This document shows positions 1-64,000 of a DNA stretch of 64,000 nucleotides, in pieces. Each line of letters begins with the position of its first letter. Within the stretch, counting starts at the first letter, position 1. The notes under the pieces were generated by a model. It was not told where the DNA came from and ran no database searches. It saw only the letters and a list, made by a program, of their open reading frames with translations. Source of the stretch: an uncultured Alistipes sp. Lineage in GTDB: Bacteria; Bacteroidota; Bacteroidia; Bacteroidales; Rikenellaceae. The stretch is from NCBI GenBank assembly GCA_944321945.1, contig CALUNE010000013.1:1-64000 (forward strand), read 5' to 3'. Both the position numbers and the translations under genes were made by a program.

Positions 1-290
1 GTGACGATCGAGCGATGCTCTCTGCAAGGGGGCATCGCTTTTTTGTCGGTGTGAGGCTGCCCGGGGCTCGGAAACTCTGGCTGACGATCGAGCGATGCTC
101 TCTGCAAGGGGGCATCGCTTTTTTGTCGGTGTGAGGCTGCCCGGGGCTCGGAAACTCCGGCTGACGATCGAGCGATGCTCGCTGCAAGGGAACATCGCTT
201 TTTTTGTTGGTGTGAGGCTGCCCGTGGCTCGGAAACTCCGGCTGACGATCGAGCGGTGCTCGCTGCAAGGGGGCATCGCTTTTTTTGTCG
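1..290 (+). repeat. 80-bp tandem repeat, about 3.6 copies, each with a terminator hairpin
   Basis: Units begin at 1, 81, 161 and 242, so the period is 80, 80 and 81 bases. Each unit carries the inverted repeat AGCGATGC/GCATCGCT with a 13-15 nt loop followed by 6-7 T, at 11-44, 91-124, 171-205 and 252-286. This is the form of an intrinsic terminator for plus-strand transcription. Copy 3 has shortened the stem to 7 bp, and copy 4 has a G-U wobble (AGCGGTGC), so pairing is kept while the sequence drifts. Short ORFs across the array are frame-shifted copies of the repeat and are not taken as genes. The gene served by these terminators lies left of the window. Confidence 0.85.
252..286 (+). terminator. 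Last intrinsic terminator of the repeat array
   Basis: The stem is AGCGGTGC (252-259) with GCATCGCT (273-280), followed by seven T (280-286). It is the hairpin nearest the downstream gene and insulates it from read-through. Confidence 0.7.
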
Positions 291-322
291 GGTGGACGCG
301 TGCATGCGCACTGTAAATTTTG

Positions 323-330
323 TATCTTTA
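323..330 (+). promoter_or_regulatory. Possible -7 element for the GNAT gene
   Basis: TATCTTTA differs from the Bacteroidetes TAnnTTTG element only at the last base and lies directly before the ATG at 335, so the leader would be extremely short. No clear -33 TTTG was found. Confidence 0.35.
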
Positions 331-334
331 CCTC

Positions 335-811
335 ATGGATGTGCAGATTCGACCGATCCGTGAGCGGGAGATCCCGTTGCTGGAGGAGTTCCTTTACGAG
401 GCGATCTGGCAACCCGGTCCGGGGAAGCGCTTGCCGCGTGAGGTGGTCCACAGCCCCGTACTGCGCCCCTATGTCGAGGCGTTCGGCGAGCGCGACGGGG
501 ACTGCTGCCTGGTCGGGACGGTCGGCGGACGCGTCGTCGGAGCCGTCTGGTGCCGATGCCTGCATGGATACGGATGGGTCGACGCGGCGACGCCCGAACT
601 GGCCGTGGCCCTCTGTCCCGAGTGGCGCGGGCGCGGAATCGGAACGCAGTTGCTGCGGGCGATGCTGGATGAACTGCGCCGACGGGGTTTCTGTGCGGTA
701 TCGCTCTCCGTGCAGCGGGACAATCCGGCCGCAAGACTCTATCCGAGACTCGGATTCCGCGTGGCAGAGGAGCGCGACGGGGAGTGGATCATGCTGTGCG
801 AACTGCGTTGA
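335..811 (+). CDS. GNAT family N-acetyltransferase
   Basis: The protein has 158 residues and is probably a cytoplasmic acetyl-CoA-dependent N-acetyltransferase of unknown substrate. The C-terminal half shows the GNAT acetyl-CoA loop in WRGRGIGTQLL, followed by the usual helix, and then NPAARLYPRLGFR, the typical motif B with the Tyr that protonates the leaving thiolate. A TTG fifteen bases upstream could extend the frame, but the ATG at 335 gives the standard N-terminus MDVQIRPIRERE and is preferred. The gene stands alone between the terminator array and the two-component system 73 bases downstream. Substrate specificity cannot be read from the sequence. Confidence 0.85.
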   Translation: MDVQIRPIREREIPLLEEFLYEAIWQPGPGKRLPREVVHSPVLRPYVEAFGERDGDCCLVGTVGGRVVGAVWCRCLHGYGWVDAATPELAVALCPEWRGRGIGTQLLRAMLDELRRRGFCAVSLSVQRDNPAARLYPRLGFRVAEERDGEWIMLCELR

Positions 812-884
812 ACAACGACGCCGGCATTTCGGTTTCCTTTCGGATTTGCAGACGACCTTTGTCCCGGAAAACGCAAGTGTGCCT

Positions 885-1562
885 ATGAAAATATTGATTG
901 TCGAAGATGAACCTTCCCTGCGGGAGATCATGGTGCGGACGCTCACGCGCGAACAGTACGTCGTCGAGCAGGCCGCCGATTACGCCTCGGCGTCGGACAA
1001 GATCGCCGCGTACGATTACGACTGCATCCTGCTCGACATCATGCTGCCCGACGGCAGCGGTCTGCGACTGCTCGAGGAACTCAAAAAACGTCGCAACCGG
1101 GCCGGGGTGATCATCATCTCGGCGCGCGATTCGCTCGACGACAAGATCGAAGGGCTTGAACTCGGAGCCGACGACTACCTGCCCAAACCGTTCCATCTGG
1201 CCGAGTTGAGTGCGCGGATCCGCAGCGTGCTGCGCCGCCACCAGCGCGACGGCTACGAGTGTCTCGAGGCGGGCAACGTCCGCCTGTGGCCCGACAGCCG
1301 GCGGGTGGAGGTCGACGGACGCCCGCTCGATCTGCTGCGCAAGGAGTACGACATCCTGCACTACTTCATGGCGCGTCCGAACCATACGGTCGACAAGGCG
1401 GCGCTGGCCGAAGGCGTTTGGGGCGATCACATCGACCAGGTGGACAACTTCGACTTCGTCTATGCGCAGATGAAGAACCTGCGACGCAAACTCCACGATG
1501 CCGGGGCCGATATCGAAATCCGGGCCGTCTACGGTTTCGGTTACAAACTCATCCGTCCATGA
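885..1562 (+). CDS. Response regulator, OmpR/PhoB type
   Basis: The protein has 225 residues. An N-terminal receiver domain (1-115) carries acidic residues E7/D8/E9, the phospho-acceptor D51 in CILLDIMLPDG, and the conserved Lys in YLPKPF. A C-terminal winged-helix DNA-binding domain follows (about 125-225), ending in the wing motif VYGFGYKL. It receives phosphate from the kinase encoded directly downstream, whose ATG overlaps this stop codon by four bases (ATGA at 1559-1562), so the two are translationally coupled. The ATG at 885 starts the canonical MKILIVEDE; upstream in-frame sequence is non-conserved. The pair with a following PepSY-like gene is a common Bacteroidetes arrangement, and its regulon is unknown. 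Confidence 0.95.
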   Translation: MKILIVEDEPSLREIMVRTLTREQYVVEQAADYASASDKIAAYDYDCILLDIMLPDGSGLRLLEELKKRRNRAGVIIISARDSLDDKIEGLELGADDYLPKPFHLAELSARIRSVLRRHQRDGYECLEAGNVRLWPDSRRVEVDGRPLDLLRKEYDILHYFMARPNHTVDKAALAEGVWGDHIDQVDNFDFVYAQMKNLRRKLHDAGADIEIRAVYGFGYKLIRP

Positions 1563-2839
1563 AGCTGGTCTATCGCATTCTGCTGCACCTGACGTGGGTG
1601 CTCACGCTGCTGCTGGCCGGGTGGGCGGCCCTCTTCTACTTCACGCTCATCGACGAGGTCAACGACGAGGTGGACCATGCCCTGGAGGCTCGGGCCGAGG
1701 TGATCGTCAAACGGGTTCTGGCCGGACGGGAGCTCCCCGAGGCCTCGGCCGACGGAAATACCGGTTATTTCCTGCACGAGGTTTCGTCCGAATATGCCCG
1801 GGGCCGGGCCCGTGAACGCTATACGGACGAAGAGATCTATATCCCTGAACGGGACGACGAGGAGCCGGCCCGGGTTCTGCGCCAGACGTTCCGCGATGCC
1901 GACAACCGTTGGTATGAACTGACGGTGATGACCCCCAGCTTCGAAAAGGAGGATCTGCTGGAGGCGATCTTCTACGGCATTCTCTACCTGTATCTCTTTC
2001 TGCTGCTGACGGTGCTGCTGGTGACGGTCGTGGTGCTCAACCGGACGATGCGCCCGCTCTACGCCCTGCTGCGGTGGCTCGACGAGTACCGGATCGGGAC
2101 ATCGAATGCCCCGTTGGAGGTGGAGACCTCGGTGACGGAGTTCCGGCGTCTGAACGAGGCGGCCAAACGCTATGCGGCCCGTGCCGAGTCGTCGTTCGAA
2201 CGCCAGAAACAGTTCATCGGCAACGCCTCGCACGAGATGCAGACCCCGCTGGCCGTCTGCCGCAACCGGCTCGAAATGCTGGTCGACGATCCGCAGGGGC
2301 TCAGCGAGGAGCAGCTGGGCGAGATTGCCAAGGTACAGCATACGCTGGATTATCTGGTGCGGCTGAACCGTTCGCTGCTGCTGCTTTCGAAGATCGACAA
2401 CGGTCAGTTCCCCGAGACCGAAGAGGTCGATCTCGGGACGCTGTTCCGTCGCTCGGGCGAGGATCTCGGGGAGATTTACGCCTATCGGGAGATGCGTTTC
2501 GTGATGGAGGAGCAGGCTCCGCTGCGTGTGCAGATGAACCCCTCGCTGGCCGGGAGTCTGGTCGCCAACCTCGTGAAGAACGCCTTCGTCCACGGAGCCC
2601 GGGGAGGCGAGGTCTCGGTACGGATCTCGCCCCGCGGTTTCGAGGTCGCCAATACGGCTGCCGAGGGGCCGCTCGATGCCGCGCATATCTTCGACCGCTT
2701 CTACCAGGGGAGCCGGAAGAAGGGATCCACGGGCCTCGGACTGGCCATCGTCGATGCCGTGTGCCGCCTCTACGACCTGCAGATTGTCTATGCCTTCCGC
2801 GACGGACGACATACTTTTACGGTGAATTTCCCGAAATAG
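1559..2839 (+). CDS. Sensor histidine kinase, inner membrane
   Basis: The protein has 426 residues. A first membrane helix (about 8-30) precedes an acidic periplasmic sensor region, and a second helix rich in Leu and Val lies near 140-165. The H-box FIGNASHEMQTPLAV places the phosphorylated His at residue 225. The N-box NLVKNAFVHG and the G2 box GLGLAIVDAV belong to the HATPase_c domain. No separate HAMP domain is obvious; the linker between helix 2 and the H-box is about 55 residues. It overlaps the response regulator gene by four bases and is its cognate kinase by context. The acidic periplasmic loop might sense cations or cationic compounds, but that is a guess. Confidence 0.93.
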   Translation: MKLVYRILLHLTWVLTLLLAGWAALFYFTLIDEVNDEVDHALEARAEVIVKRVLAGRELPEASADGNTGYFLHEVSSEYARGRARERYTDEEIYIPERDDEEPARVLRQTFRDADNRWYELTVMTPSFEKEDLLEAIFYGILYLYLFLLLTVLLVTVVVLNRTMRPLYALLRWLDEYRIGTSNAPLEVETSVTEFRRLNEAAKRYAARAESSFERQKQFIGNASHEMQTPLAVCRNRLEMLVDDPQGLSEEQLGEIAKVQHTLDYLVRLNRSLLLLSKIDNGQFPETEEVDLGTLFRRSGEDLGEIYAYREMRFVMEEQAPLRVQMNPSLAGSLVANLVKNAFVHGARGGEVSVRISPRGFEVANTAAEGPLDAAHIFDRFYQGSRKKGSTGLGLAIVDAVCRLYDLQIVYAFRDGRHTFTVNFPK

Positions 2840-2874
2840 CCCCCTCCTTTCAGATTCGTTTCAGTTTCGTGTCG

Positions 2875-2882
2875 GAACTTTG
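2875..2882 (+). promoter_or_regulatory. Probable -7 element for the PepSY-like gene
   Basis: GAACTTTG resembles TAnnTTTG and lies 36 bases before the ATG at 2919, with T-rich DNA (TTTCAGTTTCG) upstream. It suggests the exported protein has its own start site. Confidence 0.35.
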
Positions 2883-2918
2883 CAGCAGAAAAATAACGGA
2901 AACCGATTACAGATGATT

Positions 2919-3362
2919 ATGAAAAAGTTCACGATTCTTTTGGCCGCATTGCTGGCCGTATGCACGACCGGTGTGGCTTTGGCCGACAACGACCGGATGA
3001 TCTCCGTCGGAGAGCTCCCCGCTTCGTCGCAGCAATTTATCAATACCTATTTCAAAGAGCTGGCTGTCTCCTACGCAAAGGTCGACGAAGAGTGGTTCGA
3101 CAAGGAGTACAAGGTGCTCTTCGTCAACGGCTCGAAGGTCGAGTTCGTAAGGAACGGCGACTGGAAGGAGGTCGACTGCCGCTATGGCGAAGTGCCCGCA
3201 GGCATTGTCCCGCAACCGATACTCGATTATGTGAATACCCGTTTCACGGGCCGTACGGTCGTCCGTATCGAGCGGGAGCGCAAAGGCTATGACGTCGGAC
3301 TGGACAACGGGCTGGATCTGAAGTTCGATCGGTCGTTCCGTCTGGTTGACATCGATGACTGA
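2919..3362 (+). CDS. Exported PepSY-like (DUF2874) protein
   Basis: The protein has 147 residues with a signal peptide (MKKFTILLAALLAVCTTGVALA) ending near residue 22. The mature part holds two similar segments of about 55 residues (ISVGELPASSQQFIN and VPAGIVPQPILDYVN followed by strand-rich stretches). This is the pattern of the putative beta-lactamase-inhibitor-like PepSY_like family common in Bacteroidetes periplasms. A second ATG six bases upstream (2913) is possible. It sits 79 bases after the kinase gene with its own likely promoter. Family members often neighbour two-component systems and may be targets or accessory sensors; that role is inferred. Confidence 0.8.
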   Translation: MKKFTILLAALLAVCTTGVALADNDRMISVGELPASSQQFINTYFKELAVSYAKVDEEWFDKEYKVLFVNGSKVEFVRNGDWKEVDCRYGEVPAGIVPQPILDYVNTRFTGRTVVRIERERKGYDVGLDNGLDLKFDRSFRLVDIDD

Positions 3363-3400
3363 TCGTCGAAATCAGCCTCGGACTTTTCCCCTTCCGACTA

Positions 3401-3446
3401 CGATTGCGGCATCCGATTTGCAGATTGGATGCCGCATATCGTTTCT
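3401..3446 (+). terminator. Terminator hairpin after the PepSY-like gene
   Basis: TGCGGCATCC (3405-3414) pairs perfectly with GGATGCCGCA (3427-3436); flanking CGAT/ATCG extends the stem across one unpaired T. Only a short T stretch follows, so efficiency is uncertain. Confidence 0.6.
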
Positions 3447-3505
3447 GCTGATGGGTGTATAAGAAGATATGATTGGAATTTTTTCGTGAATAATCGGAAA
3501 CGATC

Positions 3506-3513
3506 TATCTTTG
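3506..3513 (+). promoter_or_regulatory. -7 promoter element for ferritin
   Basis: TATCTTTG is an exact TAnnTTTG match 42 bases before the ferritin ATG; a T-rich tract (ATTTTTTCG) lies at the -33 distance. Confidence 0.7.
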
Positions 3514-3555
3514 CCTCTGCAAACAGAAACCGTACAACCTGAAAACTTTACCGCT

Positions 3556-4080
3556 ATGTTGAGTCAAAAACTGCACGAGGCGCTCAATGCGCAGATCAAT
3601 GCCGAGATGTGGTCGGCGTATCTCTATCTGTCGATGTCCGTGGATGCCGAGGCCAAGGGGCTGAAGGGAATTGCCAACTGGTTTTATGTTCAGTTCCGGG
3701 AGGAGCAGGACCATGCCCGCATCCTGATGAACTACCTGCTTTCGCGTGAAGGGCGGGTGGCGCTTCGCCCGATCGAGGCCGTGCGGACCGAATGGGCGTC
3801 GCCGCTGGAGATGTTCCAGGATACGTTGAAGCATGAGAAGGAGGTGACTGAGATGATCAACCGTCTGGCTTCGATTGCCGCCGAAGACCATGATTACGCA
3901 TCATCGAACATGCTCATATGGTTCGTCAACGAGCAGGTCGAGGAAGAGGAGGCTGCGCGGGAGAAGATTGCCGCCTGTGAAGCGGTCGACGGCAACAAGT
4001 TCGGCCTCTACATGCTGGATAAGGAGCTGGCCTCGCGGACCTATGCGCAGGCGGCGCAACTCATCTCGTCGAACGATTGA
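3556..4080 (+). CDS. ftnA: Ferritin, non-haem iron storage
   Basis: The protein has 174 residues, the normal length of bacterial FtnA subunits that assemble into a 24-mer iron-storage shell in the cytoplasm. The ferroxidase residues are all present: E17 in NAEMWSAYLY, E50 and H53 in FREEQDHA, E94 in LKHEKEV, and E126/Q127 with E130 in FVNEQVEEEE. The frame is open for 15 codons upstream, but the ATG at 3556 gives the family N-terminus MLSQKLHEALNAQINAE. It is a single-gene unit between a -7 promoter element and a strong terminator. In Bacteroides, ferritin responds to oxygen and iron; no Fur or OxyR site could be assigned here. Confidence 0.96.
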   Translation: MLSQKLHEALNAQINAEMWSAYLYLSMSVDAEAKGLKGIANWFYVQFREEQDHARILMNYLLSREGRVALRPIEAVRTEWASPLEMFQDTLKHEKEVTEMINRLASIAAEDHDYASSNMLIWFVNEQVEEEEAAREKIAACEAVDGNKFGLYMLDKELASRTYAQAAQLISSND

Positions 4081-4172
4081 CCGCTGCGGGAACTGTCGGT
4101 CAGACGATCGTTTCCGCCCTAAACAGACCTTCCACCAAAAAAGGTTTTTGTCATAGTAGATTTCAGTAGTGG

Positions 4173-4208
4173 AATCCGGTCCCGGCCAAGTCGGGGCCGG
4201 ATTTTTTT
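4173..4208 (+). terminator. Strong intrinsic terminator after ferritin
   Basis: A 12-bp stem (4173-4184 with 4192-4203, one T-G wobble) encloses a 7-nt loop and is followed by seven T. From here to the promoter at 4360 no gene is seen. Confidence 0.9.
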
Positions 4209-4359
4209 GGAAGGCGGCGGGGCTCTCCGGAAAGTGCCCGATGCGGATTTTCGGATGATGGCCGGGAAGGACAAGCCGCCGCAAAGCGCTTCGTGCAACC
4301 GTGGAATGGCCGGAACGGGCCTCCTTGCAACTTTCGTGAGGAGCTGCCTGTTCCGTTTT

Positions 4360-4390
4360 TTTGCAAATCACGGATATTATTGTATTTTTG
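4360..4390 (+). promoter_or_regulatory. Promoter of locus 1 sigma gene (TTTG-N19-TATTTTTG)
   Basis: TTTG at 4360-4363 and TATTTTTG at 4383-4390 are separated by 19 bases, a full match to the Bacteroidetes housekeeping promoter. Transcription would start near 4397, about 50 bases before the chosen start codon. Confidence 0.85.
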
Positions 4391-4450
4391 TCTGGCTTCC
4401 GATTCTCGGAAATCTCCGGGAGCGCGCAGATGAGAGTTGCCAAGGAAAAT

Positions 4451-5038
4451 ATGCAACAAGTTGTCGACATGCAGGATAACCGCACGATCGTCCGATTGCT
4501 CCGGGCCGGCGACGAAGACTGTTATCATGCGCTCTTCCGGCGTTACTACAAACCCCTGTGCACCTACGCTACCCGCTTCGTGACCCTCGACCGGGCCGAA
4601 GAGCTGGTCCAGGATACCATGATGTGGCTCTGGGAACACCGAACCACGTTGCTCCCCGAAATGCCGCTCAAATCACTGCTCTTCACCATCGTCAAGAACA
4701 AGTCGATCAACAGCGCCTCGCGCCATACGGTCCGCAACCGCATCTTCCGCGAACTGGCCCAAACCTGTGAGGAGGAGTTCGACGATCCGGACTTCTACCT
4801 CGAGGGAGAACTCATGCGCCGTCTGAACGAGGCCCTGGACAAACTGCCTGCGGAGTTCCGGCAGACCTTCCGCATGCACCGTCTCGAGGGGATGACCCAC
4901 CGGGAGATCGCCGCGGCACTTCACGTTTCGCCCCAGACGGTCAACTACCGCATCGGTCAAACCGTCCGTCTGCTGCGCGAAGAGTTGCGCGAGTACTGGC
5001 CCCTGATCGCACTGGTACTCGGAAGCCGGCTTTCCTGA
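4451..5038 (+). CDS. ECF sigma factor of glycan locus 1
   Basis: The protein has 195 residues. Sigma region 2 spans about 22-90 (ALFRRYYKPLCTYATRF, ELVQDTMMWLWEHR), and region 4 about 125-185 (LDKLPAEFRQTFRMHRLEGMTHREIAAALHVSPQTVNYRI). It belongs to the large Bacteroidetes group that pairs with FecR-type anti-sigma factors and drives SusC/SusD loci. The ATG at 4451 was chosen because AAGGA lies five bases upstream; ATGs at 4430 and 4469 remain possible. It is followed after 73 bases by its FecR anti-sigma gene. By family precedent it is released when the cognate SusC binds ligand and then transcribes the transport locus. Confidence 0.92.
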   Translation: MQQVVDMQDNRTIVRLLRAGDEDCYHALFRRYYKPLCTYATRFVTLDRAEELVQDTMMWLWEHRTTLLPEMPLKSLLFTIVKNKSINSASRHTVRNRIFRELAQTCEEEFDDPDFYLEGELMRRLNEALDKLPAEFRQTFRMHRLEGMTHREIAAALHVSPQTVNYRIGQTVRLLREELREYWPLIALVLGSRLS

Positions 5039-5111
5039 AAAAAAGTGAAAAAAATGACTTCCTCCGTTAGTAACTTTTACCGGCGGATTGTATTACTATG
5101 CAGACAAGCAA

Positions 5112-6113
5112 ATGAAAATGGCGGATTTTGAAATCAACGAAGAGACGCTGGCCGCTTATCTGAGCGGAGAACTCGACGCGGAACAGCGCGCCGCGGTGGA
5201 GGCCTGGTATGATGCCTCACCGGCCAACCGTCGGCGTCTGGGCGAGATCTATCGCCTGCTCTATCTCAACGACCGCATCAACGATACGGCCCGCATCGAC
5301 GTGGAAAAGGCCTATGAAAACTGCCGCACGCGGCTCCGCGAACGGTCCCGGCGGAGCATGTGGATCCGCAGCCTGAAGCGGGTGACGGCCGCCGCAGCCG
5401 TTGTCGTCGTGCTGTTGGCCGGCGGTTGGATGGCCCGAAGCTCCGTCGAGCGGCTGACGCAGCCCGTGGTCGTCTATACCCAGGTCGGCGAACGCTCGCA
5501 GGCCGTGTTGCCCGACGGCACGAAGGTCTGGCTCAATTCGTCAAGCCGAGTGGAGTATGCCGCCTCGTTTTTCTCGCGCAAGCGCCGTGTGAAGATGGAG
5601 GGCGAAGCCTACTTCGAGGTGGCGCACGATCGGCATGCTCCGTTCGTCGTTACGACCAACGGCCTCGACATTCGGGTGCTGGGTACGCGTTTCAATATCC
5701 GCAACGATGAAGATAAGCATCTGATAACCACCGTTCTGCTCGAAGGTTCGGTCGAGGCTTCCGCCACGGATGAGCGCGGTTCCGCCCTGCGGCTTCGTCC
5801 CTCGCAGCAGCTGCTCTTCGATACCGATACGAAGAACATGCAGTTGACCGACATCCCGACGGCCGAACGTTCGATCAACTGGATCTACGGACGCTTCAGC
5901 TTCGAACACAATACGCTGGAGGAGATTGTCGAAGAGCTCAACCGCTATTACAACGTCGATATCCACTTCAAGGACGATGCTCTGCGTCAGCTGCGTTTTT
6001 CGGGAGACTTCCAGGTCGAGGACGGCATCTACCACATCATGTCGGTGCTGCAGCTGACCTACAAATTCAACTACCGGATCGTCGACAACGACATCGAAAT
6101 ATACGCCAACTGA
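5112..6113 (+). CDS. FecR-type anti-sigma factor of locus 1
   Basis: The protein has 333 residues. The N-terminal cytoplasmic part (1-90) binds sigma. One membrane helix, AAAAVVVVLLAGGWMA, lies near 93-110. The periplasmic FecR domain follows (about 120-230, with LPDGTKVWLNSSSRVEY and GEAYFEVAHD), then a C-terminal DUF4974 domain (FEHNTLEEIVEELNRYYNVDI). The C-terminal domain is expected to contact the N-terminal signalling domain of the adjacent SusC. The ATG at 5112 is preferred over a TTG at 5088; ATG 5118 is also possible. SusC starts 145 bases downstream. Confidence 0.92.
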   Translation: MKMADFEINEETLAAYLSGELDAEQRAAVEAWYDASPANRRRLGEIYRLLYLNDRINDTARIDVEKAYENCRTRLRERSRRSMWIRSLKRVTAAAAVVVVLLAGGWMARSSVERLTQPVVVYTQVGERSQAVLPDGTKVWLNSSSRVEYAASFFSRKRRVKMEGEAYFEVAHDRHAPFVVTTNGLDIRVLGTRFNIRNDEDKHLITTVLLEGSVEASATDERGSALRLRPSQQLLFDTDTKNMQLTDIPTAERSINWIYGRFSFEHNTLEEIVEELNRYYNVDIHFKDDALRQLRFSGDFQVEDGIYHIMSVLQLTYKFNYRIVDNDIEIYAN

Positions 6114-6200
6114 AAACCAACCCGACCCGATCAAACCAAAACCTAATCTGAAACCGAAAGACCTCTGCTGCCTATGGAGAACTGACCGACATGCTCCTGC

Positions 6201-6216
6201 TCGCGGTAAACCGCGA
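6201..6216 (+). other. Hairpin in the susC leader of locus 1
   Basis: TCGCGG TAAA CCGCGA is a perfect 6-bp tetraloop hairpin without a T tract, in the 145-base spacer between FecR and SusC. The spacer also contains CCTTAA at 6226-6231, a motif seen before all three susC genes. No antisense promoter is visible here, unlike at loci 2 and 3. Confidence 0.45.
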
Positions 6217-6258
6217 CGAAAATTACCTTAAGACATTACCAACCTACTTTAACCTTTT

Positions 6259-9200
6259 ATGAAAAAATTCAACCTTGTCGCAGGCAAGGGAGGGCGCATT
6301 GTCTCGCTATGTCTCCGCAGCCTGCTGCTTGTCTCGATGCTTTTGTCGGGATATTCGAGTGCCCGGGCTGCGGCCCAGACGCCGCAATCGGCTCCCCGCG
6401 TAAGCCTCGACGTGCAGAATGCCGCCATCATCACGGTATTCCAGTCCATTCAACAACAGACCGACTATTCGTTCGTCTACAACACCTCCGATATCGATAC
6501 GGAGCGCAAGGTAACCGTCTCGGCGCATGACGAGGCGCTTACGAGTGTGCTCGACCGCCTCTTTGCGGGTTTCGACATTGCCTACACGCTGCGTGACAAA
6601 CACATTGTCCTCTCGCGCAAGGCTTCCTCGTCGGCCGCCACCCCCGCCGCACGCAATGGCGTGAGCGGTACGGTCAAGGATGACAAGGGAATGCCTCTGG
6701 TGGGCGCCACCGTCCTGCTGAAGGGGACGACCATCGGCGTGGCAGTCGATCTGGACGGCAACTTTTCGCTGCCGCAGGCCAAACCGGGCGACGTGCTCGA
6801 GATCTCGCTGATCGGCTATACGAAACAGGAGATTCCCGTGACGGGTGCCGTCACGTCGCTCGCCGTGGTCATGCACGAGGACAACGAGGTGCTCGATGCC
6901 GTGGTCGTTACGGCCCTCGGTATCAAGCGCAAGGAGAAGGCCCTGACCTACAACGTACAGGAGGTCGCCGGTTCGATCGTCAATACGGTCAAGGATGCCA
7001 ACTTCATGAACTCGCTCTCGGGCAAGATCGCCGGTCTGCAGATCAATGCCAGCGCCTCGGGTGCGGGCGGTTCGACCCGCGTGGTGATGCGTGGCGTCAA
7101 GTCGCTCAACGGCGACAACAATGCCCTCTATGTCGTCGACGGTATTCCGCTGCCGAGCCTGCGCTCGAAGCAGACCGAAGGTATCTACGAAACCCCGGAC
7201 GGCGGTGATTATGAGGGTATTGCCAGCATCAACCCCGAGGATATCGAGTCGATGTCGGTGCTGACGGGAGCCACGGCTGCCGCACTCTACGGTTCGCAGG
7301 GTGCCAATGGCGTGATCCTGATTACGACCAAGCGCGGTGAAGAGGGACGCGTGCGGGTGAACTACTCGAACAGCACGACCTTCTCGTCGCCGTTCGTCAT
7401 GCCGAAGTTCCAGAACACCTATGGCACGGATCTCAATTCGCCGTCGATGAGCTGGGGTGAGAAGCTGGCCACCCCCTCGTCGTACGATCCGAAGGATTTC
7501 TTCCAGACGGGCTTCGACGAGACCAACGCCATCGGTATCACCGCCGGTACGAAGCGCAACCAGACCTATTTCTCGGCCGCTTCGGTCAACACGCGCGGTA
7601 TCATCCCGAACAACGTCTACAACCGCTACAACTTCTCGCTGCGCAACACAACGGCTCTGATCGAGGATCGCCTGACGCTCGATCTGGGAGCTTCGTATAT
7701 GAAGCAGTACAGCCGCAACCCGCTGATCCAGGGTATCTATCACAACCCGCTGATCGGCGTCTATCTCTTTCCGCGCGGCGACGATATCTCGAAATACCAG
7801 GTCTACGAGCGCTACAACCCGAGTCTGGGTTACAGCGAGCAGTTCTGGGGACTGGAGTTCATCAACGGTGTCGAGAACCCCTACTGGGTGGTCAACCGTG
7901 AGATCTTCGAGAACAACATGCAGCGCTATACGTTCAATGCGACGCTGAAGTGGGATGTCTTCGACTGGCTGAGTCTGACGGGCCGTGTGCGTACCGACAA
8001 CATGGTGATGAACTACACGCGCAAGATCTACGCCTCGTCCAACACGCTCTTCGCTTCGGAGTACGGCAACTACCTGAACCACACCTCGCGTCACAGCAAC
8101 CTCTACGCCGATGCGCTGCTGTCGATCGACAAGAGCTTCTGGGAGAACGCCTTTTCCGTGCAGTTCAACTTCGGTGCGAGCCTTACCGATGACCGCAATG
8201 CCCTGACCGGCTATGAGGGTCACCTGGCCGGCATTCCCAACAAGTTTACCTACAACAACATCGTCTCGAGCGACCTGAATACGCTGCCCATGGAGGAGAA
8301 TTACCACGACCAGAACCAGGCGATCTACGCCACGCTGCAGCTGGGCTGGAAGGGAATGCTCTACCTCGATGCCACGTTCCGGAACGAGTGGGCCTCGCAG
8401 CTGGCCTTTACCGATCAGCTGAACATCTTCTATCCTTCGGTGGGTCTGTCGGCCGTGATCTCGTCGATGGCCGATCTCTCGAAGGCCGGTATCTCGTTCC
8501 TGAAGGTGCGCGCCTCGTATGCCGAGGTGGGTAACCCTCCGCAGCGTTTCATCACGGGCGCCAACTACGCGATCAAGAACGGTGTGATTACCACCCAGAC
8601 CTATGCCCCGGCCTCTCATCTGCGTCCCGAGCGCACGAAGTCGTTCGAGGTGGGTATGAACGCCAAGTTCCTCGGCAACAAGATCTGGCTCGACGCCACC
8701 TACTACGATACGAATACCTACAACCAGCTGTTCCTTTACGATGCACCTCCCAGCACGGGTTACAAGCAGTCGTATCTGAATGCCGGAAAGGTCAACAACT
8801 GGGGTGTCGAGGCCGTGGCCGGATACAAGAACATGTGGGGTGACTTTGCGTGGTCGACGTCGTTCAACTTCTCGCTCAACCGCAACAAGATCCGCGAGCT
8901 GGTTCCCGAGGGGACGATCGACCCGGTGACGGGTGCCGAGGTGTCGCTCCCGGAGGTGAACATGGACTACGGCGGCTACCGCGTGAAGCTGCGTCCGGGC
9001 GGTTCGATCGGCGACTTCTACGTGACGGGGCTGAAGACCGACGATCAGGGGCAGATCTACGTCGATCCCAACGGCGGTACGGTGACGATCGATCCCGATA
9101 CGTGGATCTATGCCGGTAATACCGATGCCCGTTACCGCATGGGCTGGAACAACCAGTTCTCGTGGAAGGGTGTTTCGCTCGGCGTGCTGGTCGATGCCCG

Positions 9201-9624
9201 CATCGGCGGCCGCGGCGTCTCGGTGACGCAGGCGCTGATGGACCGTTTCGGCGTGTCGCAGGCCTCGGCCGATGCCCGCGAGGCCGGGGGTATCCGCATC
9301 TCGGAAAAGCAGACGATCTCCGGCGTCAAGGAGTTCTATGCCAACTCGGGCGACGGCATGGGTATGCTCTCGCAATATGTCTACGACATGACGAACGTGC
9401 GTCTGCGCGAGCTGACGCTGGGCTACGACCTGCCGTCGTCGTGGTTCAACAACAAACTCCGTGCGACGGTGTCGCTCGTCGGCCGTAACCTCTTCATGTT
9501 CTACAACAAGGCGCCGTTCGATCCCGAGGTGACCGCCTCGACAAGCACCTACTACCAGAATCTCGACTTCTTCATGCAGCCGAGCGTGCGGACGATCGGA
9601 TTCAGCGTACGGCTTCAATTCTAA
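6259..9624 (+). CDS. SusC/RagA-type TonB-dependent transporter, locus 1
   Basis: The protein has 1121 residues: a signal peptide to about residue 40, then an STN domain (about 48-120, VSLDVQNAAIITVFQSIQQ) that identifies it as a transducing transporter able to signal to FecR. A carboxypeptidase-regulatory-like domain follows (about 130-205, GVSGTVKDDKGMPLVGATV), then the TonB-box/plug start VVVTALGI at 215-222 and a barrel ending in an aromatic residue (VRLQF). It forms the outer-membrane channel with the SusD lipoprotein encoded 12 bases downstream. Substrate is inferred from the linked GH18 enzyme to be an N-glycan or related oligosaccharide. A long open frame on the opposite strand is a compositional shadow. 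Confidence 0.96.
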   Translation: MKKFNLVAGKGGRIVSLCLRSLLLVSMLLSGYSSARAAAQTPQSAPRVSLDVQNAAIITVFQSIQQQTDYSFVYNTSDIDTERKVTVSAHDEALTSVLDRLFAGFDIAYTLRDKHIVLSRKASSSAATPAARNGVSGTVKDDKGMPLVGATVLLKGTTIGVAVDLDGNFSLPQAKPGDVLEISLIGYTKQEIPVTGAVTSLAVVMHEDNEVLDAVVVTALGIKRKEKALTYNVQEVAGSIVNTVKDANFMNSLSGKIAGLQINASASGAGGSTRVVMRGVKSLNGDNNALYVVDGIPLPSLRSKQTEGIYETPDGGDYEGIASINPEDIESMSVLTGATAAALYGSQGANGVILITTKRGEEGRVRVNYSNSTTFSSPFVMPKFQNTYGTDLNSPSMSWGEKLATPSSYDPKDFFQTGFDETNAIGITAGTKRNQTYFSAASVNTRGIIPNNVYNRYNFSLRNTTALIEDRLTLDLGASYMKQYSRNPLIQGIYHNPLIGVYLFPRGDDISKYQVYERYNPSLGYSEQFWGLEFINGVENPYWVVNREIFENNMQRYTFNATLKWDVFDWLSLTGRVRTDNMVMNYTRKIYASSNTLFASEYGNYLNHTSRHSNLYADALLSIDKSFWENAFSVQFNFGASLTDDRNALTGYEGHLAGIPNKFTYNNIVSSDLNTLPMEENYHDQNQAIYATLQLGWKGMLYLDATFRNEWASQLAFTDQLNIFYPSVGLSAVISSMADLSKAGISFLKVRASYAEVGNPPQRFITGANYAIKNGVITTQTYAPASHLRPERTKSFEVGMNAKFLGNKIWLDATYYDTNTYNQLFLYDAPPSTGYKQSYLNAGKVNNWGVEAVAGYKNMWGDFAWSTSFNFSLNRNKIRELVPEGTIDPVTGAEVSLPEVNMDYGGYRVKLRPGGSIGDFYVTGLKTDDQGQIYVDPNGGTVTIDPDTWIYAGNTDARYRMGWNNQFSWKGVSLGVLVDARIGGRGVSVTQALMDRFGVSQASADAREAGGIRISEKQTISGVKEFYANSGDGMGMLSQYVYDMTNVRLRELTLGYDLPSSWFNNKLRATVSLVGRNLFMFYNKAPFDPEVTASTSTYYQNLDFFMQPSVRTIGFSVRLQF

Positions 9625-9636
9625 TACCAACCATTC

Positions 9637-11214
9637 ATGAAAACGACTGTGAACAGAATCAAGATATGGATCGGAGCCGTGACCGCGATGGCCGTTGCGG
9701 CTACCGCCTGCACGGGTGACTTCGAGAGCTTCAATACCGATCCCAACGCCGCCCAGGTGGTGGATCAGGCTTCGCTGATCACCACCATGGAGCTCGACGC
9801 CGCCTATCCGACGACGGGCGAGACGACCGTACCCGTCAATCGCTATCAGACGGGCTGGAATCTGCTGGCCGACCACTATGCCGGCTACATGGCCTGCGCC
9901 AACCACTTCGACGGCGGCAGCAATCCGATGGTCTACAACCTGACGGCCAACAACTGGAGCAATACGGTCTTCGAGGTGGCCTTCACGCAGGTGATGCCGG
10001 CCTGGCTGATGCTCAAGGCGGGCTATGACGAGGGGCTGCTGAGTGCCCATGCCATGGCTGTGGCCGATATTCTCAAGGTGCTGACGCTGCACCGCGCCAG
10101 TGACATGTACGGGCCGCTGCCGGTGCTCCACTTCGGGGAGGCGATCAGCCCTTACGATTCGCAGGAGACCCTCTACCATCACTTCTTCGAGACGCTCGAC
10201 CATTCGATCGAGGCGCTCAAGGCGCAGATTGCCGTGGCGCCGGGCGACAAGTCGCTCGAGAAGGTCGACGCCATCTATGCGGGCGATCTGAACAAATGGC
10301 TGCGCTTTGCCAATTCACTCAAACTGCGGCTGGCGATCCGTATCCGCTACGTCGAGCCCGAACTCTCGAAGCAGTACGCCCGGGAGGCCATCGAGGGCGG
10401 AGTGATCACCTCGACGGCCGACAACGCCATGCTGAAGAGCTATCGCCAGATTACGATCAACAACCCGATGGAGATGATCTGGAATTCGTACAACGACGCC
10501 CGCATGAGCGCCTCGATGGATTCCTATCTGAACGGTTACGAGGATCCGCGGCGTGCCTCGATGTTCCAGCCCGCGACGATCGATGGCGGCGGCTTCCACG
10601 GCGTGCGCAACGGCCTGGGATCCACCGAGCAGAAGTTCTATACGAAGATGTCGGCCCCGAATATCCAGACCGATACGCCGATGAACTGGCTGCTGGCTTC
10701 GGAGGTGGCCTTCCTGAAGGCCGAGTATTGCCTGATGACGGACAACAAGGCCGAGGCGCAGAGCAATTACGAAGAGGGTATCCGGCTGTCGTTTGCCGAG
10801 AACGGACTCTCGACGAACGAGGCCAATAACTATCTTGCCAGCGTGAAGACTCCGGCGACCTTCTCCGATGTTTCGGAGAACCCGACGAAATATTCGATCA
10901 GCGCCCGCGGCAAGGTGTCGGTCAAGTGGCAGAACGACGGCAACGAACTCGAGCGCATCATTACGCAGAAGTGGATCGCCCTCTTCCCGAACGGCATGGA
11001 GGCCTGGGCCGAGTTCCGCCGCACGGGCTTCCCGCAGTTGTTCCCGATCGTGGCCAACAGCGAGGACCCGACCATCAACAAGGAGACACAGATCCGCCGC
11101 ATGGTCTTCCCGAAACTCGAGTACTCGAACAATGCCGGAGCGGTCAATGCGGCCGTGCGGCTGCTCGACGGCCCCGATGCCGGAGGTACGAAACTTTGGT
11201 GGGACAAGAAATAA
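9637..11214 (+). CDS. SusD-like surface lipoprotein (SusD-like_2), locus 1
   Basis: The protein has 525 residues and a lipoprotein signal with the acylated Cys at 25 (AATAC). The mature N-terminus TGDFESFNTDPNAAQ is the hallmark of the SusD/RagB subgroup of Pfam SusD-like_2. The helical TPR-like core contains HRASDMYGPLPV, and the C-terminal region has ERIITQKWIALFPNGMEAWAEFRRTGFP, highly conserved in this subgroup. It acts as the extracellular lid of the SusC channel and captures glycan. The 12-base gap to susC and 33-base gap to the GH18 gene indicate one operon. Confidence 0.95.
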   Translation: MKTTVNRIKIWIGAVTAMAVAATACTGDFESFNTDPNAAQVVDQASLITTMELDAAYPTTGETTVPVNRYQTGWNLLADHYAGYMACANHFDGGSNPMVYNLTANNWSNTVFEVAFTQVMPAWLMLKAGYDEGLLSAHAMAVADILKVLTLHRASDMYGPLPVLHFGEAISPYDSQETLYHHFFETLDHSIEALKAQIAVAPGDKSLEKVDAIYAGDLNKWLRFANSLKLRLAIRIRYVEPELSKQYAREAIEGGVITSTADNAMLKSYRQITINNPMEMIWNSYNDARMSASMDSYLNGYEDPRRASMFQPATIDGGGFHGVRNGLGSTEQKFYTKMSAPNIQTDTPMNWLLASEVAFLKAEYCLMTDNKAEAQSNYEEGIRLSFAENGLSTNEANNYLASVKTPATFSDVSENPTKYSISARGKVSVKWQNDGNELERIITQKWIALFPNGMEAWAEFRRTGFPQLFPIVANSEDPTINKETQIRRMVFPKLEYSNNAGAVNAAVRLLDGPDAGGTKLWWDKK

Positions 11215-11247
11215 GCGACCTTATCCAAGTAAAACAGACTAATCAAG

Positions 11248-13533
11248 ATGAAAAGAGAACTGATTCATATATTGACGGTGATGGCTGGTGCGGCGATGCT
11301 CTTCGCGTGCGAGAAGCAGACGACGCCCGAACCGGTCCGTATCCAGTATCCGGACAAGCAGTCGCCCATCCTGCGTGACGACGCCTACTACGCCCGTCTG
11401 CGCGCCTACAAGCAGACCGATCACAAACTGGCCTTCGGCTGGTACGGTTCCTGGACGGGAATCGGGGCCTCGGAGCAGAGCCGCCTGCGCAGTGCGCCCG
11501 ACTCGATGGACATCATCTCGATCTGGAGCCAGTGGCACAGCCTGAGCTCCGAACAGCTCGAGGACAAGGCCTTCGTGCAGCAGATCAAGGGGACGAAGGT
11601 TGTCTTCTGCATCTCGGCCAAGGACATGCCCGAGGAGTTCAAGGTCGACGGCCAGATCACCGAGGAGGGAATCGTGGCCTACGCCAAGGCCTGGGGCAAG
11701 GACTCGATGGACAAGTACCAGTACGACGGTATGGACATCGACTTCGAGACGGCCGTCGACCACCAGGGCCCGATGAACAAGAATCCGGAGAACTTCAAGC
11801 GTTTTGCCGAGGAGCTGAGCAAGTACATCGGTCCCAAGTCGGGAACGGGCCGCCTGTTCCTCATCGACGGCAACATCGACAGCGACTGGCTGCCGGCCAA
11901 CATCGGCGAATTGTGCGACTACGCCGTCTCACAGGCCTACAACTGCAGCGGTGCCAGCAATCTTCACAACCGTACGCAGAGTGCGGCAGGTCGTGGCTGG
12001 CGTCCCGAACAGATCATCTTCACGGAGAACTTCGAGTCGCTGTGGCAGAGCGGCGGCGCCAACTACAGCCACAACGGCGAGACGATCCCCTCGCTGCTGG
12101 GTATGGCCTACTTTGCCCTCGAGGAGACCTCGGCCGGCTTCGGATCCTACCACATGGAGTATGAGTACGGCAACGCAAGCATGCCCTACAAGTATATCCG
12201 CCAGGCGATCCAGATTGCCAACCCCGCGCCGCAGGGCGACTACACGAAGAACCTCCTCACACTCGATCAGGCCGGCGAGACGACCATCGAACTGACCCCC
12301 TTCCCGTCGGGTGCCGCCGAGGCTGCGGCCATTTCGCTCTCGGGCTCGCTGTCGGCCGTGGCCGCCGCGGAGATGACCCTCCCGCTGATGCTCGACCCCT
12401 CGCTCGTCGAGCCCTACAACGCCTACAACTATACCGAATACGAGGCGATCGATCCTGCAAATGTCACCTTTACGGCTCCGTTCCGCTTTGCGGCCGGCGA
12501 GCAGCACTCCTCCGTGGAGACGCCCGTGCGGATGATCATCACGGGCAAGGGCCTTGAGGCCGGCAAGGAGTATCTGGCGGCCGTGCGTATCGATTACTCG
12601 GGTGTGGCGGGCATCGCCCCGAACACGGCCCGCGAGGTGCTCTACGTGCGGGTGAGCCTGAAATCCAAGCCGATGGCCAATACGGTCACTATCTCGGGCA
12701 AACAGACCGAGAAGCTGGAGATCGTCTCGCTGATCGACGGCACGCTCATCGAGCAGGGAACCTGCGAACTGGCGCTGGGGCTGCAGTACGGCGTACCGGA
12801 GGATGTATCGTTCGCCCTGGAGGTTGACCCGACGCTGGTCGAGGCCTACAACCGCGACAAGGGTACCAGCTACCGTACGCTCGCGGCCGATCAGATGACG
12901 CTTCCCGAAGCCATCACGCTGAAACAGGGCGAGAAGATGGCCGCTCCGATTACGATCGGCGTCAAGGATCCCGCGGCGCTCGAGAGCGGCGACTACATGA
13001 TTGCCTACCGGATCAACCTCGGCAATTCGACAGACTACTGGCTCTATGACGATAAGGTGCTGACGCGTTACATCATCGTCTCGAAGTCGCAGACCAACGT
13101 CCAGGAACGGGTCGATACGGTCGACGGTACGGTGATCGAGGATCGCTCGGGATGGACCTTTACGGCCAATGATCAGGACTACACGAAGGCGATGTTCGAC
13201 GGACAGCTGATCGATGGATTGAAGGCCTTCACGGAGGAGACCCCCGAAATCAAGGTGGTGGTCGATATGGCCAAGGCCCACACGATCGTCGGCTGGCGGA
13301 TGGGATACATCGACTACTCGTTCAAGAATCTGCGCGACATCGAGGTGAGCCTCGACGGCCGGAAGTGGGTGGCGCAGGCGTCGGGTACGGTCGAGCTTGC
13401 GCTCACGGATGGCAACTGGCGTTATCTGCAGTTGCGCAGCCCGGTGGAGTGCCGCTATATCCGCATGACCATCGTTCCCTACTCGTGGGCCTACAACATC
13501 TGTGAGTTTGAGGCCTACGCACCGAAAAATTAA
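11248..13533 (+). CDS. GH18 endoglycosidase lipoprotein with DUF1735 and CBM32-like domains
   Basis: The protein has 761 residues with an acylated Cys at 21 (LFAC). A GH18 barrel occupies about 40-335 and carries the motif DGMDIDFE at 160-167, matching DxxDxDxE with E167 as the acid/base. Such enzymes, for example EndoF or BT_3987, hydrolyse the chitobiose core of N-glycans by substrate-assisted catalysis. Two DUF1735-like sandwich domains follow (about 345-470 and 475-610). The C-terminal F5/8 type C (CBM32-like) domain spans about 625-761 (WTFTANDQDYTKAMFDG to NICEFEAYAPKN). The lipid anchor suggests a cell-surface enzyme that frees glycans for SusCD. It is the longest of the three GH18 proteins here. 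Confidence 0.92.
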   Translation: MKRELIHILTVMAGAAMLFACEKQTTPEPVRIQYPDKQSPILRDDAYYARLRAYKQTDHKLAFGWYGSWTGIGASEQSRLRSAPDSMDIISIWSQWHSLSSEQLEDKAFVQQIKGTKVVFCISAKDMPEEFKVDGQITEEGIVAYAKAWGKDSMDKYQYDGMDIDFETAVDHQGPMNKNPENFKRFAEELSKYIGPKSGTGRLFLIDGNIDSDWLPANIGELCDYAVSQAYNCSGASNLHNRTQSAAGRGWRPEQIIFTENFESLWQSGGANYSHNGETIPSLLGMAYFALEETSAGFGSYHMEYEYGNASMPYKYIRQAIQIANPAPQGDYTKNLLTLDQAGETTIELTPFPSGAAEAAAISLSGSLSAVAAAEMTLPLMLDPSLVEPYNAYNYTEYEAIDPANVTFTAPFRFAAGEQHSSVETPVRMIITGKGLEAGKEYLAAVRIDYSGVAGIAPNTAREVLYVRVSLKSKPMANTVTISGKQTEKLEIVSLIDGTLIEQGTCELALGLQYGVPEDVSFALEVDPTLVEAYNRDKGTSYRTLAADQMTLPEAITLKQGEKMAAPITIGVKDPAALESGDYMIAYRINLGNSTDYWLYDDKVLTRYIIVSKSQTNVQERVDTVDGTVIEDRSGWTFTANDQDYTKAMFDGQLIDGLKAFTEETPEIKVVVDMAKAHTIVGWRMGYIDYSFKNLRDIEVSLDGRKWVAQASGTVELALTDGNWRYLQLRSPVECRYIRMTIVPYSWAYNICEFEAYAPKN

Positions 13534-13554
13534 CCGATCAAAACGAATGAAACT

Positions 13555-14766
13555 ATGAAAATGAAACAGATATGGGCTTCCCTGGCATTGACCGCAGCGC
13601 TTGCGGGCTGCCAGGAGGCCGCCCAGTACGAACCGTCGATCTACATCACGGAGGCACAGCGCGAGCCGGCGAAGATCGTCACGATCACAAAGGCGGGCGA
13701 AAAGGCCACCTTCTCGGTCTCGGCCTCGCAGATCGTCGGCCACGAGACACATGCGACGCTGCAGGTTTGCCCCGAACTGCTCGAGGCCTACAACTCGCGC
13801 TATGGCCGGACGTGTGTGCTGCTCGACGAGAAGCTCTATGACTTCGAAAAACAGGAGGTGACCATCAAGGCCGGCACCAGCGTCTCGGACGAAGCTGAAA
13901 TCGTCGTCAAGGAGGCGCTTCAGCCGGGTACGTTCTACTGTCTGCCGATGCGGATCGTGCAGACCGACGGTTCGATGTCGATCCTCAACGCTTCGAGTAC
14001 GCTCTATCTTGTCTTCCGCGCACCGGTGCACGGCAAGGGAGTCTACATCGGCTCGGGCAACAAGTACATCGTGCCGGGCTTCTACGATCAGCGCGGCCAG
14101 GAGGGTACGCGGGATCTGTCGGCCCTGCCGGAGTTGACGCTCGAGTGCCGGGTCTATGCGAAGAGTTTCCAGAAGAGCGATCCCTACATCTCCTCGATCA
14201 TGGGTCTCGAGGGTAACGTCTGCATGCGTTTCGGCGACGTGAAGATCGGTTACGACGTGCTTCAGGTCTGCAAGGGCGACTACCAGCCGGCGGCGATCAA
14301 CGCTCCGTGCGCCACGAACCAGTGGTACCACGTGGCAGCTGTCTGGACACGCAGTTCGCTGCGCATCTACATCGACGGACAGTTCATCACCGAGACGACC
14401 CACAAGGGTGAAACGGTCGACATCTCGCAGGTCCAGCTCTGGAACAACCGCGGTATCGGCTTCGGACTGGGCTGCGCTTCGAACTACAACGGCAACCGCC
14501 CGATCGACGGCTATCTGGCCGAGGCGCGCGTCTGGACCCGGGCGCTGACGGCCAGCGAGATCGCCAACGTGAAGGATCTGGTAATCGCCGATCCACAGTC
14601 GCCCGATCTGCTGGCCTACTGGAAGATGGACGGCAGCGAACCGGCTTCGATGAACGAACCCTATTCGGGCTGGAACCTGCGCAACAAGGTGGTCGATCAG
14701 ACCGGTCACGGGTATGATGCCTACGGATTGTCCTCCGAGCCGCAGTATCTGGAGGCGACGTGGTAG
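13555..14766 (+). CDS. DUF1735-LamG surface glycan-binding lipoprotein, locus 1
   Basis: The protein has 403 residues with an acylated Cys at 19 (LAGC). A DUF1735 domain covers about 25-155, and a LamG/concanavalin-like jelly roll (Laminin_G_3 type) about 165-390, with the signature WYHVAAVWTRSSLRIYIDG and the ending LLAYWKMDG. No catalytic residues are evident, so it is read as a surface glycan-binding protein that feeds the GH18 enzyme and SusCD. Paralogs with the same architecture occur in loci 2 and 3. It is the last gene of the operon, before a strong terminator. Confidence 0.88.
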   Translation: MKMKQIWASLALTAALAGCQEAAQYEPSIYITEAQREPAKIVTITKAGEKATFSVSASQIVGHETHATLQVCPELLEAYNSRYGRTCVLLDEKLYDFEKQEVTIKAGTSVSDEAEIVVKEALQPGTFYCLPMRIVQTDGSMSILNASSTLYLVFRAPVHGKGVYIGSGNKYIVPGFYDQRGQEGTRDLSALPELTLECRVYAKSFQKSDPYISSIMGLEGNVCMRFGDVKIGYDVLQVCKGDYQPAAINAPCATNQWYHVAAVWTRSSLRIYIDGQFITETTHKGETVDISQVQLWNNRGIGFGLGCASNYNGNRPIDGYLAEARVWTRALTASEIANVKDLVIADPQSPDLLAYWKMDGSEPASMNEPYSGWNLRNKVVDQTGHGYDAYGLSSEPQYLEATW

Positions 14767-14861
14767 CGGTCGTGTGAATTTCGGAACGTCGTTTCCGTCC
14801 GGAAGCCGACTGGTGGAGTTGGGGTTCCGGGAGGCTCCCGGCGGAGCGGCGTTTGACTGGG

Positions 14862-14903
14862 AAAAAGGGGTGGACGGCCTTCGGGTCATCCGCCCCTTTT
14901 TTT
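14862..14903. terminator. Bidirectional terminator between locus 1 and the minus-strand genes
   Basis: A 13-bp stem (14862-14874 with 14889-14901, one wobble) begins with five A and ends in seven T, so it can stop the plus-strand operon and the minus-strand GNAT transcript. Confidence 0.88.
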
Positions 14904-14944
14904 GTGTAGAGTGCCTGGCAGCTGTCGGGATGCCGTTGAGAAAG

Positions 14945-15397
14945 TTATTCTCCGGTCAGATCCATGCGTAGACGCACCATGTGGCGGCACTCCTTGCCGT
15001 TTTCGAAGATTGGGGCGGGGTAGTGTTTGCGGAAATAATCGATGTCGAGGCCGCAGCGGATGAAGCCGCAGCGTTCGTAGAGGGCGATCTGACCCGTTCC
15101 GGAATCTCCGGTGCCGATCTCGAGGATCCGAAACCCCGCCTCGCGGGCTGTCCGGACGGCGTGCCGCAGCAGGGCGGTTGCGATACCCCGGCGCTGATAT
15201 GCCGGCGCTACGGCGATGTTCACCACCTCGGCCGTGAAGGGGCGTGTGTGCAACAACAGGTATTGCCCGACGATCTGTCCGTCGGCGAAAGCGGCGTAGC
15301 AGCGGCTGCGCGGCAGGTAATCGGCAACGGAGGCTTCGGATTCGTCGGCCAGTAGCAGCAGTTCGCGGGAAGGGGTGTCGGTGGAGCGGATTTCCAT
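14945..15397 (-). CDS. GNAT family N-acetyltransferase
   Basis: The protein has 150 residues. The acetyl-CoA binding loop is YQRRGIATALLRHA, preceded by the strand VVNIAVAP. The later GQIALYERCGFIRCG carries the usual Tyr, and the end FENGKECRHMVRLRMDL resembles RimI/YjdJ-like small acetyltransferases. The start at 15397 gives MEIRSTDTPSRELLLLADES; sequence further upstream is low-complexity and overlaps the spacer. It lies 55 bases after the YqaA-like gene on the same strand and is likely co-transcribed with it. The substrate is unknown. Confidence 0.85.
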   Translation of the reverse strand: MEIRSTDTPSRELLLLADESEASVADYLPRSRCYAAFADGQIVGQYLLLHTRPFTAEVVNIAVAPAYQRRGIATALLRHAVRTAREAGFRILEIGTGDSGTGQIALYERCGFIRCGLDIDYFRKHYPAPIFENGKECRHMVRLRMDLTGE

Positions 15398-15452
15398 GAT
15401 GGAGGTGGTTGGCAAGGGTGGGACAGGGAGTGACCGTTTGGACCGTGGCGTG

Positions 15453-15911
15453 TCAGAAGAGCGAGACGACCCCTTCGAACGAGGCCAGAATGACGACATA
15501 GCGCAGCGTCTTGCCCGCGAGCATCGAGCCGGCCGTCAGCCAGACATTGCTGCGCATGAGTCCCAGCACGATGGCAATGGCCTCGCCGATCGTGGGCAGA
15601 AAGGCGAAGAAGGCCATCAGGGCGCCGCGTCCCGCGAGAAATTTCCGGGCCCGGGCCAGCTGACGCGTCGAGACCCCCAGGCGGGTGATCCACTCCGTGC
15701 GTCCGAGTGTTCCGATCCAGTAGCAGGTCATGCCGCCGAGGGTATTGCCCAGTGCGGCGGCTGCGACGCATCCCACCGGATCGAGCCCCATGCGTACCAA
15801 TACGACCATCACGGCCTCGGAGCTGAACGGCAGAATACTTCCCGCAATGAACGCCGAGAGAAAGAGGCCCCAATAGCCCCAGTCGATCAGAAATTCGGTA
15901 ATTGCTTCCAT
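15453..15911 (-). CDS. YqaA/DedA-like (VTT domain) membrane protein
   Basis: The protein has 152 residues with about four hydrophobic segments. The segment GYWGLFLSAFIAGSILPFSSEAVM and the glycine-rich GNTLGGMTCYWIG match the YqaA branch of the VTT/DedA superfamily, inner-membrane proteins implicated in lipid transport. The re-entrant loop motif FLPTIGEAIAIVLGLM contains the conserved acidic and small residues. The ATG at 15911 is supported by a TATCTTTG promoter 43 bases upstream. Role in this organism is unknown. Confidence 0.85.
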   Translation of the reverse strand: MEAITEFLIDWGYWGLFLSAFIAGSILPFSSEAVMVVLVRMGLDPVGCVAAAALGNTLGGMTCYWIGTLGRTEWITRLGVSTRQLARARKFLAGRGALMAFFAFLPTIGEAIAIVLGLMRSNVWLTAGSMLAGKTLRYVVILASFEGVVSLF

Positions 15912-15953
15912 CGTGTTTGGCTTTCGGCCTTCGGAATGAAGACCCTGCGGGAA

Positions 15954-15961
15954 CAAAGATA
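15954..15961 (-). promoter_or_regulatory. -7 promoter element for the YqaA-like/GNAT pair
   Basis: On the minus strand this reads TATCTTTG, an exact TAnnTTTG match. The rest of the 280-base gap up to 16191 shows no gene. Confidence 0.65.
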
Positions 15962-16191
15962 GAAATTTTTTAATTCCATCGCCTCGTTGGAGTTTCCTGC
16001 AATGTCGTATTGATGTCGCATTCGAGGGTGCGGGGCCCGGTTTTCGGCGGGTCCTTCGGCCGTATCACCCGCTTGCGTTCCGGTTGTTGCCCGGTTGCTC
16101 GTTGGCACCACTCGGCGGCTCTTGATCGCCCTTGGCTGCTTTCCCCTCCCTCTTCGGCGCTGTTCTTCGGAGCGGGCTCCTTCGGTGTCGG

Positions 16192-16605
16192 CTACTCTCC
16201 GAGGATCGTGGCGACGATCTGCCGTCCCGCAGCGCGGTTGCGGAACTCGCAGAGGTAGATGCCCTGCCAGGTGCCCAGTCCGAGGCGGCCGTTGACGATC
16301 GGAATCGTGAGGTCGCTCCCCACGAGGGTCGATTTGGCATGGGCCGGCATGTCGTCGTCTCCCTCGAGCGTATGGGCGTAGTAGCTTTCGCGTTCGCGGA
16401 CCAGGTGGTTGAAGATGGCCTCCAGATCGCTCCGTACGTCGGGATCGGCATTCTCGTTGAGGGAAAGTCCGGCCGACGTGTGGCGGATGAACAGATGGAG
16501 CAGCCCGGTGGCGGGGAGCTCCGGCAGGTGGCTGCGGATTTCGTCCGTCACCAGGTGGAATCCCCGGCGGCGGGGCCGGAGCGTGAAGATGCGTTGCTGA
16601 ATCAT
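16192..16605 (-). CDS. YjbQ/UPF0047 family protein
   Basis: The protein has 137 residues, the typical length. Family signatures are LLHLFIRHTSAGLSLNENADPDVR, the DDDMPAHAKSTLVG segment with conserved His, and GTWQGIYLCEFRNRAAGRQI near the end. Members form compact trimers; some have weak thiamine-phosphate synthase activity, but the physiological role is unsettled. The gene is followed by a 280-base gap and preceded by the 16-bp tandem repeat, which lies in its leader. Confidence 0.92.
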   Translation of the reverse strand: MIQQRIFTLRPRRRGFHLVTDEIRSHLPELPATGLLHLFIRHTSAGLSLNENADPDVRSDLEAIFNHLVRERESYYAHTLEGDDDMPAHAKSTLVGSDLTIPIVNGRLGLGTWQGIYLCEFRNRAAGRQIVATILGE

Positions 16606-16664
16606 CGTTGCGGCGGTTTTTGTTTGACGGTTTTCGCTGGACGGTTTTCGTTGCCGGATGTTGC

Positions 16665-16744
16665 GGGCCGGCGGATTTTCGGGCCGGCGGGTTTTCAGGC
16701 CGGCGGATTTTCGGGCCGGCGGATTTTCGGGCCGGCGGGTCGGA
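16665..16744 (-). repeat. 16-bp minisatellite, five near-exact copies plus decayed copies
   Basis: The unit GGGCCGGCGGATTTTC repeats with exact 16-base steps at 16665, 16681, 16697, 16713 and 16729. Decayed relatives continue to about 16805 (for example GGCGGATTTTCGGGTCGG near 16778). A period of 16 is not a multiple of three, so it is not coding. It fills the 264-base gap between the nucleoid-associated protein gene and the YjbQ-family gene. Confidence 0.8.
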
Positions 16745-16869
16745 AGTGGCGGGTTTCGGAGAGGCGGGTTCCGGAGAGGCGGATTTTCGGGTCGGCGGGT
16801 TCCGGGAACGGGCCCCGGGAGGGATTCCGGGGCGACGGGTTTCTCCGGGACGGCCGGGAGCGGGGGGGA

Positions 16870-17910
16870 TCACTCCTCCTCCTGGTAGTAGACCTTGTAG
16901 AATTTGCCCTTCTCGTCCTGTCCCTGCTCGATCAGGTCGCGATTGCCGTGGATGTAGATGTGGAAGTTGCGGTCGAGTTTGATGACGCTCTTGTAGGCGC
17001 GGGCCTGGCGCTTGACCGCCGCATCCGAGATGTCGAATCCGTCCTCGATGCGGATGTCACGCTCCTCCTCGTAGGCCTGTTTGAAGCGGGCGAAACTCTC
17101 GGCCACCTCCGGCTGGCGGATCACCCGTTCGGAGAAATCCTCCATCGAGAAGCTCTCCTGCTCGCGGAAGTAGTTCATCGTCTCGTTGAGCAGTTCGGCC
17201 TGATCGGCCTTCGAGACGTCGAACTCCCGGGCCAGGTGCTTCGTGACGTACTTCTTGCACATGGCCATGGCGTTGTGCGTGTTGTGGTAGCTGTCCTGAC
17301 GCTCGCGCACGTGCAGGAAGTCGTCGATCCAGTAGCGGGCTTCGGTGCGGTTGGTGTTGTCGACGATCTGTAAGACGAACCCTTCGTCGCGGTCGAGATT
17401 GAAGATCACGGCACCCTTGTCGAGCCGCTTGATGTCGATCCCTTCGCGGGTCGACAGATGTACGCCGTCGTCGTCCGTGCGGGCATCGAGGTAGGTGTCG
17501 CGCGTCTCGGACTTGAAGAGCCCCACGGCCTCGGCCGTCTCGCCGCCGAAGCGGCAGCCGAGGAAGTGCACGACGTAGAATTCGCCGCCCTTGATCTGCG
17601 GCAGCGTGCCGCAGGCGTAGAGGTGGCGGGCCAGGTTCAGCGAGTTGTCGTAGAGCGTCGACGGATCGTCGAAGATCCGCCCGACGAAGGTCCACACCTC
17701 GTTGCACGTCAGGTCGCTTTCGTGGTAGAGGTTGTAGCACGATTCATCCTTGAAACCGTCCAGAAAATAGGCCGTCAGCGTCTGCATCAGCGCCTCGTCG
17801 CCGCACTGGGTTGAAAGACCGGGCGAAGCCAGCAGCGGTTCGTCCTTCGACTGGTTGCCCACCACGTGGACGGCCAGGGCTTCGATGCATGTATCGTCGG
17901 TATGGAGCAT
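16870..17910 (-). CDS. 37-kDa nucleoid-associated protein (NdpA/YejK family)
   Basis: The protein has 346 residues, the usual size. The N-terminal region IEALAVHVVGNQSKDEPLLAS begins as family members do, with the ISxxxLHxVGN-like pattern. The middle carries FYVVHFLGC and the C-terminal part GFDISDAAVKRQARAYKSVIKLDRNFHIYIHG is typical. Members bind the nucleoid in Gram-negative bacteria; function in detail is unknown. A candidate -7 element lies 22 bases upstream. The gene ends just before the 16-bp repeat block. Confidence 0.9.
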   Translation of the reverse strand: MLHTDDTCIEALAVHVVGNQSKDEPLLASPGLSTQCGDEALMQTLTAYFLDGFKDESCYNLYHESDLTCNEVWTFVGRIFDDPSTLYDNSLNLARHLYACGTLPQIKGGEFYVVHFLGCRFGGETAEAVGLFKSETRDTYLDARTDDDGVHLSTREGIDIKRLDKGAVIFNLDRDEGFVLQIVDNTNRTEARYWIDDFLHVRERQDSYHNTHNAMAMCKKYVTKHLAREFDVSKADQAELLNETMNYFREQESFSMEDFSERVIRQPEVAESFARFKQAYEEERDIRIEDGFDISDAAVKRQARAYKSVIKLDRNFHIYIHGNRDLIEQGQDEKGKFYKVYYQEEE

Positions 17911-17931
17911 TCATTCGGAATTTTGGTCGTG

Positions 17932-17939
17932 CAAAGATG
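17932..17939 (-). promoter_or_regulatory. Probable -7 element for the nucleoid-associated protein gene
   Basis: The minus strand reads CATCTTTG, one base off TAnnTTTG, close upstream of the ATG at 17910. Confidence 0.45.
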
Positions 17940-18059
17940 CGGATTTTTCGCCGTTCGGGCAAGCCCCGGTCCGAAAATATCGGTCCGGGCGGCACTGGCG
18001 GCCGATTGTACGGGTGTCGGTTTTTGCCGCCGGGGATCGGTGGTTTTTTCAAAAAATGT

Positions 18060-18067
18060 TATATTTG
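18060..18067 (+). promoter_or_regulatory. -7 promoter element of the locus 2 sigma gene
   Basis: TATATTTG is an exact match to TAnnTTTG, 41 bases before the ATG at 18108. A T-rich stretch lies upstream but no exact TTTG at the right distance. Confidence 0.65.
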
Positions 18068-18107
18068 TACAAACAAACGCATTTCCGTGGGACACATCCC
18101 TTCCAAC

Positions 18108-18680
18108 ATGAACGACGGCGTGGATTTCGGACGGCTCTATGACGAGTACCGCCCGCGTTTCATCGAGTTCGCCCGCGGATATGTCCGCGACCGCCTTGTG
18201 GCCGAGGATCTGGTGACCGACACCTTTCTCTATTTCTGGGAGAACCGCGACCGCATCGATACGTCGGGCAACGTGGTGGCCTATCTCTTCACGACGCTGC
18301 GCCACAAGTGTCTCAACCATCTCAGGGCCCGGTTGATCCGCCAGCGGGTCCAAAGCGAGATCGAGGCGCTCGAAAACCGGGTGCTACGCGAGAACATCCG
18401 GTCGCTGGAGTTGTGCGATCCCCGGCAGCTGTTCGAGGGGGAGATCGAGCGCCTCGTGCGCGAAAGCCTCGACGAGATGCCCTCCCTGACGCGGGGTGTC
18501 TTCACCGAACAGCGCTTCCGCGGCCGCTCCTACCGCGAGGTGGCCGAACAGTTCGGCATCAGTGAGCGCCGTGTGGGGTCGGAACTCGAAAAGGCCCTGG
18601 CCAAACTGCGCCATGCCCTGCACGACTACCTGCCGGCCGCCCTCGTCGCAGCCCTTCTGGAGCGCCTTTCGAGGCCCTGA
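18108..18680 (+). CDS. ECF sigma factor of glycan locus 2
   Basis: The protein has 190 residues. Region 2 contains FIEFARGYVRDRLVAEDLVTDTFLYFWENRD, and region 4 contains SYREVAEQFGISERRVGSELEKALAKLRHAL. The long linker (about 95-125) is rich in charged residues. It is similar in layout to the locus 3 sigma factor (VRDRxVAEDLVTDxFL in both) and more distant from the locus 1 sigma. The ATG at 18108 matches the conserved start DFGRLYDEYRPRF. The FecR gene begins 122 bases downstream, with a strong hairpin between them. Confidence 0.92.
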   Translation: MNDGVDFGRLYDEYRPRFIEFARGYVRDRLVAEDLVTDTFLYFWENRDRIDTSGNVVAYLFTTLRHKCLNHLRARLIRQRVQSEIEALENRVLRENIRSLELCDPRQLFEGEIERLVRESLDEMPSLTRGVFTEQRFRGRSYREVAEQFGISERRVGSELEKALAKLRHALHDYLPAALVAALLERLSRP

Positions 18681-18706
18681 CGGAAAAAATTTCAAAAAAA
18701 ATACAT

Positions 18707-18734
18707 CTTCAGCCGGGAAAACGCCCGGCTGAAG
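18707..18734. other. Perfect hairpin between sigma and anti-sigma genes of locus 2
   Basis: CTTCAGCCGGG (18707-18717) pairs with CCCGGCTGAAG (18724-18734), an 11-bp stem with a 6-nt loop. No T run follows on the plus strand, whereas on the minus strand TTTTTTTT follows after a few bases. It could attenuate read-through into fecR or stabilise the sigma mRNA. Confidence 0.6.
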
Positions 18735-18802
18735 TGCTTATATGGTGAATGACCCGCCGAAGAGCGGCCAAAGAACCCGGTGTGACAAAAACTGAAAGAG
18801 AG

Positions 18803-19750
18803 ATGGAAAAGGAGATCCTGTACCGTTTTTTCAGGGGCGAAGCCTCGGTCGACGAGGAGCGCCGGCTGATGGAGTGGCTCGATGCCGATGCGCAGAACCG
18901 TCGGACGTTCGACCGCGAACGGGCCCTGTTTACGGCCCTGCAACTCTTTGCCCCGGTTCCGGCTGCAAAACCGACCGCCAAACCGGCTGCCGGAGTGGGG
19001 CGGATCCGTCGTCTGGCCGGTTATGCCGTGCGTCTGGCCGCCGTGATCGTACTGGCGCTGGGCATCGGCTGGGGCGTTGCCTCCTATCACGAACGCAACT
19101 GGGCCGCACTGACCAACCGGATCGTGGTCCCGGCCGGTCAGCGCATCAACCTTACGCTGCAGGACGGCACCTCGGTGTGGCTCAACTCCGGGGCCGAATT
19201 CGAATACCCGGCCCTGTTTGCCGGTTCGACACGCGAGGTGCGTCTCAAGGGAACGGCCCTCTTCGACGTGACGCACGATACGGGGCATCCCTTCGTCGTG
19301 GAGACCTACGCCTGCCGGGTGGAGGTCCTCGGAACCCGTTTCAATGTCAATGCCGACGAACGGCACGGTGAATTCTCGACGGCCCTGTTCCGGGGCAGTG
19401 TCCGCGTGACGGCCCTCGACGACCGGCAGCAGGTGACGCTCCGCCCCAACGAAAAGGTCTCGCTGCAGAACGGGCGGCTTACCGTCGAGACGGCCGACGA
19501 CCCGAACGACTACCTCTGGACCCGGGGACAGATCTCGATCAGCGGCTGCACGTTCGAGGAGATTCTCGAGCGTTTCGAATGCTGCTACGGAGTGCGTTTC
19601 GACGTCCGGCTGTCGCAGATGCCCCGCATCGAGGCGATCGGCAAGATCCGGATCTCGGACGGCATCGAACATGCCCTGGGCATCCTGCAGCGAAGCTGCG
19701 ATTTCCGCTATGACTACGACTCCCAGACCAATGTGATAACGATCTATTGA
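18803..19750 (+). CDS. FecR-type anti-sigma factor of locus 2
   Basis: The protein has 315 residues. A short sigma-binding N-terminus (MEKEILYRFFRGEASVDEERRLMEWL) precedes a single membrane helix (AAVIVLALGIGWGVASY, near 75-92). The FecR domain includes GQRINLTLQDGTSVWLNSGAEFEYP and VEVLGTRFNVNA. The C-terminal DUF4974 has FEEILERFECCYGVRF and ends TNVITIY, a typical close. The ATG at 18803 has GAAAGAGAG just upstream. It should hold the locus 2 sigma factor until the STN domain of SusC signals. Confidence 0.92.
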   Translation: MEKEILYRFFRGEASVDEERRLMEWLDADAQNRRTFDRERALFTALQLFAPVPAAKPTAKPAAGVGRIRRLAGYAVRLAAVIVLALGIGWGVASYHERNWAALTNRIVVPAGQRINLTLQDGTSVWLNSGAEFEYPALFAGSTREVRLKGTALFDVTHDTGHPFVVETYACRVEVLGTRFNVNADERHGEFSTALFRGSVRVTALDDRQQVTLRPNEKVSLQNGRLTVETADDPNDYLWTRGQISISGCTFEEILERFECCYGVRFDVRLSQMPRIEAIGKIRISDGIEHALGILQRSCDFRYDYDSQTNVITIY

Positions 19751-19848
19751 TAAAAAACCGATTTTCAGAACCTTAAAACCGACACTGCCTATGAATTCGT
19801 GATCCGTACTCTCCAGACCGTTACCTGCGTTCCGTACGGACCTCCAGC

Positions 19849-19940
19849 AAAAAGGCCCGGAGCTGCGCCAACAACTCCGAGCCGCAGGATAACGGTCGCT
19901 CCCTCGCATCGGGACAACCTTGAATTATTATCCTTAAACC
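19849..19940 (-). ncRNA. Predicted antisense small RNA at susC of locus 2 (DonS type)
   Basis: A minus-strand promoter at 19947-19978 would start RNA near 19940. A minus-strand intrinsic terminator lies at 19849-19883: GGCTCGGAG pairs with CTCCGGGCC (one G-U pair, 12-nt loop), followed by TTTTT. The RNA would be about 92 nt, complementary to the susC leader, and its 5' end covers the CCTTAA motif 16 bases before the susC ATG. No ORF is needed to explain it. The layout matches cis-antisense RNAs such as DonS that repress N-glycan loci in Bacteroides fragilis. The transcript is predicted only. Confidence 0.7.
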
Positions 19941-19946
19941 AACCTG

Positions 19947-19978
19947 CAAAGATATGAAGAAAAAAGTGTCAGGCCAAA
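19947..19978 (-). promoter_or_regulatory. Antisense promoter TTTG-N20-TATCTTTG over the susC start of locus 2
   Basis: On the minus strand TTTG (19978-19975) and TATCTTTG (19954-19947) are separated by 20 bases, a full consensus promoter. The -7 element shares its first base with the susC start codon and the -33 element lies inside the signal-peptide codons. Confidence 0.8.
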
Positions 19979-22900
19979 TGAAAAGCCTGATAACCTTCCT
20001 GTTCGCGGCGGTATTGTGCCTGTCGGCACGTCCGGCTGCGGCTCAAACGGCCCGTGTCACCATCGACATGCGGCAAGTCAAAATGGAACGGGTCATGGCC
20101 GAAATCGAAAAACAGACCCAGTACCTGTTCATCTACGACAAAAGTCTCGACATCGATCATACGGTCAGCGTCGTGGCCGACAATCTCCCGGTGAGCGACG
20201 CCCTCACGCAGATGGTCCGCGGAACGGGCCTCGCCTACGAAATCAACGGTTCGAACATCATCCTCACCGCTGCGGCACACGGAGCAGCAGCCGGCACGGC
20301 CGCCGCAACGACCCCGGGCGAAGTCTCCGGTACGGTCCTCGATGCCCACGGCCTGCCGGTGATCGGCGCGTCGGTCATCCTCAAGGGGACGACCATCGGC
20401 GTCAGCACGGATATCGACGGACGCTTCACGCTGCGCATCCCCGAGGGTACGCAGCATCCGGCCCTGCTCTTCGACTACCTGGGCTATGAGTCGCAGGAGG
20501 TGGCGGTCGACGGACGTACGCAGTTCGACATCACGCTCCAGGAGTCGGCCGTGGCCGTCGAGAACGTCGTCGTGACGGCCCTCGGTATCAAACGCCAGGA
20601 GAAGGCCCTTTCGTACAACGTCCAGGAGGTCAAGGCCGAAGAGATCATGACGGTCAAGGACGCCAACTTCATGAACTCGCTCAACGGAAAGGTCGCCGGC
20701 GTACAGATCAACTCCTCGGCAGCCGGTGTGGGCGGCGCCGTGCGCGTGGTGATGCGCGGCGCGAAGTCCATCTACAAGGACAACAACGCCCTCTACGTGA
20801 TCGACGGTGTGCCGATGACCAACGTCTCGTTCGGCTCCTCGGACGACGGCCTGCAGGGCAACTACCTCGGATCGGACGGCGTGGCCGACATCAACCCCGA
20901 CGACATCGAGTCGATCTCGGTGCTGACGGGCCCCTCGGCCGCCGCCCTCTACGGTTCGGATGCCGCCAACGGCGTCGTTCTGATCAATACGAAGAAGGGC
21001 GAGGCCGGCAAGACGTCGGTCAGCGTCTCGAACAGCACGACCTTCTCGATGCCGTTCATCATGCCGCGCTTCCAGAACACCTACGGCAACGAGGTCGGCT
21101 CCTATCAGAGCTGGGGCGCCCGGACCTCGCGCCGCTTCGATCCGTCGTGCTTCTTCAATACGGGTTCGAACGTCAACAACTCGGTCTCGTTCTCGACCGG
21201 CACGAAGCGCCATCAGACCTACTTCTCGGCCGCCACGACCAATGCCCGGAACATCCTGCCCAACAGCGGCTACAACCGCTACAACTTCACGTTCCGCGAC
21301 GTCAGCTCGTTCCTCAACGACAAGATGACGCTTGACCTGAGCGCCAGCTACATCCTCCAGAGCAACAAGAACATGATCGCCTCGGGCCAGTATTTCAACC
21401 CGCTGCCGGCCCTCTACCTCTTCCCGCGCGGCGAGGATTTCGACAACGTGCGCATGTACCAGATCTGGGACGAGTCGCGCAACCTCTATACGCAGAACTG
21501 GACCTACGGCTCGGGCGACATGTCGTTCCAGAACCCCTACTGGATCATGCACAAGATGATCAACGAGTCGAAGAAGCGCCGCTACATGCTCTCGGCCAGC
21601 CTGAAGTACGACGTGACGAAGTGGCTCAACCTGACGGGCCGCGTGAAGGTCGACAACTCGGACATGGACATCACCAACAAACGCTATGCCGGTACGGATA
21701 CCAACTTCGCCGGCGAGAAGGGCCTCTACAACATCACCAAGCGCAACGACCGTCAGATCTATGCCGACGCCATCGCCAACATCGACCACTACTTCTCGGA
21801 CGACTGGCACCTGACGGCCAACATCGGTGCCTCGATCAAGGACGTGCAGATGGATCTGATGGGGTGGGGCGGTGACCTGCGCAAGATCCCCAACTTCTTC
21901 TCGATCACCAACATCTCGACCACCTCGTACCGCGAACGCGAGGACGGTTCGCGGGTTCAGTCGCAGAGCGTCTTCGCCAACGTTGAGGTGGGCTGGAAGA
22001 ACATGCTCTACCTGACCGTCACGGGCCGCAACGACTGGGAATCGGCCCTGGCCTTCTCGAAGTACAGCTCGTTCTTCTATCCGTCGGTGGGTCTGTCGGG
22101 CGTGATCTCCGAGATGGTCGATCTTCCCGACTGGTTCTCGTTCCTGAAGCTGCGCGCCTCCTATTCGGCCGTCGGCTCCTCCTATGCGGCCTATCTGACC
22201 AGCCCTTACTACGAGTACCGTGCCCAGAACCACGAGTGGGACTCGAACCACCGCTTCCCGAACGACAACCTCAAACCCGAAAAGACCAAATCGTGGGAGG
22301 TCGGTCTGAATGCCCGCTTCTTCGGCGGCAAGCTGAACCTCGACGCCACGTGGTACCGTTCGGACACCTACAACCAGACCTTCGAGTCGACCCCCTCGTC
22401 GACGTCGGGTTATTCGTCCGTGCTGGTGCAGGCCGGCCAGGTCCGCAATTCGGGTCTGGAGCTGCTGCTCGGTTACCACAACACCTGGAAGGAGTTCTCC
22501 TGGGACACGAGCCTCACCTACACGACCAATCGCAACCGGATCATCCGTCTGGCCGACGGCGTGATCAGCCCCGTCGACGGTCAGCCGATCGAGATGCCCT
22601 ATCTGGAGAAGGCCACCCTCGGCAATACGGGTTCGCCGCAGGTGATCCTCTACGAGGGCGGCACGATGGGTGACCTCTACATCAACCGCGAACTGCGCAC
22701 CGATGGCAACGGAAACATCTACGTCGATCCGTCGACCAACCAGGTCGAGCTGACGACGACCGAGCGCCGCAAGGTGGCCTCGCTGCTGCCGAAGGGCAAT
22801 CTGGGCTGGAACAACAGCTTCTCGTACAAGGGCGTGACGCTGACGGCCATGATCGCGGCCCGTCTGGGCGGATCGGTCGTCTCGAACACCGAGGCGATCC

Positions 22901-23283
22901 TCGACTACTACGGTGTGTCGGAGCGTTCGGCCGCGGCACGCGAGGCCGGCGGCGTGCGGATCAACAACGGCCTGGTCGACGCCAAGAACTACTATCAGAC
23001 GATCGGTGCCGGTACGGGCGCCGGAGCCTACTACATCTATTCGGCCACGAACGTCCGTCTGCAGGAGCTGTCGGTGGGCTACTCGCTGCCGCGCAAGTGG
23101 TTCCGCAACAAGATGTCGATGACCGTCTCGCTCGTGGGCCGCAACCTGTGGATGATCTACAACAAGGCGCCGTTCGATCCCGAACTGACGACCTCGACCT
23201 CCGACAACTTCCTCCAGGGTGTGGACTACTTCATGCTGCCCAGCCTGCGGAACCTCGGTTTCTCCGTGAAATTCCAATTCTAA
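19954..23283 (+). CDS. SusC/RagA-type TonB-dependent transporter, locus 2
   Basis: The protein has 1109 residues. It has a signal peptide (to about 30, ARPAAAQ), an STN domain (RVTIDMRQVKMERVMAEIEKQ onward, to about 105), and a regulatory-like sandwich (EVSGTVLDAHGLPVIGASV). The plug start VVVTALGI lies at 205-212, and the barrel ends VKFQF. The STN domain fits the upstream sigma/FecR pair. SusD follows after 16 bases. The start codon overlaps the -7 element of a predicted antisense RNA promoter, so initiation and repression share the same DNA. Confidence 0.96.
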   Translation: MKKKVSGQMKSLITFLFAAVLCLSARPAAAQTARVTIDMRQVKMERVMAEIEKQTQYLFIYDKSLDIDHTVSVVADNLPVSDALTQMVRGTGLAYEINGSNIILTAAAHGAAAGTAAATTPGEVSGTVLDAHGLPVIGASVILKGTTIGVSTDIDGRFTLRIPEGTQHPALLFDYLGYESQEVAVDGRTQFDITLQESAVAVENVVVTALGIKRQEKALSYNVQEVKAEEIMTVKDANFMNSLNGKVAGVQINSSAAGVGGAVRVVMRGAKSIYKDNNALYVIDGVPMTNVSFGSSDDGLQGNYLGSDGVADINPDDIESISVLTGPSAAALYGSDAANGVVLINTKKGEAGKTSVSVSNSTTFSMPFIMPRFQNTYGNEVGSYQSWGARTSRRFDPSCFFNTGSNVNNSVSFSTGTKRHQTYFSAATTNARNILPNSGYNRYNFTFRDVSSFLNDKMTLDLSASYILQSNKNMIASGQYFNPLPALYLFPRGEDFDNVRMYQIWDESRNLYTQNWTYGSGDMSFQNPYWIMHKMINESKKRRYMLSASLKYDVTKWLNLTGRVKVDNSDMDITNKRYAGTDTNFAGEKGLYNITKRNDRQIYADAIANIDHYFSDDWHLTANIGASIKDVQMDLMGWGGDLRKIPNFFSITNISTTSYREREDGSRVQSQSVFANVEVGWKNMLYLTVTGRNDWESALAFSKYSSFFYPSVGLSGVISEMVDLPDWFSFLKLRASYSAVGSSYAAYLTSPYYEYRAQNHEWDSNHRFPNDNLKPEKTKSWEVGLNARFFGGKLNLDATWYRSDTYNQTFESTPSSTSGYSSVLVQAGQVRNSGLELLLGYHNTWKEFSWDTSLTYTTNRNRIIRLADGVISPVDGQPIEMPYLEKATLGNTGSPQVILYEGGTMGDLYINRELRTDGNGNIYVDPSTNQVELTTTERRKVASLLPKGNLGWNNSFSYKGVTLTAMIAARLGGSVVSNTEAILDYYGVSERSAAAREAGGVRINNGLVDAKNYYQTIGAGTGAGAYYIYSATNVRLQELSVGYSLPRKWFRNKMSMTVSLVGRNLWMIYNKAPFDPELTTSTSDNFLQGVDYFMLPSLRNLGFSVKFQF

Positions 23284-23299
23284 AATCAGCCGACCAATC

Positions 23300-24883
23300 A
23301 TGAAACAGCATACTATCAAACGTTTGTTCGGGCGCGGAGTGCTTTGCGCGGCTTTGCTCGCCGCTGCGGCCTGCACCGGAAACTTCGAAGAGTACAACAC
23401 CAAACCCTACCGCCCGACGGACGAGGATCTCGTCGGTGACAACGTGGGTATCGGCATCCTCTTCCCGTCGATGATGGAGTGGATGACCCACTACCAGGTC
23501 AACGCCTCGCAGTATCAGGACGTGCTGCTCGGCGACGAGCTGGGCGGATACTGCTCGGCCGTGAAGCCCTACCAGGGGCAGAACATCTCGACCTACAACC
23601 CCTCGGACGACTTCAACGACCCGTTGTTCGAGAACTGCTTCTCGAACTTCTACGGCAACTACTTCCAGGTGCTGTCGAGCACCGGTGGCGAAGGGGCCGT
23701 CTACCAGCTGGCGCAGATCATCCGCGTGGCCTCGATGCTCCGCGTAACCGACGCCTACGGTCCGATCCCCTACAAGCAGATGCAGAACGGAACCTTCTCG
23801 GTGCCCTACGACAGCCAGCGCGACGTCTATCTGACGATGATCGACGACCTGGATGCCGCCATGGCCGAACTCTACACCTTCGTCTCGTCCGGCAACACGA
23901 CGCTGCTCGCCGATTTCGACATCAGCAACTATGCCGGTGACGTGCGCTCGTGGATCCGCTTCGCCAATACGCTCAAGTTGCGCATGGCCATCCGCATGAG
24001 CGGCGTGGAGAGCTCGGCACAGGCGATTGCCGAAGAGGCCGTGGCCGCCCGCGACACCTACGGACTGATCGAATCGACGGCCCAGTCGCTCTATTTCGTC
24101 TCGACGTCGCGCCGCAACCCCTTCTACACCCAGGCCACCAGCTCCTCGTGGCAGGATCTGCGCTCGAACGCCAACATCACGATGTACATGAACGCCTATG
24201 CCGATCCGCGGTGCAGCGCCTACTTCTCGGTGTCGGGATATGCCGACCAGCCCTATGCCGGAGCCCGCTCGGGCATTCAGGATGTCGCCGTGACCGACTA
24301 CACGCTCTTCTCCTATCCGCTCTACGGCGAGACGGATCCCGTGCCGGTGATGTACGCCGCCGAGAGCTGGTTCCTGCGGGCCGAAGGCGCCCTGCTGGGT
24401 TGGGCCATGGGCGATACGGCCGAAAATCTCTACAACAAGGGAATCGAAACATCGTTCCAGGAGGCCGGCTGCTCCTCGTCGTTCAACACCTACATGCAGA
24501 CCGGTGCCGTCACGCTCTCCTACACCGATCCGCTCGGACGTCACAACTCGGCCAACTTCGGCGAGGCCCCCTCGGTGACCTGGGCCAACGACGGACAGGA
24601 GCTCGAGCGCATCATCATCCAGAAGTGGATCGCCAACCACATGATCGGACACGAGGCCTGGGCCGATTTCCGCCGGACGGGCTTCCCGAAGATGCTCATG
24701 GCGGTCAACAACCTCAGCGCCGGCAACATGTGGGGTACGGTCGACAGCGACCGCGGCATGCGGCGCCTGCACTACCCGCAGTCGGAATACGACAACAACG
24801 GCGACAACCTGCGCGGCGGCGTTCAGCTGCTGGGCGGCCCCGACGAGTATGGCACCGATGTATGGTGGGCTAAGAAAAACTGA
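23300..24883 (+). CDS. SusD-like surface lipoprotein (SusD-like_2), locus 2
   Basis: The protein has 527 residues with an acylated Cys at 25 (AAAC) and the subgroup N-terminus TGNFEEYNTKPYRPTDED. Conserved blocks include LRVTDAYGPIPYKQM, WIRFANTLKLRMAIRMSGVES and ERIIIQKWIANHMIGHEAWADFRRTGFPK. It partners the preceding SusC as the ligand-capturing lid. The GH18 gene follows 20 bases downstream, consistent with one operon. Confidence 0.95.
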   Translation: MKQHTIKRLFGRGVLCAALLAAAACTGNFEEYNTKPYRPTDEDLVGDNVGIGILFPSMMEWMTHYQVNASQYQDVLLGDELGGYCSAVKPYQGQNISTYNPSDDFNDPLFENCFSNFYGNYFQVLSSTGGEGAVYQLAQIIRVASMLRVTDAYGPIPYKQMQNGTFSVPYDSQRDVYLTMIDDLDAAMAELYTFVSSGNTTLLADFDISNYAGDVRSWIRFANTLKLRMAIRMSGVESSAQAIAEEAVAARDTYGLIESTAQSLYFVSTSRRNPFYTQATSSSWQDLRSNANITMYMNAYADPRCSAYFSVSGYADQPYAGARSGIQDVAVTDYTLFSYPLYGETDPVPVMYAAESWFLRAEGALLGWAMGDTAENLYNKGIETSFQEAGCSSSFNTYMQTGAVTLSYTDPLGRHNSANFGEAPSVTWANDGQELERIIIQKWIANHMIGHEAWADFRRTGFPKMLMAVNNLSAGNMWGTVDSDRGMRRLHYPQSEYDNNGDNLRGGVQLLGGPDEYGTDVWWAKKN

Positions 24884-24903
24884 CCTTCAAACACTGAAAA
24901 ACC

Positions 24904-26013
24904 ATGAAAATGAATCGTAAAAAGATATTTTCGGCCCTGACGGCCGTGGCGGTGGCGCTCTTCTGCGGCTGCAGCGAGTGGACGGAACCCGAACCCCGCG
25001 ATCTGACCCAGCCCTTCCCGGACTCCTATTATGCCGATCTGAAGGCCTACAAGGCTTCGGACCACTCGCTGGCCTTCGGCTGGTTTGACGGCTGGAATCC
25101 CGTATCGGCCTCGACGGCCATGAGTCTGATGGGCATCCCCGACAGCGTGGATCTGGTGGCCATCTGGTCGCCCTTCATGCCGAGCGAGGAGCAGAAGGCC
25201 GACATGCGGGCCGTGCGCGAAAAGAAGGGCACGAAGGTGGTGGTGACGACGCTGCTGACCGATATCGGCCTGAACGTGACTCCCGAGGAGGTGACGGCCG
25301 ACGCCGCGGACAATAACGAGATCATTCGTCTGCGCCGCCTCTACTGGGGTTGGACCGACGATGCCTCGGCCGAGGAGATCGAAACGGCCATCCGCAAGTA
25401 TGCCAATGCCGTGGTCGACGCCGTGCTGGCCAACGACTACGACGGCCTGGACATCGACTTCGAGCCCAGCTATGCCGGCCACTTCGGCAACATCGTCAAC
25501 AACTACGACCGAATCCCGGAGCAGGGCGAGATCTATGCCGGCACGACCCCCGATCAGCGTGTGAACTGGTTCGTCGAGGAGTGCAGCCGGCGTCTGGGCC
25601 CCAAGTCGGGCAGCGGCAAGCTGCTGATCGTCGACGGTGAGGTCCATTCGATGCCCGTCGAGACGATCGACTGCTTCGATTACTTCATCCTGCAGACCTA
25701 CACGCTCTTCAGCCAGACGAATCTCGACGACCGTCTGAGCCGTGTGGTGTCGGCCTTCGACGAAATGCTCGATGCCGAGACCATCACCCGGCGGCTGATC
25801 GTGACCGAGAACTTCGAATCGGCCTCCATCTCGGCGGCCGGCGGCATCACCTGGACGCTCAGCGACGGCACGAAGGTCAATTCGCTGCAGGGAATGGCCC
25901 TCTGGGAGCCCTATACGGGGGTTCGCAAGGGTGGCGTCGGCGCCTACAAGATGCAGAACGACTTCAAGAACGAGACTGCTACCACTACTATCGCCAGGCC
26001 ATCGCGACGATGA
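24904..26013 (+). CDS. GH18 endoglycosidase lipoprotein, 3' end frameshifted
   Basis: As read, 369 residues with an acylated Cys at 23 (FCGC). The GH18 barrel has the intact motif DGLDIDFE at 180-187 with E187 as acid/base, and the start AFGWFDGWNPVSA is shared with the locus 1 enzyme. The C-terminus breaks down after KMQNDFKNE. In the -1 frame, codons from 25977 encode CYHYYRQAIATMNPAQTNR and stop at 26036, which aligns with MPYKYIRQAIQIANPAP at the same place in the locus 1 enzyme. A one-base deletion or sequencing error near 25970-25980 is therefore likely. Unlike the locus 1 enzyme it has no DUF1735 or CBM32 part. Confidence 0.88.
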   Translation: MKMNRKKIFSALTAVAVALFCGCSEWTEPEPRDLTQPFPDSYYADLKAYKASDHSLAFGWFDGWNPVSASTAMSLMGIPDSVDLVAIWSPFMPSEEQKADMRAVREKKGTKVVVTTLLTDIGLNVTPEEVTADAADNNEIIRLRRLYWGWTDDASAEEIETAIRKYANAVVDAVLANDYDGLDIDFEPSYAGHFGNIVNNYDRIPEQGEIYAGTTPDQRVNWFVEECSRRLGPKSGSGKLLIVDGEVHSMPVETIDCFDYFILQTYTLFSQTNLDDRLSRVVSAFDEMLDAETITRRLIVTENFESASISAAGGITWTLSDGTKVNSLQGMALWEPYTGVRKGGVGAYKMQNDFKNETATTTIARPSRR

Positions 26014-26049
26014 ATCCGGCACAAACCAACCGATAAAAAACGACTATCT

Positions 26050-27300
26050 ATGAAAAAGATCGTGATGAACCTGGCCTGCCGGGGGTTGATGGCAGGTCTG
26101 CTGATGGCGGCCGCTGCCGGGTGCAACGACGCCGAATTCCAGCCGATCGACAATGCGGCCTACATTGCCGAGGCCTATGATGCGACCAGTACGCTGCTCT
26201 CGTTCTCGAACGACGAAGGGGCTCAGACCACCCTGACGGCCCGCCTGGGCGACCGTGCGGCCAGCGACTGCTCGTTCCGTTTCGAGGTGGCGCCCGAGGT
26301 GCTGACCCGTTACAACTCGCTCAACGGTACCTCCTACGCCCAGCTCCCTGACGGGGCCTACAAACTTCCGACCGATCCCGTGTCGATTGCGGCCGGGGAG
26401 GCTTCGGCGGCTCCGCTGCAGGTGGAGATTCTCCCTTACAGCGACGAAATGAAGGAGTCGGGCGTGACCTATGCCCTGCCGGTGCGGCTCTGCAGCGCCG
26501 ACGGCAGCATGCGGACGCTGACCGACAACTCGCAGTTCCTGATCATCTGCAACTGGCAGCGAATCGTGCCCGCATCGGTCTTCAATACCGAATTCGTCGA
26601 GACGGGCGACCGCTCGAAGAAGAACCGGATCATGTTCGACATGGGCGATGAGGATATCAACTTTACGGCCTACACCTTCGAATTCCTGATGTACATGGAG
26701 GACTTCTCGACGACGAACAACCAGATGCTCGTCGGGCTGGAGGGTACGTCGCGCACGCTGGCCAACCGCATGTGGGTGCGCTTCGAGAACAACAGCCCGA
26801 AGAAGTGGATGCAGATCAACTCGATGGTCAAGCCGGCCGTCGATGCCACGACGCCCAACCAGGCCAAAACGTGGCAGCACGTGGCCGTTGTCTTCGACGG
26901 CAGCAAGATGCATCTCTATCTCGACGGCGTGGAGGTCGCCACGAAGGATGCGCCCAATGCGTCGATCAAATTCCGCTACTTCTCGCTGCTGCCGCAGCCG
27001 TCCTACTTCACGCAGACGATTTCGTTCCGCGAGGTGCGTCTGTGGAACGTGGCCCGCACGGCGGCCCAGCTGACCAACAACGCCTCGAGCGTCGACCCGA
27101 AGAGCGAAGGCCTGCTCGGCTACTGGAAGATGGATGAAGGTTCGGGCTATACGTTCAACGATGCCACGGGCAACGGTCATCTCGGTACGTGCCAGTATTC
27201 GACGGCCCAGGATATCGGTGCCGCCGCCTGGCCCGAGACCTTCACCGGACCGGCTACGGGGCTGAAGTGGGTCGAGAACTCCGAAAAGATGGACGAGTAA
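26050..27300 (+). CDS. DUF1735-LamG surface glycan-binding lipoprotein, locus 2
   Basis: The protein has 416 residues with an acylated Cys at 25 (AAGC). DUF1735 covers about 30-160 (VLTRYNSLNGTSYAQLPDGAYKL), and a LamG jelly roll about 175-400 with WQHVAVVFDGSKMHLYLDGVEV and LLGYWKMDEGSGYTFNDATGNG. No catalytic motif is seen. It is a paralog of the proteins in loci 1 and 3 and probably binds the same glycan class on the cell surface. The gene starts 13 bases after the end of the repaired GH18 frame, which supports 26036 as the original GH18 stop. Confidence 0.88.
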   Translation: MKKIVMNLACRGLMAGLLMAAAAGCNDAEFQPIDNAAYIAEAYDATSTLLSFSNDEGAQTTLTARLGDRAASDCSFRFEVAPEVLTRYNSLNGTSYAQLPDGAYKLPTDPVSIAAGEASAAPLQVEILPYSDEMKESGVTYALPVRLCSADGSMRTLTDNSQFLIICNWQRIVPASVFNTEFVETGDRSKKNRIMFDMGDEDINFTAYTFEFLMYMEDFSTTNNQMLVGLEGTSRTLANRMWVRFENNSPKKWMQINSMVKPAVDATTPNQAKTWQHVAVVFDGSKMHLYLDGVEVATKDAPNASIKFRYFSLLPQPSYFTQTISFREVRLWNVARTAAQLTNNASSVDPKSEGLLGYWKMDEGSGYTFNDATGNGHLGTCQYSTAQDIGAAAWPETFTGPATGLKWVENSEKMDE

Positions 27301-27388
27301 CAGACTTCGGGAAGCGCGGGGCGCCGTCGGGCGGTTCGACGTGCCGCGACGCCCTGCGTCTCTTCACATATCCACACATTCCTGCCTC

Positions 27389-28969
27389 ATGAAAACACAC
27401 AACCTCTATCGGTTGGGGCTGGGCGGTCTGGCGACGCTGTCGCTGGCCGGCTGCTCGGACCGCAAGCCGGCGGCGCGCCCGATGAACATCCTCTACATCA
27501 TGACCGACGACCATACGGCCCAGATGATGAGCTGCTACGACCGCCGCTACGCCTCGACACCCAACCTCGACCGGATAGCCGCCGAGGGCGTCCGTTTCAC
27601 GAACAGCTTCGTGGCCAATTCGCTGAGCGGCCCGAGTCGCGCCTGCATGCTCACGGGAAAACACTCGCACAAGAACGGTTTCTACGACAATACGACCTGC
27701 GTCTTCGACGGTTCGCAGCAGACCTTCCCGAAGTTGTTGCGCGGGGCGGGCTACGAGACGGCGATTATCGGCAAATGGCATCTGGAGAGCCTCCCGACGG
27801 GCTTCGACCACTGGGAGATCATCCCCGACCAGGGCGACTACTACAATCCGGACTTCATCCTGCAGACCGGCGACACGCTCCGCAACGAAGGCTACATCAC
27901 GAACCTCATCACGGACAAGGCCCTCGCGTGGCTCGACCGCGAGCGCGACCCCGAGAAGCCCTTCTGCCTGCTCGTCCACCACAAGGCGCAGCACCGCAAC
28001 TGGATGGCCGACACGTGCAACCTGACGTTGTATGAGGACCGGACGTTCCCCGTTCCGGAGACCTTCTACGACGATTACGAGGGGCGTCCGGCCGCTGCGG
28101 CCCAGGAGATGTCGATCGCCTCGGACCACGACATGGATCCGATCTACGACCTGAAGATGTACCGCGAGGACAAGCAGGGGCGGCTGAAGGACTGGCTCGA
28201 ACGCATGGTCGGGCGGATGAATCCTTCGCAGCGTGCCGCCTGGGACCGGTTCTACGATCCGATCATCGAGGAGTTCTACCGCACCAATCCGCAGGGACGC
28301 GCTCGGGCCGAATGGAAGTTCCAACGCTATGTGCGCGACTATCTGAAGACGCTCAAGTCGCTGGACGACAACGTGGGACGTCTGCTCGACTACCTCGACC
28401 GCACGGGGCTGGCCGAAAATACGCTGGTGGTCTACACTTCGGACCAGGGCTTCTACATCGGCGAACACGGCTGGTTCGACAAGCGTTTCATGTATGAGGA
28501 GTCGATGCATACGCCGCTGGTCATGCGCCTTCCGGGCGGTGTGCGGGGCGACATCGACGAGATGGTGCAGAACATCGACTATGCGCCGACGTTCCTCGAA
28601 CTGGCCGGCGTCGAGGTCCCCGACGACATCCAGGGCCGCTCGCTGCTGCCGCTGCTGCGCGGCGAACAGCCCGAAGACTGGCGCCGCTCGCTCTACTACC
28701 ACTTCTACGAGTATCCGGCCGAACACATGGTCAAACGCCACTACGGCGTGCGCGACGACCGCTGGAAACTCATCCACTTCTACAACGACATCGACCACTG
28801 GGAACTCTACGATCTGGAGACGGATCCCCACGAGCTGAACAACCGCTACGACGATCCGGCATGTGCCGACCAGCGGGCCCGGATGATCGATGAACTCCTC
28901 CGCCTGCAGCGTCAGTACGACGATACGCTGGCCCTGCGCATGAACGGAAACTTCCAATCCAAAAACTGA
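27389..28969 (+). CDS. Serine-type S1 sulfatase, lipoprotein
   Basis: The protein has 526 residues with an acylated Cys at 22 (LAGC). The sulfatase core reads SGPSRACMLTG, the S-x-P-S-R form. The catalytic formylglycine would be made from S80 by an anaerobic radical-SAM maturase, not from Cys by FGE. Metal ligands include the D40/D41 pair in MTDDH and the DQGFYIGEHGW stretch. The C-terminal subdomain ends with WELYDLETDPHELNNRYDDP, typical of S1 enzymes. Company of a GH20 enzyme suggests a GlcNAc-6-O-sulfatase (S1_11-like), but family assignment needs a search. The 88-base gap after the LamG gene is the largest in the operon. Confidence 0.9.
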   Translation: MKTHNLYRLGLGGLATLSLAGCSDRKPAARPMNILYIMTDDHTAQMMSCYDRRYASTPNLDRIAAEGVRFTNSFVANSLSGPSRACMLTGKHSHKNGFYDNTTCVFDGSQQTFPKLLRGAGYETAIIGKWHLESLPTGFDHWEIIPDQGDYYNPDFILQTGDTLRNEGYITNLITDKALAWLDRERDPEKPFCLLVHHKAQHRNWMADTCNLTLYEDRTFPVPETFYDDYEGRPAAAAQEMSIASDHDMDPIYDLKMYREDKQGRLKDWLERMVGRMNPSQRAAWDRFYDPIIEEFYRTNPQGRARAEWKFQRYVRDYLKTLKSLDDNVGRLLDYLDRTGLAENTLVVYTSDQGFYIGEHGWFDKRFMYEESMHTPLVMRLPGGVRGDIDEMVQNIDYAPTFLELAGVEVPDDIQGRSLLPLLRGEQPEDWRRSLYYHFYEYPAEHMVKRHYGVRDDRWKLIHFYNDIDHWELYDLETDPHELNNRYDDPACADQRARMIDELLRLQRQYDDTLALRMNGNFQSKN

Positions 28970-28975
28970 CCCCTT

Positions 28976-31267
28976 ATGAACCGACGAAAATTATCCATAC
29001 CGGTCGTTCTGGCCACGCTGCTGCTGGGCGGCTGTGCGGCGCCCTCGGCCGAGACCCTTCCCACGCTGATCCCCCAACCGCAGGAGGTGGTGTGGAGCCG
29101 CGGCACATACCGCCTCCCGGCGCAGACGCGCATCGGGATCACCGATCCGCAGCTTGCCTCCCAGGCCGACTATCTGGCGGAGGCCCTCGCCCCCTATACG
29201 GAGGCCGTGCGGAGCGAAACCGCGTCCGGTGACATCGAACTGGGGCTCGATACCGCGGTGCTGGCCGACGAGGCCTACCGGCTGGCGGTCACCGGTTCGG
29301 GTGTCCGGATCACGGGCGGATCGCCCCGCGGCGTGGTCAACGCAATCGCCACGCTGCGGCAGCTGCTGCCCGCAGGCAAGGGGGCCGAAGGGGTGATTCC
29401 CCGTGCGGAGATCTCGGATGCTCCGGCCTTCGCCTGGCGCGGCGTGATGCTCGACGTGAGCCGCCACTTCTTCGACAAGGAGGAGATCTGCTCGCTGCTC
29501 GACCAGATGGCCCGTCTGAAACTCAACAAGTTCCACTGGCATCTGACCGACGATCAGGGCTGGCGCATCGAGATCAAGGCCTATCCCGATCTGGCCGGCA
29601 AGGGCGGCTGGCGGCACTACAACAAGCACGACACGATCTGTATGGGGCGTGCCGCGCGCGAGAAGAATGCCGATTTCCAGCTCCCGGAGAAGTACCTGCG
29701 CGTCGAGGGCACCGATACGCTCTACGGCGGTTACTACACGCAGGAGGAGATCCGCGAGGTGGTGGACTACGCCGCCCGACGCGGTATCGACGTCATCCCC
29801 GAGATCGACATGCCGGGCCACTTCCTGCAGGCCATCGAGTACTATCCCGAAATGACCTGCTTCGAGCCCGAGACGTGGAGCGGCGAGGCCTTTTCGTCGC
29901 CGTTGTGCCTGGGCAAGGACGAGGCGCTGACCTTCTGCGAGGAGATCTGGCGCGAGGTCTTCGACCTCTTCCCTTATGAATATGTCCACATCGGTGGCGA
30001 CGAGGTCAACATGAAGAACTGGAACCGTTGCCCGCGCTGTCAGGCCCGCATGCGGCGGGAGGGGCTCGCCGACGGCCACGCCCTGCAGGCGTGGTTCACC
30101 CACCGCATGGAGCGCTTCTTCGAGGCCAACGGCCGCCGGATGATCGGCTGGGACGAACTGTTGCAGGGCGAAGTCAATCCCTCGACGACCATCATGTGGT
30201 GGCGTCCGTGGGTCCCCGAATCGGTCGATCTGGCGACCCGCCAGGGCTGCGATCTGATCCTCTGCCCGCAGACGTGGTTCTACTTCTCGCTCGAGGAGGA
30301 TGCCGGCTCGTTGAAGCGCACGTGCAACTACCGCCTGGTTCCCGATTCGCTCCCGCAGGAGCAGAAGGCCCGTATCCTGGGTGTGCAGGGCAACGTCTGG
30401 GCCGAGAAGGTGCCGACGTTGTCGCGTGCCGAGTATCTGTTCTATCCGCGGCTGCTGATCGTGGCCGAGAAGGGGTGGCGCCCCGAGGAGCAGGTCAGCG
30501 AGCAGGAGCTGATGCCGCGTCTGATGCGCTACTGTGCGCGTCTCGATGCCGAAGGGGTCAACTACCGGATTCCCTCGCTGGAGAATTTCCACGAATTCTG
30601 CGTCTTCACCGATTCGATCCGCTCGACGGTGACCTGTCCGCTGCCGGGAGCCATCCTGCGCTATACGCTCGACGGATCGGTGCCGACACTCTCCTCGCCG
30701 GTCTATACCGGCCCGATCACCTTCCGGGACAATGCGTTGCTGCAGGTGCGGGCCTTCCACCCCGACGGCCGTACGGGCGACTGGGTCAAGATCCGCTACG
30801 AGAAGTGCGGTTTTGCCGCCCCGACCGAGGTGGCCGCAACCCGCCCCGGTCTGGAGACCGAGTGGTTCTTCCGCCGCTTCCCGACGTGTGATGCCATCGG
30901 CGGTGCCAAGGCCGACGGCGGCTGTGTGGTCGATTCGGTGCAGTTCCCGAAGGTGGCTCAGGGGCGTCGTGCCACGGGCATCCTCTTCCGAGGGTACATC
31001 CGCGTGCCGGAGGATCGGATCTATACCTTCGCGCTGGCCTCGAACGACGGCAGCCTGCTGCGGATCGACGGCCGCGTGGTCATCGACAACGACGGCGAAC
31101 ATACGCTGATCGAAAAGACGGGTCAGGCGGCTCTTTCGGCCGGTCTGCATCCGCTCGAACTGCGCTATTTCGACTACAACGGCGGACGCGTGACGCTGGC
31201 ACTGGTCGACGAGCAGGGTCGGCGTCAACCCCTGACGGGCGAGTGGTTCTGCCACGAGGCGGAATAG
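28976..31267 (+). CDS. GH20 beta-N-acetylhexosaminidase with PA14 domain
   Basis: The protein has 763 residues with a lipoprotein-like signal (LLLGGCAA). A GH20b domain (about 30-150) precedes the catalytic barrel (about 155-500). The barrel starts with FAWRGVMLDVSRHFF and LNKFHWHLTDDQGWRIEIK, and contains HIGGDEVN with the catalytic D342-E343 pair. A chitobiase C-terminal-like segment (TVTCPLPGAILRYTLDGSVPT) follows near 550-625, and the last 120 residues form a PA14-like domain (GILFRGYIRVPEDRIYTFALASNDGSLLRIDG). It removes terminal GlcNAc or GalNAc from glycans, after the neighbouring sulfatase unmasks them. It is the last gene of locus 2, six bases after the sulfatase stop. Confidence 0.93.
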   Translation: MNRRKLSIPVVLATLLLGGCAAPSAETLPTLIPQPQEVVWSRGTYRLPAQTRIGITDPQLASQADYLAEALAPYTEAVRSETASGDIELGLDTAVLADEAYRLAVTGSGVRITGGSPRGVVNAIATLRQLLPAGKGAEGVIPRAEISDAPAFAWRGVMLDVSRHFFDKEEICSLLDQMARLKLNKFHWHLTDDQGWRIEIKAYPDLAGKGGWRHYNKHDTICMGRAAREKNADFQLPEKYLRVEGTDTLYGGYYTQEEIREVVDYAARRGIDVIPEIDMPGHFLQAIEYYPEMTCFEPETWSGEAFSSPLCLGKDEALTFCEEIWREVFDLFPYEYVHIGGDEVNMKNWNRCPRCQARMRREGLADGHALQAWFTHRMERFFEANGRRMIGWDELLQGEVNPSTTIMWWRPWVPESVDLATRQGCDLILCPQTWFYFSLEEDAGSLKRTCNYRLVPDSLPQEQKARILGVQGNVWAEKVPTLSRAEYLFYPRLLIVAEKGWRPEEQVSEQELMPRLMRYCARLDAEGVNYRIPSLENFHEFCVFTDSIRSTVTCPLPGAILRYTLDGSVPTLSSPVYTGPITFRDNALLQVRAFHPDGRTGDWVKIRYEKCGFAAPTEVAATRPGLETEWFFRRFPTCDAIGGAKADGGCVVDSVQFPKVAQGRRATGILFRGYIRVPEDRIYTFALASNDGSLLRIDGRVVIDNDGEHTLIEKTGQAALSAGLHPLELRYFDYNGGRVTLALVDEQGRRQPLTGEWFCHEAE

Positions 31268-31294
31268 CGTGCCTTCGACCGCTCCGGGTCAAAC

Positions 31295-31332
31295 GAAAGG
31301 CCTCTCCTGTCAGCAGGAGAGGCCTTTCATTT
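31295..31332. terminator. Terminator ending locus 2
   Basis: A perfect 15-bp stem (31295-31309 with 31314-31328) with a 4-nt TCAG loop, followed by ATTTTC. It separates the plus-strand operon from the convergent TetR gene and may act both ways. Confidence 0.85.
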
Positions 31333-31375
31333 TCGGGTGGCTTGTTGCCGGAAAGATGCGACTCGGACCGCCGGG

Positions 31376-31990
31376 CTATCGTTTCAGCAGATCGTAGATG
31401 TATTGGAACTGTTGACGCAGAACCTCGATGTCAAGACCGTCGGCAAAGGACATCTGATAGGCCAGTCCGATGAACTCCTGCCGGAAGAGCGCAGCGGCCC
31501 TTTCGATCTGTGTGTCGGGACGGATTTCGCCGTATTCGATGCCCCGGCGGATTGCCTCGCACCACAGTCTGAACTCCGTGTCCATCAATTCGAGGAGCTT
31601 GCGCTTGCCGTCGGGGTAGTAGAAGAGAACCTGCTGGAAAAGGTGGAAATAACCGGCATTGGCCGATTTGCCGGGCATCTCCTCATGGCGGATATTGCCC
31701 AGATACACGATCTCGGCCATCGTGCGGCGCACGCCCTCGATGTATTTGTCGATGAAATCCTGCAACGATCCGTCGGAGAGTGCATACTTGTTTTCGGGGT
31801 GCTGGGCGTTGAAGAGATAGCGGTCGGCTACGGCTACGAAGAGGTCGAGCTTCGTGGGGTAGTAGTTGAAGATTCCGGTTTTGGTCAGCCCGACGCGGCG
31901 GGTGATCATCTGCAGGCTGACGCACTCGTAGTTCATCGACATGAACAGTTGCAGTGCGCTTTGCAGAATCTCTTCCCGGTTGGTTTTCAT
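31376..31990 (-). CDS. TetR/AcrR family transcriptional regulator
   Basis: The protein has 204 residues. The TetR helix-turn-helix lies at about 5-50, with ILQSALQLFMSMNYECVSLQMITRRVGLTKTGIFNYYPTKLDLF in the canonical spacing. The all-helical ligand domain follows (about 60-204), with several aromatic residues that could line a pocket. It is divergent in sequence from known named regulators as far as can be judged by eye. Its own promoter (TATCTTTG) is close upstream. It sits between loci 2 and 3 and may control either; no palindromic operator is evident at its promoter. Confidence 0.9.
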   Translation of the reverse strand: MKTNREEILQSALQLFMSMNYECVSLQMITRRVGLTKTGIFNYYPTKLDLFVAVADRYLFNAQHPENKYALSDGSLQDFIDKYIEGVRRTMAEIVYLGNIRHEEMPGKSANAGYFHLFQQVLFYYPDGKRKLLELMDTEFRLWCEAIRRGIEYGEIRPDTQIERAAALFRQEFIGLAYQMSFADGLDIEVLRQQFQYIYDLLKR

Positions 31991-32012
31991 GGTTGTGCGA
32001 TATTTCCCGGTT

Positions 32013-32020
32013 CAAAGATA
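32013..32020 (-). promoter_or_regulatory. -7 promoter element of the TetR gene
   Basis: The minus strand reads TATCTTTG, an exact TAnnTTTG match, 23 bases before the start codon. Confidence 0.65.
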
Positions 32021-32094
32021 CGAGCTTATTTTGAAAAATGGGCATCGGACGGTTGAATTTCCCGTGTCGGAGTCTTGCTTTGCAGCGGCCGGCA

Positions 32095-32133
32095 TGCAGA
32101 CGGCCCGCACCCTGCGGGGCGCGGGCCGTTGCA
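32095..32133 (-). terminator. Large hairpin at the end of locus 3
   Basis: ACGGCCCGC (32100-32108) pairs with GCGGGCCGT (32121-32129); flanking TGCA/TGCA continues the stem past one-base bulges, and CCC/GGG pairs inside the loop. No T tract follows on either strand, so it may protect the mRNA 3' end more than terminate. Confidence 0.5.
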
Positions 32134-32154
32134 TCGGACGATGATCCTTGGCGA

Positions 32155-33822
32155 TCAGTTGAAACGCAGCCAGTCCGGATAGTAGAGCATGTTCCCGTAG
32201 CCCGGGAGCTGGTAGGTGGTGTTGGGATTCTGAAGGGCGCCCTGCGTGGCACACGTAACATCGGTCAGCCAGGGCATGTTGTTCCCGCCATCCGTCCACG
32301 GCAGCATGAATCCCAGAAAGGCTCCCAGATTCGCGCCGGTTTTGCCCTCGTTTCCTTCGATGATCGGGATCAGCTCCTCGACCAGAATCCGCGGATCCTC
32401 CGACAGGACGATCTCCATCATCATCTCATTGAAGGAGTCATCCCAGGCCCGTTCTTCCCACACGCCGGTGTCCCGCGCCCGGACCGTAAAGCGGCCGTAG
32501 CGCTGGCGCGAAAGCCCGGCAATGGGTTTGCGCGGGGCGCCTTCGGCATAGGGGTCCGTCAGATCGGCGGCCGTGCCCGTCCAGGCATAGTCGAGGTAGG
32601 TGCCGGCCTCGATTCCGTCGTGGGCCTCGTAGAGCGTGGCCGAGGGCTCGCCCAGATCGGTCAGGGTGATCGTCTTGTCGGGAAGCGCCGCACGGAGGTC
32701 GCGGATGAATTTGGCGTAGGAGGAGGGATCGATGCCCGGCAGCCCGTTGGCGCCGTAGTTGGAATACTCGTCGTTGAGGTTCACGCCGTCGATGCCCGTT
32801 TCGTCGATCAGCCGGGCGATCTGAGCAACGAGTGATGCCCGCTGCGTATCGTCGAGGTTGCAGAACCCGATGCCCGAGCCGCTGCCCGTCAGTTCGATGG
32901 TGACCCGGATTCCCTGCTGCTGGATCGGCTGCAGATAGCGGTCCGGATTGTCCAGCAGATGGGTCAGGTTGCGGTTGATGTCGAGCCGCGGCATCTTCGT
33001 CAGGGGATCGTATCCGATCGTGCCGCCCAGAATCACCACGATGTCGCAGTATTCATAGAGGGTGGTCTCCCAGGTCGACGGATCGGTGTAGGTGAGGACC
33101 GGTTCGAGGCAGACCCGCGGGTCCATCCACGAGGGGTCGATATAGATGACGCCGCACTCCATGCAGGAGGTCCCGTGTCCTTCGATCCGGGGCGAGGGAC
33201 GGCGCAGCGTAACGGGATCGACCATCAGTTCGTAGTAGAAACGGCAGCTCTGCGTCTTTCCGTCGGCATCGACCGTTTCGGCCTGCAGGATCACGAGAAA
33301 ACTGCTGTTGACGGCTGCATCGCCTGCGCCTTTCAGATCGATGCGCACGGGAATCTCCAGACGGGTCTCTCCGGCCGGGAGAATCTGTTCGCCGAGCGTC
33401 GCCGTCACGTGATCTGCCGGAACCTGGAAAAACATCCGGTCGATCGCTTGCTGTTCGCCGACGCCTCCGTTCAATTGCAGGATGACTTTACTCAACGAAT
33501 AATAGGTGTTGGCCTCGAACAGCAGCTTTTCGTCCTCGACCACCGAAAGGGTGACGCTGACATCCTGGTCGCGGACCTTCGGCATGGCGAAGGCGAGCTG
33601 GTCCTCGAAGGTCGACTCCGCATCGACCCACACCCGGGCCACCGAATCGCGCGTCGTGAGTGCGCTGTAGAACCGCGGGGCGACCTCGCCCGACGGATCG
33701 AAGGCTGTGCCCGACCCGGCGTCGAACCCGATCGGATCGGCCGTGCAGGCCGTCAGCACCGCCGCCAGAAGCACCGCCGGCCCCAGCAGACCGGTCGGCC
33801 ATGATCTATGTAGTGTTTTCAT
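32155..33822 (-). CDS. DUF1735-GH18 lipoprotein with altered catalytic motif, locus 3
   Basis: The protein has 555 residues with an acylated Cys at 26 (LTAC). An N-terminal DUF1735-like part (about 55-205) precedes a GH18-like barrel (about 225-530). At the end of strand 4 it has DGVNLNDE at 345-352, where GH18 enzymes have DxxDxDxE. The acid/base Glu (E352) is kept, but both assisting Asp positions are Asn (N348, N350), and D351 precedes the Glu. The second Asp normally orients the 2-acetamido group, so activity may be reduced, shifted in specificity, or lost. The alternative is that D351 takes over that role. It is the last gene of locus 3. Confidence 0.82.
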   Translation of the reverse strand: MKTLHRSWPTGLLGPAVLLAAVLTACTADPIGFDAGSGTAFDPSGEVAPRFYSALTTRDSVARVWVDAESTFEDQLAFAMPKVRDQDVSVTLSVVEDEKLLFEANTYYSLSKVILQLNGGVGEQQAIDRMFFQVPADHVTATLGEQILPAGETRLEIPVRIDLKGAGDAAVNSSFLVILQAETVDADGKTQSCRFYYELMVDPVTLRRPSPRIEGHGTSCMECGVIYIDPSWMDPRVCLEPVLTYTDPSTWETTLYEYCDIVVILGGTIGYDPLTKMPRLDINRNLTHLLDNPDRYLQPIQQQGIRVTIELTGSGSGIGFCNLDDTQRASLVAQIARLIDETGIDGVNLNDEYSNYGANGLPGIDPSSYAKFIRDLRAALPDKTITLTDLGEPSATLYEAHDGIEAGTYLDYAWTGTAADLTDPYAEGAPRKPIAGLSRQRYGRFTVRARDTGVWEERAWDDSFNEMMMEIVLSEDPRILVEELIPIIEGNEGKTGANLGAFLGFMLPWTDGGNNMPWLTDVTCATQGALQNPNTTYQLPGYGNMLYYPDWLRFN

Positions 33823-33840
33823 CTTGAATTCCGTTTAAGG

Positions 33841-35073
33841 TTACTTGTTGAGCTGCGGCACCTCCACCGAGGTGTTCCATTTGAGCGGATTGACCGCCAC
33901 GCCGTCGTTGCCGTGACCCGTGACGTCGCGCACGATGCTGCCGTCCCCGGCCTGGTCGAACTTCCAGTAGCCGAGCAGCCCTTCGCTGGCGGGATCCACG
34001 TCGTACATGTGGTCCCAGATCTCCTGCTGCGTGCGTACCACGGACCAGACGCGCGCTTCGGCGACCTCGCCCTGCAGCGGTCGGTTGTCGTCGTACGAAC
34101 GACCGATGAAGAACTGGTAGGCGTCGCCCAGCGAGGCATTTCCCGTCGGGTCGGCATCGTACAGGGCCCGCATGGCCAGGTTGATCTCGTCGCCCGACCA
34201 TTTGACCGTCCCGGCGCTCTGCAACTCTCCGTTGACGAAGATCTGCATCTGTCCGCTCAGAATGTCGTAGGTCAGGGCCAGGTGGTACCACTCGCCCGGT
34301 TCGAGCGACAGCACGTCATCCGCATCGGGGAACTTGTTGCTGCCGGCCTGCACCTGAAGCTGCTGGCGCGGGAAGCCCGAATCGCCGAAACGCAGCAGCA
34401 GATACTGTTCGACGCCCATCACCGAGGAGATGTCGACCGCCTGGTTGAAGGCGCTTACACGCACGATGATCTCGTAGGTGACGGCCTTCAGCCCGTTGAA
34501 CAGATCGCTCTGCGGACCCGCCTGGTCGAGCGTCGGGAACGAGATCCAGTTGTCGGTCAGGTCGGCCACGGTCGTGATGGCGCTCGTCTGCTTGACCAGA
34601 TACCAGATCGTGGACGAGGCGTCGAGCAGCGCGATGTCATCGCTCGTCACCCGAACGGGCAGCAGGAAGGTTTCGTCGGCCGGCAGTTCGGTCAGCGCCT
34701 TGAAATCCACCGTCACGGGTTCCGACGAGACGTTCCCGGCCGGCACGGCAAGCGAGCGCGCGGAGAGTTCGTAGTGCGACGGATCGAGCATCGAGAACTG
34801 TGTGCCGAAGCGGGCGTTGTAGCGCTCCACGTCGGCCGCGTCGGTGTGCAGGACGGCCGTCACGGGATGGTCCACCGGTCCGCTCAGCGTGGCTGCAAGG
34901 CTCGTCTGCCGGTTTTCGACCTCCCGCTTGAAGAAGACCTGGATGTCGCAGCGATCCGCCGCCGCATCGAGATAGAGCGCCGCATCGACCGGGCTCTTTT
35001 CGTCGTACCGGTCGCGGTCGCAGGCCGTGGACAGCGCCCCGGCACATATCAGAAGGATCAGAAAGCGTTTCAT
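33841..35073 (-). CDS. DUF1735-LamG surface glycan-binding lipoprotein, locus 3
   Basis: The protein has 410 residues with an acylated Cys at 18 (STAC), followed by an acidic DRDRYDE stretch, which suits surface export of Bacteroidetes lipoproteins. DUF1735 covers about 30-165 (VERYNARFGTQFSMLDPSHYEL) and LamG about 180-390 (GEWYHLALTYDILSGQMQIFVNGEL, GLLGYWKFDQ). Its ATG overlaps the stop of the preceding gene by four bases, so the two are translationally coupled, which suggests that their products are needed in fixed ratio. Confidence 0.88.
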   Translation of the reverse strand: MKRFLILLICAGALSTACDRDRYDEKSPVDAALYLDAAADRCDIQVFFKREVENRQTSLAATLSGPVDHPVTAVLHTDAADVERYNARFGTQFSMLDPSHYELSARSLAVPAGNVSSEPVTVDFKALTELPADETFLLPVRVTSDDIALLDASSTIWYLVKQTSAITTVADLTDNWISFPTLDQAGPQSDLFNGLKAVTYEIIVRVSAFNQAVDISSVMGVEQYLLLRFGDSGFPRQQLQVQAGSNKFPDADDVLSLEPGEWYHLALTYDILSGQMQIFVNGELQSAGTVKWSGDEINLAMRALYDADPTGNASLGDAYQFFIGRSYDDNRPLQGEVAEARVWSVVRTQQEIWDHMYDVDPASEGLLGYWKFDQAGDGSIVRDVTGHGNDGVAVNPLKWNTSVEVPQLNK

Positions 35074-35939
35074 GGTTTGTCGGTTTTGGGAATGAGGCTT
35101 AAGCGGGTGATCAGGGCCCGGGTGGCCGAATAGTTCAGTCCCGAGGCGTGGTAGTAGTCCTGACTGATGTCATAGAGGGCCGTTCCGGCCAGATTCAGCG
35201 AGGTGCTGATCCGGCTTCCGAGTGTCAGCGCATCGGTTTTCGTGCTGCGGTAGTCGCGCAGCGACGAGCCCGGGACGACCTCGAAAAGGAGTTTCTGCGC
35301 CGGAATGCCGGCCCGCAGCGCGCGGTCGATCATCTGTTCCAGATCGCTCTGGTAGACCATCGCCGAGGTAGGCAGCACCACCCACGTGAACGACGGATAG
35401 TATCGGGCGTCGATCAGCGAGGGGTCGCCCTCGTAGACGACGGTTCCGAGGCCGGCCAGTGCCGCAAGGGCCGCTCCCGGATCCGGGAAGGCTCCGTCGG
35501 GGGCCTGCAGCGCCACGCCGTCGAAGCCGTGGCGGTCGACCAGTGCCCGAATGGCGGCGGGATCCTCGCCCGCATGAAGCGGCCAGAGAACCTGCGTGCC
35601 GAGTTCGTGCATGCGCTTCAGGTCGTCGATGTCGGCCTGCGAAGGGGTGCGCTGCAGGCTGACGATGTCCAGCGAGTCGGGCAGCGAGCGCAGGAAATCA
35701 CGCTCCGAAGTCGACCGCTCGGGGGCGTTGAGCAGGCAGGCGTAGACGATCCAGTGACGGGTCTGTTTGTAGGCTCTCACGCCGGCCGTGTACGTCTCCC
35801 AGGCGGCCGGATCCTGACGGTCGGGGCCTGCCACGTCGAACGTCACGCTTTCGGGCTCGGTCCACTCTCCGCACGCCGTCGGCAGACCGCATGCCAGAAC
35901 CGACAGCAGGAGTATTTCGATGAATGGTTTCGCTTTCAT
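35070..35939 (-). CDS. GH18-like lipoprotein lacking the catalytic motif, locus 3
   Basis: The protein has 289 residues with an acylated Cys at 23 (TAC) followed by GEWTEPE, nearly identical to SEWTEPE in the locus 2 GH18. It also shares VRAYKQTRHWIVYACLLN with the GH18 start and LPDSLDIVSLQ with the strand before the acidic loop. At the catalytic strand, HGFDGVALQAPDG places DGVALQAP at 140-147 where DxxDxDxE is expected, so the Glu is replaced by Pro. The barrel is also shortened. It is best read as a GH18 paralog converted to a glycan-binding protein on the surface. It sits five bases after SusD and overlaps the LamG gene. Confidence 0.8.
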   Translation of the reverse strand: MKAKPFIEILLLSVLACGLPTACGEWTEPESVTFDVAGPDRQDPAAWETYTAGVRAYKQTRHWIVYACLLNAPERSTSERDFLRSLPDSLDIVSLQRTPSQADIDDLKRMHELGTQVLWPLHAGEDPAAIRALVDRHGFDGVALQAPDGAFPDPGAALAALAGLGTVVYEGDPSLIDARYYPSFTWVVLPTSAMVYQSDLEQMIDRALRAGIPAQKLLFEVVPGSSLRDYRSTKTDALTLGSRISTSLNLAGTALYDISQDYYHASGLNYSATRALITRLSLIPKTDKP

Positions 35940-35943
35940 GGTT

Positions 35944-37530
35944 TCAGTCGTTATAAGGTTTCACATCCCACCAGATGCGTGTCCCGGGCGTATCGGGCCC
36001 GGCCAGCATCTCGACGGCCGCCGCAACGTGGGCCGGATTCTCGGTGTACTCCTCGGTGGGGTAGTTCAGCCGCCGGGCACCGTGTTCCGACGAGACCGTG
36101 CCGCCGCTCTGGTTGTTCACCGTCGGGAAGAGCCGCGGATAGCCCGTGCGCCGGTATTCGGCCCAGGCCTCGGTCCCCAGCGGGAAGATGGCGATGTATT
36201 TCTGGGTGATGATGCGTTCGAGATTCTCCTCCGCGTGTTGGCTTCCCGTCGCCCACGGCAGGGTGATCTTGCTCCGGGCGGCAATGTGGTCCGAACCGAC
36301 GTTGTCCACGTAGTTCTCCGGTACGGCCGTCGCCTGGGCCAGATAGGCCTCGGCTCCGTCGACGCCGTGCTCCTCGAACGAGAGCGCCACACCCTCGGCG
36401 TAGAGCCGCGCGGCTTCGCTCTCCGATCCCCAGCGCAACTCATATTCGGCCCGCAGGAACGTGGCCTCCGCGGCGTTGAACCACAGATAGGGCGATTTCG
36501 AATCGATGATCAGGTTCGAATACCCGGCCTTGGCCTGATCGGCACTCGCCGGATAGGCTCCGATGCGGATCCCGGCATATCCCATGACGGTCTGCTCGCC
36601 CTGCTTGACGGGCACCTGCGTAAACATGGTCTCGCGTCGCGGATCGTTGTAGCCGTTCATCAGCGAGAGGATGTCCGCACCGATGCGGTGGTCGTTCCAG
36701 TCGGTCCAGCAGAGGGCCGCGCGGTTTTCGGCCTGCGTCAGCAGCGCATTGTCGGCATTGGTCGTGATGACGCCTCCGGCGATGGCTTCGGCCGCCTTCT
36801 CGCGCGCAAGTTCGGGCTCGACGTACGAGAGCCGCATGGCCATGCGCAGCTTCAGCGAACGGGCATACCGCAGCCACTTCGAGATGTCGCCGCCGTAGAC
36901 GTTGTCGAACTTCCCGAAGGCCTCGGTCGACAACTGAATGTTCGTCTGCAGAGTCTCGATGGCGGCATCCAGCTCCTCGAACATCTTCGTATAGACCTCC
37001 TGCTGCGAGTCGTAGGCCACGGCCAGCGACTCCTTGCGGTCCTCGATGACCTTCGAATAGGGGATCGGGCCGTAGGTGTCGGTCACGCGGTGCATGATGG
37101 CCACGCGCAGCAGGTCGGCCAGTGCCAGCATCACGGCATTGTCCGTTCCGTTGACAATGCCCCGGTAGTAGGGGTAGGTCTCCGAGAGGACGTTCACGAA
37201 GGGCCATTTCAGCCAGTCGGCCGTGGGGTTGAAGGTCGAGAACTTGTTCAGCCAGCCGTCCGGCGTCCCCTCGACATACCCGGCGTAGGAGCCCCCGACG
37301 AGCAGTTCGTTGAACTGGTAGATATGTTCCTCGACCGGAATGACCAGGCTGATGAGCCCCTTGATGTTGGCTCCGGTCTTGTAGTTTTCACGTTGGATCT
37401 CCGCCTCGGTCACCTCGTTGGGGTTGCGGTTGATCTCCGCAAAGTCGCCCGTGCAGCCCGCTGCGGTCCACAGGACGACAACGGCGCCCAGCATCCGGAG
37501 CGTACGGTGGATGGATCGTCTTGTTTTCAT
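35944..37530 (-). CDS. SusD-like surface lipoprotein (SusD-like_2), locus 3
   Basis: The protein has 528 residues with an acylated Cys at 26 (AAGC) and the N-terminus TGDFAEINRNPNEVTEAE. Conserved blocks include HRVTDTYGPIPYSKVIED, WLRYARSLKLRMAMRLSYVEPELA and ERIITQKYIAIFPLGTEAWAEYRRTGYPRLFP, and the end has GTRIWWDVK like its two paralogs. It pairs with the SusC encoded nine bases upstream. A tyrosine- and tryptophan-rich stretch in its first quarter may contact sugar rings; this is a guess. Confidence 0.95.
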   Translation of the reverse strand: MKTRRSIHRTLRMLGAVVVLWTAAGCTGDFAEINRNPNEVTEAEIQRENYKTGANIKGLISLVIPVEEHIYQFNELLVGGSYAGYVEGTPDGWLNKFSTFNPTADWLKWPFVNVLSETYPYYRGIVNGTDNAVMLALADLLRVAIMHRVTDTYGPIPYSKVIEDRKESLAVAYDSQQEVYTKMFEELDAAIETLQTNIQLSTEAFGKFDNVYGGDISKWLRYARSLKLRMAMRLSYVEPELAREKAAEAIAGGVITTNADNALLTQAENRAALCWTDWNDHRIGADILSLMNGYNDPRRETMFTQVPVKQGEQTVMGYAGIRIGAYPASADQAKAGYSNLIIDSKSPYLWFNAAEATFLRAEYELRWGSESEAARLYAEGVALSFEEHGVDGAEAYLAQATAVPENYVDNVGSDHIAARSKITLPWATGSQHAEENLERIITQKYIAIFPLGTEAWAEYRRTGYPRLFPTVNNQSGGTVSSEHGARRLNYPTEEYTENPAHVAAAVEMLAGPDTPGTRIWWDVKPYND

Positions 37531-37539
37531 GGCTTCGGT

Positions 37540-40500
37540 CTAAAATGTCAGTTTTACGTTGAATCCGATGTTGCGCAGCGACGGCATCATGAAGTAGTCG
37601 ATGCCCTGGTAGAAGGTGTCGGTCGAGGCGACGCTCTCCGGATCGAACGGCGCCTTGCAGTAGATCATCCACAGGTTGCGTCCCACGAGCGAAATTTCGA
37701 TCGAGCAGACGTCGCCCAGCCAGCGTCGCGGCAGCTCGTAGCCGAGCGACAGCTCCTGCAGCCGGACGTTCGTGGCCGAGTAGGTGTAGTATTGCGGCAG
37801 TCCGGACTGGGCCGAGATGGCCTGGTACCACTTCTGCGGATCGGCCATCGAGCGGCCGTTGACCCGTACGCCGCCCAGGTCGCGGGCTGCGGCCGTGGCC
37901 TCCGAGACGCCGAACTGATCCATCCAGGCCTGGGTCGCCGAGTAGCAGATGCCGCCCAGTCGCGCCGAGACGAGGAATCCGAGCCGGATGCCGCGCCAGT
38001 CGAAATCGTTGCGCCAGGCCAGATTCGCATCCGGAAGCACCGATCCCAGCAGAATGTCCGGCCCGTTGTCGACTACCGTCACGTTGCCCTTGTCGTCGAA
38101 CTCGACATACCCCTTTTCGCTGTACTTGAGGTTCGAATTGGTGTAGAGGTCGCCCATCGTGCCGCCCGGCTTGAGGATGTATTTGGCCTTGCCGAGCCCC
38201 TTGATTTCGAGGCGGTCCTTCGAGATGAGTTCGCCGGTCTCGGGGTGGGTGTAGTTGTGGACCAGTTCGACGATCCGGTTGCGGTTCCACGAGAAGGTGA
38301 AGTTCGAGGCCCAGCCGAAGTCGCGCCAGCGGTTGTCGTAGCCGAGTGAGGCCTCGATACCCGTATTGCGGACGTGGCCCGTCTGGAGGTAGATCGTCGA
38401 GTAGCCCGACGAGACGGAGATCTGCGGATCGAACGTCTGGTTGAAGGTGTCGGCGCGGTACCACGAGGCCGAGAGGCTCAGGTGGCGCCACAGCCGGAGG
38501 TCGAGCCCGACCTCCCACGTGCGCGTGCGCTCCGGATGCAGATCGCCGATCGGGTAGTGGGTCTTGGGTTTCCAGGCGTGGTTCGTGTTGTCGTATTCGT
38601 AGGTCGGGATGGTGAGATGGCGCGGGAAGGGGATACCCACCGACGAGTAGGAGGCCCGCACCTTCAGGTAGCTCAGTGCCTCGGGCAGATCGAACGTCAC
38701 GCTCGGGATCCACGCCACGCCTACCGACGGATAGAAGAACGACGAGGAGGGCGATTCGGCCAGCTGCGAGGCCCAGTCGTTACGCCCCGTAAGGGTCAGG
38801 TAGAGCATCTGCCGCCAGCCGACCTCGACCGAGGCGAATACGGACTGGGTCTGCTCCCGCCAGCCGCTTTTCGAGGCCCGGCGCTTCTCGATGTCGAGGT
38901 CGAAGACCGAAAAGACGTTCGGAATGCCGTCGTTGGAGATCGGGCCCTGGTAGAGGAGTTCGTCCGAACGCGTGTCGTTGATCGAGGCGCCGACGTTGGC
39001 GTGGAGCGACCAGTCGCGGCCGAACGTCTTGTCGATGTTGGCTATCAGGTCGGCATAGGTCTGTTTGTCGTAGCGGCGCGCCTCGCCGTAGAAGCCCTGC
39101 GTACTGCCTTCGAGCAGCGTAGCGTTCGTCGAGGCGTAGAGTTTCTGCGTGTAGAGGTTGTCGGAGTTGTCGACCCGCACGCGTCCCGTGATGTCGAGCC
39201 AGTCGGTGATCCGGTAGGCGAGCGAGGCCGAGAGCATGTAGCGGCTGCGGTCGTTGTCGCGCAGGTTGCGGTAGGCGATCCAGTAGGGGTTCTGCATCCG
39301 CAGGTCGCCGCCTTCGCCGTAGGGCCAGTACTGTTCGTAGATGCCTCGTGCGGCGTTGTAGCGTTCGAAGTTCCTGACCAGCGTGAAATCCTCGCCCCGC
39401 GGGAAGAGGTAGGCCGAAACCAGCGGATTGGAGTAGATGCCCTGGTTGGTCATGTTGCGGTCCTTCTGGATGATGTACGAGGCCCCGACATCGAGCCGCA
39501 GCCGGTTGTCCAGAAAGAAGGAGGAGTTGCGGAAGGTGAAGTTGTAACGGTCGTAGAAGTTGTTCGGAATGATGCCCTCCGAGGCGACCGATGCCGCCGA
39601 GAAGAAGGTCCGGTTGCGTTCCGTGCCGCCCGAGAGCGTCAGCGAGTTGGAGCTGACATAGCCCGTCTCGAAGAAATCCTCCGGCGTGTAGCCCGTGCGG
39701 GCCGCCTGGGTGAGTTTCGGACCCCAGCTCTGGATCGGCGACCCCTCGCGCTCACCGTTCGAGCCCGTGCCGTAGCGGTTCTGGAACTCCGGCATGACGA
39801 ACGGCGAGAGGAACTCGTTGTTCGACGAGAGCGTCACGCGCAGTCTGCCGGCTTCGCCCTGCTTGGTGGTGATCATGATGGCGCCGTTGGCGGCATTCGA
39901 ACCGTAGAGGGCGGCCGCCGCCGCACCGTTCAGTACGCTGATGCTGGCGATGTCGTCGGGGTTCAGATCCGCGATGGCCTCGGTGGCACCCTTCGAGTCG
40001 AACTCCGTGCCTCCTCCGCCGCCGTAGTTGTTCATCGGAATACCGTCGATGACATACAGCGCATTGTTGCTCTGCGAGATGGACTTCTGACCGCGCAGCA
40101 CGACCTTCGCGGCGCCGCCGACTCCCGACGACGAGGCGTTGATCTGCAGTCCGGCAACCTTGCCCGCCAGCGAATTCATGAAGTTGGCGTCCTTGACCAG
40201 GGTGATTTCATCGGCATGGAGCTGTGTGACATTGTAGGCCAGGGCCTTTTCGGAGCGTTTGATGCCGAGGGCCGTCACCACGACGCTCTCGATCTCGGAG
40301 ACCGATTCGCGGAGCGTGATGTCGAAGTGCGTGCGGCTTCCGACAGGCAGCGTGAGGGGCTCGTAGCCCAGGTAGCCGATCTCCAGAGTGGCGGTGGAGG
40401 GCGACGCCACGTGCAGTGTGAAGCGCCCCTCTTCATTGGTCGAGACGCCGTTGGTGGTCCCGCGGACCAGCACCGTGGCTCCGACGATCGGACGGCCCGA

Positions 40501-40878
40501 GGCGTCGCCGACGCGTCCCGAGACCGTCGCCGGGGCCTCCTGCCGGCGCACCGAGAGCGAAATGCTCAGCGAGCGGATGTCGTAGCGGATGTCACTGCCG
40601 CGGAGCATCTGGTCCAGCGCCTCGATCAGCGGAGCTTCGGTGACGTCGACGCTCACGATCCGGTCGGTCGGGACCTCGGCACTCGTGACGAAGAGATATT
40701 TGGTTTGTCGTTCGATTTCGGCCATGACCGCCGTCATCGGAACCCGCTCGAGGCGGATCGTTACGGTGACGTCGCTGCCCGGTGCCGCCGCGGCGTGCGG
40801 CGCCCCGAACAGACACGGGCCGAGTATGAACAAAAAAGTAAACAGACGTTTCGTTTGTCGGATCAACTTTTTATTCAT
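37540..40878 (-). CDS. SusC/RagA-type TonB-dependent transporter, locus 3
   Basis: The protein has 1112 residues when started at the ATG at 40878 (MNKKLIRQTKRLF), which gives a proper signal peptide; the open frame extends 22 codons upstream without one. It has an STN domain (VTVTIRLERVPMTAVMAEIERQ to about 110), a regulatory-like sandwich (TVSGRVGDASGRPIVGATV), the plug start VVVTALGI at 199-206 and a barrel ending VKLTF. The STN domain fits its sigma/FecR pair. As in locus 2, the start codon touches the -7 element of an antisense promoter. SusD follows after nine bases. Confidence 0.96.
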   Translation of the reverse strand: MNKKLIRQTKRLFTFLFILGPCLFGAPHAAAAPGSDVTVTIRLERVPMTAVMAEIERQTKYLFVTSAEVPTDRIVSVDVTEAPLIEALDQMLRGSDIRYDIRSLSISLSVRRQEAPATVSGRVGDASGRPIVGATVLVRGTTNGVSTNEEGRFTLHVASPSTATLEIGYLGYEPLTLPVGSRTHFDITLRESVSEIESVVVTALGIKRSEKALAYNVTQLHADEITLVKDANFMNSLAGKVAGLQINASSSGVGGAAKVVLRGQKSISQSNNALYVIDGIPMNNYGGGGGTEFDSKGATEAIADLNPDDIASISVLNGAAAAALYGSNAANGAIMITTKQGEAGRLRVTLSSNNEFLSPFVMPEFQNRYGTGSNGEREGSPIQSWGPKLTQAARTGYTPEDFFETGYVSSNSLTLSGGTERNRTFFSAASVASEGIIPNNFYDRYNFTFRNSSFFLDNRLRLDVGASYIIQKDRNMTNQGIYSNPLVSAYLFPRGEDFTLVRNFERYNAARGIYEQYWPYGEGGDLRMQNPYWIAYRNLRDNDRSRYMLSASLAYRITDWLDITGRVRVDNSDNLYTQKLYASTNATLLEGSTQGFYGEARRYDKQTYADLIANIDKTFGRDWSLHANVGASINDTRSDELLYQGPISNDGIPNVFSVFDLDIEKRRASKSGWREQTQSVFASVEVGWRQMLYLTLTGRNDWASQLAESPSSSFFYPSVGVAWIPSVTFDLPEALSYLKVRASYSSVGIPFPRHLTIPTYEYDNTNHAWKPKTHYPIGDLHPERTRTWEVGLDLRLWRHLSLSASWYRADTFNQTFDPQISVSSGYSTIYLQTGHVRNTGIEASLGYDNRWRDFGWASNFTFSWNRNRIVELVHNYTHPETGELISKDRLEIKGLGKAKYILKPGGTMGDLYTNSNLKYSEKGYVEFDDKGNVTVVDNGPDILLGSVLPDANLAWRNDFDWRGIRLGFLVSARLGGICYSATQAWMDQFGVSEATAAARDLGGVRVNGRSMADPQKWYQAISAQSGLPQYYTYSATNVRLQELSLGYELPRRWLGDVCSIEISLVGRNLWMIYCKAPFDPESVASTDTFYQGIDYFMMPSLRNIGFNVKLTF

Positions 40879-40885
40879 AAATTTG
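40854..40885 (+). promoter_or_regulatory. Antisense promoter TTTG-N20-TAAATTTG over the susC start of locus 3
   Basis: On the plus strand TTTG (40854-40857) and TAAATTTG (40878-40885) are separated by 20 bases. No plus-strand gene lies downstream. The position relative to the susC start codon is the same as in locus 2. Confidence 0.8.
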
Positions 40886-40891
40886 TGAATT

Positions 40892-40964
40892 AAGGTTAGA
40901 GTAGGAGTTTTTCGCTCGAACCCGGGCCTGCCGGATGGTCGCACATCCCGCAGGCCGTTTTTTT
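40892..40964 (+). ncRNA. Predicted antisense small RNA at susC of locus 3 (DonS type)
   Basis: Start near 40892 follows from the promoter at 40854-40885. The RNA ends at a strong intrinsic terminator: GGCCTGC (40925-40931) pairs with GCAGGCC (40950-40956), a C-C mismatch, then GGATG (40933-40937) with CATCC (40944-40948), and seven T at 40958-40964. It would be about 73 nt and antisense to the susC leader, beginning at the TTAAGG complement of the leader motif. DonS in Bacteroides fragilis is of similar size and position and represses an N-glycan locus. The rest of the 227-base spacer (40879-41105) has no gene. Confidence 0.75.
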
Positions 40965-41105
40965 GAGGGTCCGGCCGGTTGGTTGAGTTGGTTTTTCGGA
41001 GGTGGAATCAGTTCATGGGCATGTCGTTTTCGGGTTCGTATTCGGGTTGGTGTGTGCGGAGCCTGTCCGGGATGCGCTTCGGCCGGCGGAACGCCCCGCT
41101 GAGTG

Positions 41106-42065
41106 TCAGCGGATGATGATCGTATTGGTCTGTTCGTCCTTCTCGTAGCGGAAGTCGGCAAACTGCTGCAGCACCTGCAGGGCGTTGTCGATGCCGATCG
41201 ACTGACGGATCTTGCCCTGTCCGATGCGGATGTCGGGTTCGCGTTCGAGGCGGATCGTCACGCCAAAGGCCTTTTCGAAGCGCTCCATCAACTCGGCGAA
41301 CGTGCGGCCCGTCAGGTTGATGATTCCCTCCGTCCAACGGTAGTCGTCGGCGTTTTCGACCGTGCCGACCTGCAGATGTCCGCCGTGAAGGGTGGCCACC
41401 TCGTTGGGCCGGAGGATGATCCGCTCGTCGGGGTGCTGTCGGTTGGTGATCGCCACGCGCCCCTCGAACAGAGCCGCGGAGAAGATCCCCTGGTCGGCCT
41501 CGGCAACGACGTTGAAGGTCGTCCCCAGCACCTCCAGATCGCAGGCACGGGTCTCGACCACGAACGGATGCCGTTCGTCGTGCGTCACCTCGAAACGGGC
41601 CTCGCCCTCGACGATGACCCTCCGTTCGCGATCGGCGAAAAGCGCCGGATAGCTGATCCGCGAGCCGGCGTTCAGCCAGACGTCGGTGCCGTCCTGCAGC
41701 GTGAGCTTGATGTGCTGTCCGGCCGGGACCTCGACGGTCAGCAGCTGCCGGCCGCGGTCGGAGAGCCTGTGGTTCTGCCGGAGGAGGCTGCCGCCGGCGA
41801 TCAGCAGCACGACGACGGCAGCCGCCGCACTCCAGCGGCGCAGAAGGGTGAAGTGCCGGCGGCGGTTCCGAGCATGGAGTTCGTCGATGACCGGACCGGC
41901 CATCGCCACCAGATCGTGCTGGTGCTGGATCTCCGAGAGCAGGCGTTCGTGTTCGGCATCCTGCTCGAGCCACTCCAGTACGGAGAGCTCCTCTTCGGGG
42001 GTTGTTCGGCATCGGACGTAGCGGTACAGGGTCTCCTTGTCTATCTTGACGGGACTGTTTTTCAT
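41106..42065 (-). CDS. FecR-type anti-sigma factor of locus 3
   Basis: The protein has 319 residues from the ATG at 42065 (MKNSPVKIDKETLYRYV). The cytoplasmic segment covers 1-75, a membrane helix lies near 78-95 (SAAAAVVVLLIAGGSLL), and the FecR domain contains GQHIKLTLQDGTDVWLNAGSRISYP and LEVLGTTFNVVA. The DUF4974 end has FAELMERFEKAFGVTI and DEQTNTIIIR. It is similar to the locus 2 anti-sigma in all conserved blocks. A longer frame upstream to 42140 lacks support and overlaps the intergenic hairpin. Confidence 0.92.
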   Translation of the reverse strand: MKNSPVKIDKETLYRYVRCRTTPEEELSVLEWLEQDAEHERLLSEIQHQHDLVAMAGPVIDELHARNRRRHFTLLRRWSAAAAVVVLLIAGGSLLRQNHRLSDRGRQLLTVEVPAGQHIKLTLQDGTDVWLNAGSRISYPALFADRERRVIVEGEARFEVTHDERHPFVVETRACDLEVLGTTFNVVAEADQGIFSAALFEGRVAITNRQHPDERIILRPNEVATLHGGHLQVGTVENADDYRWTEGIINLTGRTFAELMERFEKAFGVTIRLEREPDIRIGQGKIRQSIGIDNALQVLQQFADFRYEKDEQTNTIIIR

Positions 42066-42108
42066 GGTTGTGCGATCGTTTGACACTATAATGACGCACA
42101 ACGCAACG

Positions 42109-42135
42109 GGATTTGCGGGAAAAACCGGCAAATCC
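42109..42135 (-). other. Hairpin between sigma and anti-sigma genes of locus 3
   Basis: GGATTTGC (42109-42116) pairs with GCAAATCC (42128-42135); after one mismatch two more G-C pairs close an AAAAA/TTTTT loop. It occupies the same place as the locus 2 hairpin, though the sequence differs. Confidence 0.55.
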
Positions 42136-42179
42136 TGCAAATAAATATTTTTAAGAATCGGATGGACGGTGGCAGACGG

Positions 42180-42767
42180 TTACGTAAGCCGCGATCCGCC
42201 CTCGACGAACAGTGCAACCAGCGGCAGATAATCCTTCAGTGCCATCTTGAGTGATTCGCGGGCCATGCGCAGTTCGTAGGTCACCTGACCTTCGGAGAGC
42301 CCGTAGAGGGCGGCGATCTCCTTGTAGGACATCTCCTCGAAGCGGTGGGCCGTGAAGATCCGGCGGCGTTGTTCGGGCATGCGCCGGAGTTCGGTCTCGA
42401 GAATCGTGAGGGCTTCGGAGATCATCAGCGTGTGGGAGGTGTCGGATTCGAGCCGTGCGATGCGTTCGGCGACGATCCGCTGTTCGGTCCGGTGCAGCTG
42501 GAGATGGGCCTTGAGGTGGATGTTGCGGTCGCGCAGCCAGTCCAGACATTTGCGGCGAAGAGCCGTGAGCAGGTAGGCCGGCAGATTGCGCGGTGAAATT
42601 TCGGAGCGATTTTCCCAGATCTTCAGAAAGGCGTCGGTGACGAGATCTTCGGCCACCATGCGGTCGCGGACGTACGACCGTGCGATGTCGACGAAATAGG
42701 CCCGGTAGCGGGCATATACCTCTTCGAATCGGAGCGGTGAATCTGTTCTTTCCGGAGTCTCGTCCAT
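42180..42767 (-). CDS. ECF sigma factor of glycan locus 3
   Basis: The protein has 195 residues. Region 2 contains YFVDIARSYVRDRMVAEDLVTDAFLKIWENR, and region 4 contains MSYKEIAALYGLSEGQVTYELRMARESLKMAL. Residues 80-130 form a helical charged linker. It is closest by eye to the locus 2 sigma. The FecR gene follows after 114 bases. A weak -7-like TACTTTTA lies at 42799-42792 on the minus strand. With its anti-sigma and SusC it should form a self-contained surface-signalling switch. Confidence 0.92.
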   Translation of the reverse strand: MDETPERTDSPLRFEEVYARYRAYFVDIARSYVRDRMVAEDLVTDAFLKIWENRSEISPRNLPAYLLTALRRKCLDWLRDRNIHLKAHLQLHRTEQRIVAERIARLESDTSHTLMISEALTILETELRRMPEQRRRIFTAHRFEEMSYKEIAALYGLSEGQVTYELRMARESLKMALKDYLPLVALFVEGGSRLT

Positions 42768-42884
42768 GACGGTGTGGTTTGCGTCGAGTAGTAAAAGTAG
42801 TGTTTTTCGGGCGGTTTGTCAAGTTTCCGGGGATATTTTGTTCGGCGGCGCGCTTCGGACTGGGGGTTCGGAGGGGCGGCAAAC

Positions 42885-42916
42885 AAAAAAACGGCACCTT
42901 TCGGTACCGCTTTTTT
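42885..42916 (-). terminator. Terminator for the purC-side transcript
   Basis: On the minus strand CGGTACC pairs with GGTGCCG (one G-U) around a GAAA tetraloop and is followed by seven T. The mirror A/T flanks mean it can also act on the plus strand. The wobble is tolerated only in minus-strand RNA. Confidence 0.8.
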
Positions 42917-42941
42917 CGGATGTCGGATGTCGCGAGGCGAC

Positions 42942-43073
42942 CTGGCCGGTTGGTTCGCCTCATTGTCCCGGAGGTTGGCCGTGTTGCCTCACTGACCCGG
43001 AGGTTGGCCGTGTTGCCTCACTGACCCGGAGGTTGGCTGCGCCGCCTCTCTGTTCCGGAGGTTGGTCGTGTTG
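42942..43073. repeat. 29-bp tandem repeat, about 4.5 copies, ending in C9
   Basis: The core CCGGAGGTTGG recurs with exact 29-base steps at 42968, 42997, 43026 and 43055, with a decayed copy before 42968. The array ends at a run of nine C (43074-43082). It lies between purC and the terminator at 42885, so it is transcribed in the purC 3' untranslated region. A 29-base period excludes a coding role. Confidence 0.8.
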
Positions 43074-43091
43074 CCCCCCCCCTCTCCAGGC

Positions 43092-44048
43092 TTACCGGAG
43101 GCTCTTCAGGCAGGCCGAGACGTTCTTCTCGATGCGCTGCAGAATGGCCTGCGTATCGGCCGACTCGGCCTTGACGAACTTCTCGCCGGTGATCTGCTCG
43201 TAGAGTTCGATGTAGCGCTCCGTGATGCCCGCTACGATCTCCGGCGTCATCTCGGGAACCTTCTGCCCCGCCTGACCCTGGAATCCGTTGGCCATCAGCC
43301 ATTCGCGCACGAACTCCTTCGACAGCTGCTTTTGGCGTTCGCCCCGGGCCAGGCGCTCCTCGTAGCCCTCGGCGTAGAAGTAGCGTGACGAGTCGGGCGT
43401 GTGGATCTCGTCCATGAGGTAGATGACGCCGTCCTTCTTGCCGAATTCGTATTTCGTATCGACGAGAATCAGTCCCATGCGGGCGGCGATTTCGCTGCCC
43501 CGGCGGTAGATGGCGCGCGTGTATTTCTCAAGTTGTTCGTAATCCTCGCGGCTCACCAGTCCCGAAGCGATGATCTGCTCCCGGGAGATATCCTCGTCGT
43601 GGCCTTCGGCGGCCTTCGAGGTCGGGGTGATGATCGGTTCGGGGAATTTCTGGTTCTCGACCATCCCCTCGGGCATCTCCACGCCGCAGATGGTGCGCTT
43701 GCCGGCCTTGTACTCGCGCCAGGCGTGGCCCGAGAGGTAGCCGCGGATGACCATCTCCACCTTGAAGGGTTCGCACTTGCGCCCGACGGTGACCATCGGA
43801 TCCGGCACGGCGAGTTTCCAGTTCGGGAGGATGTCGGCCGTCGCGTCGAGGAACTTGGCGGCGATCTGGTTCAGGACCTGGCCCTTGTAGGGGATGCCTT
43901 CGGGCAGGACCACGTCGAAGGCCGAGATGCGGTCGGTCACGACCATGACCAGGTATTCGTCGTTGATGTCGTACACGTCGCGGACTTTTCCCGTATACTT
44001 GCTTTTCTGGCCTTCGAAGGTGAAATCGGTTCGAGTGATTGCGTTCAT
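43092..44048 (-). CDS. purC: SAICAR synthetase (purine biosynthesis)
   Basis: The protein has 318 residues. It joins CAIR with aspartate using ATP to make SAICAR, the eighth step of IMP synthesis. Signatures are [11 protein letters not shown] near the start, [39 protein letters not shown] with the CAIR-binding region, and LVDTKYEFG and [12 protein letters not shown] for ATP and metal binding. The length is that of the longer, eukaryote-like bacterial PurC form rather than the 240-residue type. It is a single-gene unit with a TATCTTTG promoter and may also receive read-through from the operon upstream. Confidence 0.97.
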
Positions 44049-44071
44049 GGTGTTTGCAGGTTTTTCGCCTG

Positions 44072-44079
44072 CAAAGATA
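44072..44079 (-). promoter_or_regulatory. -7 promoter element of purC
   Basis: The minus strand reads TATCTTTG, an exact match, 24 bases before the purC ATG. No PurR-like palindrome was noticed. Confidence 0.65.
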
Positions 44080-44156
44080 CTCTTTTCTGCGTGGAAAATG
44101 GCATCTTTGCCGGGTTTTTATCGCTCGCGGCGGCGGATTCGCCCGATTGCCGGTTT

Positions 44157-46643
44157 CTACGACTCTTGCGCCTCCTCGGGTGGAGCGGGCGGAATGTCGG
44201 GATAGGGTATGGCGAAGGGGCGCAGCGGCGCCAGATGCAGCGGCAGACTGGCCGTGTGCAGAAAATGCCAGAAATCCGTGGGAAAGTGTACGACCTGTCC
44301 CTTGCCGGAACGAAGCGTGGTGAGTACCACGCGGCCGTCGCTCAGCCGTCCGATGTGTTCGAGCCGTTCGCTGCCGAACATCCCGGGACGGATGCGCAGC
44401 ACTTCGCCGGTCGTGCGGTTCCAGAGCCGGGCGAAATCCAGCCGCATCGAGTCGCATGCTCCTTTGATCAGCACCCAGTCGTCTCCAAACGGGAGGAGGT
44501 TCGACCAGGGATCCATGTTCCGCAGTCGGGTAGCCCGGCAGCGGCGCGTCTCGACATCGAGCTCCAGCAGCCGGGCGTCCAGTTCCCGGTCCGTGAAGCC
44601 GCACATCACCAGACGACCGGTTCCGGGAACAGGAATGGAGCCGTTGAATCCGTCGCCGCTCGATATGCGGAAGCCCAGTGGTGAGAGCGTGCCGTTGTCG
44701 AAACGATACGTCTCTTCGCCGTGAGCAAGGAGGATGCGTCCGAGTCCGTCGCATGCAAACCTGCAGGGGTGCTGTGCCTTGGGCAGGGGAAAACGCTGGA
44801 CGCGCTCCACACCCTGCGGATTCATCGTGAGGATCGTGGCGCTCTGTCGGTCACCGAAGCAGAGTGAGCGGCCGAACCACCGGGGCCGTTGGTCGAGGAA
44901 AAGATGGGGCGATTCCTCTTTCGGCAGGTCGCACAGCCGCTTCCAGCTGTTCGCTTCCAGGGGATTCTTGCCACCGAGGAGCATCCAGCACTGCATGGGC
45001 GGAAGGTAGTAGAACGCCGCATAGAAATCCAGCTCCGGGGAGTAGGTCAGGCAGCAAAACCGGTTCCAGCGCACCCTGACCGGTTGCAGCGGGCGCTGGC
45101 GAAGGTCGGCGACGAAATTCCCCTGCCACTGCTCCGCGTCGCGGTTTTTCCAACGTCCGCTGCAGAAGTCGCCGGCCAACGCGTCGAGCATGTAGTCGGC
45201 ATCATCGGGCCACGGTACCTCTTCGCAGGGCATCGTGCGTTCGGGGGCGAGCGTTCGGGCCGGAGTGCCCGATGCGCGCCCCGACTGCTTCAATTGCCGA
45301 CAAGATTGACCCGCCTTCCGGCAGGCCTTTTCGAAATCCGCAGCGTGAGCCTCCGGCTGCAACGTGAGGAGGTAGCTATCGTCGCCGTCGAGGTCGTAGA
45401 GCCGGTATCCGTGGCCGGTCAGCTCCTGCCCGAGGGCAGCCATGCCCTCCTCGTGCGAACGGCAGGCATATTGCACCCCGATCTCGTCGAATCGGGCGTC
45501 GTGCAGCGCAGAAATCGTCTCGCCCCATTTTTTCCGCATCTCGGCCAGCGAATCGTTCACTTCTCCGTCGTATTTGAGCAGGTCCAGCGCCTCCTCCACA
45601 GCCCGCTCGACCTCCGGGAATTTACTCCCACCGGCCGATGTGTCGCCCGGATCGTTCTCCTCCTTCGGCTGGGCCTCTTCTTCGGCTTGTCCGATCGTCG
45701 ACAGGTTGCGTCCGAGCTGATTCTCGAGCATCTGAAACACCTTCACGTGGGCATTCCGGATCCCCTGGCTCGTGTAGACCATCACGGGCTTGCGCACCAG
45801 CCGGATGCCGAACCCTTCCAGTGCGTTGAACAGTTCCGGAAGCTGCAGCGGCGTGAACATCCGGTGCTGCATCACGGGGCGGTCTTCGATGAAGAGATCG
45901 CCGTGGCCCTCGTTCCATAGGCCGCGCGTCGTGTTGTCGTCGTTGCGGAGTGAGATCTCGTAGCTGTTGTGCTGGCGACAACGGCCGTAGAGGCTGCGGG
46001 GGCTGTTCAACCGGAGTGTCAGCACCACGCGCCGGCGCCGCTCCTCTTTCGGGGCCGCCGGGTCGGCATAGGGCTCGCCGTCGGAGGAGAACTGCGTGAC
46101 GACCTCCCATTCGTATGACTCGGGCCACGGAATCCCGGCAGCCTCCAGCCATCGGAAGGCCTCCAACCGGTGCGTAACGGTGTCGTAGAAGGCTTCGATC
46201 CGGCTTCTGAGTTCCTGCAGGTGAGGAAATGGAAATCCCTCCAGCAGGCGGACGGTGCGCCGCAGCAGGAACAGCTCCGCGGGATCCTCGACCATCAGCA
46301 TGCGCGCCAGCACAAGCAGATAACGCACGGCCTCCGGCTCTGCCGAAAGGGCGAGAAGCGCCACGCAGTACCAGAACCCCACGATGTCGTAATCCTTCGA
46401 CAGGCCTGTCGTGCGTTGGTGTTCGCGCTCTGCGGACGAGGTCGGGAGGATGGCGTAGTTGTCGAGCGAGGCCGCAACGGCCCGCACCACCTCCGCGTCG
46501 GCAGCGAACGGCTCCATGCGCAGCACCTCCTTGAGATTGAGTGGCGCGTGGATGAACGATCCGAGTTTGCGGTTGAGTGCGTCGATCTTTTGTACGGCGT
46601 CGGGGGTGCTGTCGGGCAGGGGTTGGATGTGCAGGGGTGTCAT
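44157..46643 (-). CDS. Large uncharacterised protein, last gene of the DUF1266/ankyrin operon
   Basis: The protein has 828 residues and no signal peptide or membrane helix, so it is probably cytoplasmic. The first 250 residues are helical. Residues about 290-330 include GIRLVRKPVMVYTSQGIRNAHVKVFQ. An acidic, low-complexity linker (QAEEEAQPKEENDPGD) follows. The last 350 residues consist of repeated short strands with GR, DG and W motifs (for example FACDGLGRILLAHGEETYRF, LLPFGDDWVLIKGACDS, IGRLSDGRVVLTTLRSG) that suggest a beta-propeller. I do not recognise the family. It lies 12 bases after the lipoprotein gene and ends the operon; no clear terminator follows before the purC promoter. Confidence 0.8.
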   Translation of the reverse strand: MTPLHIQPLPDSTPDAVQKIDALNRKLGSFIHAPLNLKEVLRMEPFAADAEVVRAVAASLDNYAILPTSSAEREHQRTTGLSKDYDIVGFWYCVALLALSAEPEAVRYLLVLARMLMVEDPAELFLLRRTVRLLEGFPFPHLQELRSRIEAFYDTVTHRLEAFRWLEAAGIPWPESYEWEVVTQFSSDGEPYADPAAPKEERRRRVVLTLRLNSPRSLYGRCRQHNSYEISLRNDDNTTRGLWNEGHGDLFIEDRPVMQHRMFTPLQLPELFNALEGFGIRLVRKPVMVYTSQGIRNAHVKVFQMLENQLGRNLSTIGQAEEEAQPKEENDPGDTSAGGSKFPEVERAVEEALDLLKYDGEVNDSLAEMRKKWGETISALHDARFDEIGVQYACRSHEEGMAALGQELTGHGYRLYDLDGDDSYLLTLQPEAHAADFEKACRKAGQSCRQLKQSGRASGTPARTLAPERTMPCEEVPWPDDADYMLDALAGDFCSGRWKNRDAEQWQGNFVADLRQRPLQPVRVRWNRFCCLTYSPELDFYAAFYYLPPMQCWMLLGGKNPLEANSWKRLCDLPKEESPHLFLDQRPRWFGRSLCFGDRQSATILTMNPQGVERVQRFPLPKAQHPCRFACDGLGRILLAHGEETYRFDNGTLSPLGFRISSGDGFNGSIPVPGTGRLVMCGFTDRELDARLLELDVETRRCRATRLRNMDPWSNLLPFGDDWVLIKGACDSMRLDFARLWNRTTGEVLRIRPGMFGSERLEHIGRLSDGRVVLTTLRSGKGQVVHFPTDFWHFLHTASLPLHLAPLRPFAIPYPDIPPAPPEEAQES

Positions 46644-46655
46644 GGAAATGCGGGA

Positions 46656-47282
46656 TTATCGATTTTCGAAGGGTGAACGGTCGAGCAGAGCCTCCTCGGG
46701 AATCCCGGCCGACCGGGGCCAGAAGAATTCATCCTCCGTATCGTCGCTCCAGAAGAGCGGCAGCATCAGGGGCAGGTACTGGAACAGGTGGCGGCCGTCG
46801 GTCAGGCTGGCAAAGACCACGATGAAGGTATTCATCCGCATGCGTTCGTCCCAGGCAAAGCGCCACGAGAGATAGAGGTTCTGCATCCGTCCGGGACGGG
46901 TTGCCACCGCCACGTCTCCCTCTCCATCGGGCAAGAAATGGCCCGAGTCGAGCGACAGTTCGCCCAGCTCCATGATGCCTTCGGAGGCTTGAAGGACGCA
47001 CGTCGCCTTGAAACACTCCCGGCGGCGGATCGAGCGGTGGGGAATGGTCGCGCGAACCACTACCCAGACCGAATCCCCGTGCAGGATGGCGTGCTCGGCC
47101 TCGAAGCGCACCTGCGGACGTTCGAGGGGTTTCAGACGGCGGTTTACCTCCTCGGCATCCCGATACAACCAGGTCGATTCGGAGGCTGCGAAAGACGGAT
47201 TGATTTCCGTGGATTTGCGGATGCTTGCACAGCTTGTGGCGGCGAGCAGCAGGATGAATGCGATCAGATGGTTGATTTTCAT
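46656..47282 (-). CDS. Uncharacterised lipoprotein in the DUF1266/ankyrin operon
   Basis: The protein has 208 residues from the ATG at 47282, giving a lipoprotein signal (MKINHLIAFILLLAATSC) with acylated Cys 18. The mature part is beta-rich with aromatic residues (VRFEAEHAILHGDSVWVVVRA, NLYLSWRFAWDERMRMNTF). No known motif was recognised. The longer open frame upstream (to 47513) overlaps the preceding gene and is rejected. It follows that gene by 13 bases. Confidence 0.82.
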   Translation of the reverse strand: MKINHLIAFILLLAATSCASIRKSTEINPSFAASESTWLYRDAEEVNRRLKPLERPQVRFEAEHAILHGDSVWVVVRATIPHRSIRRRECFKATCVLQASEGIMELGELSLDSGHFLPDGEGDVAVATRPGRMQNLYLSWRFAWDERMRMNTFIVVFASLTDGRHLFQYLPLMLPLFWSDDTEDEFFWPRSAGIPEEALLDRSPFENR

Positions 47283-47295
47283 GATTCTTGTTTTT

Positions 47296-47817
47296 TTATG
47301 TGTAGCGGGCCAGCAGCCAGATAACAAGCCCGACAACGAGGGCCACGACGAGAAAGCGCACGAGGTCGCGTCGGATAGAGGGCTCCTCCTCGGGGCGGCA
47401 GCGGAACATCCGGGCCAACTCCTCGAAACTCCGGCAGCCATAGACCGCCTGCCGGAAGTCGGCGGCGTTGCGTCAGCACGCCTCCCGGAACCACTCCGAC
47501 CGGGGATATTCACGGGCGATCCACGCCTGCAGCTCCGGGAGCGGACAGTCGCGGACCTCCTCTTCGAAGTCGGTGTCGTAGCGGATGGTGCGTCGGTCAG
47601 CCGGGCCGATATGGCTGTAAAGTCCGGCCGGACCGATCTCCCGACAGCGGCGGATCGTGTAGCAGCGCTCGGAGGCGTCGACCACCTCCTGCCCGGCCCA
47701 GCCCTTGGCCTCGGCGAGCAGCCGGCGTGTCGTCACGTTCTCCTCCCGCCAGAAGACATAGACCGTATGCTCCGCGGGGGCAAGGTAGAAGACCGGATAT
47801 TTCAGCGCGGCTTTCAT
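47296..47817 (-). pseudogene. Small tail-anchored protein gene interrupted by an in-frame TGA
   Basis: From the ATG at 47817 the frame codes 114 residues (MKAALKYPVFYLAPAEHTVYVFWREENVTT to SEWFREAC) and meets TGA at 47475-47473. The same frame stays open for 58 more codons to TAA at 47298-47296. It encodes NAADFRQAVYGCRSFEELARMF, a charged stretch, and a clear membrane helix (LVRFLVVALVVGLVIWLLARYT). The continuity of sense and the fit to the next gene (13 bases) suggest one protein of about 173 residues with a C-terminal anchor. The TGA could be a recent nonsense mutation or a sequencing error from TGG or CGA. Separate translation of the C-terminal piece is also possible. Family unknown. Confidence 0.65.
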
Positions 47818-47835
47818 TGCTGTTTCGTCGGGCCC

Positions 47836-48639
47836 TTACCACGGGTAGCGCACCCACGGGCTCTTCGGATCGCTCAGCAGCACGTCGGCCGTCTTTTTCA
47901 TCACCGCATTGTAGGCCCGTTTGCCGCCCCACAGCGAACGTCCGAGGAGGTAGCTCATCGCCAGTTCGCGCCACGACCCGCACGCCTCGTGTGCCAGTGC
48001 ATCGGCCCGGCTGATGTACTCCCACGCCTCCTCTTCGGAGAGGTAGCCCATCTCGCAGCAGGCGCGTGCCAGAAAGACTATGCGCCCGGCATCCCAGCCC
48101 GTCACGTTGCAGCCGCTGAGTTCTTCTTTCGAGGCGACCACGCCGCACGAGAGGAGTTCATCGAAGGTCTCCCGCAGATTTTCGAGCTGTGACGAGACCT
48201 TGTCGTAATCCTCCTGCGAGGTCATCTGCTGCTGGAGAAGTTCGTCCTGCCGTTCGCGGTCGTCGAGCCGGAAGGCTTCGAGCACCGTGGGCCAGTAGTA
48301 GCGGAATCCCTTTTCGACGAGGTAGTCCAGTTGCCCGCGGGCCTCCGCAGTGGAGTCGATGCCCCACCAGCCGCCCACGATCTCGGGCAGCGCGTCGAAA
48401 ATCCCCGTCTCCAGCGAATTCTGCCAGGCTCCCTGCTGCGAGGCGTACATCGCTCCGACGGCCAGCTGACGGCACCGTTCGTCATCGAGCGTCGATTTCG
48501 GGTTGAGACAGATCTCCCGGAAGGAGCGGCGCAGCTTGCGCACCGTCGTCCAGATCCGGCTGCCTTTCCTGTAGAGCCACGTCAGGGCACCGACCGCTAC
48601 GGCCGCCAGCATCACGTAGAATTCGATTCCCCGTTCCAT
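47836..48639 (-). CDS. DUF1266 protein with N-terminal membrane helix
   Basis: The protein has 267 residues. A hydrophobic segment (FYVMLAAVAVGALTWLY) at 8-24 anchors it. The DUF1266 domain fills most of the rest: TGWDAGRIVFLARACCEMGYLSEEEAWEYISRADALAHEACGSW is the family core, and the chain ends SPWVRYPW, a typical DUF1266 close. The second DUF1266 protein, encoded 12 bases upstream, ends SPWRQIPW. Function of DUF1266 is not established; some members occur in toxin-immunity neighbourhoods. Its target is unknown. Confidence 0.85.
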   Translation of the reverse strand: MERGIEFYVMLAAVAVGALTWLYRKGSRIWTTVRKLRRSFREICLNPKSTLDDERCRQLAVGAMYASQQGAWQNSLETGIFDALPEIVGGWWGIDSTAEARGQLDYLVEKGFRYYWPTVLEAFRLDDRERQDELLQQQMTSQEDYDKVSSQLENLRETFDELLSCGVVASKEELSGCNVTGWDAGRIVFLARACCEMGYLSEEEAWEYISRADALAHEACGSWRELAMSYLLGRSLWGGKRAYNAVMKKTADVLLSDPKSPWVRYPW

Positions 48640-48651
48640 CGCTGTCGGTGG

Positions 48652-49662
48652 CTATGCGTTCCACGGGATCTGCCGCCAGGGCGACCGTTCCTCTTCGAGC
48701 AGCGCGGTGACGATCTCCCAGGCGGTCTGACACTCCTCCTCGTCGCCGTGCCAGACGCCGCGGCCCATGGCGAAGCTGCGTCCGTACTCTTCCCACGACG
48801 AGAAGTGTTCGCGGGCGGCATCGGCCGCCACCTGCATCACCTGCCACATCTCCTCCTCGGAGAGATAACCGGCGTGAAGAGCCCAACGCCCGAGATTGGC
48901 GATGCGCACCAGATCCCACGCGATGACCGTCCGCGGAAGGGTCCCGACCGTGCAGCAGCCGTTTCCGATCATCCACTCCGCGATCAACCGTACATCTTCG
49001 GCCTTCTCTTCGGGATCGTCCGCTCCGGGCTCCGCCACACATCCCTGCAGCCGGGCCAGCGCCGCGTCGGCATCGGCGTGGTGTCCCTCGTGGAGCAGCC
49101 ACCGGACGATTTCGAGCGTCGAGTTGCGGTCCGTGATGTTCCACCAGCTCTGCAGCTGTGCGCGGTAGGTTTCGGGCAGGACTTCGCTCTCGACGGCATC
49201 CACCGCCTCGTCGTTATAGACCAGCAGCGGTGCGGCAAAAGCCATCAGTCGGCGCTGCTCCGCAGTCAGCCGGCACGTCGCGGCGTGTTTAATCTCCCAG
49301 CCGTCGTCCTCGCCCAGCCAGTCAAGCGCCGCGGCATTTGCCTCGCGCAGCTCCTTTTCGAGGCTTCCATCCTGCATGGCCTGCATCGTCGCGGCAGCCT
49401 GCGCCATATTGTGCCGGGCGGCTTCGGCCACGGCGGCAGCATCCACACCGCCAAGCGTTCCCATGGCGGCCTGCTGTGCCTGGATCTCCGCCAGATTGGG
49501 TACGGCAGCCTGCATCTGCGCCATGATCTGTGCCTGCATGTCGCCCATGTCGGGCATCCCCGGAATCGAGCCCATCATTGCGCGCATCTGCTCCAGGGCC
49601 GCCTCCTGCGCTGCCCGGGCAATCTCCTCCGGGCTTTGGGGTTTCATCTTTTCGTTTGCCAT
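48652..49662 (-). CDS. DUF1266 protein with Met/Gln-rich N-terminus
   Basis: The protein has 336 residues. The first 85 are rich in Met, Gln and Ala (GMPDMGDMQAQIMAQMQAAV) and probably form an amphipathic helix or coiled coil. The DUF1266 domain spans about 120-334, with TVIAWDLVRIANLGRWALHAGYLSEEEMWQVM and SWEEYGRSFAMGRGVWHGDEEE, ending SPWRQIPWNA. It is a diverged paralog of the next gene in the operon; it lacks that protein's membrane helix, so the pair covers a soluble and an anchored form. Confidence 0.85.
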   Translation of the reverse strand: MANEKMKPQSPEEIARAAQEAALEQMRAMMGSIPGMPDMGDMQAQIMAQMQAAVPNLAEIQAQQAAMGTLGGVDAAAVAEAARHNMAQAAATMQAMQDGSLEKELREANAAALDWLGEDDGWEIKHAATCRLTAEQRRLMAFAAPLLVYNDEAVDAVESEVLPETYRAQLQSWWNITDRNSTLEIVRWLLHEGHHADADAALARLQGCVAEPGADDPEEKAEDVRLIAEWMIGNGCCTVGTLPRTVIAWDLVRIANLGRWALHAGYLSEEEMWQVMQVAADAAREHFSSWEEYGRSFAMGRGVWHGDEEECQTAWEIVTALLEEERSPWRQIPWNA

Positions 49663-49693
49663 GTTCGGTAGGTTTTAAGGTTTTCGATCCATT

Positions 49694-50683
49694 TTATCCT
49701 TCGGCGCCGGCCGCAAGCAGCAGCTCGACGATCTCCGTGAAGCCCCGCTCACCGGCGTAGTAGAGGGCCGTGTGCTGGAGATTGTCCGCCGTGTTGACTT
49801 CGGCATGGCGCTCCACGAGCAGGCGCACAACCTCGTTGTTCCCGGCGCGGGCCGCCACGAGCAGCGGAGTTTCGCCCGCTCCGTTTCGGGCGTCGAGCGA
49901 CGCCCCGGCCCCCAATAGCGCCTCTACAAGAAAGCGATTGCCGGTGCGGGCCGACAGGTGCAGGGGTGTGGAGCCGTCGGGCAGCGGACTGTTTGCGTTG
50001 GCCCCGGCATCGAGAAGCATCCGGGCAATGTGCAGATTCCCGCGACCACAGGCTATCAGCAGCGGCGTCTCACCCGCATCGTTCGGGGCGTCGAGCTGCG
50101 CCTTCGAGGCGGCAAGCAGCCGCCGCACGACCTCCGCCTGGTCGTTCCAGACGGCCTGGTGCAGCGGTGTGTTGCCCTTGGTGTCGCGACGGTCCGCCCC
50201 GCCGGATCCGCTTCGGCTCAACTTCATCACCACCTCCGTCAGTCCGTGTGCCGTGGCGTAGTCCAGTGCACAGTGTCCCGCCTGGTCGGTCAGCAGCGTG
50301 TCGGCTCCGCGGTCGATCAGCCACAGGGCTGCATCCGTGCGGCGGTTTTCCAACAGCCGCATCAGCGGTGTGCAGCCCTCGCGGTCGGAAACATCCATGT
50401 CGGCTCCGGCCTCCAGAAGGCGGGCAATGATCTCCCGGCTGCCGCTGTACGCGGCGGCATGGAGCGGCGTTTCAGAGCGGTTGTTGACTTGAGAGACATC
50501 GGCTCCCCGGTCAAGCAGCAGCGCAGCCAGATCGCGATACCCCTGTCGGCAGGCGTAGTGGAGCGCCGTATTGCCCTCGGCATCGCGGCGGTTGAGATCG
50601 ATGCCGTCCCGTTCGAGGAGCAGCTTCACGATGTTTTTCTGCCCGTTGCGACAGGCCCCTAAAAAAGTCTGGAAGGTATCCAT
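49694..50683 (-). CDS. Ankyrin-repeat protein (about nine repeats)
   Basis: The protein has 329 residues made almost wholly of ankyrin repeats with the period of about 33 and the signatures GNTALHYACRQGYRDLAALLL, SETPLHAAAYSGSREIIARLL, GNTPLHQAVWNDQAEVVRRLL and GSTPLHLSARTGNRFLVEALL. There is no signal peptide or enzymatic domain, so it is a cytoplasmic binding scaffold. Bacterial proteins of this kind often act as immunity or partner proteins. The other ankyrin gene of the operon ends 10 bases upstream. Confidence 0.93.
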   Translation of the reverse strand: MDTFQTFLGACRNGQKNIVKLLLERDGIDLNRRDAEGNTALHYACRQGYRDLAALLLDRGADVSQVNNRSETPLHAAAYSGSREIIARLLEAGADMDVSDREGCTPLMRLLENRRTDAALWLIDRGADTLLTDQAGHCALDYATAHGLTEVVMKLSRSGSGGADRRDTKGNTPLHQAVWNDQAEVVRRLLAASKAQLDAPNDAGETPLLIACGRGNLHIARMLLDAGANANSPLPDGSTPLHLSARTGNRFLVEALLGAGASLDARNGAGETPLLVAARAGNNEVVRLLVERHAEVNTADNLQHTALYYAGERGFTEIVELLLAAGAEG

Positions 50684-50693
50684 GGTGTTGATT

Positions 50694-52223
50694 TCAGACG
50701 TGTTTCAGCAAAAATTTCACAAGCGATTCGTTGTTGTTGCGCATGGCGATGTCGAGCGGCGTACGCCCTTCGTTGTCGGCGGCCGAGACATCGGGACGTC
50801 CGTAGTCGAAGAGCAGCTCGGCCGCCTGCCGCGCCGCCCCATGCGTGTAGCTTGCGGCCGCATAGTGCAGTACCGTGTGCCCTTCGTTGTCGGTGGCGCA
50901 GGGATCGGCACCGGCCTCAAGCAGCCGTTCCAGCATCTCCGGCTGATACGGTCCGGCGCTGTGCGGACCCAGCAGATGCATCAGGGCCGTGCGACCCATC
51001 GCATCGCGGGCATTCACATCGACCTTTTGTTTCAGCAGGCGCCGCAAGGTCCAGATGGCCAGTTCGTAGTCATCGTGCTGGCACGCCAGCATAAGGGCCC
51101 GTTCGTCTTTCCCCGTCTGTGGGGCATCGGGGTGCCATCCCCGCTCATCGAAGAGTTCCATGAGCGGTGCGAATCGCTCCATGCCGTCCGAGATGCGGCA
51201 TCCCTGATCGATCCAGACGGCAAAGGGGGCCACACCCTTCGAGGTTCGCCGGTCGGGATCGGCTCCGGCCCGGAGCAGCATCGCCGCGATTCCGACTTCG
51301 CCCCACTCCAGCGCGCAGACCAGCGGCGTCTTGCCCGTCCAGTCGTTCATTTCGCGGTCGTCGCACGCCGCATCGGGATCGGCGCCCGCCTGCAGCAGGG
51401 CTTCCAGAGCTTTCCAATCTCTTTTCCGCAATGCTTGAAAGAGCCCCATTCCGCCGCTCTCCAGCGTCTGTTCGTCGAAGGGATCCTCGCCCGAGAGCAG
51501 GGCGCCTACCCATTTTGCACCGCCCTCGGCGGCGAGGTCGAAGGCTCGTTGGCCGGCCGTGTTTTTCTCGTCGGGGTCAATCTGCCCGCTGTGGAGCAGC
51601 AACGCTGCCGTCGCGTAGCAGCGCATCTGTTCCGCCCGGAGCTCCTCCAGCTCCTCGCGGGCCTCCCGCTGCTGTTTCTCGGAGACCCACCGTTCGCCGA
51701 AGCTGGCGATGAAGCGCTCCTTGCCGGCGATCTCCCTTGCCGTATCGGCAGCGCGGCGGCAGAGGATGTGCAGGGCATTGTCGCCGTAGCTGTTCGTGGA
51801 GTCGAGACGCTGCCCGGAGTCGATCAGTACGGCCACCATCGCGTGGTGGCGGTTTTGCACGGCTTCGAGCAGTGCCGTCGTACCGCGTGCCGAACGCGGA
51901 AGGTTCGCACCGCGATCCAGCAGCAGCCGTGCCGCCGTGGCGATCTGTTCTTCCTGTGCGGCCACCCTGCTGCGGCGCGAGGCCAGGCGGAAAAGGGGCG
52001 TGTGCCCCTCCGAGTCGCGGTCGTTCACCCCGGCCCCGCGGTCGAGCAGCGAAGCGATGGCTTCGCAGTCGGCAAATTCGGCCGCGATATGCAGTGACGT
52101 GCGGCCGTAGTTCTCCTCGTCGCGTGCGTCGGTCGGAATCTCGGTAAGAAGTTGCCGCCGGCGCTCCTCCTTTGCAGGGTTCGGATAGCAATAAAGGTCG
52201 TAGAGTTCCCGGAGCGGTGTCAT
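50694..52223 (-). CDS. Large ankyrin-repeat protein
   Basis: The protein has 509 residues. Ankyrin repeats occur at about 35-170 (GRTSLHIAAEFADCEAIASLL, GHTPLFRLASRR) and 270-509 (GKTPLVCALEWGEVGIAAMLL, GRTALMHLLGPH, GHTVLHYAAASYTHG, GRTPLDIAMRNNNESLVKFLL). A charged helical insert (SEKQQREAREELEELRAEQ) near 185-205 divides them. The start overlaps the previous stop by four bases (ATGA at 52223-52220 on the minus strand), so translation is coupled. No export signal is seen. Confidence 0.92.
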   Translation of the reverse strand: MTPLRELYDLYCYPNPAKEERRRQLLTEIPTDARDEENYGRTSLHIAAEFADCEAIASLLDRGAGVNDRDSEGHTPLFRLASRRSRVAAQEEQIATAARLLLDRGANLPRSARGTTALLEAVQNRHHAMVAVLIDSGQRLDSTNSYGDNALHILCRRAADTAREIAGKERFIASFGERWVSEKQQREAREELEELRAEQMRCYATAALLLHSGQIDPDEKNTAGQRAFDLAAEGGAKWVGALLSGEDPFDEQTLESGGMGLFQALRKRDWKALEALLQAGADPDAACDDREMNDWTGKTPLVCALEWGEVGIAAMLLRAGADPDRRTSKGVAPFAVWIDQGCRISDGMERFAPLMELFDERGWHPDAPQTGKDERALMLACQHDDYELAIWTLRRLLKQKVDVNARDAMGRTALMHLLGPHSAGPYQPEMLERLLEAGADPCATDNEGHTVLHYAAASYTHGAARQAAELLFDYGRPDVSAADNEGRTPLDIAMRNNNESLVKFLLKHV

Positions 52224-52762
52224 CGGTCGATCGTTTTGAGCAGGTTTTCAAGGTGTTTGTATCGGTGTCCGAGGCGGGCGGCAATTGCGCGCACCTCCTC
52301 GATGCGGCCCAACTGGTGGGCAGCCTCGGCCCGCAGGCGGAGGATCAGTGTGAGAGCGTCGTTGCGCGGCGTTTCGGGCAGCAGCGGACAGCGCGGCAGT
52401 TCGCTTGCGTCCTCCCACCGGCGGAAGGCCTCGGGAGGTTGTCGCTGTGACAGGGACGGGATGTCCGGGCAGGACGCCTCGTCGGACCGGCTGTCGAGCA
52501 GCCGTTCGGCATCGTCGAGCAGCCGTTCGGCATCGTCGAGCAGCCGCAGGCACTCCTCGTACCACTCCACCTCGAAGCAGCACAGCGCTCGATTGTAGCG
52601 TGTCGCGGCGTCTTTGCGTGCGGAGCGCTCGAAGCAGTCGTTGGCCAGCGGCCATGCTCCGCAGCAGAGGTAGTTGATCCCGGCGGCGAAAAGCCGCTCT
52701 GACTCCGATGGAGCCACATGCGTGGTTGCCTGCTCGGACGCCGGATCTCCCAGCAGTCTCAT
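52220..52762 (-). CDS. Small TPR-like helical protein
   Basis: The protein has 180 residues. Residues 20-85 resemble tetratricopeptide helices (ERLFAAGINYLCCGAWPLANDCFERSA, YNRALCCFEVEWYEECLRLLDDAE). The C-terminal helix repeats this style (LRLRAEAAHQLGRIEEVRAIAARLGH). It contains a 7-residue direct repeat, DDAERLL twice, from a 21-base duplication. It starts nine bases after the lipoprotein gene and overlaps the large ankyrin gene. Role unknown, likely protein-protein contact. Confidence 0.8.
   Translation of the reverse strand: MRLLGDPASEQATTHVAPSESERLFAAGINYLCCGAWPLANDCFERSARKDAATRYNRALCCFEVEWYEECLRLLDDAERLLDDAERLLDSRSDEASCPDIPSLSQRQPPEAFRRWEDASELPRCPLLPETPRNDALTLILRLRAEAAHQLGRIEEVRAIAARLGHRYKHLENLLKTIDR
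52505..52546 (-). repeat. In-frame 21-bp tandem duplication inside the TPR-like gene
   Basis: Two identical 21-base copies (52505-52525 and 52526-52546), preceded by a partial third copy, encode DDAERLL repeats. The change keeps the reading frame and may vary between strains. Confidence 0.85.
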
Positions 52763-52771
52763 CGTTCGGAT

Positions 52772-53458
52772 CTATTGGTCGATCGAAACCTCACCCGCCG
52801 CATTGGCCGTGAAGGCGACCATGTAGTAGTTCGTCACGGTAAAGCGTCCCTGGTATTCGGGCGCCTCGTTCTCATCGACGTAGTTCAGCTCGAACTGCAC
52901 CTGCATCTGTCCTGACTCTGCACGGTACTCCTCGCTGCGGTTCCAGCGGTCGACGTTGCTCAACGACACCGGCCACATCCGGAAACGGAACATCCCGGCC
53001 GACTTCAACGTCAGCTTTTTGCCCTCCTCATCGGACATCACCAGCGCATCCGCCTTTTCGCCGATTTTCTGAAGGTAGTCAAAGTCGATGGCCGCGAGAC
53101 TGAGTGGCGTCGAGCATGCGTAGGAGTTGATCTGGCGGTCGTCCTGCTTCGGGCCGTCGGTCGTGAACTTCCCGTCGGTGAGTTGGAACGAAAGGTAGTA
53201 GTCGTTGTTGTCGGCATCGAGGTAGTAGACGTCGATATGCGTGAGGATGTTCTCCAGTTTGCGGTCGCGGTTGTCCTCGCGCCACTCCACCGTGTAAATC
53301 TTGTATTTCGAAGTGTCGACGTGCTCCGCAATGAGCTCCCGAATTTTGGCAAGTCCCTCGGCGGAGGCCATCGGGAAGGTTTCGCCCGAGCCGCAGGCCG
53401 TGAGCGTCAGGGCGGCAACAACAATTGCCACGGCAATTTTCATAAGTCTGGTAATCAT
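52772..53458 (-). CDS. Uncharacterised lipoprotein, second gene of the operon
   Basis: The protein has 228 residues with the lipoprotein signal MITRLMKIAVAIVVAALTLTAC (Cys 22; an alternative start at 53443 gives a shorter signal). The mature protein has many Tyr, Asp and strand-like segments (KLENILTHIDVYYLDADNNDYYLSFQL, QMQVQFELNYVDENEAPEYQGRFTV). No catalytic motif is recognised. It lies 20 bases after the first gene of the operon and probably sits in the periplasm or on a membrane surface. Confidence 0.82.
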   Translation of the reverse strand: MITRLMKIAVAIVVAALTLTACGSGETFPMASAEGLAKIRELIAEHVDTSKYKIYTVEWREDNRDRKLENILTHIDVYYLDADNNDYYLSFQLTDGKFTTDGPKQDDRQINSYACSTPLSLAAIDFDYLQKIGEKADALVMSDEEGKKLTLKSAGMFRFRMWPVSLSNVDRWNRSEEYRAESGQMQVQFELNYVDENEAPEYQGRFTVTNYYMVAFTANAAGEVSIDQ

Positions 53459-53478
53459 GTCCGTATGTTTTTATGTTA

Positions 53479-53958
53479 TTATCCCAGAAGTGCGCGGAAG
53501 GCTTCGAACTCCTCCTCGGAGTCAAAGTAGCGTGTCTCGAAGATGATGTAGTTGTCCGGAGTCTTGACCTTGCACTGGTGCTCCTCCTCGTCGTCCTTCA
53601 CGTACTCGATGTCCGAAGTGAGGAACGAGCGGTATTCGACCGTTCCCTTTTCTACTTCGGGATAGGTGATGCGCGTACCGTCGACGGTGATCTTTCCTCC
53701 TGCGGCTTTCAGCGCCCGGGCATTTCGCATGCTCCGCCAGGTGAAGAGGAGCAGCAGCACGCCGCCCGCAATCAGAAGGGTCGAGAAAACCGCCGGCGAG
53801 AGGATCCGCAGATGGCGGATGCGGAGGCCGAAGGGAAAGAGTGCCGGAATGATGATCATTCCCGCGCCGAAGGCCAGATTCGACCATTGGTTCGTCAAGA
53901 TCGTGGCAGGTGCGTAGTTGAAGCTTCGTTGGGTCCGTTCGAAAGGTTTGTTTTCCAT
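53479..53958 (-). CDS. Two-helix membrane protein, first gene of the operon
   Basis: The protein has 159 residues from the ATG at 53958 (MENKPFERTQRSF). Two hydrophobic segments (LAFGAGMIIIPALFPFGL and VFSTLLIAGGVLLLLFTW) are followed by a cytoplasmic-type domain of about 85 residues with ITVDGTRITYPEVEKGTVEYRSFLTSDIEYVKDD, which looks like a PH-like or bPH fold. The end is very acidic (YFDSEEEFEAFRALLG). Upstream frame extension to 54603 crosses the promoter and is rejected. Promoter and operators lie 8-80 bases upstream. Confidence 0.82.
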   Translation of the reverse strand: MENKPFERTQRSFNYAPATILTNQWSNLAFGAGMIIIPALFPFGLRIRHLRILSPAVFSTLLIAGGVLLLLFTWRSMRNARALKAAGGKITVDGTRITYPEVEKGTVEYRSFLTSDIEYVKDDEEEHQCKVKTPDNYIIFETRYFDSEEEFEAFRALLG

Positions 53959-53965
53959 AAAAGTT

Positions 53966-53977
53966 ACCGGTTGGTCA
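53966..53977. promoter_or_regulatory. Operator-like half of a 12-bp inverted repeat (O2)
   Basis: ACCGGTTGGTCA is the exact reverse complement of TGACCAACCGGT at 54019-54030. It lies just downstream of the expected start site (about 53985) of the ten-gene operon, where a bound repressor would block elongation. Confidence 0.65.
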
Positions 53978-53991
53978 TTTTTCTTGTCTGG

Positions 53992-53999
53992 CAAAGATA
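53992..53999 (-). promoter_or_regulatory. -7 promoter element of the ten-gene DUF1266/ankyrin operon
   Basis: The minus strand reads TATCTTTG. It is the only strong promoter element found between here and the purC promoter, so the genes from 53958 to 44157 probably form one transcript of nearly 10 kb. Confidence 0.7.
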
Positions 54000-54011
54000 G
54001 CATAAAAAAAT

Positions 54012-54039
54012 AAAAATATGACCAACCGGTCATATTTTT
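54012..54039. promoter_or_regulatory. Perfect palindromic operator (O1), TetR-like
   Basis: AAAAATATGACC (54012-54023) and GGTCATATTTTT (54028-54039) are perfect inverted arms around AACC. The GACC-N4-GGTC core resembles operators of TetR-family repressors such as NemR. It overlaps the -33 region of the operon promoter; the plus strand also reads TATTTTTG at 54033-54040, so a divergent start is possible. Confidence 0.7.
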
Positions 54040-54051
54040 GTGTGATTTGTG

Positions 54052-54075
54052 AAAAAAGCCCGGCGAGAGGGCTTT
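54052..54075 (-). terminator. Intrinsic terminator insulating the operon promoter
   Basis: On the minus strand AAAGCCC pairs with GGGCTTT across a 7-nt loop and is followed by six T. The stretch 54076-54513 to its right contains no gene I can support; it includes a C9 run (54211-54219) and G+C-rich open frames without protein-like content. Confidence 0.7.
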
Positions 54076-54513
54076 GATGACGGGTATGGATTCTCGGAAG
54101 AGGTCCTCTGTCGGGATTCCGGAAACGTCTGTGTCGGAGAATGTCCGGGCGGGATTTGCAGACAGATAACGGGTTCGGGGCTCTCTTTTCGGGAGGTTGT
54201 GCTTCGCCTGCCCCCCCCCTGGAGATCGGCCCGCGGACTCCGCCGAAGCGTGCTCCTGACAGCCTGTCGGCAATAGAACGGATGGCTGCGATGCGGGTGG
54301 TTCCGCTTCCGGATATACCGCTTCGGCCGAGGGGTAAAAAGCATAGCCTGCCACGTCCCGCCAGCGAATTGGCGGACTGATACTGCCCTCCCGGAGGGGA
54401 ATTGCATTGAATCTCACCAATAAACGACGGTATGATGCGGTTTTATCCGTGCCGGCAAATTGCCTTTTTATACTTTGATTTTTAAATTTCTTTTCTTTTT
54501 GGATTGCTTTCCT

Positions 54514-54521
54514 TATCTTTG
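54514..54521 (+). promoter_or_regulatory. -7 promoter element of the oxidoreductase/Tat region
   Basis: TATCTTTG after a T-rich stretch, giving a leader of about 90 bases before the ATG at 54618. Confidence 0.7.
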
Positions 54522-54617
54522 TATGGATGAAAGGCCTCGGACGGGCGGGTTCCCCTGCACCTTTCCGTTCGGCCTGGACCCGAACGAAAACCTGAACAAC
54601 CAATTTCCTTAGACACG

Positions 54618-55691
54618 ATGGATCCTATAAAGGTAGGACTGATCGGCTTCGGCAGAATGGGCGGATTCTATCTCGAGGAGATGCGGAAAAGCCCCGAATG
54701 GGAGGTCGCTTACATCTGCGACACGTCGGCCGAAGCCCGTGAATATGCCCGTAAAAAGGCACCCGAGGCTAAAATCGTCTCCGATGAACGCGTGATTTTC
54801 GACGATCCCCAAGTGCAGGTGGTCGGCCTCTTCGCATTGGCCGATTCGCGTCGGGAACAGATCGAACGGGCTTTCGCCGCCGGCAAGCACGTCATTGCCG
54901 AAAAACCCATCGCCGAGAATTTGGCCGGTGAGTGGAAGGTTGTCGACATGGCCGAAAAGTGCGGCCTTCTGTCGACGGTCAACCTCTATCTGCGCAATTC
55001 GTGGTATCATCAGACCATCCGGGAGTTCATCGCCCGGGGCGAAATCGGCGAACTGGCCATCATCCGCGTCTGCCACATGACGCCGGGCCTCGCCCCCGGC
55101 GAAGGCCACGAATACGAGGGCCCGGCTTTCCACGACTGCGGCATGCACTATGTGGACATTGCCCGCTGGTATGCCAACTCGGAGTTCAGAACCTGGCACG
55201 CCCAGGCTCTGCGGATGTGGAACTACAAGGATCCGTGGTGGCTGCAGTGTCACGGCACGTTCGAGAACGGCGTGGTCTTCGACATCACCCAGGGGCACGT
55301 CTACGGTCAGTTGGCCAAGGATCAGACCCATAATTCCTATATTGACATCATCGGATCGAGAGGCATCGCACGAATGACACACGATTTCCGAACGGCCGTC
55401 GTCGAACTGCACGGCGTCACACAGACCCTCCGCATCGAAAAACCCTACGGCGGTAAGAACATCGACGTGCTGTGCCGCCGCTTTGCCGAATCGCTCCGAA
55501 GCGGCCTTCGCGACCGGAATCTGCCGCGGTTCCGCGATGCCGCCGTCGCCTCGGAGTATGCCTGGCGATTCCTCGATGACGCGCGCAGTCACGACATGCC
55601 GGCTATCGGAACCCTCCAGGAGCTTGATGCAATCCACGAACGGCGCCGGACGATGACCAACGGATACGGACTGTTGCACCGGCGCAACTGA
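54618..55691 (+). CDS. Gfo/Idh/MocA family oxidoreductase (cytoplasmic)
   Basis: The protein has 357 residues without a signal peptide. The Rossmann domain starts VGLIGFGRMGGFYLEEM (GxGxxG), and the conserved EKPI motif (HVIAEKPIAENL) marks the Lys-Pro of the nicotinamide site. The substrate domain contains NLYLRNSWYHQTIREFIARGEIGEL and HDCGMHYVDIARWY, where D-x-x-x-H is the catalytic pattern. Members oxidise or reduce sugar hydroxyls, often at C3 or scyllo-type positions. The later genes suggest 3-keto-glycoside chemistry, with this enzyme possibly acting on the released sugar in the cytoplasm. Confidence 0.92.
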   Translation: MDPIKVGLIGFGRMGGFYLEEMRKSPEWEVAYICDTSAEAREYARKKAPEAKIVSDERVIFDDPQVQVVGLFALADSRREQIERAFAAGKHVIAEKPIAENLAGEWKVVDMAEKCGLLSTVNLYLRNSWYHQTIREFIARGEIGELAIIRVCHMTPGLAPGEGHEYEGPAFHDCGMHYVDIARWYANSEFRTWHAQALRMWNYKDPWWLQCHGTFENGVVFDITQGHVYGQLAKDQTHNSYIDIIGSRGIARMTHDFRTAVVELHGVTQTLRIEKPYGGKNIDVLCRRFAESLRSGLRDRNLPRFRDAAVASEYAWRFLDDARSHDMPAIGTLQELDAIHERRRTMTNGYGLLHRRN

Positions 55692-55805
55692 CCCTCCGTG
55701 CTGCCGGGGCTCCGGAGCGGACCTGTAAGCCCCTCCCCGGAACGGAAAAAAGTCTGTCTGGACGAATTCACGAACCGAAAAGAAGATTTTTACGCAATAT
55801 TTTCA

Positions 55806-55813
55806 TATATTTG
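55806..55813 (+). promoter_or_regulatory. -7 promoter element of tatA
   Basis: TATATTTG, an exact match, 53 bases before tatA, in the A+T-rich 174-base gap after the first oxidoreductase gene. Confidence 0.65.
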
Positions 55814-55865
55814 GAAAAATTTGGAAAATTTTTGAAAAATCATCACCTTCAAAACGCAAACCAAC

Positions 55866-56084
55866 ATGAATCATCTCTTATTCCTCGGAAACATCGGAGC
55901 CGGTGAGATCATTGTTATCGCGCTCGTTGTCCTGTTGCTCTTCGGCGGCAAGAAGATCCCCGAACTGATGAAGGGTATCGGAAAAGGTATCCGCAGCTTC
56001 AAGGACGGAATGAACAATATCGAACGCGATATTGAAAACTCCGACCAGAATGATCGCCAAACGCCCCCGAAACAGCAGCAATAG
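55866..56084 (+). CDS. tatA: Tat translocase subunit TatA
   Basis: The protein has 72 residues. One membrane helix ([25 protein letters not shown]) with the conserved Glu before it and FGGKKIPEL after it is the TatA signature. An amphipathic helix ([19 protein letters not shown]) and a polar tail follow. TatA oligomers form the passage for folded proteins across the inner membrane. The next gene encodes a protein with a twin-arginine signal, and tatC is 3.5 kb downstream, so the pathway is embedded with a client. Confidence 0.96.
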
Positions 56085-56153
56085 CCTCCTCCGCTGCCCC
56101 CTTGCCCCCTAAACTGAAAACTACTACACCAACCTTAAAACTTCGCGATTACC

Positions 56154-57626
56154 ATGGCAAACGAAATGTCAAGAAGAAAGTTCCTGAAAACAGGAGCTGC
56201 CGCCGCCCTCGGACTGGCGGTCGTGCCCAGTACGGTGCTGGGCAAGAAGTTCGGCTATACGGCCCCCAGCGACAAGCTCAATATTCTGGGTGTGGGTGTC
56301 GGTGGCCGCGGCGCCGCCGTCCTCAAGGGGCTCGAAAGCCAGAACATCATCGGTCTGTGCGACGTGGACTGGGCCTATGCCGACCATGTCTTCAAGCGCT
56401 ATCCCGCCGCCAAGAAGTACAACGACTACCGTCGGATGTATGACGAACTGCTCAACAAGGCCGATGCCGTCATGGTCGCCACGGCCGACCATACGCATGC
56501 GATCATCGCCGCCGACGCCATCACCGCCGGCAAGCATGTCTACGTGGAGAAGCCCCTGACGCATACCGTCTATGAATCGCGGCTGCTGACCAAACTCGCC
56601 GCCAAATACAAGGTCGCCACCCAGATGGGCAACCAGGGCGCTTCGGGCGAGGGCGTACGGAAGATCTGCGAGTGGATCTGGAACGGCGAAATCGGCGAGG
56701 TCCGCAAGGTCGAGACCTTCACCGACCGCCCCATCTGGCCGCAGGGACTGGCCCGTCCCGAGAACGACATGCGCGTTCCGAAGACCCTGAACTGGGACTC
56801 CTTCATCGGCCCGGCCCCCTGGCGCCCCTACAACTCGATCTACACGCCGTGGAACTTCCGCGGTTGGTGGGATTTCGGTACCGGTGCCCTGGGCGACATG
56901 GCCTGCCACATTCTCCATCCGGTGTTCAAGGCCCTGAAGCTCGGCTATCCGACCCGGGTGCAGGGCAGTTCGACGCTGCTGCTCACCGAATCGGCCCCGA
57001 TGGCCCAGCGCGTGAAGTTCATCTTCCCGGCCCGCGACAACATGCCGAAGGTGGCCATGCCCGAGGTCGAGGTGCACTGGTATGACGGCGGCCTGATGCC
57101 GGAGCGTCCCGCCTGTCTGCCCGCCGGTAAGGATCTCAATGTCAGCGGTGGCGGCGCGATCTTCTACGGTACGAAGGATACGCTCATCTGCGGATGCTAC
57201 GGTGTCGACCCCTATCTGGTTTCGGGTCGCGTGCCCAATGCCCCGAAGGTGCTGCGCGAAATCAAGGAGTCGCACCAGATGGACTGGGTGCGCGCCTGCA
57301 AGGAGGACCCCGAAGACCGCATCCCGTCGGCTTCGGACTTCAGCGAGGCCGGCCCGTTCAACGAAATGGTGGTTATGGGTGTGCTGGCCGTGCGTCTGCA
57401 GAGCCTCAACCGTGAGCTGGAGTGGGACGGCGAGAACATGTGCTTCACGAACATCCCCGACGATCTGACGATCCGCACGGTGATCAAGGACGGATTCCAC
57501 ATCAAGGACGGTCACCCGACCTTCGACAAGACCTGGACCGATCCGGTCAATGCCCGGCAGTTCGCCCAGGAACTCATCAAGCACAACTACCGCGACGGTT
57601 GGAAACTGCCCGACATGCCGCGTTGA
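56154..57626 (+). CDS. Gfo/Idh/MocA oxidoreductase with twin-arginine signal
   Basis: The protein has 490 residues. The N-terminus EMSRRKFLKTGAAAALGLAVV is a Tat signal (SRRKFLK). The Rossmann fold begins NILGVGVGGRGAAVLKGL; EKPL (HVYVEKPLTH) follows, and the C-terminal part has WWDFGTGALGDMACHILHPVF. Export folded with its NAD(P) cofactor explains the Tat need. Homologs with this layout (BT2158 type) oxidise glycosides at C3 to 3-keto-glycosides in the periplasm. The DUF1080 gene follows 42 bases downstream. Confidence 0.93.
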   Translation: MANEMSRRKFLKTGAAAALGLAVVPSTVLGKKFGYTAPSDKLNILGVGVGGRGAAVLKGLESQNIIGLCDVDWAYADHVFKRYPAAKKYNDYRRMYDELLNKADAVMVATADHTHAIIAADAITAGKHVYVEKPLTHTVYESRLLTKLAAKYKVATQMGNQGASGEGVRKICEWIWNGEIGEVRKVETFTDRPIWPQGLARPENDMRVPKTLNWDSFIGPAPWRPYNSIYTPWNFRGWWDFGTGALGDMACHILHPVFKALKLGYPTRVQGSSTLLLTESAPMAQRVKFIFPARDNMPKVAMPEVEVHWYDGGLMPERPACLPAGKDLNVSGGGAIFYGTKDTLICGCYGVDPYLVSGRVPNAPKVLREIKESHQMDWVRACKEDPEDRIPSASDFSEAGPFNEMVVMGVLAVRLQSLNRELEWDGENMCFTNIPDDLTIRTVIKDGFHIKDGHPTFDKTWTDPVNARQFAQELIKHNYRDGWKLPDMPR

Positions 57627-57668
57627 ACCTTTCATAACCGAATAATGAACCTTTAAATGATCAGACCT

Positions 57669-58550
57669 ATGAAAATGAGAGTATTATCAATCGCATGCAT
57701 CGCCCTTGCGGCAACGCTCGCCGCGTGTGGCGGCCAGGGCGCCAAGAAGGCCAAAACCGCAGATACGGCTTCGGCCGAGGCTGAGACGAGAGCCGTTCCG
57801 GCCTATACGGTCCTCGAAAAGGAGCAGGTCGACCTGTCGGCTTTCCCGCAGGACAAGGAGGGCTACTATGTAATTTTCGACGGCAAGAGCTTCAACGGCT
57901 GGCGCGGTTACGGCAAGGACAACGTGCCTTCACGCTGGACGATCGACAACGGCGCCATCAAGTTCAACGGCTCGGGCGGCGGCGAAGCCCAGACCAGCGA
58001 GGGCGGCGACCTGATCTTCGCCCACAAGTTCAAGAACTTCGAACTCGAACTGGAGTGGAAAGTCTCCAAGGGTGGCAACTCGGGCCTCTTCTACCTGGCT
58101 CAGGAGGTCGCTACGACCGATGACAAGGGTCAGCAGCGTCTCGAACCGATCTACATCTCCAGCCCGGAGTATCAGCTCCTCGACAACGAAAACCATCCCG
58201 ATGCCAAACTCGGTGTCGACGGCAACCGCATGGCCGCATCGCTCTACGACATGATCCCCGCCGTGCCGCAGAACGCCAAGCCCTTCGGCGAGTGGAACAA
58301 GGCCAAGATCCTGGTTTACAAGGGTACGGTGGTTCACGCACAGAACGGTGCCAACGTCCTGGAGTATCATCTCTGGACGCCCCAGTGGACCGACATGCTC
58401 CAGAAGAGCAAGTTCAGCGAGGAGAAGTGGCCCCTGGCCTTCGAACTGCTCAACAACTGCGGCGGCCCGAACCACGAGGGGTACATCGGCATGCAGGATC
58501 ACGGCGATGACGTCTGGTTCCGCAATATCCGTATCAAGGTGCTGGAGTAG
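57669..58550 (+). CDS. DUF1080 lipoprotein (3-keto-disaccharide hydrolase-like)
   Basis: The protein has 293 residues with a lipoprotein signal (ACIALAATLAACGG). The DUF1080 domain (about 60-293) has the start EGYYVIFDGKSFNGWRGYG, the middle NFELELEWKVSKGGNSGLFYLA and YISSPEYQLLDN, and the end DDVWFRNIRIKVLE. DUF1080 is a concanavalin-like fold; BT2157 of Bacteroides thetaiotaomicron cleaves 3-keto-glycosides by elimination and hydration. An ATG at 57657 would add four residues. The gene lies between the Tat oxidoreductase and the isomerase-like gene, the same order as in that pathway. Confidence 0.9.
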   Translation: MKMRVLSIACIALAATLAACGGQGAKKAKTADTASAEAETRAVPAYTVLEKEQVDLSAFPQDKEGYYVIFDGKSFNGWRGYGKDNVPSRWTIDNGAIKFNGSGGGEAQTSEGGDLIFAHKFKNFELELEWKVSKGGNSGLFYLAQEVATTDDKGQQRLEPIYISSPEYQLLDNENHPDAKLGVDGNRMAASLYDMIPAVPQNAKPFGEWNKAKILVYKGTVVHAQNGANVLEYHLWTPQWTDMLQKSKFSEEKWPLAFELLNNCGGPNHEGYIGMQDHGDDVWFRNIRIKVLE

Positions 58551-58568
58551 TTCCCGGTGTTTCAGCGT

Positions 58569-59471
58569 ATGAAAAGAGTGCTTCTGGCAATCGGCATGCT
58601 GCTCGTCGGAGGAGGCTTCACGGCGTGTGGAGCCGCCGACGGGGAGCAGCTGCCCCGCAAGGAGATCGGCATTCAGCTCTATTCGGTGCGCGATCTGATC
58701 GGAGCCTTCGGGCAGAACCGGCAGGACTACAACGACGTGCTGAAGAAGCTGGCCGACATGGGCTACACTTCGATCGAGGCCGCCAGCTATGCCGACGGCA
58801 AACTCTACGGTCAGTCCCCCGCCCGGTTCCGCGAGGATGTCGAGGCGGCAGGTCTGGAGGTGCTGTCGTCGCACTGCACGACCAACCTCTCGGATGAGGA
58901 GCTGGCTGACGGCGATTTCTCACGAGCCCTCTCGTGGTGGGACACCTGCATCGCCGCTCACAGGGAGGCCGGCATGAAGTATATCGTCGCCCCCTCGATG
59001 CCGCGCGTCGACAATCTGAAGGATCTGCAGACCTACTGCCGCTACTTCAACGAGGTCGGCGCCCGCTGCAATGCCGCAGGGTTGAAGTTCGGCTACCACA
59101 ACCATTCGGGCGAATTCCGCAAGATCGACGATCAGGTCGTCTACGACTACATGATCGAACATACGGATGCCGACAAGGTCTTCTTCGAGATGGACGTCTA
59201 TTGGGCCGTCATGGGACAGGCCAGCCCCGTCGACTACTTCGTTAAGTATCCCGGCCGCTTCCGCCTGCTCCACATCAAGGACCGTCGGGAAATTGGTCAG
59301 AGCGGCATGGTCGGCTACGATGCCATCTTCCGCAATGCCGCCAGGGCCGGTGTGGAGAATATCATCGTCGAGATTGAGGCCTCGAGTTACGGCGACATGC
59401 TGCGCAGCGTCGACGAGTGTGTCGACTATCTGCGGCGTGCTCCGTTCGTTCCGGCTTCGTACAAACCCTGA
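58569..59471 (+). CDS. Sugar phosphate isomerase/epimerase-like lipoprotein (AP endonuclease 2 fold)
   Basis: The protein has 300 residues with an N-terminal lipoprotein signal (LVGGGFTACGA). The TIM barrel of the xylose isomerase-like class shows EIGIQLYSVRDLIGAF, MGYTSIEAASY, LKFGYHNHSGEF with His ligands, VFFEMDVYWAVMGQ and FRLLHIKDRRE, which place the usual metal-binding Glu, His and Asp residues. It fits the BT2156 position in the 3-keto-glycoside operon, where it helps process the keto-sugar. It starts 18 bases after the DUF1080 stop. A GTG at 58557 is possible but less likely. Confidence 0.9.
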   Translation: MKRVLLAIGMLLVGGGFTACGAADGEQLPRKEIGIQLYSVRDLIGAFGQNRQDYNDVLKKLADMGYTSIEAASYADGKLYGQSPARFREDVEAAGLEVLSSHCTTNLSDEELADGDFSRALSWWDTCIAAHREAGMKYIVAPSMPRVDNLKDLQTYCRYFNEVGARCNAAGLKFGYHNHSGEFRKIDDQVVYDYMIEHTDADKVFFEMDVYWAVMGQASPVDYFVKYPGRFRLLHIKDRREIGQSGMVGYDAIFRNAARAGVENIIVEIEASSYGDMLRSVDECVDYLRRAPFVPASYKP

Positions 59472-59484
59472 TTCCAATCCTTCG

Positions 59485-59522
59485 GAGAGATCCGGCTTAC
59501 CGCTGGCGGCCGGATCTCTCCT
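59485..59522 (+). terminator. Hairpin between the isomerase-like gene and tatC
   Basis: GGAGAGATCCGGC (59485-59497) pairs perfectly with GCCGGATCTCTCC (59510-59522), 13 bp with a 12-nt loop, followed only by TTGAATTT. It may be a partial terminator that lowers tatC expression relative to the enzyme genes. Confidence 0.6.
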
Positions 59523-59546
59523 TGAATTTACAACCCCCTTCGAAAC

Positions 59547-60383
59547 ATGGAAGACAAACAAACCGAAGATCCCCAGCTGATGTCCTTTTGGGGGCATCTC
59601 GAGAATCTTCGCTGGGCATTGATGCGGGTGGCCGGCGTGCTGCTCGTTTTCATGATCGTATGCTTCTGCTGCATGCCCTATCTGTTCGAACACTTCGTAC
59701 TGGCCCCCACGACCTCCCATTTCCCGCTGTACAGATGGCTCTCGCATCTGGGTGAAATCAGCTCGTTTTTCCCCGATTTCAGCGACGATTCCTACTCGGT
59801 TGAGATCATCAACATCAATGTCGCTTCGCAGTTCATGACGCACATCAGTACGTCGTTCTGGTTCGCGCTGGTGCTGGCATTCCCCTATCTGGTCTTCGAG
59901 ATCTGGCACTTCGTCCAGCCGGCGTTGTTTGTCAACGAACGCAAAAGCGTGGGCTTCGCCTTCTTCTTCGGAACGTTCATGTTCTTCCTGGGATGTTTCG
60001 TGGGGTATTTTCTGGTCTTTCCCTTCACGTTCCGCTTCCTGACCGAATATCAGTTGAGCAGCATGATCACCAATCAGATCTCGCTGAACTCCTATATGAG
60101 CAATTTCCTGCTGATGATTTTTGTCATGGGAATTGTCTTCGAGTTGCCGCTGCTGGCCTGGCTGCTGTCGAAACTGGGGCTGCTGACGCGGGCGACTCTG
60201 CGCAAATACCGGCGTTATGCGATCGTTGTGCTGGTGGTTCTGGCGGCCATCATTACGCCTTCGGGGGACCCCTTTACGCTGATGGTCGTTTTCCTGCCGC
60301 TCTATCTGCTTTACGAGTTGAGTATCCGCTTTGTGCAGGAGAAGAAACCTGATGAGGATGAGGATGAGAAAGAGGAGAATTAG
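59547..60383 (+). CDS. tatC: Tat translocase subunit TatC
   Basis: The protein has 278 residues. The N-terminal SFWGHLENLRWALMR carries the conserved Glu for signal-peptide recognition. Six membrane helices can be placed (from GVLLVFMIVCFCCMPY to FTLMVVFLPLYLLYEL), with the family segment FEIWHFVQPALFVNERK between helices 2 and 3 and IITPSGDPFT near the end. The periplasmic loop after helix 1 is longer than in E. coli, as in other Bacteroidetes. The acidic C-terminus (DEDEDEKEEN) lies in the cytoplasm. It receives the twin-arginine oxidoreductase encoded upstream. Confidence 0.96.
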   Translation: MEDKQTEDPQLMSFWGHLENLRWALMRVAGVLLVFMIVCFCCMPYLFEHFVLAPTTSHFPLYRWLSHLGEISSFFPDFSDDSYSVEIININVASQFMTHISTSFWFALVLAFPYLVFEIWHFVQPALFVNERKSVGFAFFFGTFMFFLGCFVGYFLVFPFTFRFLTEYQLSSMITNQISLNSYMSNFLLMIFVMGIVFELPLLAWLLSKLGLLTRATLRKYRRYAIVVLVVLAAIITPSGDPFTLMVVFLPLYLLYELSIRFVQEKKPDEDEDEKEEN

Positions 60384-60399
60384 TAGATTGACGTTTGAT

Positions 60400-60439
60400 A
60401 AAAATCGGCCCTCCCGAAACAGGAAAGGCCGATTTTTTT
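60400..60439. terminator. Bidirectional terminator after tatC
   Basis: AAAAATCGGCC (60400-60410) pairs with GGCCGATTTTT (60427-60437), with extra T to 60439. Symmetric A and T tracts let it stop transcripts from both sides. Confidence 0.88.
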
Positions 60440-60752
60440 GTGGCGGGGGAGAGGTTGAAATCGATGTGATTTCACTCAGAGTGAGTTTGTTAGCGGGGCG
60501 TTGTGACTCCGGATTGTACTTTCCGATGCAGAAAAGCGGTGTAACTCGTTAATTTTCTGTTAGTTACGGCGTTAGCCGATGCCACGAAAAGACACACTGT
60601 AAAGAGGCGGCAAAACCTTGTTTGACGCTTCATTTCATGTGTCCGATATTCTCGGAAAAATGTAAAACTTGGGTTTGGAGTCCGATTTTGGGTGGTTCTT
60701 TTCCCTCGCTGGAGCGGGTCGCCGGAGGGGTGTGACTCCATGAGCAAAGGTA
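60440..60752 (-). other. Non-coding stretch with a minus-strand promoter, possible RNA gene or element remnant
   Basis: A minus-strand TACCTTTG (60752-60745) with CTTG 19 bases upstream resembles a promoter. A transcript from about 60738 would end at the terminator at 60400-60439, about 300-340 nt. The stretch has the direct repeat TGTGACTCC at about 60502 and 60731 and the inverted pair GTAACT/AGTTAC near 60541-60567. A 94-residue minus-strand frame here has no recognisable protein character. I cannot match it to a known RNA family. Confidence 0.35.
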
Positions 60753-60823
60753 GTAATTTTTGCGCGAACTCCAAGCCCTGGCTAAGGTTTTTTTCGCCGG
60801 GGAGGGTGTGATCCGGCGGTATG

Positions 60824-60857
60824 AAAAAAAGCCCGGCACGTCGGAACGTGTCGGGCT
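60824..60857 (-). terminator. Terminator of the cytochrome c peroxidase operon
   Basis: On the minus strand AGCCCG-A-CACG pairs with CGTG-C-CGGGCT (one mismatch) and is followed by seven T. It lies just beyond the stop codon at 60877. Confidence 0.8.
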
Positions 60858-60876
60858 GAAAATGAGGCGATGTGCC

Positions 60877-62268
60877 TTATTTCGTCTCGGGGAAGTTGTC
60901 GTTGGTCAGCAGCTTGCCCTGGTATTCGCCGGTCAGCGTCTTCAGGAAGGCTACCATCCGGTCGACCTCCTGCTGCGTCAGCTCCTCGCCGACTTCGTAG
61001 CGGGCCATCGAGACGACGGCATCCTCCAGCGTTGCCTGCGTGGCATCGTGGTAGTAGGGGGCCGTCAAGGCGATGTTGCGCAGTCCGGGCACCTTGAAGC
61101 GGTGGCGGTCACGCTCGTCCTTGGTCTCCTTGTAGCGGCCGTTATCCTCGATGGTGAGCTCCGTACCGCGGTCTGCAAAGTAGTCGCGCTTGATACCCAT
61201 CAGTTCGTACGACTGTCCGCCCATGTTCTCACCGACGTGGCACGTGGCGCAGTTGTACTTCTTGAAGAGCTCGTATCCGGCAATCTCGTCGGCGTTCATG
61301 GCCGTCTTGTCGCCCTTGAGGTACTTGTCGAAGCGCGAGTTGGGCGTCAGCAGCGTCTTCTCAAACTCCTGGATGGCGTTGGTGATGTTGGCCTGGTTGA
61401 TGCCGTCGGGATAAACCTCCGTGAACTCCTTGCTGAATGCGGCGTCAGCCTTCAGCTTCTCGCAGATTTCGTCGAACGACTTGCAGGCCATCTCCACCGG
61501 GTTGACCGGAGGTCCGGCAGCCTGATCGGCCAGCGTGGCGGCACGTCCGTCCCAGAACTGCACGAAGTTGTAGTAGGCGTTGAAGACCGTCGGGGCGTTC
61601 ACGCCGCCCAGCTGTCCACCAACACCCTCCGAGAAGGCCTTGTTGTCGACACCTCCCGTGTTCAGACCGTGGCACGAGGCGCACGAAATGGTGTTGTCGG
61701 CCGACAGACGGGTATCGTTGTAGAGCTTGTTGCCCAGCATCACCTTGCGGATGTCCACCGGAACCGAATCCTGAATCGGGCGCACCGTCTCGTTGGCCCA
61801 CTCCTGGTCGGCCAGCGGATTGGGGTAGAAGGCCTCACGCTGCGACTTGGCCCATGCAAGCGCCATCTGCGTCTCCTTGTTCGTGAGCGACGCACCCCAG
61901 TGTATCAGGTAGTACTTGGCCAGCGGCATCGTTCCGTCGGCAATCACCTTCTCGACCTTCGCCAGGTCCACTTCGTTGATCTTCTCACCGTTCTTCAGCG
62001 CCTCCATCATCGGAGCCATGTCGAACGAACGGTAGCCCAGCCGCACATCCTCCTGCACCAGCTTGCCCGCTACCGGGAAGTTGGCATAGAAAGGCAGCTT
62101 CGGATCGGCCGAGTGGCAGGAAATACATCCGCTGCTCGCCACGATCTGCTCCATTTGCGCATTGCTTTCGAGGTCGGCCGACGGTGCCTTGTTCACCAGC
62201 CGGTAGACGACGCAAAGCACGATTATCACTACCAGCACGGATAGAATAATCTTTGAGCCTTTTTTCAT
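60877..62268 (-). CDS. Tri-haem cytochrome c peroxidase
   Basis: The protein has 463 residues with an N-terminal membrane anchor (IILSVLVVIIVLCVVYRLV). Three haem-binding CxxCH motifs are present: CISCH at 48-52 in an N-terminal haem-binding domain, CASCH at 196-200, and CATCH at 340-344. The last two belong to the MauG/CCP-type di-haem peroxidase core, which also has GGQLGGVNAPTVFNAYYNFVQFWDGRA and FKVPGLRNIALTAPYYHDA. It reduces hydrogen peroxide in the periplasm with electrons from the quinol or cytochrome pool. The third haem probably passes electrons from the membrane. It ends the ResB-CcsA operon. Confidence 0.95.
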   Translation of the reverse strand: MKKGSKIILSVLVVIIVLCVVYRLVNKAPSADLESNAQMEQIVASSGCISCHSADPKLPFYANFPVAGKLVQEDVRLGYRSFDMAPMMEALKNGEKINEVDLAKVEKVIADGTMPLAKYYLIHWGASLTNKETQMALAWAKSQREAFYPNPLADQEWANETVRPIQDSVPVDIRKVMLGNKLYNDTRLSADNTISCASCHGLNTGGVDNKAFSEGVGGQLGGVNAPTVFNAYYNFVQFWDGRAATLADQAAGPPVNPVEMACKSFDEICEKLKADAAFSKEFTEVYPDGINQANITNAIQEFEKTLLTPNSRFDKYLKGDKTAMNADEIAGYELFKKYNCATCHVGENMGGQSYELMGIKRDYFADRGTELTIEDNGRYKETKDERDRHRFKVPGLRNIALTAPYYHDATQATLEDAVVSMARYEVGEELTQQEVDRMVAFLKTLTGEYQGKLLTNDNFPETK

Positions 62269-62301
62269 AACAAATGAATTAAAATTAAACAGTTTATATA
62301 A

Positions 62302-63087
62302 CTAAGAACGTGAATACATGTGAACACTCTGCCGGGCCGCCGGGAGGTAGTTGACCCCGTACCAGCACATCTGCAGCGCCAGAAACGAGACAATCAGAAT
62401 CCAGTAGAGCGGCCGCGAGGCGTTTTTGCGGAACAGACGCAGGTGGACGTAGAGCAGATACCCCGCCCACGTCGCCGCGGCCCAGGTCTCCTTCGGGTCC
62501 CAGCTCCAGTAGTGACCCCAAGCCGCCTTGGCCCAGATCGAACCGGTGAGCATGCCGACGGTCAGAAAGGCCAGTCCGGTGTAGACCAGCTTGTCGGTCG
62601 CTTCGAGGTAGTCGGCCCGACGTTTGATGAGCCCCATGCAGGCGAGGATAAAGGCGCACCCCAGCACCGAGTAGGAGAACATGTAGACGGTGACATGCGG
62701 GATGAACCACGGGCTCTGCAGGGCGGGCATCAGCGTCTGGTCGTGGATCTCGGGCTTCAGGATGTTGATGAGGGCGAAGACCGTCGCCACTACCGTCGAG
62801 AAACTGAGAATCCAGGGGTAGCGCCACCGCAGGTAGGTCAGCAGTCCCGATACGCTCATGAAGAAGGAGTACCACAGCCGGGTCTCCCCCATCGTGCGCA
62901 GCGGCGGACGCTGCATGTAGAGCCAGAATCCCGCAATGAATGTCGCGAAGACCAGCGTGCCCACGCTGGTCAGCAGAATGGCCCAGCGGCGTCGTTCCTT
63001 GCTGAACAACGCCACCCCAGCGCCGGCTGCCCACAGCACGATGGAGACCAGCGCGAACCAATCGAAATTATCCCACGTGAACATCAT
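62302..63087 (-). CDS. ccsA: Cytochrome c biogenesis protein CcsA
   Basis: The protein has 261 residues with about seven or eight membrane helices. The WWD-type haem-handling motif is seen in AKAAWGHYWSWDPKETWAAATW, with His residues such as HVTVYMFSYSVLG near it. Together with ResB it forms the System II synthase that attaches haem to CxxCH motifs of apocytochromes. It lies 33 bases before the tri-haem peroxidase gene and 29 bases after resB, so all three are likely co-transcribed, with the peroxidase as one client. Confidence 0.94.
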   Translation of the reverse strand: MMFTWDNFDWFALVSIVLWAAGAGVALFSKERRRWAILLTSVGTLVFATFIAGFWLYMQRPPLRTMGETRLWYSFFMSVSGLLTYLRWRYPWILSFSTVVATVFALINILKPEIHDQTLMPALQSPWFIPHVTVYMFSYSVLGCAFILACMGLIKRRADYLEATDKLVYTGLAFLTVGMLTGSIWAKAAWGHYWSWDPKETWAAATWAGYLLYVHLRLFRKNASRPLYWILIVSFLALQMCWYGVNYLPAARQSVHMYSRS

Positions 63088-63116
63088 ACTCGCACACTTT
63101 TACAATACGTCTTTCG

Positions 63117-64000
63117 TCACCGCGATGTTTCACAAAGTTCCTTATTTTGTCTGTTCGGGCCGGCCAGAAACAACAGGCAGCCTCCGCACAGCATCATGAC
63201 CACGCCCAGCCACATGACGTATTTCAGCGGCTCCCGTACGATCTGCACCACGCAGTAGCGCGGCTGCTCCGACTGCACGTCGTACGACGTCAGGTAGTAG
63301 TCCTCCGCCCAGTTGGCCGCATAGGGACGGTTGACCTCCAGCCGGGCCGGCTTTCCGTCGATCGAGATCTCGGCAAAGAAGTGGCGCGGGGTGCCGTTGG
63401 CGTAGTGCTCCACCGTGAAATCGTTTAATTGTAACTCCTTCGGCAGGTAGATCTTCGTCCCCTCTTCGCTGACGGCCTCGTTGTTGGGCCGGTCGCGGAA
63501 GACCGGGATGCGCAGCGTCTGCTCCTCGGCACTTCCCACCACCCCGGCAAAGAGTGCCAGCCACAGCCCGGCATGGTTGAGGACAAAGCGCCAGCGGTTG
63601 CGTCCCGGGCGGAAGCCCCGCCGCAGAGTAATCATCCCCAGATGGGTCAGCAGGGCGAACAACCCAACGACAAAGATCCAGGAGGTGGTGAAGTGGTAGC
63701 AACCCAGCCGGGCGAGCAGCCCCGAACGTTCGGCGGCCTCCGCGGCCGAGAGCTGCGGGAAGAGCCCGATGACCAGACTGCCGGCTATGAGCCAGCCCAG
63801 TGTCCAGTAGGTGCATTGCGGCGAGAGCCACATCTGAACGAACCTTGATGAGCGGTTTTCCTTGTAGGCATACACCATTCCTGCAATCCAGAGCAGGGCT
63901 ATGAGTGCATCCAGCGGGAAGGCGAAAAAGGCAAACGGGAAGTTGCCGAACGCGCATTGAATCACCGCCGAAAGCAGCAACAGCATGATGAACAGATGTT
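63117..64000 (-). CDS. resB: Cytochrome c biogenesis protein ResB, partial at window edge
   Basis: At least 289 residues are visible; the frame stays open through the right edge, so the N-terminus may be missing. Four hydrophobic segments are seen (for example FPLDALIALLWIAGMVYAY, YHFTTSWIFVVGLFALLTHLGM, LNHAGLWLALFAGVVGS, YVMWLGVVMMLCGGCLLFL). The soluble periplasmic stretch LQLNDFTVEHYANGTPRHFFAEISIDGKPARLEVNRP is a ResB signature. It guides haem and apocytochrome to CcsA. In many Bacteroidetes, resB-ccsA follows nrfHA, so a nitrite reductase may lie just outside; that is inference. Confidence 0.85.
   Translation of the reverse strand, partial: HLFIMLLLLSAVIQCAFGNFPFAFFAFPLDALIALLWIAGMVYAYKENRSSRFVQMWLSPQCTYWTLGWLIAGSLVIGLFPQLSAAEAAERSGLLARLGCYHFTTSWIFVVGLFALLTHLGMITLRRGFRPGRNRWRFVLNHAGLWLALFAGVVGSAEEQTLRIPVFRDRPNNEAVSEEGTKIYLPKELQLNDFTVEHYANGTPRHFFAEISIDGKPARLEVNRPYAANWAEDYYLTSYDVQSEQPRYCVVQIVREPLKYVMWLGVVMMLCGGCLLFLAGPNRQNKELCETSR

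Follow-up and report, generated by a model that had tools for sequence, protein, structure and literature searches.

Does the strand opposite the start of an Alistipes susC gene carry an RNA gene of its own, and what could such an RNA do to the PUL in which that susC gene lies? The sequence-only reading of the window, the 64,000-nucleotide stretch analyzed here (contig C13 of an assembly of 2.23 Mb in 24 contigs, 77.65% complete), had predicted a short antisense RNA at this position. We conclude that the locus is probably a DonS-type cis-antisense RNA gene that most likely represses susC and its PUL and that sits in a leader built for control.

The PUL occupies the minus strand from 32155 to 42767. 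It contains genes for an ECF sigma factor (42180..42767; Pfam Sigma70_r2 and Sigma70_r4_2), a FecR-type anti-sigma factor (41106..42083; Pfam FecR and FecR_C; the stop is at 41106 and the start position is approximate), and the susC homologue under study (37540..40878), followed by a susD homologue (35944..37530; Pfam SusD-like, 555.9 bits), a GH18 BT1044-like gene (35070-35939), a gene with BT_3987-like_N and Laminin_G_3 domains (33841-35073), and a GH18 gene (32155-33822), all assigned with Pfam. The susC product is a TonB-dependent receptor with Plug and CarbopepD_reg_2 domains, a TIGR04056 score above the cut-off, and an STN-like N terminus that falls slightly below the Pfam threshold (27.0 bits versus 28.4). 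Its closest named relatives are Alistipes MAGs and isolates, with up to 87% identity. An open reading frame listed on the plus strand (38374-40893) runs antisense through susC.

Promoter register on the susC start codon

On the plus strand, a -33 element, TTTG (40854..40857), lies within the susC coding region and is separated by 20 nt from a -7 element, TAAATTTG (40878..40885), so that the promoter spans 40854-40885. T40878 is the complement of the A in the susC ATG; the -7 box starts on the start codon. Direct reading thus bore out the predicted TTTG-N20-TAAATTTG arrangement and its register. The second locus for which the same geometry had been claimed was also recovered, by pattern search and direct reading, at the susC gene that starts at 19954 (+). 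Its antisense promoter (19947..19978, -) has the -7 element at 19954-19947 and the -33 element at 19978-19975, and its terminator hairpin (19854..19883, -; script and direct reading) extends from 19883 to 19854.

TIGR04056 matched 42 places genome-wide, 32 of them above the cut-off; five weak matches were left out, and 37 starts were examined (34 elsewhere in the genome and three in the window). Ten of these susC genes have a long N-terminal extension, a class assigned by length, the Pfam STN check having been made for the studied susC alone. TAnnTTTG was found exactly on the start codon in six of the ten and in none of the 27 other susC-like genes, three of which (L088, L094, and L110) carry it at different offsets. 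Besides the two loci in the window, the six comprise four further genome loci, including L102, where GTTG replaces TTTG at -33. Since the window's first susC and three other susC genes with a long N terminus lack the antisense promoter, it is dispensable. The broader pattern TTTG-N19-21-TANNTTTG matched the genome 120 times, versus 13 times for the reversed pattern. Another sigma-ABfr-type promoter match was observed in the window at 4360-4390 (+), away from susC starts.

Relatives were taken from the best 80 of 280 stretches encoding a relative of susC, and 79 remained after L002, which lacks an ATG, was dropped. The -7 box lies on the start codon in 38 of them and at offset -13 in seven, which are Bacteroides, Muribaculaceae, and Porphyromonadaceae records. 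All 41 relatives without the box on the start codon, these seven included, were excluded from the members. Viewed from the susC strand, the -7 box reads CAAANNTATG, which was present on 44 of 89 examined susC starts (6/10 in the genome itself and 38/79 in relatives) and on only 2 of 368 other long-ORF starts, a set of first ATGs in ORFs with 250 or more codons on either strand, spurious ORFs among them.

Finer tests used 64 pooled loci, namely, 43 start-codon loci that have 150 nt or more of upstream sequence and 21 loci from a search for GCCTATG upstream of CAAANNTATG. The 21 added loci were found via the CAAANNTATG motif and are hence conditional on it. Removal of similar leaders left 47 loci, with the studied genome included. 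A -33 TTG was located at 20 nt in 26 of these loci and at 19 nt in 9 (together 35/47), while no other gap between 10 and 31 nt had TTG in more than 4 of the 47. The earlier argument that chance was an unlikely source of the pattern therefore holds: the same register recurs at six genome loci, and conservation of both register and -33 spacing in relatives rules out a chance promoter match. A conventional sigma-70 scan was poorly suited to the Bacteroidota phylum, and its terminator scan missed the hairpin described below, probably owing to the internal mismatch.

Terminator and folding strand of the predicted antisense RNA

The predicted RNA is ~74 nt long (40891..40964, +; 73 to 75 nt, with the 5' end placed from the -7 box) and folds with a minimum free energy of -33.2 kcal/mol (z = -3.97; none of 200 shuffled sequences was equally stable). 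It forms a 5' hairpin, H1 (40894..40922, +), seen in the fold and in the complementarity of the leader segments M and D described below, and a terminator hairpin, H2 (40925..40956, +), in which a C-C mismatch separates helices of 7 bp and 5 bp beneath a loop of 6 nt. A G and then a tract of seven T residues (40958..40964, +) follow. The strong terminator that had been predicted, with 7 bp, one mismatch, 5 bp, and T7, is thus present, and as a whole it covers 40925-40964 (+).

In the studied genome, the script identified a strong terminator at five of the six loci; L101, the remaining one, forms a strong hairpin (the entire RNA folds at -28.2 kcal/mol) and lacks a clean T run. Predicted RNA lengths at the six loci are 74 to 94 nt, with 5' and 3' ends assumed. 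Among the 51 loci that have the -7 box, a script detected a terminator-like hairpin with an energy of at most -14 kcal/mol in 38, versus 2 of 38 loci that lack the box. Those with both box and hairpin comprise 31 of 44 start-codon loci (the six in the genome included) and all seven offset -13 loci, and 13 of the 44 start-codon loci lack a script terminator of this strength. Of 47 loci, 39 have a U-tract after the hairpin on the antisense side and none has one on the sense side, which rules out the hairpin as a sense-strand terminator of fecR. A clear U-tract is missing in the remaining eight, in L100 and L011 because the script picked another hairpin.

Where one strand forms a G-U pair, the opposite strand has an A-C mismatch, and wobble pairs can be counted by strand. 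Among 45 loci, internal hairpin wobbles favored the antisense strand 24 to 1 (binomial P = 1.5e-6), a count for which hairpins were chosen symmetrically between strands, although an A-run filter was applied to the sense 5' side. It replaces an earlier count of 35 to 1 in 26 loci, which was biased by choosing hairpins through antisense-strand folding. The unfiltered symmetric count, helix ends included, gave 59 antisense versus 26 sense wobbles. A consensus fold of 35 sequences on the sense strand contained 31 A-C cells versus 2 G-U cells, despite a procedure that favors sense wobbles. In the H2 consensus (35 sequences), compensatory changes occurred at all nine pairs. Because of the 24-to-1 wobble ratio and the A-C excess in the sense fold, we conclude from these alignments that H2 is conserved as part of the antisense RNA. 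The comparative evidence strongly supports what had been proposed for this position, a dedicated antisense RNA with a promoter registered on the start codon and a terminator of its own.

A covariance model (R1) built from 35 antisense sequences recovered six loci in the studied genome, all of them training members, and no further copy in that genome at E values up to 1 (150 of 406 first-look candidates scored). With stricter filters, R1 matched 11 of 101 family genomes at an E value of ≤0.01, in 3 of 22 genera. Applied to 38 nontraining loci, it gave five marginal matches (E = 0.18 to 0.68), all near Bacteroides-type susC starts. Rfam models at the gathering score had no match in the window. 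The antisense RNAs share partly similar 5' ends with a TTAAGG-type stretch and have diverged bodies, with a mean column identity of 45% (alignment A2). For the six loci in the genome, computed duplex energies were -152 to -204 kcal/mol with the cognate leader versus -38 to -74 kcal/mol with noncognate leaders. The much stronger cognate pairing agrees with the earlier suggestion that each RNA may act only on its own susC, but the partly similar 5' ends could allow cross-action. Taken together, the comparative data show that the predicted antisense RNAs at susC genes with a long N terminus have been selected as RNAs and are not spurious transcription.

A mini-ORF and alternative pairing in the susC leader

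The leader of the studied susC gene carries a mini-ORF, ATG AAC TGA (41016-41008, -), 138 nt upstream of the susC ATG. By direct reading, the second locus has ATG AAT TCG TGA (19791..19802, +) and the window's first susC has ATG GAG AAC TGA (6174..6185, +); this last gene keeps the mini-ORF and lacks the antisense promoter and terminator. The general form is ATG, one to seven codons, and a stop. Upstream sequence sufficed at 43 start-codon loci; GCC[T/C]ATG occurs at 29 of them, an ATG plus stop picked by eye at 8 more, and neither at 6 (L045, L047, L052-L054, and L072). The other 45 susC starts have GCC[T/C]ATG in seven cases, of which six are offset -13 loci (out of seven such loci) and one is the window's first susC. 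The 29 loci, the window's first susC, and the 8 eye-picked loci make up 38 Alistipes-type rows, L010 having been dropped since its match lies inside a gene. An in-frame stop follows within seven codons in 38 of 38 rows, in 18 of them after one codon, and in 30 of 30 when the eye-picked rows are removed. Over all 39 rows, the other two frames have median lengths of 31 and 27 codons and stop within seven codons in 10/39 and 6/39.

The early stop was also assessed at further loci by running the pattern GCCTATG-N100-130-CAAANNTATG against 151 genomes of the genus, with stops ignored, which gave 73 matches versus 13 for the reversed pattern. Three matches belong to the studied genome; the other 70 were used, 67 of them distinct. 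At 21 new susC loci, some of which resemble each other or the earlier set (e.g., L147/L168 and L149/L165), a stop follows within eight codons in 20, versus 6/21 and 4/21 in the other frames. The lone exception is L177 (G087:C37), where the frame of the leader ATG crosses the susC start and meets no stop before the retrieved sequence ends. Known susC loci had the early stop in 16 of 16 cases, and the 30 matches outside the susC class had it in 9, versus 16 and 4 for the two remaining frames; L166, which is among these 30, resembles a frameshifted susC.

Adenines at -14 to -11 have been described as a translation motif of Bacteroidetes (PMC6847099). At mini-ORF starts, A occupies -14 and -13 in 40/50 and 45/50 rows, versus fractions of 0.53 and 0.52 at 174 background starts. 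The mini-ORF thus combines a start codon in a translation context with a conserved in-frame stop, and we conclude from the alignments that it is conserved in the leader of ECF/FecR-type susC genes. A search of k-mers and alignment columns for a fixed sense promoter upstream of it yielded only an A-rich stretch at -15 to -12. No published description of a conserved mini-ORF in susC leaders was found by title and abstract, in a search that covered few subscription papers.

The six offset -13 loci with GCCTATG have a 15-codon frame in five cases and ATG TAG in one. In the five (L029, L031, L032, L034, and L035), GCCTATG lies at about -130 of susC immediately before an A run, and the 15-codon frame passes through the hairpin with a similar amino acid sequence. 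L061 has ATG TAG in place of this frame, and GCCTATG is absent from L058. In the L156 hairpin (G109:C4), the mini-ORF sequence CCTATGA recurs in the 5' arm, which could let the 3' arm pair with the start of the mini-ORF.

Between hairpin and susC, the sense leader contains segment M (GGGTTCG, 40917..40923, -), identified in the sense-leader fold. It can pair with segment U (CGGACCC, 40967..40973, -) on the far side of the hairpin, the 5' arm of an outer stem of 7 bp including one G-U, or with segment D, which lies 34 to 9 nt before the susC ATG. When partners were shuffled among 45 loci, native U-M and M-D pairing was equaled in 0 of 20,000 permutations each, and the control pairing U-D was equaled in 4,848 of 20,000. 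This permutation supersedes two outer-stem tests, one in which the arms of many loci paired no better than foreign arms and a second that gave 0/20,000. The studied sense leader is predicted to fold with U and M paired (z = -2.02; 6 of 200 shuffled sequences were equally stable). U lies beyond the antisense terminator, and U-M pairing is therefore possible in the sense leader only. Its wobbles lean weakly to the sense strand (22 versus 19 antisense; P = 0.023). The complementary segments D' and M' form H1 of the antisense RNA, and M-D wobbles (14 sense versus 73 antisense) show no departure from composition (P = 0.13). The offset -13 loci showed no outer stem, their outer arms pairing no better than foreign arms.

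Relation to known RNAs and proposed mode of action

DonS-type RNAs are expected to have their own promoter and an intrinsic terminator, and both features are found here, as far as sequence alone can tell. Cao et al. 2016 is reportedly the original DonS paper, on PUL-associated cis-antisense RNAs of Bacteroides. We conclude that, on its sequence features, the predicted Alistipes RNA is a DonS-type PUL antisense RNA, a kind with known members in Bacteroides. DonS and RNAs like it are reported to be 78 to 128 nt long, to lie divergent to susC, and to lower susC expression (PMC7366714); the RNA predicted here is likewise a short cis-antisense RNA encoded divergent to a susC homologue, at 73 to 75 nt with an inferred 5' end. 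RNAs of the DonS type are associated with PULs for mucosal or N-glycans. DonS itself is reported to face an N-glycan PUL and its mechanism is called unknown there (PMC11697453), and the PUL studied here also has GH18 and BT1044-like genes, a comparison made on the gene content of this one PUL. In Bacteroides thetaiotaomicron, 32 PUL-associated antisense RNAs are annotated, and pairs with susC are reported as anticorrelated or correlated (PMC10994844). Unlike DonS, the RNA described here belongs to Alistipes and two other genera of the Rikenellaceae. Its two-hairpin fold and mini-ORF leader also set it apart from the published account of DonS, to which it is likened by description and not by sequence. 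In Bacteroides-type relatives, the -7 box lies 13 nt further inside the gene than the start-codon box here and the RNA is longer. What these comparisons contribute is the constant register on the start codon, the evidence on strand, the alternative pairing, and the mini-ORF.

FopS and GibS of B. thetaiotaomicron provide a second likeness, as small RNAs of ~65 to 70 nt that act near the start codon to reduce translation of susC (PMC11697453). FopS is presented there as a multicopy family with one shared seed that is antagonized by RbpB, mostly encoded away from its target, with 4 of 14 members classed as antisense RNAs (PMC11697453). The Alistipes RNAs differ in lying opposite their own susC genes and in having diverged bodies. 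As a very short ORF upstream of a regulated gene, the mini-ORF resembles bacterial regulatory uORFs and leader minigenes (PMC12121999, PMC8708949). It departs from such uORFs in having no conserved peptide, often reading ATG-codon-stop, lying at ECF/FecR-type susC genes, and being followed by the hairpin of an antisense RNA gene.

We propose that the housekeeping sigma factor would start the ~74-nt RNA on the strand opposite susC, a short distance past the start codon, and that the RNA would fold into two hairpins and end at its own terminator. Its complementarity to the susC leader would be complete between about -12 and -86, and it would pair just upstream of the AUG, adjoining or over the A-rich positions that recruit ribosomes. 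The likeliest consequences would be a block of initiation or a duplex exposed to RNase. In this way, susC and the downstream PUL would most likely be repressed when the cell lacks the glycan or has access to a better sugar, and once the ECF sigma factor is released, susC mRNA would out-titrate the antisense RNA. On the sense side, the leader would present a translated mini-ORF near its 5' side and then segment M with its two alternative partners. U-M pairing would close a stem around the terminator hairpin and leave the start region open; alternatively, M would pair with D, which adjoins the start codon. The mini-ORF may serve to leave the 5' leader region open, or it may deliver ribosomes to susC. 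Depending on where susC transcription starts, the mini-ORF and segment U may be partly outside the susC mRNA.

A more far-reaching version of this proposal, which we offer tentatively and would not yet bet on, is that the leaders of ECF/FecR-type susC genes in Alistipes and relatives are composite RNA switches. Such a switch would join a mini-ORF of two to eight codons to U-M/M-D pairing around a hairpin that is also the terminator of the opposite strand, and mini-ORF ribosomes and antisense RNA would jointly set the pairing and susC translation. If true, this would explain how a PUL is shut off once the inducing glycan is gone. Gut Bacteroidales have many PULs, and how translation of existing PUL mRNAs stops as a glycan fades is called unknown in the introduction of PMC11697453, which then offers FopS as one answer. 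The leader mini-ORF would be an addition to the known picture of PUL antisense RNAs. The comparative data define the elements to mutate, namely, the antisense -33 and -7 boxes, the terminator, U, M, and D, and the AUG and stop of the mini-ORF.

Other readings assign the conserved leader sequences to the sense strand or to DNA. GCCTATG could be a sense promoter or a protein-binding motif, with the early stops merely avoiding a long interfering frame. The conservation of G, C, C, and T before the ATG (43, 43, 49, and 44 of 50 rows) favors this, in a partly circular way as most rows were found by the motif, and so does the retention of GCCTATG at six of the seven offset -13 loci with either the 15-codon frame (five) or ATG TAG (one). 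We consider it somewhat unlikely, since GCCT has decayed in L021, L024, L025, and L015 while ATG plus stop remains (eye-picked rows), the A at -14/-13 fits a translation motif and played no part in row selection, mini-ORF length varies while the stop stays in frame, and frame avoidance itself presupposes ribosomes that use the AUG. A different possibility is that the conserved structure is a leader element of susC mRNA, an attenuator or stabilizer, and the promoter-like sequence a by-product of the translation start context. The confinement of U-M to the sense leader and its sense-leaning wobbles (22 to 19, P = 0.023) agree with such an element. The by-product part is ruled out by the absence of CAAANNTATG from 366 of 368 other long-ORF starts, and the TTG at -33, the U-tract on the antisense side only, and the antisense direction of the hairpin wobbles make this reading highly improbable.

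Two further alternatives accept the promoter and differ on how it would act. In transcriptional interference, the RNA itself would be inert, and convergent polymerases would collide or the promoter would compete with the susC elongation complex. The promoter at the susC start codon does point against susC transcription, and the RNA ends before running far toward fecR. Interference needs no conserved structure, yet H1 and H2 covary and the terminator wobbles are 24 to 1 in favor of the antisense strand; we judge it distinctly unlikely as the full explanation. Like FopS, the RNAs could also use their related 5' ends to target several susC mRNAs in trans. The partly conserved TTAAGG-type stretch and noncognate duplexes that reach -74 kcal/mol speak for such action, but cognate duplexes are at -152 to -204 kcal/mol and the RNA bodies differ, which makes it unlikely. 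Repression in cis by the antisense RNA remains our preferred reading.

Apart from these readings, the apical parts of H2 (40925-40956) and of the L003 hairpin (upstream of susC 3001) are reverse complements of each other (GGATGGTCGCACATCC versus GGATGTGCGACCATCC) in hairpins that are otherwise similar. It is as if the loop had been inverted, perhaps via template switching.
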